The notes below the pieces were generated by a model. It made no database searches and had not been told where the DNA came from. It was given only the letters and a program-made list of their open reading frames with translations. The position numbers were made by a program, and so were the translations under genes. This document shows positions 1 to 36,379 of a stretch of DNA of 36,379 bases, piece by piece. Each line of letters begins with the position of its first letter. The first letter of the stretch is position 1. The stretch comes from Nitrospiraceae bacterium (GTDB lineage: Bacteria > Nitrospirota > Nitrospiria > Nitrospirales > Nitrospiraceae), in NCBI GenBank assembly GCA_900299325.1, contig OMJK01000055.1:1-36379 (forward strand). The letters are read 5' to 3'.

Positions 1-36
1 GAGAATCTGTTCAACGGTGTGACGCAACCGTGGCAT
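1..36 (-). CDS. Start of probable IS3-family transposase OrfA (truncated by window edge)
   Basis: Only the first 12 codons are inside the window: ATG at 36 on the minus strand, reading MPRLRHTVEQIL. A strong ribosome binding site (AGGAGGG) lies five bases upstream. The pattern of R-H-T, then E-Q-I, fits the N-terminus of IS3-family OrfA proteins, whose helix-turn-helix region begins with a basic stretch followed by EQI. The assignment rests on 12 residues plus the context of a possible element end at 100, so it is tentative. The rest of the protein, and the orfB transposase expected after it, would lie to the left of the window. Confidence 0.45.
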   Translation of the reverse strand, partial: MPRLRHTVEQIL

Positions 37-100
37 GCGACCCTCCTTTCGGCCCGACCCTAACATAGGATCTGGACCCGTTTAAGGGGGCTAGGTCACA
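1..100 (-). mobile_element. Right end of a probable IS3-family insertion sequence
   Basis: Read on the minus strand, the non-coding stretch ahead of the transposase fragment begins TGTGACCTAGCCCCC at base 100 and continues TTAAACGGGTCC. IS3-family ends usually start with TG and carry a C-run followed by an AT-rich, GG-containing stretch about 60 bases before orfA. The boundary at 100 is inferred from that resemblance. The other end and the target duplication are outside the window. The element would stop only nine bases before the pseudopilin start codon. Confidence 0.4.
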
Positions 101-109
101 GCCCTGACT

Positions 110-754
110 ATGCGCCAGCCACTCGCACGCGTTGTGGTACGATCCGGAGAACGGGGCGTGACGTATCTCATGCTCATGTTTCTCATCGTGCTGATGGGGT
201 TGACGCTATCCGTGGCCGCGCAACAGTGGAAAACGATGGTGCAGCGAGAGCTGGAAGCGGATCTGCTGGCGAAAGGCATCGAAATCCAAACCGCGCTCGC
301 CGTGTATTCCGCCACGATGAAAGCGGGGCGGCCGATTCCAGGGGAAATTTATCCGTCCGCGCTCATCGATCTGACCAAGCCGCCGAAGCCGGCCTTGCGC
401 AAAGTGTATCTCGATCCCATGGGGCACGGGGAATGGGAACTGGTGCGCCATCCGAACGGCGGTATCATGGGCGTGCGCAGCAAGCTCAAAGCCAAGCCCA
501 TCAAGCGGTGGGAATTTCCGGCCGCTGTCCGGCACTTTGAAAATCTCCCCACCTATTATGATTGGGTGTTTCAGCATCCGAACCCGTCATCCGCGAAAAC
601 GGTGCCCTCAACGCCGCCGCCCGGCGCGCCGGCGGCTCAGGGGCAACCGGTTCCACCGGCCGCCGGCCAGCCGGCGCCGTCCCCGGGCACAACCTCTGCG
701 CCGTCTTCCACGGCGCCTGCGACGCCGCCACCGGCAACTGCGCCGGTGCTGTGA
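110..754 (+). CDS. Type II secretion / type IV pilus pseudopilin-like protein
   Basis: A 214-residue protein with a class III (prepilin) leader: basic residues R2 to R15, Gly16 as the probable prepilin peptidase site, then a hydrophobic helix at about 17-37. After the helix comes an alpha-helical, charged stretch (RELEADLLAKG) and a globular part with PMGHGEWELVRHP. The last 50 residues are Pro/Ala-rich and probably disordered. The canonical Glu at mature position +5 is absent: V17 is +1 and M21 is +5. This fits a divergent subgroup of GspG-like proteins whose helix begins G-(F/V)-T-Y-L. No ribosome binding site is visible before ATG 110, possibly because the adjacent IS end displaced it. No other secretion gene is in the window. 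Confidence 0.65.
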   Translation: MRQPLARVVVRSGERGVTYLMLMFLIVLMGLTLSVAAQQWKTMVQRELEADLLAKGIEIQTALAVYSATMKAGRPIPGEIYPSALIDLTKPPKPALRKVYLDPMGHGEWELVRHPNGGIMGVRSKLKAKPIKRWEFPAAVRHFENLPTYYDWVFQHPNPSSAKTVPSTPPPGAPAAQGQPVPPAAGQPAPSPGTTSAPSSTAPATPPPATAPVL

Positions 755-782
755 GCGCCGGGACGCGCAACAGCCTGCAGAA

Positions 783-811
783 TTGCGTTTCTAACGCAAG
801 ATCCGTATAAG
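783..811 (+). promoter_or_regulatory. Candidate promoter with a 7-bp dyad, ahead of the UDP-glucuronate decarboxylase gene
   Basis: TTGCGT (783-788) and TATAAG (806-811) are separated by 17 bases. The -10 matches the consensus at 5 of 6, the -35 only at 3 of 6. The -35 lies in a perfect hairpin: TTGCGTT (783-789), loop TCT, AACGCAA (793-799). The dyad could be an operator or a weak terminator for the pseudopilin gene, but it has no T-run. Confidence 0.35.
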
Positions 812-834
812 GGTAGGCGAAAGGTCTATTTCCC

Positions 835-1851
835 ATGCGCGTGTTGATTACCGGAGGAGCCGGTTTTCTGGGCAGTCACCTGGCGGAGTCCTTGCTGCAG
901 CAGGGGCATCAGGTGGTCTGCATGGACAATCTGAGTACGGGTAAGATCGAGAACGTCTCACATTTAATGGGGAACGACGCGTTCTCGTTCGTGAAGTACA
1001 ACGTCTGCGACTATGTGCACGTCGACGGGCCGCTCGATGCGGTGATGCACTTTGCGTCGCCCGCCAGTCCGCAGGACTATTTGGATATGCCGATCGCCAC
1101 GCTGAAGGTCGGCGGGCTGGGGACGCATAAAGTGTTGGGTTTGGCGAAGGCCAAGGGCGCGCGGTTTCTCCTCGCCAGCACCTCCGAAGTGTACGGCGAT
1201 CCGCTGGTGAACCCGCAACCGGAATCGTACTGGGGCAACGTGAATCCCATGAGTCCCCGCGGCGTCTACGACGAAGCCAAGCGCTTTGCCGAGGCGATGA
1301 CGATGGCCTATCATCGGTATCATGGCGTGGATACGCGGATTGTCCGGATCTTTAACACCTTCGGCCCGCGCATGCGGCCAAATGACGGGCGCGTGGTGTC
1401 GAATTTCATCGTCCAGGCGCTTCAGGGCAAGCCGTTAAGCGTGTTCGGCGACGGGCTGCAGACCCGCAGCTTCTGTTATGTCGACGATCTCGTGCGCGGC
1501 ATTCTTGCGCTGTTGTCCATTTCGTCGGACCGGACGGTTGAGCAACGCACAGACCGGAAGTCGTTTCTGACCAAGCCGACCGGGGCACAGGACAGCAGCG
1601 TGCACGATCCGGTCAACATCGGCAATCCCCGCGAGTTGACCGTGATGGAAATCGCCAAGCTGGTGCTCAAATTGACCGGATCGAAGAGCGAGATCAGCTA
1701 TCATCCGCTGCCGGTGGACGATCCGAAAGTCCGGCGGCCCGACATCACCCGCGCCCGCACGTTGCTGGGCTGGGAGCCGAAGGTCGAGTTGGACGATGCC
1801 CTGACCAATACCATCCGCTACTTCCGCCAGGCCCTGGCCCACTCCAGCTAA
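835..1851 (+). CDS. UDP-glucuronate decarboxylase-like short-chain epimerase
   Basis: A 338-residue extended SDR enzyme, expected to convert UDP-glucuronate to UDP-xylose in the cytoplasm for extracellular polysaccharide or LPS synthesis. Visible features are the NAD-binding GGAGFLG (7-13), the ASPASPQDY stretch (74-82) typical of UDP-xylose synthases, the active-site STSEVYGDP (115-123), the catalytic YDEAK (Tyr145, Lys149) and [10 protein letters not shown] (171-180). Between the DDLVRG motif (217-222) and VNIGNP (260-265) there is a loop roughly 20 residues longer than usual, at about 228-256. The gene stands alone, with about 80 bases before it and 110 after. A weak AAAGG ribosome binding site precedes ATG 835. 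A closely related NAD-dependent epimerase activity cannot be excluded. Confidence 0.85.
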
Positions 1852-1940
1852 CGCGCGGCGCGTTCGAGCGTTTTTCTGCCGGCCCTTGTCCCTTGACCCC
1901 CTTCCGAGCCGCACGGTATCCTCGTCATTCAGACCCTCTC

Positions 1941-1946
1941 TATAAT
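1941..1946 (+). promoter_or_regulatory. Possible -10 box before proA
   Basis: A perfect TATAAT is present 17 bases before the proA start codon, but no convincing -35 is seen at the right distance. The implied leader would be only about a dozen bases (containing AGGAACAGG). The 112-base gap 1852-1963 holds nothing else recognisable. Confidence 0.25.
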
Positions 1947-1963
1947 GTGAACAGGAACAGGTA

Positions 1964-3271
1964 ATGGACCACGAGACGCAGTCTGCCGATCAGTCGCCTG
2001 CCGAGGGGCAGCCGCAGCCGATCCCCGAGTATGTCGAGCAGTTGGTGAAGGGGGCCCGGCGGGCATCCGCCAAGCTGGCGGGCCTGTCGTCCGAGACCAA
2101 GGACCGTGCCCTGCTGGCTATGGCGGAGGCGTTGGAGGAAAAGACCGCCGACCTGCTGGCCGAGAACGAGCGCGATCTGGAGGCCTTCGGGTCGAATCCG
2201 GAGCGCAAGGCGATGGCGGACCGGTTGCGGCTGACCGACAAGCGCGTGGCCGAAATGGCGGCCGGCATCCGCGAAGTGGCCAAGTTGCCCGATCCGTTGG
2301 GCGAAACGCCGCGCATGTGGATCAGGCCGAACGGCATGCAGGTGGGACGGGTACGCGTGCCGATCGGCGTGATCGGCATCATCTACGAATCGCGTCCGAA
2401 CGTTACGGCCGACTCCGCCGCGCTGTGTTTGAAATCGGGCAACGCCTGCGTACTGCGCGGCGGGAGCGAAGCCATTCATTCGAATACGGCCATCGCCGCC
2501 GTGCTCTCTGCCGCGGCGGAGAAAGCCGGGGTGCCGGCCGGCGCCATCGCGTTCGTGACCAGGCCGGAGCGCGAACTGGTGCCCGTGCTGCTCAAACAGG
2601 ATCGCTTCATCGACCTGATTATTCCGCGCGGCGGCGAATCGCTCATGAAGACCATCGCCGAACACGCGACGATTCCCGTGGTCAAGCACGATGCAGGGGT
2701 GTGCCATATTTATGTGGATGCAGATGCGGACCAGGCGATGGCCGAGTCGATCTGCGTCAATGCGAAGGCGCAGCGCCCGTCGACGTGCAATGCGATGGAA
2801 ACCCTGCTGGTGCATCAGTCCATTGCCCGGACGTTTCTACCCAAAGTGGCCGCCGGTCTGACGGCGGCGAAGGTGGAGATCCGCGGCTGCCCGAAGACCT
2901 GCCAGTTGGTGCCCGAAGCCAAACCGGCGGGTGAGCAGGATTTCGGGAAAGAGTTTCTCGATCTGGTGCTGGCGGTGAAGGTCGTCAAGAACATGGACGA
3001 GGCGATGGAGCACATCGCCACCTACGGGTCTCGGCACACCGAAGCCATCATCACGACGAACTACGCCCGCTCGATGCGGTTTCTTAAAGAGGTCGATGCG
3101 AGCGCGGTGCTGGTGAACGCGTCCACCCGTCTCAACGACGGGTATCAATTCGGCCTGGGCGCGGAAATCGGCATCAGCACGTCGCGCATTCACGCCCGCG
3201 GACCGATGGGGCTCGAAGAATTGACCTGCTTCAAGTTCATCGTGCTGGGGAGCGGTCAGGTCCGCGAATAG
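1964..3271 (+). CDS. proA: Glutamate-5-semialdehyde dehydrogenase (gamma-glutamyl phosphate reductase)
   Basis: A 435-residue cytoplasmic enzyme of proline biosynthesis. It reduces gamma-glutamyl phosphate with NADPH to glutamate-5-semialdehyde. The sequence carries the ALDH-superfamily NADP-binding region (PIGVIGIIYESRPNVT, 133-148), the GGSEA loop (166-170), the PRGGESL motif (221-227) and the catalytic Cys275 in QRPSTCNAMET. The C-terminus has the family hallmark RIHARGPMGLEELT. The first 20 or so residues are an extension rich in Gln and Pro. The usual partner proB is not adjacent. The TAG stop at 3269-3271 is followed immediately by the ATG of the next gene, suggesting translational coupling. 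Confidence 0.97.
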   Translation: MDHETQSADQSPAEGQPQPIPEYVEQLVKGARRASAKLAGLSSETKDRALLAMAEALEEKTADLLAENERDLEAFGSNPERKAMADRLRLTDKRVAEMAAGIREVAKLPDPLGETPRMWIRPNGMQVGRVRVPIGVIGIIYESRPNVTADSAALCLKSGNACVLRGGSEAIHSNTAIAAVLSAAAEKAGVPAGAIAFVTRPERELVPVLLKQDRFIDLIIPRGGESLMKTIAEHATIPVVKHDAGVCHIYVDADADQAMAESICVNAKAQRPSTCNAMETLLVHQSIARTFLPKVAAGLTAAKVEIRGCPKTCQLVPEAKPAGEQDFGKEFLDLVLAVKVVKNMDEAMEHIATYGSRHTEAIITTNYARSMRFLKEVDASAVLVNASTRLNDGYQFGLGAEIGISTSRIHARGPMGLEELTCFKFIVLGSGQVRE

Positions 3272-5047
3272 ATGGCGTCCGATCCCGTCGAGTTCGCGCT
3301 GACGACGCCCGGCCATCTTTCCTTTCCGGTCAATCAACCATTCGCCCGGCAGTTCAGCCAATCCGGCGGCCGCGTTGTGCGCCGCGCGACCGGCCATCTG
3401 GTTTTCTACCGGCCGGACGGCCGGCGGTTTCTCGCCACCGATCCCTCAGGCCATCCGTTGCACGAATGCGAATGGGAACAGAATCGGCAGGGAGAAGTCC
3501 GGCTGCAGCGTGCCCGGCTCTATCTCGATTGGGGGCAGTGGGTCGGTCTCAAGCCCGGCGGGCTGGTGAACGAAACCCGGTTGAATCTCGCCACCAAGCC
3601 CGGCTGGGAGCGTGTGACGCCGGAGGATCTCCGCGCTATGGCGGCGCAGGCGATGCGGGTTTCGGCCGAAGAGATTCGCTGGTTTTATCGGGACGAGGAT
3701 CTCAGCATCGACGCCGCCGGAACGGCGACGATCCGCCACCGCAAAGACGCGTTCCATGTGTTGACGAACGGCGGGTTCGAGGGCGCCCGGTTCATGTCCT
3801 GTATGGGGGCGATGCATTGGGACCACATCGATTTTCTGCCGGTCGTGGAGTTGTTCAAATCGCTTCTGCCCGGCACCGGGTCCGCGGCGTTCGAGTTGAT
3901 TCGCGGGTTGTACGACGATCAGCATCCTCAAGGGGCGGCGCCGACGCCGTTGCGATACCGCGGCATTCCGACCTATCCGTCCGAAGCGGCGTTCCGGTTG
4001 TTCGGCAGTTTCTTCACGCCGCAGGCTCCGAGCGGTGGCAATCCGCACACGCTGTTCATGGATCCCGCGCATGCGTCGCGCGTAACGTGGTTGCCGTCCG
4101 CCGATCCGCCGGTCCGTTATCTCGATCGTGGGCAGGGGCTGTGCCTGACCCTGTCGGCGGGTGTGGTACGAAAGGCGATGTGTGAACACGACGGCACCGG
4201 ATTGCCTTATGCCAATCCGGCCGGACTGCGGATCGTGCCCTACGATCGCAGCGTGCAGGTGCAGGAGAGTCAGGTCATCCTTCGAGATCGAACCGGCGAA
4301 TCCGTTTTTCGCATGCCGCTGGCGTGCCCGGCAGCGCCGATGGCTCCGGCAGCAGGGGCCATCAGCCCGGTCGATTGGCGCAGCGTGTTCGGCCAGGCGA
4401 TGCCGGCTGTTCAGCCGGCCGACGCCTTCGGCGCGGTGTTGCTGTATCCGGACAACGAGACAGAGATTGCCGAATTGCCGGCGCAACCGTTTGTGGCGGA
4501 CTACCTCGATGATGTCAGCGAACAGGACCGCGAGATCGGCGCGATTGTGGCGCGGGCCGAGCATATCGGCATTCAGAACGGCGATGCCGTCATCGCGACC
4601 TGCATTCCGTTCGACCGGCCGCGCGCCGTCACCGTCTGGTACCGGCAGCCGGCTCATGCGCAGAAGCAGGCCCAGCAACTCTGGACGCAATGTGCGGCGA
4701 TTCAGCATTGGGAGTGGCTCACGCGCATTCGGTTTCTTCCGGATCAGCCGGCTGCGTTGGCATCTCCGTCCTGCGATCTGGTCTATCAATGGGTACCATA
4801 CGAGGCCTGGCAATCGGCCGGTGCGCTCACGGCGCTGGCCGAGCAACTGCGCCGGGTGGTGCGATCGGGCGGGAATGCCTTTGTCGTCGGTCCGGCGCAG
4901 CTGCGGGACCTGTTGGCCCGGCAGAAGTTTCTGCTGCGCTGGGACGAAGCGGTCGACACTCTGCCGACCTTTCGCATGCACCGGACCATTTTGCCGAAAG
5001 CCAGGCTGAAGGCGGGGCTGACGCTGTTTCATGTGACGGCACCGTAA
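3272..5047 (+). CDS. Unrecognised 591-residue protein, degenerate methyltransferase-like C-terminus
   Basis: I do not recognise this family. The protein has no signal peptide or membrane helix and is probably cytoplasmic. Residues 1-120 look beta-rich, with aromatic-Gly-Arg turns (VFYRPDGRRFLATD). The middle part has conserved-looking clusters (FMSCMGAMHWDHIDFLP, PLRYRGIPTYPSEAAFRLFGSFF). Residues from about 455 resemble the second half of a Rossmann methyltransferase: an aspartate strand (CDLVYQWV), a helix, then LRRVVRSGGNAFVVG, as in the GG turn after strand 5. No clear SAM-binding GxGxG is visible, so it may be non-catalytic. It starts at the base after the proA stop and so is probably co-translated with it. 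Codon use matches the neighbours. Confidence 0.6.
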   Translation: MASDPVEFALTTPGHLSFPVNQPFARQFSQSGGRVVRRATGHLVFYRPDGRRFLATDPSGHPLHECEWEQNRQGEVRLQRARLYLDWGQWVGLKPGGLVNETRLNLATKPGWERVTPEDLRAMAAQAMRVSAEEIRWFYRDEDLSIDAAGTATIRHRKDAFHVLTNGGFEGARFMSCMGAMHWDHIDFLPVVELFKSLLPGTGSAAFELIRGLYDDQHPQGAAPTPLRYRGIPTYPSEAAFRLFGSFFTPQAPSGGNPHTLFMDPAHASRVTWLPSADPPVRYLDRGQGLCLTLSAGVVRKAMCEHDGTGLPYANPAGLRIVPYDRSVQVQESQVILRDRTGESVFRMPLACPAAPMAPAAGAISPVDWRSVFGQAMPAVQPADAFGAVLLYPDNETEIAELPAQPFVADYLDDVSEQDREIGAIVARAEHIGIQNGDAVIATCIPFDRPRAVTVWYRQPAHAQKQAQQLWTQCAAIQHWEWLTRIRFLPDQPAALASPSCDLVYQWVPYEAWQSAGALTALAEQLRRVVRSGGNAFVVGPAQLRDLLARQKFLLRWDEAVDTLPTFRMHRTILPKARLKAGLTLFHVTAP

Positions 5048-5090
5048 TCGTTGTTGCGCATCCGGGGAGCTTTCGCATACTGTTCGGATT

Positions 5091-5783
5091 ATGAGCGAGA
5101 TCGAAAAAGAAATCGTGCCGGCGGACGAGTCGGGCGACAAAATCGTCATCTATTGGGAGCGTGAGTACTCGACGGCGATCGCGCCCGAACGGTTGAAGCT
5201 CGACTTCATGCCGCACCGGCCGCTGTTGTCCGGCATGGCACTCGATGAGCAGCGGGCCACGGCGGCCGGCGGGTACAAAGTTATCCCGGACGATTGCGGG
5301 CCGGTCAGGACGGTGGGGCAGTACGGGTGGCTGATTCGCTCACCGGCGGATTGCCGCATTCGCCGGACGGCCGAGGGAGTGAAATGGCAGGCGCCGCCGA
5401 TTTTGCCGGAGGAACGGCTGCTGGGCTACAAGTCCTTCTCGGGTACCTACGTCGATCTCATTCTGAACAGCGGCTATCCGAAACTCTGCTGCGGCATCCG
5501 CTTTTATTATCCCAAGCACGTCGGCCTGATGATGAAAGACGTGCCCAACCATTTCTATCATTATCCCGAACGCACGTTTTATGTGTGGGAAGGGATCAAG
5601 ACGCAGGAATACAAACGGACGCCCAACGTCTACGACTGGCTGCCGGATTACGATGCCTTCACGGCGAATTTTTTGCTGCAGCTGACCAAGCCCACCACGA
5701 TCAAGCGCGGCGATCCGATCGGTCTCGTCGTGCCGGTCCTGCTGCCCAAGCAGTTTACGTTGGAAGAGTTGAAGCGGCCGTGA
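5091..5783 (+). CDS. DUF6065-like conserved protein
   Basis: A 230-residue protein, predicted cytoplasmic, with no signal peptide. The layout resembles DUF6065 proteins: a GW motif followed by an aromatic/Arg strand (QYGWLIRSPADCRIRR, about 77-92), and near the C-terminus an FTANFLLQLTKPTTIKRGD stretch followed by a hydrophobic strand and PVLLPK. That order (inner strand, T-x-P, then RGDP/GEP and a cupin-like end) suggests a beta-sandwich. No enzymatic motif is evident. The gene follows the 591-residue gene after 43 bases. A possible promoter lies in the gap (TTGCGC 5054-5059, CATACT 5076-5081), so it may be transcribed separately. Family assignment is from memory of the motif pattern. Confidence 0.5.
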   Translation: MSEIEKEIVPADESGDKIVIYWEREYSTAIAPERLKLDFMPHRPLLSGMALDEQRATAAGGYKVIPDDCGPVRTVGQYGWLIRSPADCRIRRTAEGVKWQAPPILPEERLLGYKSFSGTYVDLILNSGYPKLCCGIRFYYPKHVGLMMKDVPNHFYHYPERTFYVWEGIKTQEYKRTPNVYDWLPDYDAFTANFLLQLTKPTTIKRGDPIGLVVPVLLPKQFTLEELKRP

Positions 5784-5834
5784 GCGATCCGATGCGCGCG
5801 ATGACGGCTTCCATTCCAGTATTTCCGCGCAGTC

Positions 5835-5843
5835 TGTTATCAT
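5835..5843 (+). promoter_or_regulatory. Candidate extended -10 promoter element before the adaptor gene
   Basis: TGTTATCAT fits an extended -10 (TGn then TATCAT, 5 of 6). No clear -35 is present. Transcription would begin near 5850, which would favour the downstream ATG (5874) as the start of the adaptor gene. Confidence 0.3.
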
Positions 5844-5849
5844 TACAAG

Positions 5850-7001
5850 ATGCTGCGGAGAGATAACACGGCCATGGCGCACAACGTGTTCACAGCAGGT
5901 GCGGTGCTCGCCTGGTGCCTGGCGAGTCTGGCCTGCGGCGGGTCCGACACGCCGCGGACGGTCACGGAAAAGCCCCAGCCGGCGGCGCCCGTGTCCGAGC
6001 GGCCGAAGCCGATCGAAACGTACATCGTCACGGCCAGTTCGGCCAATTCGTCGCTCACGCGGCCGGCGACGCTGGCCTATGCCGAAGACGAATTTTCGAC
6101 GATCTCCTCGCCGCTTCAGGGGCGTGTGCTCGAGGTGCGGAAGCGGTTAGGCGAGGCGGTGAAGGCCGGCGAGATTTTAATGGTCATTGACAGTCCCGAC
6201 ATCGCGACGGCCTATAGCGATTTCGTGAAAGAAATTTCCGAGCTCGGCATGGCCGAGCGTAATTACGATCTCATCAAAAGCCTCTATGAAGTGCAGGCCG
6301 TTTCGCTCAAGGAATTCAAGCAGGCGGAGAACGATTTGATCCGGGAACGCGCCGAGTTTGCGCAGGCGAAAGACAAGCTGGTGTTTTTAGGTGTTCCAGC
6401 CGGGGAGTTGAAGAAAACCACCCCGACACCGGTCATCACGTCGCGGTTCGAGTTGAAAAGCCCGCTGACCGGCACGGTCGTCGAGCGCAACGTGACACCC
6501 GGGCAATTGGTCGGACCGGACACGACTGCACCGCTCATGACCGTGGCCAATCTGAACCGCCTGCAGGTAGTGGCCGATGTCTACGAACGCGACGTGCCCT
6601 TGATCCACATCGGACAGCGGGGCCATTTGCAGGTCGAGGCCTATCCGAATCTCGATATCGAGGCCAACATCGTGTTCATCGGCGAGGTGGTGGAACCGAA
6701 TACCCGGACTATTAAAATCCGGGCCCGCATCGACAATGCCGATCACCGGCTGAAGCCGCAGATGTACGGCAAGCTGCAGATTCCCGTGGAGAGCACGGCG
6801 CAGATCATTCTCATTCCCCGGAAGGCACTGGCGCATGCCAATGGCCGGACGGTGGTGTATGTGGAGCAGTCCCCCGGCCTCTTCCAGCCCCGGCCGATCT
6901 CCATCCAGGAAGAACCCGGCGACCGTGTCCGGGTGCTCGAGGGCTTAGCTGTGGGCGAACGCATCGCCTCGCAAGACCTCAACGCCGGCCAGTCCAGCTA
7001 G
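5850..7001 (+). CDS. Efflux RND / HlyD-family periplasmic adaptor lipoprotein
   Basis: A 383-residue membrane fusion protein of the CusB/CzcB type, which would bridge an inner-membrane pump and an outer-membrane channel in the periplasm. The N-terminus has Arg3-Arg4, a hydrophobic stretch and Cys29 (SLAC-GG) as a probable lipid attachment site. A barrel-sandwich half (STISSPLQGRVLEV...GEAVKAGEILMVID) leads into a coiled-coil hairpin at about 125-185. The second barrel half follows (FELKSPLTGTVVERNVTPGQLV), then the beta-barrel domain (LQVVADVYERDVPLI, PNTRTIKIRARI) and a membrane-proximal domain. The alternative start ATG 5874, with GGAGAG upstream, would remove the arginines, so 5850 is kept with reservation. 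No RND pump or TolC gene adjoins it. The substrate is unknown. Confidence 0.85.
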   Translation: MLRRDNTAMAHNVFTAGAVLAWCLASLACGGSDTPRTVTEKPQPAAPVSERPKPIETYIVTASSANSSLTRPATLAYAEDEFSTISSPLQGRVLEVRKRLGEAVKAGEILMVIDSPDIATAYSDFVKEISELGMAERNYDLIKSLYEVQAVSLKEFKQAENDLIRERAEFAQAKDKLVFLGVPAGELKKTTPTPVITSRFELKSPLTGTVVERNVTPGQLVGPDTTAPLMTVANLNRLQVVADVYERDVPLIHIGQRGHLQVEAYPNLDIEANIVFIGEVVEPNTRTIKIRARIDNADHRLKPQMYGKLQIPVESTAQIILIPRKALAHANGRTVVYVEQSPGLFQPRPISIQEEPGDRVRVLEGLAVGERIASQDLNAGQSS

Positions 7002-7019
7002 GCCCAGCACCATTTGCAT

Positions 7020-7051
7020 AGCGCTTGCTGAAAGAAATCGCTGCTTTTTTT
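7020..7051 (+). terminator. Possible weak intrinsic terminator after the adaptor gene
   Basis: AGCG (7020-7023) can pair with CGCT (7039-7042), with two further A-T pairs beyond a mismatch, and a run of seven T (7045-7051) follows. The stem is short, so efficiency is doubtful. It lies between the adaptor stop and the small gene at 7068. Confidence 0.35.
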
Positions 7052-7067
7052 AGATTAAGGAGGGGCC

Positions 7068-7208
7068 ATGTGGGAATTCTTTTTCTTATTAATGTTGCTC
7101 ATCATTGCTGGTTACCTTAGTGGAATTCGGTCAGCACTAGACGAGGTTATTGAGGTACTCCATAAAATCGCCGATACGATTCCACGGTCAAACGGACCCA
7201 CTATCTAG
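7068..7208 (+). CDS. 46-residue single-pass membrane peptide, function unknown
   Basis: This short frame has an excellent ribosome binding site (AAGGAGGGG, 7057-7065) just before ATG 7068 and ends at TAG 7206-7208. The product begins MWEFFFLLMLLIIAGYLSG, a membrane helix at about 3-18. It continues as a charged amphipathic helix (SALDEVIEVLHKIADTI) and a short polar tail. Base composition is markedly more AT-rich than all neighbours, which could mean recent acquisition or selection on a small hydrophobic gene. Small helix-plus-amphipathic proteins often modulate larger membrane complexes, but nothing here identifies a partner. Coding status is inferred from the ribosome binding site and the coherent membrane pattern. 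Confidence 0.6.
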   Translation: MWEFFFLLMLLIIAGYLSGIRSALDEVIEVLHKIADTIPRSNGPTI

Positions 7209-7220
7209 CGTTTCCATGGC

Positions 7221-7249
7221 TTGACAGGGGACACGCACCCCAGTAAGAT
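7221..7249 (+). promoter_or_regulatory. Sigma70-type promoter of the pyr operon
   Basis: A perfect TTGACA (7221-7226), a spacer of 17 bases and TAAGAT (7244-7249, 4 of 6 including the key T1, A2 and T6). Transcription would start at about 7256, just before the PyrR-type hairpin. Confidence 0.6.
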
Positions 7250-7263
7250 CAGGCTGCCTTTAA

Positions 7264-7347
7264 TGCTCATCCTGCGAGGTGAGCAAGGAGCCCACAATGA
7301 AGTCCGCTCCGGCCTCTGGCCGGTCAGTCCAACCGAACCTTCTTGCT
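7264..7347 (+). promoter_or_regulatory. PyrR-binding hairpin and antiterminator of the pyr leader
   Basis: TGCTCA (7264-7269) and TGAGCA (7280-7285) form a perfect 6-bp stem enclosing TCCTGCGAGG. This matches the core UCC-N-G-N-GAGG of PyrR-binding loops known from Bacillus pyr operons. The 3' arm shares AGCA with AGCAAGGAG (7282-7290), which can pair over nine bases (one G-U) with CTTCTTGCT (7339-7347). The latter is the 5' arm of the terminator that follows. The three elements are therefore mutually exclusive in the order expected for PyrR attenuation: PyrR with UMP would stabilise the first hairpin, block the antiterminator and permit termination. The pairing is read directly; the regulatory behaviour is inference from the Bacillus system. 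Confidence 0.75.
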
Positions 7348-7371
7348 GCAGCACAGCGAGAGGGTTTTTTT
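7336..7371 (+). terminator. Attenuator terminator in the pyr leader
   Basis: A 13-bp stem, AACCTTCTTGCTG (7336-7348) with CAGCGAGAGGGTT (7354-7366), includes three G-U pairs and a five-base loop CAGCA. Seven T (7365-7371) follow. It lies 130 bases before pyrR and competes with the antiterminator. Confidence 0.75.
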
Positions 7372-7396
7372 GTGTCTGAAATCTGGAAACACGCCA

Positions 7397-7483
7397 TCAG
7401 CGATCAGCATTCAGCTGTCAGCTTTTGGCCCATACTTCGAAGAATTGATGGCGGGCTGCTGAAAGCTGATTGCTGAGGGCTGA
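7397..7483 (+). repeat. TCAGC-heptamer inverted repeat between the attenuator and pyrR
   Basis: The left arm (7397-7422) is built from TCAGC units spaced about seven bases apart. The right arm (7458-7483) is built from GCTGA units. The two arms are reverse complements at about 21 of 26 positions. The right arm is followed by GCTTTTT, so the RNA hairpin might also slow or stop transcription. It looks like a dispersed intergenic repeat rather than part of the attenuator. Confidence 0.6.
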
Positions 7484-8068
<585 letters not shown>

Positions 8069-8081
8069 AGGGGAGGGAGTC

Positions 8082-9002
8082 ATGAGTCTGAAGCGCAAAG
8101 ACCTGCTCAGCCTCGCGCCGCTGTCGGTGGATGAGATCAAGCTGATCCTCGAGACGGCGGAGTCGTTCAAGGAGGTCACCGGCCGCGAGATCAAGAAAGT
8201 GCCGGCTCTGCGGGGCCGAACCGTTGTGAACCTCTTCTTCGAGCCGAGCACAAGGACGCGCACGTCGTTCGAGTTGGCCGCCAAGCGGTTGAGCGCGGAT
8301 GTGATCAACTTCTCTCCGTCGTCGAGCAGTGTGGTGAAGGGCGAAACCCTGCTCGATACGGCCCGTAATATCGAAGCCATGCAGGCCGACATCATCGTGC
8401 TGCGGCATTCGTCGGCCGGCGCCGCGGAAACGCTGGCGCGGGGTGTGAAGTCGTCGGTCATCAACGCCGGCGACGGGTGGCACGAGCATCCTACGCAGGC
8501 GCTGCTCGATCTCTTTACGATCCGCGAGCGCGGCATGCAGTTCGACGGGTTGCGCGTGGCGATCGTCGGGGACGTGTCGCACAGCCGGGTCGCGCGCTCG
8601 AACATCTATGCGCTGACCAAACTGGGTGCGGAGGTGCGGCTGGTTGGGCCGCCCACCATGATGCCGGCCCAGGTCGAGAAGCTCGGCGTCAAGGTCTACC
8701 ACGACCTCGATACCGCGCTGTGCGGCGTGCAGGTAATCATGATGTTGCGCATTCAGTTAGAGCGGCAGGGGCGGGCCATGTTCCCGAGCATCCGGGAATA
8801 TGCGCGGCTCTATGGGCTGACGTCCGAGCGGGTCAAGCTGGCCGAGCCGGGTGCGATTGTGATGCATCCCGGACCGATCAATCGGGGCGTCGAGATCGCG
8901 CCGGAAGTGGCCGATAGTCTGTCGTCGGTGATCTTGGATCAGGTGGCGAATGGCGTGGCGGTTCGTATGGGAATTCTCTACTTAATGTCAGGAGCAAGTT
9001 AA
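8082..9002 (+). CDS. pyrB: Aspartate carbamoyltransferase catalytic subunit
   Basis: A 306-residue enzyme of de novo UMP synthesis that condenses carbamoyl phosphate with aspartate. The carbamoyl-phosphate loop [13 protein letters not shown] is at 52-64, with Ser56, Thr57 and Arg58. HPTQ lies at 136-139, followed by LLDLFTI. Near the C-terminus is the aspartate-domain motif [11 protein letters not shown]. The length fits the usual 300-310. A good GGGAGGGAG ribosome binding site precedes ATG 8082. No pyrI regulatory subunit is nearby, so this is probably an unregulated trimer or a dodecamer with PyrC. The gene sits 13 bases after pyrR and three bases before pyrC. Confidence 0.97.
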
Positions 9003-9005
9003 ATC

Positions 9006-10289
9006 GTGGCGATATTGATCAAAGGCGGGCGGGTCGTCGACCCCGGGCGGCAGAACGGTGTGGTGGATGTGCTGATCGACGGCGGAAAAATCGCCGCGGT
9101 CGGACCGAATCTCCAGGCGCCGGCCGGCAGCACCATTATTCAGGCCAAGGGGCAGCTGGTATTGCCCGGACTGGTGGATCTGCACGTGCACTTCCGCGAG
9201 CCGGGCTTCGAATACAAAGAAACGATTCAGAGCGGCAGCGCGTCGGCGGTGGCCGGCGGGTTCACCACGGTCTGCTGCATGCCGAACACCAGTCCGGTCA
9301 ACGACAATCAGGCGGTGACGGAGTTCATTCTCGACCGGGCCCGGACGGCGGGGTTGGCCAACGTGTTGCCCATCGGCGCAATCACCAAAGGCTCGGAGGG
9401 CAAGGAACTGGCGGAGATCGGTGATTTGCGCCGCTCCGGCTGTGTCGCGATTTCCGACGACGGCCGGCCGGTGATGAACAGCCTCGTCATGAGGCGCGCG
9501 ATGGAATACGCGATGGCGTTCGATCTCGCGGTGGTCGATCACTGCGAAGACCTGCATCTGGCCGAAGGCGGGTGCATGAACGAAGGGCTGGTATCGACCG
9601 AACTCGGCTTGCCCGGCATTCCGTCGGCGGCGGAAGACGTGATGGTGGCCCGCAACCTGTCGTTGTCGGAGCTGACCGGCGCACGGCTCCATCTGGCGCA
9701 CATCAGCACAGCCGGATCTGTCCGCATGGTGCGGGAGGCCAAGGCGCGCGGGATCCACGTCACGGCCGAAGCCTGCCCCCATCACTTCACGCTGACCGAA
9801 GAAGTGGTGCGGGGCTACAACACGCACGCGAAGATGAATCCGCCCCTGCGGACCTGGCAGGATGTGCAGGCGATCAAAGAGGGGCTCAAGGACGGGACGA
9901 TCGACGTGATCGCCACGGACCATGCGCCGCACGCGACGCAGGAGAAGCAGCAGGACTTTACCGAAGCGCCGTTCGGCATCGTGGGACTGGAGACGGCGCT
10001 CTCGCTGACGCTCGGACTGGTCGAGGAAGGCGTGCTGTCGCTGGAGCAGGCGGTGCAGAAACTGACTTCCGGGCCGGCTGTGGCCTTCGGCCTGGCCAAG
10101 GGCACGCTGGCGGTCGGTGCCGATGCCGATGTGGCGCTGGTCGATCCGAACGAGCAGTGGGAAGTGGATCCCGGAAAATTCCGGTCGAGGAGCCGGAATA
10201 CGCCGTTTGCCGGCTGGAAAGTCAAAGGGCGGGTGCGCACGACGATCGTCGGCGGGCGCGTGGTCTTCGAAACGAACGGCGCCGGGTAG
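9006..10289 (+). CDS. pyrC: Dihydroorotase, class I
   Basis: A 427-residue amidohydrolase that cyclises carbamoyl aspartate to dihydroorotate. The metal ligands are intact: DLHVH (His60, His62) followed by FREPG, HCED further on, LAHIST, and ATDHAPH with the catalytic Asp. This argues for an active enzyme rather than the inactive PyrC' (PyrX) paralogue that sometimes follows pyrB. The length and the MPNT motif after the first metal site are typical of the long (class I) type. The start is GTG at 9006, with AGGAG at the end of pyrB as ribosome binding site. Close spacing to pyrB implies translational coupling. Confidence 0.96.
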   Translation: MAILIKGGRVVDPGRQNGVVDVLIDGGKIAAVGPNLQAPAGSTIIQAKGQLVLPGLVDLHVHFREPGFEYKETIQSGSASAVAGGFTTVCCMPNTSPVNDNQAVTEFILDRARTAGLANVLPIGAITKGSEGKELAEIGDLRRSGCVAISDDGRPVMNSLVMRRAMEYAMAFDLAVVDHCEDLHLAEGGCMNEGLVSTELGLPGIPSAAEDVMVARNLSLSELTGARLHLAHISTAGSVRMVREAKARGIHVTAEACPHHFTLTEEVVRGYNTHAKMNPPLRTWQDVQAIKEGLKDGTIDVIATDHAPHATQEKQQDFTEAPFGIVGLETALSLTLGLVEEGVLSLEQAVQKLTSGPAVAFGLAKGTLAVGADADVALVDPNEQWEVDPGKFRSRSRNTPFAGWKVKGRVRTTIVGGRVVFETNGAG

Positions 10290-10292
10290 ATC

Positions 10293-10811
10293 GTGGGACG
10301 GGGAACGCGTTGGGGGCTGGTGCTCTGTCTTACGGGTGAGTGGATCGGGCTGGCGCTCTGGATCGGCGGGTTGGTCGTGCTGATTGCGGCGGTGTTGCCC
10401 GCGGTCTTCAACACGTTCGGTGGACAGGATGCCGGCGGGTTGTTCCTCACGCGGGCGTTCGAAGGCTACAACCGGCTCGTGCTCGGCGCCATCGTGCTGG
10501 TGGCGGGCGGGATGGTCTGGCGGGGGTGGGCGGTGCCAACCTATGCGCCGTCACGGAGCGAAGTCTGGTGTGCGGGGGTGATGGTGCTGATTGCCGCGAC
10601 GATCATCTTCTATCTGCATCCCCTGGCGGCGGCGCGGCAGGCCGAGGCCTTCGCCTTGAAAGCCGGCGAAGGTCGGAAGGAAGCCTTTGAAGCCTTCTTC
10701 AAGCTGCATCTGCCGGTGCGCACCCTCTATATGGTAAACCTGTGCCTGGCTATCGGGCTGGTGGGCCTGCGGACGAAAGCCTGGGTCAAACGGATGGAGC
10801 AGGGCGTATGA
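10293..10811 (+). CDS. DUF4149 / TMEM205-like integral membrane protein
   Basis: A 172-residue membrane protein with four predicted helices at about 10-34, 60-77, 92-109 and 143-161. The E-W-x-G-L-A-L-W-I-G-G motif in the first helix, the inter-helix PAVFNTF and the [14 protein letters not shown] stretch match the DUF4149 family as I know it. The biochemical role is unknown. The start is GTG 10293, three bases after pyrC. The stop overlaps the carA start in ATGA. Its position inside the pyrimidine operon suggests co-expression rather than a role in the pathway. Confidence 0.75.
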
Positions 10812-11986
10812 AGGCGGCGGTGCTGGCATTGGCGGACGGGACCGTGTTCACAGGGCGCGCCCTCGGTTACGAGGGGGAAAGCGCCGGCGAAGTGGTGTTC
10901 AACACGGCCATGACGGGGTACCAGGAAGTGCTCACCGATCCCTCTTATAAAGGACAGATCATTACAATGACCTGTCCTCACATCGGGAACTACGGAGTGA
11001 CGCCGGAGGATGTCGAGTCACGGCGCATCTGGGCGGAAGGGTTCGTGGTCATGGAGGCCAGCCGGCTGATCAGCAACTGGCGCAGCCGGGAGCGGATTCA
11101 CGACTATTTGCAGCAGGCAAAGATCGTCGCCATCGAAGGGCTCGATACGCGGGCGCTGACGCGGCATTTGCGCGAGCAGGGATCGCAGCAGGGCGTGATC
11201 ACCCACGTCGATCTGGATCCGGCGCGGGCGGTGCAGAAAGCCAAACGCGCGCCGGGGATCGTCGGGCGCGATCTGGCCGCCGAAGTGACGTGCAAAGACA
11301 CGTACGCCTGGAGCGAAGGATCGGGCGAGTGGGCGCCGGTTGCACAGTCGTCCAATGGACGGGCGCCGCACGCGCGGCGCTGGCGGGTGGTTGCGTTCGA
11401 TTTCGGCGTGAAGGAGAATATCCTGCGGCGACTGGTCGACGTCGGCTGCCAGGTGACGGTGGTGCCCGCATCGACGACGGCGGCCCAGGTGAAGGCGCTC
11501 AATCCGGACGGAATTTTTCTTTCGAATGGGCCCGGCGATCCGGAAGGGGTGCCCTATGCCATGGAGGCGGTGCGCCAGCTCATCGGCTACCGGCCGATCT
11601 TCGGGATCTGCCTGGGGCATCAGATTCTGGGGCTGGCCTGCGGCCTGAAGACGTACAAATTGAAGTTCGGGCATCATGGCGCGAACCATCCGGTGCTGGA
11701 TCTCCGGACGAGGAAGGTCGAGATCACCTCGCAGAATCACAATTTCGCCGTGCAGGTCCCGGTGCCGTTCACCGGCGTGCCGGCCCAGCCGCCGGTGGTC
11801 GAAACGCCGTTCGGCCGGGTCGCGATCACGCACGTGAGTTTGAACGACCATTCGATCGAAGGCATGGTGTGTCTGGATCGGCCGGTGTTTTCGGTGCAAT
11901 ACCATCCGGAGGCGTCGCCCGGCCCGCACGATTCGGCCTATCTCTTTCAGGAATTTGTGCAGCTCATGGAGAAATCGCATGCGTAA
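10808..11986 (+). CDS. carA: Carbamoyl-phosphate synthase small (glutaminase) subunit
   Basis: A 392-residue class I amidotransferase subunit that releases ammonia from glutamine and channels it to CarB. The N-terminal CarA-specific domain ([32 protein letters not shown]) is followed by the glutaminase domain. In the latter, the nucleophile Cys268 lies in FGICLGHQ and the His366/Glu368 pair in [12 protein letters not shown] 10808 is chosen over upstream in-frame starts because it overlaps the preceding stop (ATGA) and matches the usual N-terminus. The 3' end overlaps sppA by eight bases. In this operon, carA and carB are separated by two protease genes, which is unusual. Confidence 0.97.
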
Positions 11987-12932
11987 CCGAGGATCTGTCG
12001 CGCTGTTGGCCGGCATGGTGCTGGCCGGCTGCACCATCAACATTCCGCTCTTTCCAGGCCCGGGGCCGTTGCAGGAAACGCAGGTCGGTGGAACGGGCAC
12101 GGCCAAGGTGCTGCTGCTCGACGTCTCGGGCATGATCAGTTCGCAGGAAGGGGACGGGTTGGTCCCCACGCCGGGCATGATCGCCCACTTTAAGGAAGAA
12201 CTGACCCGCGCGGCTAAGGACGAGGAGATCAAGGCTGTCGTCGTGCGGATCAACAGTCCCGGCGGGACGGTGACGGCGTCGGACATTCTTCATCACGAGC
12301 TGAAAGCGTTCAAAGCCGCCCGTAAGATTCCCGTCATCGCGTCGATCATGGACGTCGGCGCCTCGGGCGGCTACTACATTGCGGCGGCGACAGACATGAT
12401 GTTCGCCCATCCCTCGACAATCACGGGCAGCATCGGCGTTATCATGCTCACGGTCAACGCGCGCGGGCTGTTGGAAAAAGTCGGCCTGGAGGCCTCGGCG
12501 GTGACGTCGGGGCCGCGCAAGGATATGGGGTCGCCGTTCCGGCCCATGACGCCGGAGGAGCGGGCGCTTTTTCAGGAGCTGATCGATTCGATGTACCAGC
12601 GGTTTCTGACCGTGGTGCAGGACGGACGGCCGAAATTGTCGATGGAGCAGATCAAAAAGCTGGCGGACGGCCGGGTCTACACCGGCGAGCAGGCGAAGGC
12701 GGCCGGGCTGGTGGACGAAATCGGCTATCTGGAGGATGCGATCGACACGGCGAAGAAACGCGCGGGACTTACCGAGGCGCGCGTGGTGATGTATCGCCGG
12801 CCCGGCGAGTACTCGAACAACGTGTATTCGAAAGCGCTGACCGGCAACGGATTGGCAGGACTGGCGCAGTTGGATGTGATGTCGTTTGTGCGGGGCGGCA
12901 CGCCGCAGTTCATGTATCTGTGGATGCCGTAA
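11979..12932 (+). CDS. sppA: Signal peptide peptidase SppA-type protease (S49), lipoprotein
   Basis: A 317-residue single-domain S49 protease. A short lipoprotein signal ends in LAGC with Cys18 as the lipid anchor, replacing the usual membrane helix. The protease domain has INSPGG (91-96), the nucleophile Ser129 in GASGGYYIA and the general base Lys181 in [10 protein letters not shown], the expected Ser/Lys dyad. SppA enzymes degrade cleaved signal peptides and, in some cases, regulate membrane stress. ATG 11979 is chosen because it lies eight bases before the carA stop, has GGAGA just upstream and gives a clean lipobox. It is followed after seven bases by the M48 protease gene, so two envelope proteases form a pair here. 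Confidence 0.9.
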
Positions 12933-12939
12933 CGGAACG

Positions 12940-13899
12940 ATGACGGCAAGTTCAAACGAGACAATCGACCGGGTGTTCGGCAGCGTCGTGGGACGCCGGG
13001 CTGCGCTCGCGCTCGGCGCGCGCACGGTCGCCGGCCTGACGGCGGCGCTGGGCGCGGGGGCCGCGTTGAGCCTCTTCTCGTCGCTGGCCGGATGCTACCG
13101 TGCGCCGGGCACGGGCCGCGACCAGCTGATTTTTTTCTCGGAAGAAAAGGAAATGCAGTTCGGGATCGAGGCCTATCGCGAGGTCCTGCGCGAGTCCCGG
13201 TTGAGCGAGAATCCGGAAACGACGGAGATGGTGCAGCGCGTCGGCCAGCGCATTGCCCAGGCGGCCAACAAGCCGGCCTATCAATGGGAGTTTGCCGTCA
13301 TCGAAGAGGACAAGATGATCAACGCGTTCTGCCTGCCCGGCGGGAAGGTCGCGGTGTTCACGGGCATTCTCAAAGTGACGAAGGGCGAGGCGGGACTGGC
13401 GACGGTGATGGGGCATGAGGTCGCGCATGCGCTGCAGCGCCACGGCGTGGAGCGGATGAGCCGGAGCATCATCGACCAGATCGCGCAGCTCGGCGCGTTG
13501 GGTGCAGCAGTGGGCGGGCATGCCGGCGGCGGCGCCGTGCAAGGATTGCTGGGCGCTTACGGCGTGAACGTGTCGCTGCCGTTCAATCGCAAGCAGGAAT
13601 CCGAGGCCGACTATATCGGATTGCGGCTGATGGCGGCGGCCGGATTCGATCCGCGGGAGGCTGTGCCGTTCTGGGAGCGGATGAGCGGCTGTCCGCGCAC
13701 CATGATCGACAAGGTGTGTTTCCGGTCGCACCAGTCCATCCCGGAATTTCTCTCGACCCATCCGTCCGACGTCACGCGGATCAATCAGATCGAAGCCTGG
13801 CTGCCGGAGGCGCTCCAGTATTATCGGGGCAGCAACGCGGTGCCGCCGCCGAAGGTGCCCTATCGCCCGCTGATCGGTCCCATGCCGCAAGCCAGTTAA
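12940..13899 (+). CDS. M48-family metalloprotease, probable exported lipoprotein
   Basis: A 319-residue zinc protease with HEVAH at 159-163 and the downstream zinc-ligand motif ESEAD at 220-224. This resembles the periplasmic LoiP/BepA type rather than the membrane-embedded HtpX. The N-terminus carries Arg19-Arg20 followed by a long hydrophobic stretch and SLAGC with Cys52. The signal therefore looks like a twin-arginine-type lipoprotein signal, although the residues around the arginines are not a textbook Tat motif. The probable role is quality control of outer-membrane or periplasmic proteins. ATG 12940 is preferred over further upstream codons, which would run into sppA. It is paired with sppA and sits between carA and carB. 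Confidence 0.88.
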
Positions 13900-13912
13900 A
13901 CGGATAGCACCG

Positions 13913-17179
<3,267 letters not shown>

Positions 17180-17191
17180 GAGAACGGACGC

Positions 17192-17668
17192 ATGCCGACG
17201 CCGATTACCAAAAAAGGATACGATGCGCTCAAGGCCGAGTTGGATCGTCTGCGCAAAGTCGAGCGGCCGAACGTGATCGAAGCCATCGCGGAAGCGCGCG
17301 CGCACGGCGACCTGAGCGAAAACGCCGAGTACGATGCGGCCAAGGAGCGGCAGGGGTTCATCGAGGCGCGCATTGCCGAGCTGGAATCGAAGCTGGCGGA
17401 CGCGCGCATCGTGGAGATCGCCGGGCGCACGACCGAAACGGTGGTGTTCGGCGCGACCGTGCTGGTGGTCGAGCAGGAATCGCAATCGAAAAAACGGTAC
17501 ACGCTCGTCGGGCAGGACGAGGCGGACATGAAATTCAACAAAATCTCCGTCCAGTCGCCGGTGGGGCGGGCGCTGATCGGCAAGCGCGTGGGCGATTTCG
17601 TCGAAGTGAAGACGCCGGTCAAGATGGTGGAGTACGAAGTCGTGGAGATCAAGTTCGAGGAACTCTAA
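17192..17668 (+). CDS. greA: Transcription elongation factor GreA
   Basis: A 158-residue factor that inserts its coiled coil into the RNA polymerase secondary channel and stimulates cleavage of backtracked RNA. The N-terminal coiled coil starts TPITKKGYDALKAELDRL. The tip carries acidic residues in HGDLSENAEYDAAKERQ, the usual GreA signature. The C-terminal FKBP-like domain ends with SPVGRALIGKRVGD. The length is exactly typical. The stop at 17668 is immediately followed by the GTG of the next gene. Linkage to carB is common in several phyla. Confidence 0.97.
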   Translation: MPTPITKKGYDALKAELDRLRKVERPNVIEAIAEARAHGDLSENAEYDAAKERQGFIEARIAELESKLADARIVEIAGRTTETVVFGATVLVVEQESQSKKRYTLVGQDEADMKFNKISVQSPVGRALIGKRVGDFVEVKTPVKMVEYEVVEIKFEEL

Positions 17669-18469
17669 GTGCCGCAGGCACCGCCGCTGATCACGCTGCT
17701 GACGGATTTCGGCGACCGCGACTGGTTCGTCGCCAGCATGAAGGGGGCGATCCTCACGATCAATCCCGCCGCCCGCATCGTCGACCTTACTCATCACATC
17801 GCTCCGCACGACATCGCCGGCGCCGCCTACGTACTCGGCGCCTGCTACCGGTCGTTCCCCGACGGCACGATCCATGTCGTGGTGGTGGATCCGGGGGTCG
17901 GTACGGCCAGGCGGCCGCTTCTTGTGTCCACGTCCCGCTGCACGTTCGTTGCGCCCGACAATGGCGTGTTGAGCCACGCGCTTGCGCAGGAATCTGTCGT
18001 CGATGTTCGGCAGCTTGAGCACGCGCAGTACAAACTGCAATCCGCCGGTTCGACCTTCGACGGCCGCGACGTGTTCGCGCCTGCAGCCGCCTGGCTCAGC
18101 ACGGGCGTCCGGCCGGAATCGTTCGGCCGGGTGCTGCACGATCCGGTCACGATGGCCATCGCCGTTCCGCGCCAGGAGGGGCAGGCGCTGGTCGGCCAGG
18201 TCGTCTATGTGGACCGGTTCGGCAATCTCATTTCCAATCTCACGCCGCAGCATCTTCGCGACGCGCAGGCCCTGACGAAGCGGTCGTCGCCGCGCATCGG
18301 CATCGGCGCGTACACGATCGAGGGGTTGGTGGGCAGCTACAGCGAGGGGACCACGGGCGCGCCGCGGGCGCTGATCAACAGCCACGGCTATCTGGAAATC
18401 TTCGTGAAGGAAGGCCGGGCGTCGGATGTGGTCAAGGCGGCGCGGGGCGAACGCATCACGATCGCCTAA
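17669..18469 (+). CDS. SAM hydrolase (SAM:hydroxide adenosyltransferase) family protein, variant active site
   Basis: A 266-residue member of the former DUF62 family, which includes SAM hydrolases making adenosine and methionine, and distant halogenases. Motifs are TDFGDRDWFVASMKG (12-26), THHIAPHDI, VVDPGVGTARRPL with Asp74 and Arg81, APDNGVLS, and YVDRFGNLISNL in the C-terminal domain. In characterised hydrolases the third catalytic residue is a His in an FHGRD motif. Here it reads TFDGRD, with Asp131 at that place, so catalysis may differ or be lost. The start is GTG 17669, directly after the greA stop. The gene ends the operon and overlaps the convergent bioA gene by four bases. Confidence 0.85.
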   Translation: MPQAPPLITLLTDFGDRDWFVASMKGAILTINPAARIVDLTHHIAPHDIAGAAYVLGACYRSFPDGTIHVVVVDPGVGTARRPLLVSTSRCTFVAPDNGVLSHALAQESVVDVRQLEHAQYKLQSAGSTFDGRDVFAPAAAWLSTGVRPESFGRVLHDPVTMAIAVPRQEGQALVGQVVYVDRFGNLISNLTPQHLRDAQALTKRSSPRIGIGAYTIEGLVGSYSEGTTGAPRALINSHGYLEIFVKEGRASDVVKAARGERITIA

Positions 18470-19824
18470 AGGCTGCGGATCGACGCCTCGACAATCGCCG
18501 CCATCCGTTGTAACTCGGCAAGCGAGGCGCTGAGCGGCGGCATCAGTACGATCACGTTCCCGATCGGTCTCATTAAGAGTCCTCGAGTGCGGGCCTCCCT
18601 CGCCACCCGGTGACCGATTCGCTCGCCAACCGGATAGGGCGTTTTAGTTGCCCGGTTCCGCACCAGTTCGATCCCGACCATCAACCCCCGCTGCCGGATC
18701 TCGCCGACGTGGTCTAATTGTTTCAACGGCGGGAGCCAGCGGGCCAGCGCGGCGATCTTCGGGCGAAGTCCGGCGAGCGTCTTCTCTTTCCGAAAAATCT
18801 CGAGATTGGCCAGCGCGACGGCGCAGCCGAGCGGGTTGCCGGTGTAGCTGTGGCCGTGAAAGAACGTCTTGAACTCCTCGTATTTTCCGAGGAATGCCCG
18901 GTAGATTTCTTCCGTCGTCAACGTCGCCGCCAGCGGCATGTAGCCGCCGGTCAGGCCTTTGCTGACGGCCATCAGATCCGGCGTCACGCCCTCATGTTGG
19001 CAAGCGAACATCTTGCCGGTTCGTCCGAATCCTGTGGCCACTTCGTCGGCGATCAACAGCACTTCGTACTGCGTGCACAGTTCGCGGATCCGTTTCAGAT
19101 AGCCGGGCGGCTGGACGATCATGCCGGCGGCAGCCTGGACGAGCGGTTCGACGATGAATCCCGCCAATTCGCGGTGGCGGGTTTTCAGCATCCGTTCAAC
19201 CGGATCGATGCAGGCCATGTCGCACGAGGGATAGGTCAGCTTCAGCGGACATCGGTAGCAGTAGGGCGGCTCCGCTGCGATCGTCGGGAACAGCAGCGGT
19301 TTGAATCGCGAGTGAAACAACTCGATGTTGCCGACGCTCACGGCGCCGACGGTGTCGCCGTGATAGGCCAGCTTCAGATGAAGAAAAGTCTTCTTCGGGC
19401 CGGCATTGGGCCGGCGCTGCTGCCAGTACTGCACGGCCATCTTCAGCGCGACTTCGACGGCCGTCGAGCCGTTGTCGGAGTAAAACACGCGTGAGAGGCC
19501 CTTGGGCGCGATCCGGACCAGTTCCCTCGCTAGTCGAATGGCCGGGGGATTCGAGAGCCCGAGCAGCGTCGAGTGGGCGACCTTGCCGAGTTGTTGCTTG
19601 ATCGCGCGATCGAGTTCCAGGCGTCGGTGGCCGTGGAGATTGACCCAGATCGACGAGGTGCCGTCAAGGTATACGCGCCCCTCCGTATCGAACAGGGCAG
19701 AGCCCTTCCCGCGCTCGATAATGAGCGGGGTTTCCTGCGCCCATTCCTGCATCTGGGTGAAGGGATGCCAGAGATATTTCCGGTCCCAATCCTCCAGTGG
19801 TGCCGACGACGTCCGTTTGGTCAT
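18466..19824 (-). CDS. bioA: Adenosylmethionine-8-amino-7-oxononanoate aminotransferase
   Basis: A 452-residue PLP enzyme of biotin synthesis that makes 7,8-diaminopelargonate, usually with SAM as amino donor. The N-terminus has DRKYLWHPFTQMQEW, typical of BioA. Further motifs are GTSSIWVNLHGHR, YSDNGSTAVEVALKMA, AYHGDTVGAVSVG, the PLP-phosphate region DEVATGFGRTG, SKGLTGGYMPLAAT with the Schiff-base lysine, and HGHSYTGNPLGCA. A Cys cluster (YCYRCPLKLTYPSC) in the middle is also seen in other BioA proteins. It is the only complete gene on the minus strand; no other bio gene adjoins it. The ribosome binding site is poor. It converges with the preceding gene by four bases and diverges from lepA with an overlapping promoter. 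Confidence 0.96.
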   Translation of the reverse strand: MTKRTSSAPLEDWDRKYLWHPFTQMQEWAQETPLIIERGKGSALFDTEGRVYLDGTSSIWVNLHGHRRLELDRAIKQQLGKVAHSTLLGLSNPPAIRLARELVRIAPKGLSRVFYSDNGSTAVEVALKMAVQYWQQRRPNAGPKKTFLHLKLAYHGDTVGAVSVGNIELFHSRFKPLLFPTIAAEPPYCYRCPLKLTYPSCDMACIDPVERMLKTRHRELAGFIVEPLVQAAAGMIVQPPGYLKRIRELCTQYEVLLIADEVATGFGRTGKMFACQHEGVTPDLMAVSKGLTGGYMPLAATLTTEEIYRAFLGKYEEFKTFFHGHSYTGNPLGCAVALANLEIFRKEKTLAGLRPKIAALARWLPPLKQLDHVGEIRQRGLMVGIELVRNRATKTPYPVGERIGHRVAREARTRGLLMRPIGNVIVLMPPLSASLAELQRMAAIVEASIRSL

Positions 19825-19861
19825 GCTGGTTCGCGACGGGTGGAAAAGCGGCGGCCGGTGG

Positions 19862-19896
19862 GCGGGCTGAAGCCCGCGATGCGCCTGAGTGGGCGC
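19862..19896 (-). other. Two GC-rich hairpins in the bioA leader
   Basis: GCGGGC, loop TGAA, GCCCGC (19862-19877) and GCGCC, six-base loop, GGCGC (19881-19896) lie in tandem inside the predicted 68-base leader of bioA. They could affect translation or mRNA stability. No biotin-repressor-like operator (TTGTAAACC dyad) is seen. Confidence 0.4.
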
Positions 19897-19898
19897 GG

Positions 19899-19927
19899 AT
19901 TATACGGGGGGGCGAATTCTTTGACAA
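19899..19927 (-). promoter_or_regulatory. Promoter of bioA
   Basis: On the minus strand, TTGTCA (19927-19922, 5 of 6), a 17-base spacer and a perfect TATAAT (19904-19899). The -35 overlaps the -35 of the lepA promoter on the other strand by five bases. Confidence 0.7.
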
Positions 19928-19949
19928 CCCTGGAGGCAGTTACTATAAT
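19921..19949 (+). promoter_or_regulatory. Consensus sigma70 promoter of lepA
   Basis: A perfect TTGACA (19921-19926), a 17-base spacer and a perfect TATAAT (19944-19949). The predicted start is near 19956, giving a leader of about 23 bases before the lepA TTG codon. It is the strongest promoter sequence in the window. Confidence 0.85.
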
Positions 19950-19978
19950 GAACCGATTTTTCACAAAAGAGCCAGGAT

Positions 19979-21774
<1,796 letters not shown>

Positions 21775-21778
<4 letters not shown>

Positions 21779-22554
21779 CGCTCGATCCGAATCAGCCCCA
21801 GCTCGACGACGTGTCCGGATCGGCGGCGCCGGCCGGCGCCGAGGCGTCGGTCGCTCCGGCGACGGCGGAACCGGAAGCGGCCATCCCGGGGCCCGGCCGG
21901 AAGTCCATCGTCCGCGAGTATGCGGAAGCGATCGTCGTCGCCATGCTTCTGGCGTTCGCGATCCGGGTGTTCGTCGTGCAGGCGTTCAAGATTCCGTCCG
22001 GTTCCATGATTCCCACGCTGCTGATCGGCGACCACATTCTGGTCAGCAAGCTGTCCTACGGCATTCAGTGGCCGACCGATTGCAAAACGCAATGGGCGTT
22101 TCCTCCGGTGAACTGTTACGCGTCGCGGACGATTGTGGCGTTCGGCAAGCCGCAGCGCGGCGACATCGTCGTGTTCCGGTTTCCCGAAGACGAAGAAAAG
22201 GATTTCATCAAGCGGATCGTCGGCACGCCCGGCGATACGGTGCAGGTGCGCAACAAACAGGTGCTGGTCAACGGCGAAGTGCTGGACGACAAGGCATTCA
22301 CCCAGCGCATCGATCCGGGCATCATCGACAGCACGATCAACCCGCGCGACAATTTCGGGCCGGTCACCGTTCCGGAAAGCTCGTATTTCGTGATGGGCGA
22401 CAACCGCGACCAGAGTTTGGACAGCCGCTTCTGGGGGTTTGTGCGGGAGGAGAAAGTGCGCGGGAAGGCGTTTCGCATTTATTGGTCCTGGAGCGGGCAG
22501 GGGCAGTGGACCGACTGGGTCCGATGGGACCGGTTCGGCAAGGCGATTCAGTAG
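21775..22554 (+). CDS. lepB: Signal peptidase I
   Basis: A 259-residue inner-membrane protease that removes signal peptides from exported proteins. A Pro/Ala-rich cytoplasmic N-terminus (1-42) leads to a single membrane helix at about 50-69. The catalytic Ser77 lies in [12 protein letters not shown] and the general base Lys146 in [12 protein letters not shown]. The C-terminal [15 protein letters not shown] box is intact. An insertion containing two cysteines ([19 protein letters not shown], about 101-119) follows the first strand and could form a disulfide. The start overlaps the lepA stop by four bases, the classical lepA-lepB arrangement. Confidence 0.97.
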
Positions 22555-22573
22555 GGTTGATCAGCGAGGGACT

Positions 22574-23590
22574 ATGGCCAAGGACGACTCCAGCAGGCGG
22601 GCGCAGCCGGTATCGGCCAAATCGCTTCAGCAGTACATCGAGCGATTTCCCCAGGCCTCGGTGCTGGTGGTGGGGGATCTCATCCTCGATCAATACGTTA
22701 TGGGGCGGGTCAGCCGCATTTCGCCTGAAGCGCCGGTGCCAGTGGTCCACGTCGAATCCGAATCGCTGCGGCTGGGCGGCGCGGCCAACGTGTTCAACAA
22801 TATTCTGGCGCTGGGCGGCAAGGCCGATTTGTGCGGCGTGATCGGCGCGGACGAAAGCGGTCGTCTGCTGTTGAAAGAACTGGGCGGCAAGCGGTCGGGG
22901 CGCGGCGGCGTGATCATCGATCAGGACCGCCCGACGAGTAGAAAGAGCCGGGTGATCGCGCACAACCAGCAGATCGTCCGCTACGACGTCGAGAGCCGCC
23001 AGGAACTGAAGAAGCCGCTGCAAAGCAAGCTGCTCCGGTACGTCGAATCGCGGCTGCGCGAACTGTCCTGCCTGGTCGTGTCCGATTACGCCAAAGGCGT
23101 CGTGACGCCGACGCTCATGTCCGAACTGACCAGGCTGGCGGCCTTGCGGAAGATTCCCATCGTCGTCGATCCCAAGGTCGAGCATTTCGGATTCTATAAA
23201 GGCGTGACGGTCATTACGCCTAACCATCTCGAGGCGACTCAGGCGGCGGGCGTGCACGGAGACGACAATCAGGCGATCGACCAGGCCGGCGCCATGATCC
23301 GCCAGCGGCTGGGATGCCAGTCGGTGCTTATCACGCGGGGCGAGAAGGGGATGAGTTTGTACGAAGGAGACGGAGCTTCCTGGCACATTCCCACGAAGGC
23401 CCGTCAGGTTTATGATGTGACCGGCGCCGGCGACACCGTGATCGGCACCCTGGCGCTCGCGCTCTCCACCGGCGCCGGCATGAAAGAAAGCGCCATGCTG
23501 GCCAATCACGCGGCCGGCATCGTCGTCGGCATGGTGGGAACCGCAACCGTGACGCCGAAACAATTGGCGGAGGCGTTGGAGCATGGGTAA
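22574..23590 (+). CDS. rfaE1: D-glycero-beta-D-manno-heptose-7-phosphate kinase (monofunctional)
   Basis: A 338-residue PfkB-family sugar kinase that phosphorylates heptose-7-phosphate at C1 for LPS inner-core heptose. It has DLILDQYVMGRVSRISPEAPVPVV near the N-terminus, LGGAANVFNN, VVDPKVEHFGFYKG, TPNHLEA and the anion-hole/catalytic motif GAGD (284-287). The adenylyltransferase domain of bifunctional HldE is absent, so a separate rfaE2 should exist elsewhere. ATG 22574 is chosen as the first start after lepB with GAGGG upstream. The 3' end overlaps kdsB by eight bases. Confidence 0.92.
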   Translation: MAKDDSSRRAQPVSAKSLQQYIERFPQASVLVVGDLILDQYVMGRVSRISPEAPVPVVHVESESLRLGGAANVFNNILALGGKADLCGVIGADESGRLLLKELGGKRSGRGGVIIDQDRPTSRKSRVIAHNQQIVRYDVESRQELKKPLQSKLLRYVESRLRELSCLVVSDYAKGVVTPTLMSELTRLAALRKIPIVVDPKVEHFGFYKGVTVITPNHLEATQAAGVHGDDNQAIDQAGAMIRQRLGCQSVLITRGEKGMSLYEGDGASWHIPTKARQVYDVTGAGDTVIGTLALALSTGAGMKESAMLANHAAGIVVGMVGTATVTPKQLAEALEHG

Positions 23591-24371
23591 CCGGCCCGCG
23601 ACAGCCACGGTCGTGATCCCGGCGCGCTACGGGTCGTCCCGGTTTCCCGGCAAGCCGCTGGTCATGCTCGCCGGCAAGCCGATGATCCAGCATGTGTACG
23701 AACGGGCCGCCGCGTGCCGCGCCGTGTCCGGCGTGGTGGTGGCGACCGACGACGAGCGCATCAAGCAGGCGGTCGAGCGGTTCGGCGGGCGGGTTGTGAT
23801 GATGACGGGCGAATACCGGACCGGCACCGATCGCGTGGCGGCCGTGGCCCGGACGATGGAGGGGCAGATGTTCGTGGACCTCCAGGGCGACGAGATTCCC
23901 GTCGAGCCGGATTTATTGACGGACGTGATCGAGCCGTTCGTCGAATCCGGCGCCGGCATGGGGACGTTAAAGCGCGCAATCGTCTCCGACGAGGATCTTC
24001 AGAACCCCGCGGTGGTCAAGGTCGCGACCGATTCGCAGGGGCGGGCGCTGTACTTTTCGCGCGCGCCGATTCCCTGGGTGCGCGATGATGCCAGCCGGCG
24101 GGCGACCGGGGGGTTGCACTACATCCACCTGGGGGTCTACATCTATACGCGGGACACGCTGCTCAAGCTGGCGGCCCTGCCGACCGGCGCGCTGGAAGAG
24201 GCGGAAAAGCTGGAGCAGCTGCGGGCGCTGGAGCATGGCATCGCCATTCAGGTTTGGGAAACCAGGTACGGCTCGCTGCGGGTCGATACGCCGGCCGATG
24301 CCGCGGCGGTCAGCGATACCTTGCGGAAGCTGAATGCGGAGCGGGCCGTCCAGGCTTCGAGCCGGTCATGA
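23583..24371 (+). CDS. kdsB: 3-deoxy-manno-octulosonate cytidylyltransferase
   Basis: A 262-residue enzyme that activates KDO with CTP to CMP-KDO, the donor for the inner core of LPS. Visible are the nucleotide-binding VIPARYGSSRFPGKPL (11-26), TDDERI, the TGTDRVAAVA signature, VDLQGDEIPVEP with the metal-binding Asp, YFSRAPIPWVRD, and HLGVYIYTRD. The length is slightly above the usual 250. It starts eight bases before the rfaE1 stop (ATGGGTAA). The next gene makes the CTP it uses. Confidence 0.96.
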   Translation: MGNRPATATVVIPARYGSSRFPGKPLVMLAGKPMIQHVYERAAACRAVSGVVVATDDERIKQAVERFGGRVVMMTGEYRTGTDRVAAVARTMEGQMFVDLQGDEIPVEPDLLTDVIEPFVESGAGMGTLKRAIVSDEDLQNPAVVKVATDSQGRALYFSRAPIPWVRDDASRRATGGLHYIHLGVYIYTRDTLLKLAALPTGALEEAEKLEQLRALEHGIAIQVWETRYGSLRVDTPADAAAVSDTLRKLNAERAVQASSRS

Positions 24372-24416
24372 GGGCGGGCAGGTCGCACAATCCGGTCGCA
24401 ACGGATGGAGACCACG

Positions 24417-26018
24417 ATGAGTAAATATATTTTCGTCACCGGCGGTGTCGTGTCGTCGTTGGGCAAGGGGCTGGCGTCGGCGTCGATCGGCAATCTGCTC
24501 GAGAGCCGCGGCCTGAAAATCACCTTCCTCAAGCTCGATCCGTACATCAACGTCGATCCGGGCACCATGAATCCCTATCAGCACGGGGAAGTCTACGTCA
24601 CGGACGACGGGGCCGAGACCGATCTGGACCTGGGCCACTACGAACGCTACACCTCGTTGACGCTCACTAAGGAAAACAATTACACGACGGGGCGCATCTA
24701 CAATTCCGTCATCACCAAAGAACGGCGCGGCGATTATCTGGGCGGGACCGTGCAGGTCGTTCCGCACATCACCGACGAGATCAAGCAGTGCATCGTGCGC
24801 ATCGCGAAGGGCACGGACGTGACGATCGTCGAGATCGGCGGTACGGTCGGCGACATCGAGAGCCTGCCGTTCCTGGAAGCCATCCGCCAGATGCCGTACG
24901 ACGTTGGCCGCGACAATGTGCTCTATGTCCATCTGACACTCGTGCCCTATATCGGCGCGGCCGGCGAGTTGAAAACCAAGCCGACGCAGCATTCCGTGAA
25001 CAAGCTGCGCGAAATCGGTATCCAGCCCAACATTTTATTGTGCCGCACCGACCGCTACATTCCGCCGGAGATGAAGGCCAAGATCGCGATGTTCTGCAAC
25101 GTCGAGAAGGACGCCGTCATCACAGCCAAAGACGTCGAAACGATCTACGAAGTGCCGATCGTCTTCCGCAAGGAAGGGTTGGACGAGTTGATCGTCCGCC
25201 AGTTGAAGCTGGACACCGGCCCGCCCAATCTGCGCGAGTGGGACGCGATGGTGCAGAAGATCAAGCATCCGAAGCACGAGCTGTCGATCGCGCTGGTGGG
25301 GAAGTATGCCGGGCTGAAGGAATGTTACAAGAGCCTCGCCGAAGCGCTGGTGCACGGCGGAATCGACCATGAAACCAAGGTCAATATCAGTTGGATCGAA
25401 TCGGAAGACGTCGAGCGGCAGGGCACTGAGCGCATCCTGCGCGATGCCGACGGGATTTTGATTCCCGGCGGATTCGGCGCGCGCGGAATCGAAGGCAAGA
25501 TCATCACCATCAAGTACGCGCGGGAGCGGCAGGTGCCGTTCCTGGGGCTGTGTCTCGGCATGCAGTGCGCGACCATCGAGTTCGCGCGCAATGTCGCGGG
25601 ACTGACGGGCGCGAACAGTGCCGAGTTCGACGAGCGGTCGCCGCATCCGGTGATTCATCTGATGCACGATCAGCAGGCTGTGAGCGATAAGGGCGGGACC
25701 ATGCGGCTGGGCGCCTATCTCTGCAAGCTCGGCGACGGTACGCTGGCGCAGAAGATGTACGGGGTCAACGAAGTGTATGAGCGGCACCGCCACCGCTACG
25801 AGTTCAACAACGACTACCGCGAGCGGTTGACGGCGAAGGGGTTGGTGCTGAGCGGACTGTCACCGGACGGCCGGCTCGTTGAGATCGTCGAACTGAAGAA
25901 TCATCCCTGGTTCCTGGCCACGCAGTTCCATCCGGAGTACAACTCGCGGCCGCACCGCCCGCATCCGTTGTTCAGCGGGTTCATCGGCGCCGCATTGCGG
26001 AAAAAGCTCGGACACTGA
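24417..26018 (+). CDS. pyrG: CTP synthase
   Basis: A 533-residue enzyme that aminates UTP to CTP using glutamine and ATP. The N-terminal synthetase domain begins [25 protein letters not shown] and contains [37 protein letters not shown]. The glutaminase domain begins around 290 and has GGFGARG, the nucleophile Cys in LGLCLGMQ and the His/Glu pair in [13 protein letters not shown] 24417 has GGAG at suitable spacing and gives the standard N-terminus; an ATG 12 bases upstream is less likely. It lies between kdsB and kdsA, as in many Gram-negative KDO clusters. Confidence 0.98.
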
Positions 26019-26022
26019 GCAG

Positions 26023-26850
26023 ATGGCGCATCTCGTCGACATCGGGTCGTTCAAGGCCGGCCAGGGGCAGCGGCCGTTTCTGATCGCGGGGCCCTGCGTG
26101 ATCGAGAGCGAGCAACTCGCCATGGATACCGCGGGGCGGATCGCCGAGATCGCCAAGTCCATCGGCATGCCGTACGTCTTCAAGTCGTCTTTTGATAAGG
26201 CGAACCGGACGTCCATTACGTCGTTCCGCGGCCCCGGTCTGGAAAAAGGCCTGGCGGTGCTGGCGAAGGTGAAGGAGCAGATCGGCGTGCCGGTTCTAAC
26301 CGATGTCCATACGGAGGCGCAGGCGACGGAGGCCGGCACGGTCGTCGACGTGCTGCAGATTCCGGCGTTCCTGTGCCGCCAGACGGATCTGCTGATCGCG
26401 GCCGCAAAAACCGGCAAGGTGGTGAACGTCAAGAAGGGCCAGTTTCTTTCGCCGGCGGAGATGGGCCATGCCGTGAAGAAGGTCGAAGAGTGCGGCAACC
26501 GGCGCATCGTGCTGACCGAGCGGGGGTCGTCGTTCGGCTATAACAATCTCGTCGTGGACATGCGGTCGTTCCCGATTCTCCGGTCGTTCGGCTATCCCGT
26601 GGTGTTCGATGCGACGCACAGTGTGCAGTTGCCCGGCGGGGGCGGCACGAAGTCGAGCGGGCAGCGGGAATTTGTGGAGCCGCTGGCCTGCGCGGCGGCC
26701 GGCGCCGGCGTCGACGGGTTTTTTATGGAGGTCCATCCGAATCCGGACGAAGCGTTGTCGGACGGGCCCAATATGGTGCCGTTGCATCAACTCAAAACGT
26801 TGCTGGAAAGGGTCGTGCGCATATGCGACGCCGCCGCGCCGAGAAATTAA
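26023..26850 (+). CDS. kdsA: 3-deoxy-8-phosphooctulonate (KDO-8-phosphate) synthase, metal-dependent type
   Basis: A 275-residue enzyme condensing arabinose-5-phosphate with phosphoenolpyruvate. Motifs are [10 protein letters not shown] (21-30), [56 protein letters not shown] and MEVHPNPD. Cys25 occupies the position that is Cys in metal-requiring KDO8P synthases (as in Aquifex) and Asn in the metal-independent E. coli type, so a divalent metal is expected. It is preceded by only four bases after pyrG. The 3' end overlaps kdsD by 28 bases. Confidence 0.96.
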
Positions 26851-27851
26851 AGCCGGGCACTCCGGACCGGGCACAGGCGCCCAAGAGCGCCGGCAGCCTC
26901 GGCGACGGCAAACGTGTGCTCGAAATCGAAGCGCGCGCAGTGCAAGCGCTGATCGACCGGCTGGACGAGTCCTTCACCGGCGCGGTGGACTTGCTGGCTC
27001 AGTGCAAGGGCAAGGTCGTGGTGTGCGGCATGGGGAAATCCGGGCTGATCGGCCAGAAAATCGCCGCCACGCTCGCCAGCACCGGCACGCCGGCGTTTTT
27101 CCTCCATCCGGCGGAAGGCGTGCACGGCGATCTCGGCATGCTGGCGCGGCGTGACGCGCTGATCGCGATTTCCAATAGCGGCGAGACCCAGGAAATTTTG
27201 CAGCTGTTGCCCTACGTCGAGCGCATGGGCATTCCCGTCGTCGCACTCACCGGGCGGATGAATTCCACGCTCGCGAAGAACAGCGATGTGACGCTGGACG
27301 TGTCGGTGGCCGAGGAGGCCTGCCCGATGGGGCTGGCGCCGACGGCCAGCACGACGGCGGCGCTGGCGATGGGCGATGCGCTGGCGGTAGCGCTGTTGCA
27401 GAAGCGCGGGTTCAAGGAAGAAGACTTTGCTCAGTTCCATCCGGGCGGCACGCTGGGACGCCGGCTGCTGGTCAAGGTCAAAGATCTCATGCATACGGGC
27501 ACGGATGTGCCGCGCGTCGAGGAGTCCGTCAACGGCACGGCGGCGATTCTGGAGATGTCGGGCAAGAAGCTCGGGATGACGACGGTGGTGGACCGGGCCG
27601 GGGCGCTGCTGGGGGTGATCACCGACGGCGACATCCGGCGCTCGCTCCAGCGCGGGGAGGAGTTTCAGAAGATGTCGGCGGGGCAGCTGGCGTCGCGAAG
27701 TCCGAAGACCATCGAACCCGATGCGCTGGCGGCCAAGGCGGTCGAGATCATGGAGCGGCACTCGATCACGACGCTCGTGGTCACGGAAGGCGACCGGCGG
27801 ATCGCAGGCATCATTCATCTGCACGATTTGTTGAAGCACGGCATCGTTTAA
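26823..27851 (+). CDS. kdsD: Arabinose-5-phosphate isomerase
   Basis: A 342-residue isomerase that converts ribulose-5-phosphate to arabinose-5-phosphate, the substrate of KdsA. A SIS domain (about 40-190) contains [27 protein letters not shown] and [11 protein letters not shown]. Two CBS domains follow (about 215-340), the first starting VKDLMHTG. The basic N-terminus [12 protein letters not shown] lies in the kdsA overlap. A later start is possible, but no good one precedes the conserved VLEIEARAV. KdsC, the KDO8P phosphatase usually next in such clusters, is absent; pgsA follows instead. Confidence 0.95.
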
Positions 27852-27869
27852 CGGACTGGGGCGCCGATC

Positions 27870-28469
27870 ATGGTTTCGAGAGTGCTGGAAATGTGGAAGC
27901 AGGTCGGGCAGGAGTCGATCAATGTCCCGAATCTGCTGACGCTCACTCGGATTCTGCTCATTCCGGTCTTCGTGCTCCTGTTTACGACGCCGGCGCCGGA
28001 TCGATCCATCGTGGCGGCGATCGTGTTTGTGACGGCATCGTTGACCGACTGGCTCGACGGCTATCTGGCCAGGCGGTCCGGCCAGGTCACCAAGCTCGGC
28101 AAGCTGCTCGATCCCATTGCCGACAAGCTGCTGGTGCTGTCCGCGCTGATCCTGCTCGTCAACGTCGACCGGGTCAGCGCGCTGGTGGCCATTCTCATCA
28201 TCGCCCGCGAAGTGGCCGTGACGGGCATCCGCGCCATTGCCGCAACCGAGGGCATGATCATTGCGGCGGAGCTGACGGGCAAATACAAAATGGTGCTGCA
28301 GGTCGTGGCGATTGTGCTGCTGATCCTCGAAGGCACGGCGGCCGAGGCGCTCGGCAATCTGCATCTGGCCGGCATGGCCACGCTCTATTTTTCGCTGGTG
28401 TTGAGCTACGTGTCCGGCGCGCGGTATGTGTGGAGTTTTTGGAAGCAGGTTGCCGCCAAGGGTCTCTAA
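27870..28469 (+). CDS. pgsA: CDP-diacylglycerol-glycerol-3-phosphate 3-phosphatidyltransferase
   Basis: A 199-residue integral membrane enzyme making phosphatidylglycerol phosphate. The CDP-alcohol phosphotransferase signature is complete: D60xxD63G64xxA67R68, then G77, D81 and D85, the metal-binding aspartates. NVPNLLTLTRILLIP at the N-terminus is typical of PgsA. About five or six membrane helices are predicted. No strong ribosome binding site is visible before ATG 27870; ATG 27891 is an alternative start. It is followed directly by a 124-bp palindromic repeat and then plsY, another phospholipid gene. Confidence 0.95.
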   Translation: MVSRVLEMWKQVGQESINVPNLLTLTRILLIPVFVLLFTTPAPDRSIVAAIVFVTASLTDWLDGYLARRSGQVTKLGKLLDPIADKLLVLSALILLVNVDRVSALVAILIIAREVAVTGIRAIAATEGMIIAAELTGKYKMVLQVVAIVLLILEGTAAEALGNLHLAGMATLYFSLVLSYVSGARYVWSFWKQVAAKGL

Positions 28470-28593
28470 GAGGATGCTGAAAAAGCCCGCTAGCTGCGTT
28501 CTCGCTTCGTTCAGACCCTCGACGTACGGCAAAGAGTACGGCTCGGGCCTTCACTCGCTGCGGCCTTGCCGGACGGACTTTTTGAGCATCCTC
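28470..28593 (+). repeat. 124-bp palindromic interspersed repeat (MITE- or REP-like)
   Basis: GAGGATGCTGAAAAAG (28470-28485) and CTTTTTGAGCATCCTC (28578-28593) are inverted repeats at 15 of 16 positions. The interior is partly symmetrical too (CGACGTAC against GTACGGCTCG). It begins at the base after the pgsA stop codon. Similar palindromes are, from memory, frequent in Nitrospira genomes. It has no coding capacity. The long hairpin could act as a bidirectional terminator or protect pgsA mRNA. The remaining 57 bases to plsY hold no clear signal. Confidence 0.75.
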
Positions 28594-28650
28594 CACACAC
28601 CGTCTCTGTTGCGTCGCACACTGCCCATTCTTCCGGTATCTCTGTAATCC

Positions 28651-29256
28651 ATGGAACAGGACGTCCTCTGGGTGCTGCTGGCGATGCTTGGCTATGGGCT
28701 GGGCGCGATTCCGTTCGGCATCCTGGTGTCGAAGGCGATGGGGCTGCCCGATCCCCGCACAGTCGGCAGCAAGAACGTCGGCTTCACCAACGTGCTGCGC
28801 GTGTCGGGCAAGCAGGCCGGTCTTCTAACTCTGTTCGGCGACATGGGGAAGGGCTGGGTGATGGGCTGGGCCGCGATGCAGTGGCTGACGGACGAGCGGT
28901 TCATCATGCTCGTCGCGCTCTCGCCGATCCTGGGCCATCTCTTTTCGGTGTTCCTCAACTTCAAAGGCGGAAAGGGTGTCGCCACGGCGCTTGGATCGGT
29001 GCTGGGGCTGTCGCCGTCGATGGGCGCCCTGCTGTTGCTGATCTGGCTGGGCACGGTCGCAATCTGGCGCTACTCCTCCGGCGGCGCGCTCGCGGCGTTC
29101 GGCCTCTTCCCCGTCGTGGCGATCGTGAACGAGCAGCGGGAAGAATTTCTGATGTTCTCCATCGTCGTCAGCGCCCTGATCTGGTTCAAGCACAAGGACA
29201 ACATCGTGCGGCTCTGGAAGGGGACGGAGAGCAAGATCGGGCAATCCAGATCGTAG
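28651..29256 (+). CDS. plsY: Acyl-phosphate:glycerol-3-phosphate acyltransferase
   Basis: A 201-residue membrane enzyme that transfers an acyl group from acyl-phosphate to glycerol-3-phosphate, the first step of phospholipid synthesis. Motifs are GAIPFGILVSKAMG, the DPRTVGSKNVGFTNVLRVSGKQAG glycerol-phosphate region (motif 1) and GHLFSVFLNFKGGKGVATALG (motif 2). About six or seven membrane helices are seen. The C-terminus ends in a basic tail with KHKDNIVRLWKGTESKIG. No clear ribosome binding site precedes ATG 28651. The partner plsX is not in the window. Confidence 0.96.
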   Translation: MEQDVLWVLLAMLGYGLGAIPFGILVSKAMGLPDPRTVGSKNVGFTNVLRVSGKQAGLLTLFGDMGKGWVMGWAAMQWLTDERFIMLVALSPILGHLFSVFLNFKGGKGVATALGSVLGLSPSMGALLLLIWLGTVAIWRYSSGGALAAFGLFPVVAIVNEQREEFLMFSIVVSALIWFKHKDNIVRLWKGTESKIGQSRS

Positions 29257-29276
29257 TGCCGGTTCTTGCTGTTGAA

Positions 29277-29305
29277 TTGACTCTCTTTCGGCCCCTTCAT
29301 ATAAT
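29277..29305 (+). promoter_or_regulatory. Sigma70-type promoter of the MutL-like / DUF6754 cluster
   Basis: TTGACT (29277-29282, 5 of 6), a spacer of exactly 17 bases and a perfect TATAAT (29300-29305). Transcription would start at about 29312, leaving a leader of about 34 bases to ATG 29346. Confidence 0.75.
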
Positions 29306-29345
29306 GCCCTCCAGCTTCAGTTTTGGCCTGGTATGACCTCCACTT

Positions 29346-29717
29346 ATGCGCTCCTTGTCCAAGGAACACCTCACCAAACGGCTGCGGGCGTTGCGGGCGG
29401 GATTGCAGCACGCCTTTGCGACCCAACCGGCTTCTCAGCCGCTCTCCATTGAAGACGTCGGGTTGATGCAACGCATCGCCGAGGCCATCGTGCAACGCGG
29501 GATGGCGGCGCCGGCGACGGTCTTTTTGGAGTCGATGGGGCCGATGAATTTTCTGGGCAGCCAGGCGCTGCACTTTTTCACACCGATCATCGAGTGCGCC
29601 TTCAATGCCAAAGAAGTCGAGCAGGTTGCGCGGTTACTCGAACGCCGCGACACCATCTCCCGGTTGATAGCGCTCATCGACGCCAAGGCTGCTCCGCAGG
29701 GAGCGTCGGCTCGATGA
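29346..29717 (+). CDS. Small conserved-looking helical protein, first gene of the MutL-like cluster
   Basis: A 123-residue soluble protein, probably all alpha-helical, with no signal peptide. I do not recognise the family. A basic N-terminal helix (LTKRLRALRAGLQHAF) precedes SIEDVGLMQRIAEAIVQRGMAAPATVFLESMGPMNFLGSQALHFFTPIIECAFN, then EVEQVARLLERRDTISRLIALID. The P-A-x-x-F-L-E-S and P-x-N-F-L-G-S-Q-A-L-x-F-F segments look like conserved cores. It has its own strong promoter and overlaps the next gene in ATGA, so it is probably co-translated with the ATPase and may be its partner. Confidence 0.75.
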   Translation: MRSLSKEHLTKRLRALRAGLQHAFATQPASQPLSIEDVGLMQRIAEAIVQRGMAAPATVFLESMGPMNFLGSQALHFFTPIIECAFNAKEVEQVARLLERRDTISRLIALIDAKAAPQGASAR

Positions 29718-31549
29718 CGTCTGCCGCGTCCAGTCCGCCGAAGATCGACCGCCCGCTCAACGTCATTGTCGCCACCGATTGCGGCAGCACCACGACCAAA
29801 GCCATTCTCATCGAAAAAGTCGGCAACGAATACCGGCAGACCTACCGCGGCGAAGCGCCGACGACGGTGGAAGCGCCGTTCGAGGACGTGACGCGGGGCG
29901 TACTCAACGCGATTGCGGAAATCGAAGAACTGTCCGGCCGGAAGATTCTCGACGGCGACAGGATCATCACACCCTGCCGCGACGCCAAGACCGGCGTCGA
30001 TATCTACATTTCGACCAGCAGCGCCGGCGGCGGGTTGCAGATGATGGTGACCGGCGTCGTGCAGAACATGACGGGTGAGAGCGCGCAGCGCGCGGCGCTG
30101 GGCGCCGGCGCCATCGTGATCGACGTACTGGCGTCGAACGACGGCCGCCTGCCGCACGAGAAGATCGAACGCATCCGGTCGATGCGCCCGGACATGATTC
30201 TCATGTCCGGCGGCACGGACGGCGGCGCGGTCACACACGTGGTGGAGATGGCGGAGTACGTGGCGGCCGCGGAACCGAAACCCCGCTTCGGCATCACCTA
30301 CAAGCTGCCGCTGATCTATGCGGGCAATAAAGATGCGCAATCGCAGGTGAGGAAGACACTGGGCGAGAAGACGGCGTTGGAAATCACCGACAACATCCGT
30401 CCGGTGCTGGAGAAGGAAAATCTGGCGCCGGCGCGCAACAAAATCCACGACCTCTTTCTCGAGCACGTGATGCAGCAGGCGCCGGGCTACAAGAAGCTGA
30501 TCGACATGGCCGGCGCGCCGATCATGCCGACGCCCGCGGCGGTCGGCGTCATCATGGAGACCATCGCCAAGCGCGAGCACTTGAACCTGATCGGCGTGGA
30601 CATCGGCGGGGCGACCACGGACGTGTTTTCGGTGTTCGAGGGTGTGTTCAACCGGACGGTGAGCGCGAACCTCGGCATGTCTTACAGCATTTCGAATGTG
30701 CTGGCCGAATCCGGTCTGCCCAACATCATGCGCTGGGTGCCCTTCACCATCGACGAGCAGACGCTCCGCAACCGGATCAAAAACAAGATGATCCGGCCGA
30801 CGACCATTCCGCAGACGCTGGACGAATTGCAGATCGAGCATGCGATCTCGCGCGAAGCGCTGCGGCTGGCGCTGATCCACCACAAGTCGCTGGCGACGGG
30901 CTTAAAGGGCGTGCAGCAGGAGCGGACGATTTCCGATGTGTTCGAGCAGCAGACGTCCGGCAAGACGCTCATCGACATGCTGAAGCTGGATTTGATCGTC
31001 GGCAGCGGGGGTATTCTCTCGCACGCTCCGCGCCGCATTCAATCGATGCTCATGATGGTCGATGCCTACGAGCCGTTGGGCTTCACGATGCTGTCCGTCG
31101 ACAGTATCTTTATGATGCCGCATCTCGGCGTGCTCTCCACCATCAACGAGCAGGCGGCGACCGACGTCTTCGTGCGCGACTGCATGATCTATCTGGGCAC
31201 CTGCGTGGCGCCGATCGGGCAGGGGAAGAGCGGTGAAATCTGCGCCGATTACGAGATCGTATTTCCTGGCGGCAGGCAGGTGAAGGACCAGCTGAAGTTC
31301 GGCGATCTCCGGCTCTATCCGCTGGAACTGAACAAAAAAGCCAGGCTGACGATGCAGCCGGTCAAACACGTGAACCTTGGCGCAGGCGCCGGCGTGCCGG
31401 TGACGCGCGAAGTGCAGGGCGGCGTAGTCGGGTTGATGCTCGACGGCCGTGGACGGCCGCTGCAATTGCCGAGCGATCAACAGGCGAGAGTGGCATCATT
31501 GGCGAAATGGTATCAGGCAGTGGATCTGTACCCGAAAAGTGATGGGTGA
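29714..31549 (+). CDS. MutL/GlmL-family ASKHA ATPase (glutamate mutase L-like)
   Basis: A 611-residue cytoplasmic protein of the glutamate mutase L family, unrelated to the DNA mismatch repair protein of the same name. The sugar kinase/Hsp70/actin fold is shown by phosphate 1 motif TDCGSTTTKA (21-30), MSGGTDGG (164-171) and phosphate 2 motif GVDIGGATTDVFSV (294-307). In clostridia, GlmL/MutL is encoded between the subunits of the B12-dependent glutamate mutase and is thought to serve as a reactivating chaperone. Here no mutase subunit is present; the partners are membrane proteins. ATG 29714 overlaps the preceding stop. The last three codons and the stop lie inside a heptamer repeat. Confidence 0.85.
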   Translation: MTSAASSPPKIDRPLNVIVATDCGSTTTKAILIEKVGNEYRQTYRGEAPTTVEAPFEDVTRGVLNAIAEIEELSGRKILDGDRIITPCRDAKTGVDIYISTSSAGGGLQMMVTGVVQNMTGESAQRAALGAGAIVIDVLASNDGRLPHEKIERIRSMRPDMILMSGGTDGGAVTHVVEMAEYVAAAEPKPRFGITYKLPLIYAGNKDAQSQVRKTLGEKTALEITDNIRPVLEKENLAPARNKIHDLFLEHVMQQAPGYKKLIDMAGAPIMPTPAAVGVIMETIAKREHLNLIGVDIGGATTDVFSVFEGVFNRTVSANLGMSYSISNVLAESGLPNIMRWVPFTIDEQTLRNRIKNKMIRPTTIPQTLDELQIEHAISREALRLALIHHKSLATGLKGVQQERTISDVFEQQTSGKTLIDMLKLDLIVGSGGILSHAPRRIQSMLMMVDAYEPLGFTMLSVDSIFMMPHLGVLSTINEQAATDVFVRDCMIYLGTCVAPIGQGKSGEICADYEIVFPGGRQVKDQLKFGDLRLYPLELNKKARLTMQPVKHVNLGAGAGVPVTREVQGGVVGLMLDGRGRPLQLPSDQQARVASLAKWYQAVDLYPKSDG

Positions 31550-31629
31550 TGAGTGAAGGGTGATCAGCGAAGAGACATGCATCACGAAGGTATGTCTTTG
31601 CCCATCACGCATCACTGATCACTCATCAC
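31539..31629 (+). repeat. GTGATGA-heptamer inverted repeat, copy 1
   Basis: The left arm (31539-31578) is a run of GTGATGG/GTGATGA/GTGAAGG units ending GAGACAT. The right arm (31592-31629) starts ATGTCTTTGCCCATCAC and runs through CATCAC units. The arms are largely reverse complements over about 38 bases with a 13-base loop. The left arm supplies the last codons and the stop of the ATPase gene. A related copy lies at 34674-34760. Confidence 0.7.
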
Positions 31630-31640
31630 GGTATTAGCAA

Positions 31641-32765
31641 ATGGCGCATTCCTATACTCCAGGCCTGACAGTGACCGAGCAGACCGTTGTGCGCCGGCGG
31701 CGGGTGCTGCCGTTGCCCGGCAAGGTGTTGGTCAACACCGGCGATCGAGTGCAGTGCGATCAGGCGGTGGCGCGCGCCGAGTTGCCGGGGAAGGTCTATC
31801 CGATCAATCTGGCGAATCAATTGAGCATCGCACCCGACGAGATCAAAGAGTATCTGGTAAAGAAGGAAGGCGATCTCGTCCGGAAGGACGAAATCCTGGC
31901 CGAGAACAAACCGTTGATCAAATGGTTCAAGACGGAAATTAAGTCGCCTGTCACCGGCACGATCGAATCCCTGTCGATGGTGACGGGACAGGTACTGTTG
32001 CGCGAGCCGCCGCGCATGCTCGATCTGCTGGCCTACATCGACGGGGCGGTGGTCGAAACGATTCCACAGCAGGGAGTCGTCGTCGAAGCTTCATGTAGTC
32101 TGGTTCAGGGCATCTTCGGTATCGGCGGCGAGGTCTGGGGTGAAATCGTCGTCGCCGTAAAAGCGCCCGACGAGGCATTGACGCCGGCGCATCTGAAGCC
32201 GGACATGAAGGGCAAGATCGTTATCGGCGGATCGTTTCTCCCGGCTGAGACCATGGCGAAGGCCAAAGAGCTGGGCGTGGCCGGCTTGGTGGTGGGCGGC
32301 ATTCATGATAAGGACTTGCGGGCGCTGCTGGGCTACGACCTCGGCGTGGCGATCACCGGCACGGAGCAGGTGGGATTCACGTTGATTTTAACCGAAGGGT
32401 TCGGCACGATCCCCATGGCTGCGAAGACGTTCAAGCTGCTGTCGGCCCATGAGGGCCAGAAGGCGTCGATTTCGGGGGCCACGCAGATCCGGGCCGGCGT
32501 GATTCGCCCGGAGATTATTATTCCGCAAGCGGCGGCTGCGGCGGCTGAGGCCGTGCACGCTCAGCGGGAAGGCATCCGGATCGGCGATCCGGTCCGCATC
32601 ATTCGCGATCCGTTGTTCGGCAAGATCGGCGAAGTTTCGGCGCTGCCGTCCGATCTCACGAAGATTCCTACCGAGAGCGAGGTGCGGGTGTTGGAAGTGA
32701 CGTTTGCCGACGGAGCGCGTACCGTGATACCACGGACGAATATTGAAGTGATCGAGGGAGCGTAG
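31641..32765 (+). CDS. Barrel-sandwich plus KOW-like domain protein of unknown function
   Basis: A 374-residue soluble protein with no signal peptide. Residues 22-55 (VLPLPGKVLVNTGDRVQCDQAVARAELPGKVYPI) and 72-123 (KKEGDLVRKDEILAE, then SPVTGTIESLSMVTGQVLLREPP) have the turn pattern of a barrel-sandwich hybrid domain, as in lipoyl/biotinyl carriers and RnfC. There is no modified-lysine motif, so it is probably not lipoylated. The middle (about 190-290) looks alpha/beta with GLVVGGIHDKDL and ITGTEQVGFTLILTEGFG. Residues 313-372 (GDPVRIIRDPLFGKIGEVSALP, then RTVIPRTNIEVIE) resemble a KOW/SH3-like beta barrel. The family is not named to my knowledge. Its position between the ATPase and the membrane proteins suggests a cytoplasmic component of one complex. 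Confidence 0.75.
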   Translation: MAHSYTPGLTVTEQTVVRRRRVLPLPGKVLVNTGDRVQCDQAVARAELPGKVYPINLANQLSIAPDEIKEYLVKKEGDLVRKDEILAENKPLIKWFKTEIKSPVTGTIESLSMVTGQVLLREPPRMLDLLAYIDGAVVETIPQQGVVVEASCSLVQGIFGIGGEVWGEIVVAVKAPDEALTPAHLKPDMKGKIVIGGSFLPAETMAKAKELGVAGLVVGGIHDKDLRALLGYDLGVAITGTEQVGFTLILTEGFGTIPMAAKTFKLLSAHEGQKASISGATQIRAGVIRPEIIIPQAAAAAAEAVHAQREGIRIGDPVRIIRDPLFGKIGEVSALPSDLTKIPTESEVRVLEVTFADGARTVIPRTNIEVIEGA

Positions 32766-32770
32766 GAACC

Positions 32771-34030
32771 GTGAAGCGTGGATGGGGAGACCGGGCGGCT
32801 GTCGCTGCTCTGGTATCGGCGTTCATTTATGGGGGACTCTGCTCGACGGCGTTCGCGCAGTTTTCGCTGATGCCGCCGGCCGATGTGCACGTTGCCGACA
32901 CGCCGAACGACGGCGGCGAAAGCCTGACGGTTGTCTGGGCGCCCGGTCCGTCGGATGGTCCCGATGCGCGGTATCAGGTGCTGCTGGGCGAGGCGGGCTC
33001 GACGGATCCCTCGGCGCTCAAGGTCGTTGCCGAGTTTTCCTCCACCACCCATTATGTAAAAGAGAACAAGGTGGCCTGGTGGACGCGACAGGCGGACAAG
33101 GCCTGGCATCAATATGTGATCCGGAGTGGAAAAGGAATCGAACTGAAAGACGGAACGACCTATGCCGTTGCGGTCACCCTGCTCAAAGGGGAGGAGCGCG
33201 CCGTTAGTCCGGTGTTGCAGGCCGTGCCGGAACCGAACTGGTTCAATTGGAATCAACTCAACAATTTGATTCTGGCGCTGGGCTTCGGCGGACTGGTGTT
33301 TTATGCCATCAGTCACGCCAAGCGGAAGGATATTTTTTTGCGGCGCATTCCCGGCCTCGATGCGGTGGACGAGGCGATCGGCCGGTCGACCGAGCTGGGT
33401 AAGCCGATTCTCTATCTGACCGGCGCGCACGACATGGGCGACCCGTCCACGATCGCCGCCGCCGTCATTCTCGGACGGGTGGCGAAACGCGCGGCAGCCT
33501 ACGAAACGGAATTGCTGGTACCCCACCGGGAGCCCATCACGATGGCGGTCTGCCAGGAAATCACCAAGCAGGCGTATCTGGAGGCCGGCAAGCCGGACCT
33601 CTTCAAAGAGGATACGAATTTTTTCATTACCTCCGATCAGTTCAGCTACACGGCGGCGGTGGACGGCATTATGCTGCGAAAAAAACCGGCGGCGAACTTC
33701 TTCATGGGGGCGTACTTCGCCGAGTCGCTGCTGCTCACCGAAACCGGCGCCAGCACGGGCGCGATTCAGATCGCCGGCACGGATTCCGATCACCAGCTGC
33801 CGTTCTTCGTGACGACATGCGACTACACGCTCATCGGCGAAGAGCTCTATGCCGCCAGCGCCTACCTGTCCAAGGAGCCGATTCAGGTCGGCACGTTGCG
33901 CGGCCAGGACATCGGGAAGGCCGTGATCCTGAGCGTAATCATGGCCGGGACGGTGCTGGCCACCATCGGCGTCGTGACCGGCGCCCAATGGCCGCAGGTG
34001 TTCCTGGATCTGTTTAGGGATCTCAAATGA
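32771..34030 (+). CDS. DUF6754 membrane protein with exported fibronectin type III-like domain
   Basis: A 419-residue protein. A Sec signal peptide (1-29, cleavage after AFA) is followed by a fibronectin III-like beta domain (about 35-152) with SLTVVWAPGPSDGPDARYQVLLGE and TTYAVAVTLLKGEERAVSPVLQAV. A membrane helix (163-182) leads to a basic cytoplasmic stop (SHAKRKDIFLRR). A cytoplasmic domain (193-370) contains ELGKPILYLTGAHDMGDPSTIAAAVILGRVA and KPAANFFMGAYFAESLLLTETGA, matching what I know as DUF6754. A last helix (384-405) returns across the membrane. The start is GTG 32771, five bases after the preceding stop. The 3' end overlaps the next gene in ATGA. No enzymatic residue set is recognised. 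Confidence 0.8.
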   Translation: MKRGWGDRAAVAALVSAFIYGGLCSTAFAQFSLMPPADVHVADTPNDGGESLTVVWAPGPSDGPDARYQVLLGEAGSTDPSALKVVAEFSSTTHYVKENKVAWWTRQADKAWHQYVIRSGKGIELKDGTTYAVAVTLLKGEERAVSPVLQAVPEPNWFNWNQLNNLILALGFGGLVFYAISHAKRKDIFLRRIPGLDAVDEAIGRSTELGKPILYLTGAHDMGDPSTIAAAVILGRVAKRAAAYETELLVPHREPITMAVCQEITKQAYLEAGKPDLFKEDTNFFITSDQFSYTAAVDGIMLRKKPAANFFMGAYFAESLLLTETGASTGAIQIAGTDSDHQLPFFVTTCDYTLIGEELYAASAYLSKEPIQVGTLRGQDIGKAVILSVIMAGTVLATIGVVTGAQWPQVFLDLFRDLK

Positions 34031-34677
34031 TTTTTCTGCGCCGCCAGCTGCCTCTGCTGATCACCATGGTCACCGGCCTGCTGTTCGCGGGCCAGTACTA
34101 CGTGCCGCATCCGGCCTCGGAGCAGTTGCTCACGTCGGCAACGAAGTGGTTGCAGATCATCGGCGGATTCGCGCTCGTGTTGGGCGTGACCAGCCTGTTC
34201 CATCAACATGCGGCGAAGATCCGGCGCAAGGAAGCGGGATGGGGCTACAGCGTCGTGCTGTATGCCGGCCTGGTGGGCACGATTGCCGTCGGTCTCTGGG
34301 CCAACGGCAAAGAAAGCGTCGACGGGGCGATGACGACGTTCGGCTGGGTCTACAACTTCATGATGGTGCCGTTGCAGGGGACGATGTTCGCCATTCTGGC
34401 GTTCTTCATCGCCTCGGCGGCCTACCGGTCGTTCCGGGCCCGGAGTCGGGAAGCGGCAGTGCTGCTGATTGCCGCGGTGATCGTGATGATGGGGCGCGTG
34501 CCGCTGGGCGAGTATTTGATTCCCGCGAGCGGCGACGTGTCATCGTGGATTCTCAACGTGCTGAATGCCTCGGTCCGCCGCGCCATCCTGATCGGCGTGA
34601 GTCTCGGTGCGGTGGCGCTGTCGTTCAAGATCATCTTCGGGGTCGAACGGTCGTATCTGGGGGGAGGTAAAGAGTGA
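34027..34677 (+). CDS. Six-helix integral membrane protein of the DUF6754 cluster
   Basis: A 216-residue membrane protein with six predicted helices at about 7-23, 42-59, 74-93, 109-132, 142-160 and 188-207. Short basic loops (HAAKIRRKEAGWG, YRSFRARSREAA) suggest cytoplasmic sides. Between helices 3 and 4 is SVDGAMTTFGWVYNFMMVPLQGTMFAILAFFIASAAYRSFRA, a striking conserved-looking block. No known transporter motif is seen. The start overlaps the DUF6754 gene by four bases, implying coupled synthesis and probably one complex. The stop TGA is formed by the first bases of heptamer repeat copy 2. Confidence 0.75.
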   Translation: MIFLRRQLPLLITMVTGLLFAGQYYVPHPASEQLLTSATKWLQIIGGFALVLGVTSLFHQHAAKIRRKEAGWGYSVVLYAGLVGTIAVGLWANGKESVDGAMTTFGWVYNFMMVPLQGTMFAILAFFIASAAYRSFRARSREAAVLLIAAVIVMMGRVPLGEYLIPASGDVSSWILNVLNASVRRAILIGVSLGAVALSFKIIFGVERSYLGGGKE

Positions 34678-34760
34678 CGGGTGACGAGTGATGGATGACG
34701 AGGAGAGCCGGTCGAAATTGCCTTGCCCATCACCGGTCACGCATCGCTGAGCACTGTCAT
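34674..34760 (+). repeat. GTGATGA-heptamer inverted repeat, copy 2
   Basis: The left arm (34674-34707) is GTGACGG/GTGACGA/GTGATGG units ending in GAGGAGAG. The right arm (34723-34760) starts TTGCCCATCACCGGTCACGC and ends in TGTCAT. It is related to copy 1 at 31539-31629 in unit sequence and layout. It contains the stop of the preceding gene and the probable ATG of the next. Confidence 0.65.
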
Positions 34761-35595
34761 GAGTTTCGCCGAACGCATGCTCAAGATCGACCGCCGGATC
34801 ATCTTCCTGGTGATCGGGTTCTGTACGCTGCTGCCCCTGCTCTATCCGGTCGGGCTGCCGATCAAAATCTCGCCGGAAGTGAAGAGCGTCTACGACTACA
34901 TGGAGTCGTTGCCGGAGCGGTCGGTGTTCCTGCTCTCGATCGATTTCGATCCGGCGTCGAAGCCGGAGCTGCATCCGCAAGCCATCGCGTTGCTGCGCCA
35001 TGCCTTCAGAAAAAATCTGCGGGTCGTCGCCATGACGCTGTGGGTCTCCGGCACCGGCATGGCCGATCAACTGCTGACGCAGGTGGCGCAGGAGGCGGGC
35101 AAGGAAAACGGCAAGGACTATGTCTTTCTCGGTTGGAGTCCGGGCGGGACCGCGGTCATCATCAACATGGGCCAGGATCTCTACCAGGCCTTTCCGAGCG
35201 ACTACGGCGGCAAGCCGACGAAAGGGTTGCCGGTGCTGGATGGTGTGAACAGCCTCAAGGATGTGAGCTATGCCATCAGTCTGGGGGCGGGCAACCCCGG
35301 CGTCGAGGCCTGGTACGTGTTTGGAAAAGACAAATATAAGTTCGAGTTGGGCGGCGGCTGCACCGGCGTGATCGCGCCGGGGCTCTATCCCTTGTTGCGC
35401 AGCGGGCAGATCAACGGCTTGATCGGCGGCCTGCGCGGCGCTGCCGAGTACGAGAGTCTGATCGGGCAAAAGGGACGGGCCGTGGCCGGGATGGACGCGC
35501 AGTCGGCGACGCATGTGGCGATCATTATCCTCGTCGCGGTCTGCAACATCTTCTATTTCTCGTTGCGACGACAGGCCAAGCAACAAGGGGGGTAG
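34759..35595 (+). CDS. Two-helix membrane protein with large exported domain, DUF6754 cluster
   Basis: A 278-residue protein. A short basic N-terminus (MSFAERMLKIDRR) precedes a membrane helix (about 14-33), an exported domain of about 210 residues and a C-terminal helix (about 254-272) with a basic tail (RRQAKQQGG). The exported part looks alpha/beta: SVFLLSIDFDPASKPELHPQAIALLRHAF, LRVVAMTLWVSG, DYVFLGWSPGGTAVIINMGQD and LGAGNPGVEAWYVFG, suggesting a Rossmann-like sensor or structural domain. The family is not recognised. ATG 34759 is preferred; an in-frame start 36 bases upstream would be translated from repeat sequence. No clear ribosome binding site is visible. Confidence 0.7.
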   Translation: MSFAERMLKIDRRIIFLVIGFCTLLPLLYPVGLPIKISPEVKSVYDYMESLPERSVFLLSIDFDPASKPELHPQAIALLRHAFRKNLRVVAMTLWVSGTGMADQLLTQVAQEAGKENGKDYVFLGWSPGGTAVIINMGQDLYQAFPSDYGGKPTKGLPVLDGVNSLKDVSYAISLGAGNPGVEAWYVFGKDKYKFELGGGCTGVIAPGLYPLLRSGQINGLIGGLRGAAEYESLIGQKGRAVAGMDAQSATHVAIIILVAVCNIFYFSLRRQAKQQGG

Positions 35596-35605
35596 GCGGT
35601 CTGGC

Positions 35606-35693
35606 GAGTCCCTGTGCTCGCCCAACGCGCACAGACGCTGATCGAATGATTCTCAAAGGGCAGTGCTCGTTGGATGCGCGCAGTGAGGGACTC
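35606..35693 (+). repeat. 88-bp imperfect inverted repeat
   Basis: GAGTCCCT and CCAACGCGCAC in the left arm (35606-35632) match GTGCTCGTTGG and AGGGACTC in the right arm (35663-35693) as reverse complements, with unmatched bases between. The centre holds the small dyad GAATGATTC. It fills most of the 158-base gap before the last gene, in which nothing else is evident apart from that gene's ribosome binding site. Confidence 0.5.
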
Positions 35694-35753
35694 ATCCAGC
35701 CTGCGTGTGGAGTGAAGGAGAGGAGATTCGGAAAGGGCGAGGATAACTAGAGT

Positions 35754-36379
35754 ATGGACGCAACAGTATTCGGAGCGTGGGTGGCGACAGGGTTGACCCT
35801 GTTCATCTTCTCGTTCCTCTACAAAGACAATCCGTTGTTCAAGCTGGCCGAGCATCTGTATGTGGGCGTATCGGTCGGCTACACGATCGTCAAGGCCTAC
35901 GACACGGTCATCGTGCATTTGATCTGGAAGCCGATCGTCGAAAACGGGGAGTGGGCTCTCTTTATCCCGGTGGCAATCGGCCTGCTCATGCTCACGCGCT
36001 ACGTCCCGACAGCGGCCTGGATGTCGCGCTATGCGTTTGCGCTGATCGTTGGGGTCGGGTCGGGACTCGCGATTCCGCGGACTATCTCGTCGTTCATCCT
36101 GAAGCAGATCGAAGACACGGTCCGGCCGCTACTCTCCCTGGCCGGTGGGGACGGCGTGACCTTCTCGATGAATCTGCTCAGTCCGGCCAGCAACCTGAAC
36201 GCGATCATCATCCTCGTCGGCGTCAGCTCGGTGCTGTTCTACTTTTTCTTCTCGATCGAACACAGCGGGCCGGGCCGGGTCGTGGCCAGAACCGGCATTG
36301 TCTTCTTGATGATCGCCTTCGGCGCCGCTTTCGGCTATACGGTGATGGCCCGCATGTCCTTGCTCATCGGCCGTCTCAC
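35754..36379 (+). CDS. Multi-helix membrane protein of the DUF6754 cluster (runs off the window)
   Basis: The frame is open from ATG 35754 (GAGGA about ten bases upstream) to the window end, giving 208 residues. It begins MDATVFGAWVATGLTLFIFS, a membrane helix, then FLYKDNPLFKLAEHLYVGVSVGYTIVKAY. Further helices lie at about 68-81, 92-106, 149-166 and 177-195. A block near the end reads IEHSGPGRVVARTG, then FLMIAFGAAFGYTVMARMSLLIGRL. I recall similar uncharacterised proteins in several phyla, with the same YKDNP and GYTVMARxSLLIGR motifs. No transporter family is assigned. It is probably the next component of the same complex. Confidence 0.75.
   Translation, partial: MDATVFGAWVATGLTLFIFSFLYKDNPLFKLAEHLYVGVSVGYTIVKAYDTVIVHLIWKPIVENGEWALFIPVAIGLLMLTRYVPTAAWMSRYAFALIVGVGSGLAIPRTISSFILKQIEDTVRPLLSLAGGDGVTFSMNLLSPASNLNAIIILVGVSSVLFYFFFSIEHSGPGRVVARTGIVFLMIAFGAAFGYTVMARMSLLIGRL

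Follow-up and report, generated by a model that had tools for sequence, protein, structure and literature searches.

A predicted PyrR attenuator with a leader reading frame in front of the pyrimidine operon of a Nitrospiraceae bacterium

The pyrR leader and the operon behind it

The window (the whole stretch of DNA analysed, 36,379 nucleotides of contig OMJK01000055.1 from a Nitrospiraceae bacterium) contains a pyrimidine operon that begins with pyrR and is preceded by a leader with a promoter, a hairpin, a reading frame and a terminator (Table 1). From pyrR to the SAM hydrolase family gene all genes are co-directional. The run stops at 18469 and is followed by a convergent aminotransferase. 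A consensus promoter was looked for between positions 7480 and 18700, and none was found. The original prediction had extended control by the leader over carAB, two proteases, greA and the SAM hydrolase family gene. The co-directional order and the missing internal consensus promoter agree with this extent and, to judge from this arrangement, the leader likely controls the entire run from pyrR to the SAM hydrolase family gene.

Table 1. Coordinates of the leader features and of the genes downstream (window positions)
Feature	Position	Strand	Remarks
Sigma-70-type promoter	7221-7249	+	TTGACA 7221-7226, 17-nt spacer, TAAGAT 7244-7249; 10/12 consensus matches
PyrR-binding hairpin (predicted)	7257-7288	+	lower stem CCUU 7257-7260/AAGG 7285-7288; upper stem GCUCAUC 7265-7271/GGUGAGC 7278-7284; loop CUGCGA 7272-7277; RF00515 match, upper stem covaries in 136 relatives
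Antiterminator 5' strand	7278-7290	+	contiguous register 7282-7290/7339-7347; bulged register 7278-7283 and 7285-7288/7338-7347
AAGGAG	7285-7290	+	doubles as 3' arm of the lower stem and as Shine-Dalgarno sequence for the leader frame; kept in relatives
Leader reading frame	7297-7476	+	ATG 7297-7299, 59 codons, TGA 7474-7476; spans the terminator and T run
Intrinsic terminator	7335-7371	+	stem 7335-7367 (14 pairs), loop 7349-7353, T run 7365-7371; arms covary
pyrR	7502-8068	+	regulator and uracil phosphoribosyltransferase; NF003549 244.6 bits (cut-off 138); best solved relatives are PyrR structures
pyrB	8082-9002	+
pyrC	9006-10289	+
DUF4149 protein gene	10293-10811	+	lies between pyrC and carA, within the operon
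carA	within 10742-11986	+
SppA-type S49 protease	11955-12932	+
M48 protease	12886-13899	+
carB	13913-17179	+
greA	17192-17668	+
SAM hydrolase family gene	17669-18469	+	last of the co-directional run

The leader matches RF00515, the Rfam family of PyrR binding sites, from end to end (window positions 7253-7373, model positions 1-115 of 115). The score of 44.7 bits (E-value 3.9e-5 in the 351-nt stretch searched) is lower than the gathering score of 54: an Rfam search of the window at the gathering threshold gave no match, and RF00515 was obtained in a permissive search. This is the single RF00515 match in the organism's own whole genome. The PyrR loop pattern alone is uninformative, with 11 matches in the same genome. 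The leader fold has a minimum free energy z-score of -3.55, and none of 200 dinucleotide shuffles was equally stable. The position of the promoter is kept across the 53 members checked of the window's family, and the transcript is expected from this position to start at about 7256.

Judged by its sequence, structure and context, the leader at 7221-7371 is a PyrR attenuator. The claim of a complete attenuator just upstream of pyrR in an apparent Nitrospirota genome was borne out in the promoter, the hairpin, the terminator and the end-to-end RF00515 match, and pyrR lies about 130 nt downstream. Two of its details need correction. The 3' arm of the hairpin and the antiterminator were said to have four bases in common; seven were counted, AGC of the upper stem and AAGG of the lower stem. 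The Shine-Dalgarno sequence and the ATG codon of the leader, which open a frame through the terminator, had been overlooked.

Two further elements flank the leader. Upstream, a 46-codon frame at 7068-7208 with a hydrophobic start (MWEFFFLLMLLIIAGYLSG...) ends 12 nt before the -35 box and has no Pfam match. Between the terminator and pyrR lies an imperfect inverted repeat (7388-7492) with arms at 7388-7422 and 7458-7492 that are 77% complementary. Four further contigs of the genome carry partial copies (30-34 nt, 85-93% alike), and the repeat resembles a dispersed palindromic element. The stop codon of the leader frame falls within it.

Distribution and covariation of the element

RF00515 matches with an E-value of 0.001 or better were counted in a phylum set of 296 Nitrospirota genomes. 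The element was found in 208 of them, 46 over the gathering score, and pyrR over the cut-off in 279. Among the 17 genomes lacking pyrR over the cut-off, 15 also lack the element, and in the remaining two it sits near a contig end that truncates pyrR. The element thus occurs in 0 of the 15 genomes without a convincing pyrR, against 208 of the 281 others. The figure of 208 is a lower bound, as 14 of 20 genomes with pyrR and no listed element show the PyrR hairpin upstream of pyrR. The clearest exception is the genus g60 (L321-L323), in which pyrR is present and the upstream stretch contains no recognisable PyrR hairpin.

Individual lineages depart from the common arrangement. In the family f27 (L324, L325) the PyrR hairpin is found close to pyrR with no evident terminator, and the 5' arm of the hairpin, GGATGG, is complementary to a downstream CCATCC. 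These leaders look as if control were translational. One genome of the window's family (G161) carries two RF00515 elements on different contigs (L055, L056), both with a leader frame.

Outside Nitrospirota, RF00515 was detected in the control genomes of Bacillus, Lactococcus and Thermus and in 36 of 121 Chloroflexota genomes. A single element was found among 145 genomes of Verrucomicrobiota. Many Actinomycetota possess a PyrR hairpin before pyrR. The setting outside Gram-positive bacteria, which the original prediction had pointed out, is therefore ordinary for the phylum, and Thermus, Chloroflexota and Actinomycetota provide further cases. No account of a PyrR leader from Nitrospira turned up in a literature search that covered few subscription papers. 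In a survey of 43 RNA families across 255 genomes PyrR is moderately distributed, and the main text contains no mention of Nitrospira (PMC3766115).

Covariation was analysed in 151 elements of the phylum, representing more than 25 families. Among 136 relatives, the six upper base pairs of the PyrR hairpin give 816 cells, of which 789 hold standard pairs; shuffles reached a mean of 637 and a maximum of 669. Several pair types occur at each position of the upper stem, and the C, G and G of the loop are invariant. The arms of the terminator pair far better with their own partners than with those of other leaders (own versus cross pairing, z = -27 pooled and -3.7 to -10.6 within families). The check proposed for the leader, compensatory changes among relatives, was thereby answered positively for the hairpin and terminator helices.

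The leader reading frame and the antiterminator

A Shine-Dalgarno sequence in or just after the 3' arm of the hairpin, followed at the right distance by a start codon chosen by rule, is found in 145 of the 151 leaders (ATG 104, GTG 31, TTG 10). ATG placed 9-14 nt after AAGG occurs in 52 of the 53 members of the window's family and 101 of the 151 phylum leaders, compared with 10 of 47 controls (mostly Bacillota) and 9% of shuffles. Among 119 dereplicated leaders, 106 have the frame open beyond the terminator's 5' arm; the other two frames are open this far in 27 and 57 (binomial p about 3e-34, without correction for kinship). The safeguards of these frame tests against kinship are the many families included and the use of the other frames of the same DNA as control. 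Averaged over 27 families, openness is 86%, against 23% and 44%. A stop no more than 18 nt from the end of the arm, or beyond it, was found in 118 of the 119; the other frames gave 32 and 70. The control set, mostly Bacillota, has no such frame advantage (9, 7 and 12 of 22). Some observations speak against a role of this frame in attenuation. Leaders of the family f2 often have a frame that stops level with the arm's end or 14 nt short of it, without crossing the terminator, and 41 of the 145 start codons are GTG or TTG. In the minimum-energy fold of the window the Shine-Dalgarno sequence of the leader is partly paired.

A second Shine-Dalgarno sequence and start of the type GGAG(G/T)CAGCGTGAGCTGC was noticed in several distant families (L254, L274, L275, L024, L269, L233). 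The motif is an inverted repeat whose small loop holds the GTG start codon.

Comparison among relatives shows the hairpin, the terminator, the promoter, the Shine-Dalgarno sequence with its start codon and the open frame. Binding of PyrR to the hairpin, the role of UMP as signal, translation of the leader frame and read-through as its result are inferred. The preferred reading, with a probability of about 0.68, is a PyrR-controlled attenuator of pyrR-pyrB-pyrC-carA-carB in which PyrR-UMP would block the leader ribosome so that the terminator forms. Transcription would start just before CCUUU. When UMP is high, PyrR-UMP would bind the hairpin, and the lower stem CCUU/AAGG would conceal AAGGAG. 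With AAGGAG concealed there would be neither a ribosome start nor an alternative pairing, and the terminator would stop transcription. When UMP is low, AAGGAG would be exposed and a ribosome could start at AUG 7297 and translate into the 5' arm of the terminator. A ribosome on this arm would keep the terminator unfolded and transcription would reach pyrR. Without a loaded ribosome, a bulged antiterminator formed by these bases may take over this role in the window's family. For other bacteria, the opposing effects of UMP and PRPP and the use of an antiterminator have been described, with leader mutants studied in Streptococcus pneumoniae (PMC6296669). Should the hairpin act on the leader frame, PyrR in Nitrospirota would switch transcription largely through the ribosome, and not by RNA refolding alone as in Bacillus.

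The antiterminator speaks for a different reading, a pure Bacillus-type attenuator. There PyrR-UMP would stabilise the anti-antiterminator, the 3' arm of the hairpin would otherwise pair with the 5' arm of the terminator, and the frame would be irrelevant. The nine-base antiterminator of the original prediction is present in the window, where AGCAAGGAG can pair with CUUCUUGCU over 9 bp (contiguous register). Its first eight pairs are all present in only 11 of the 53 members of the window's family, and it was rejected as the conserved antiterminator. Absence of an antiterminator was also rejected, because a bulged register is conserved in this family, in which GGUGAG, a bulged C and AAGG pair with CCUUCUCACC. 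All nine inner pairs of the bulged register are present in 51 of the 53 members, and it is 97% paired, against 45-64% for slid registers. In its four variable columns the changed base still pairs in all but two cells, with almost only wobble-compatible changes, and the two next columns of the terminator arm vary freely. Since the register is kept, its variable columns still pair and the adjoining ones are free, the alignment argues for some constraint from the antiterminator in the window's family. The mean energy of the antiterminator duplex in this family (-12.2 kcal/mol) is as strong as in the Bacillota control (-10.7 kcal/mol). Most leaders also retain CCUUC, or a sequence close to it, in the 5' arm of the terminator. 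With the bulged register so widely complete, a purely Bacillus-like mechanism may still operate in the window's family.

Other results tell against the pure Bacillus-type reading. Outside the window's family the pairing is weaker, with mean duplex energies of -6.6 to -10.3 kcal/mol. Folding predictions for the stage at which the terminator still lacks its 3' arm give the antiterminator in 44 of the 151 phylum leaders, against 31 of 47 controls. At this stage the predicted probability in the window is 0.88 for the hairpin and 0.10 for the antiterminator. Own versus cross pairing of the antiterminator gave z-scores of 0.2, -1.6, -0.9, 0.0 and 0.7 within families, a comparison with little power where the arms hardly vary, as in the most uniform families. 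The control, which is mostly Bacillota, gave -7.9; pooled over the phylum the value is -4.1. This reading would also leave the conserved start codon and the open frame unexplained, and it is judged unlikely.

The conserved Shine-Dalgarno sequence, start codon and open frame could also belong to a small functional protein, the attenuator being a separate device. The leader peptide is however not conserved. The frame is typically about 15-40 codons long and its length varies freely among relatives, its phase against the terminator differs between relatives, including near ones, and spacer indels are multiples of three in only 1 of 26 cases. Because the peptide varies and the indels so rarely preserve the phase, the feature that was kept is probably a translating ribosome at the terminator and not the peptide. 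A functional small protein is thus very improbable.

Translational control of pyrR of the Actinomycetota type, with an incidental terminator, has equally little to recommend it. Actinomycetota leaders share the hairpin, and there the Shine-Dalgarno sequence serves pyrR. In the window the hairpin does not hide pyrR's own ribosome site: the last base of the leader frame is 7476, pyrR begins at 7502 with a GAGGGA of its own in front, and a covarying terminator lies between the hairpin and the gene. Finally, the score under the gathering threshold might suggest a degenerate or chance look-alike of RF00515 without function, which the conservation and covariation across the phylum refute.

Comparison with known PyrR systems

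PyrR attenuation is a standard textbook example of a protein that refolds RNA. The leader shares with the pyr attenuators of Bacillus subtilis, and with RF00515, the loop C-N-G-N-G-A, the CCUU/AAGG lower stem, the T-tailed terminator and the downstream pyrR. As in B. subtilis, the AAGG arm can alternatively pair with the 5' arm of the terminator. Unlike in Bacillus, a Shine-Dalgarno sequence and start codon follow the hairpin and a frame runs through the terminator, the antiterminator lacks own-versus-cross coevolution within families, and nearly every genome has one element. Bacillota leaders have a long antiterminator and no leader frame. The statement that the architecture mirrors Bacillus pyr leaders could be upheld only in part: the 9-bp antiterminator is seldom complete in the window's family, the antiterminator shows no coevolution within families although the Bacillota control does, and the statement had missed the leader frame.

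In Chloroflexota both arrangements are found. A start codon and a frame into the terminator are present in 18 of 31 leaders, as in Nitrospirota. A second group of leaders, similar to that of a Dehalococcoidia genome (L110), differs: the antiterminator is long, and a leader frame is mostly missing. The mean antiterminator energy is -16.0 kcal/mol in leaders without a frame and -9.3 kcal/mol in leaders with one, and a few leaders have both. As frameless leaders have a strong antiterminator and framed ones a weaker one, the sequences suggest that antiterminator and leader frame may be two interchangeable solutions. The two groups, with a strong antiterminator (L288-L291, L296, L297, L299, L303, L309) and with a leader frame (L294, L300-L302, L310, L313, L314), form a natural contrast for testing the ribosome model.

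Leaders of Actinomycetota (Mycobacterium smegmatis type) share the hairpin; its 3' arm reads AAGGAG(G), and a start codon follows within a few nucleotides. There, however, the start codon is that of pyrR itself, the first PyrR residues can be read directly behind it, and no terminator intervenes. Work on M. smegmatis reportedly found PyrR control to be translational. If the ribosome model is true, the modes of Bacillus and Mycobacterium would be linked by one common sequence that is both Shine-Dalgarno and stem.

For the phylum as a whole we consider it probable, with a little less assurance than for the window, that PyrR gates the leader ribosome and thereby termination, that the peptide is irrelevant and that the window's family has kept the antiterminator as a second route. 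The same hairpin would then be wired to three outputs across phyla: an antiterminator, the ribosome site of pyrR and the ribosome site of a leader.

The closest likeness is to Thermus. For Thermus strain ZO5, Van de Casteele et al. are said to have proposed in 1997 that PyrR blocks translation of the leader and that a translating ribosome prevents the terminator, reportedly with no antiterminator. In the window, too, the ribosome site lies in the AAGGAG arm of the hairpin, where pairing would hide it, and the leader frame reaches the terminator. What differs from the proposal is that an antiterminator-like pairing is also conserved in the window's family. The mechanism of the Nitrospirota leaders would thus most resemble the 1997 Thermus proposal, yet it is not classified as the same thing. 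If true, it would give that proposal broad comparative support.
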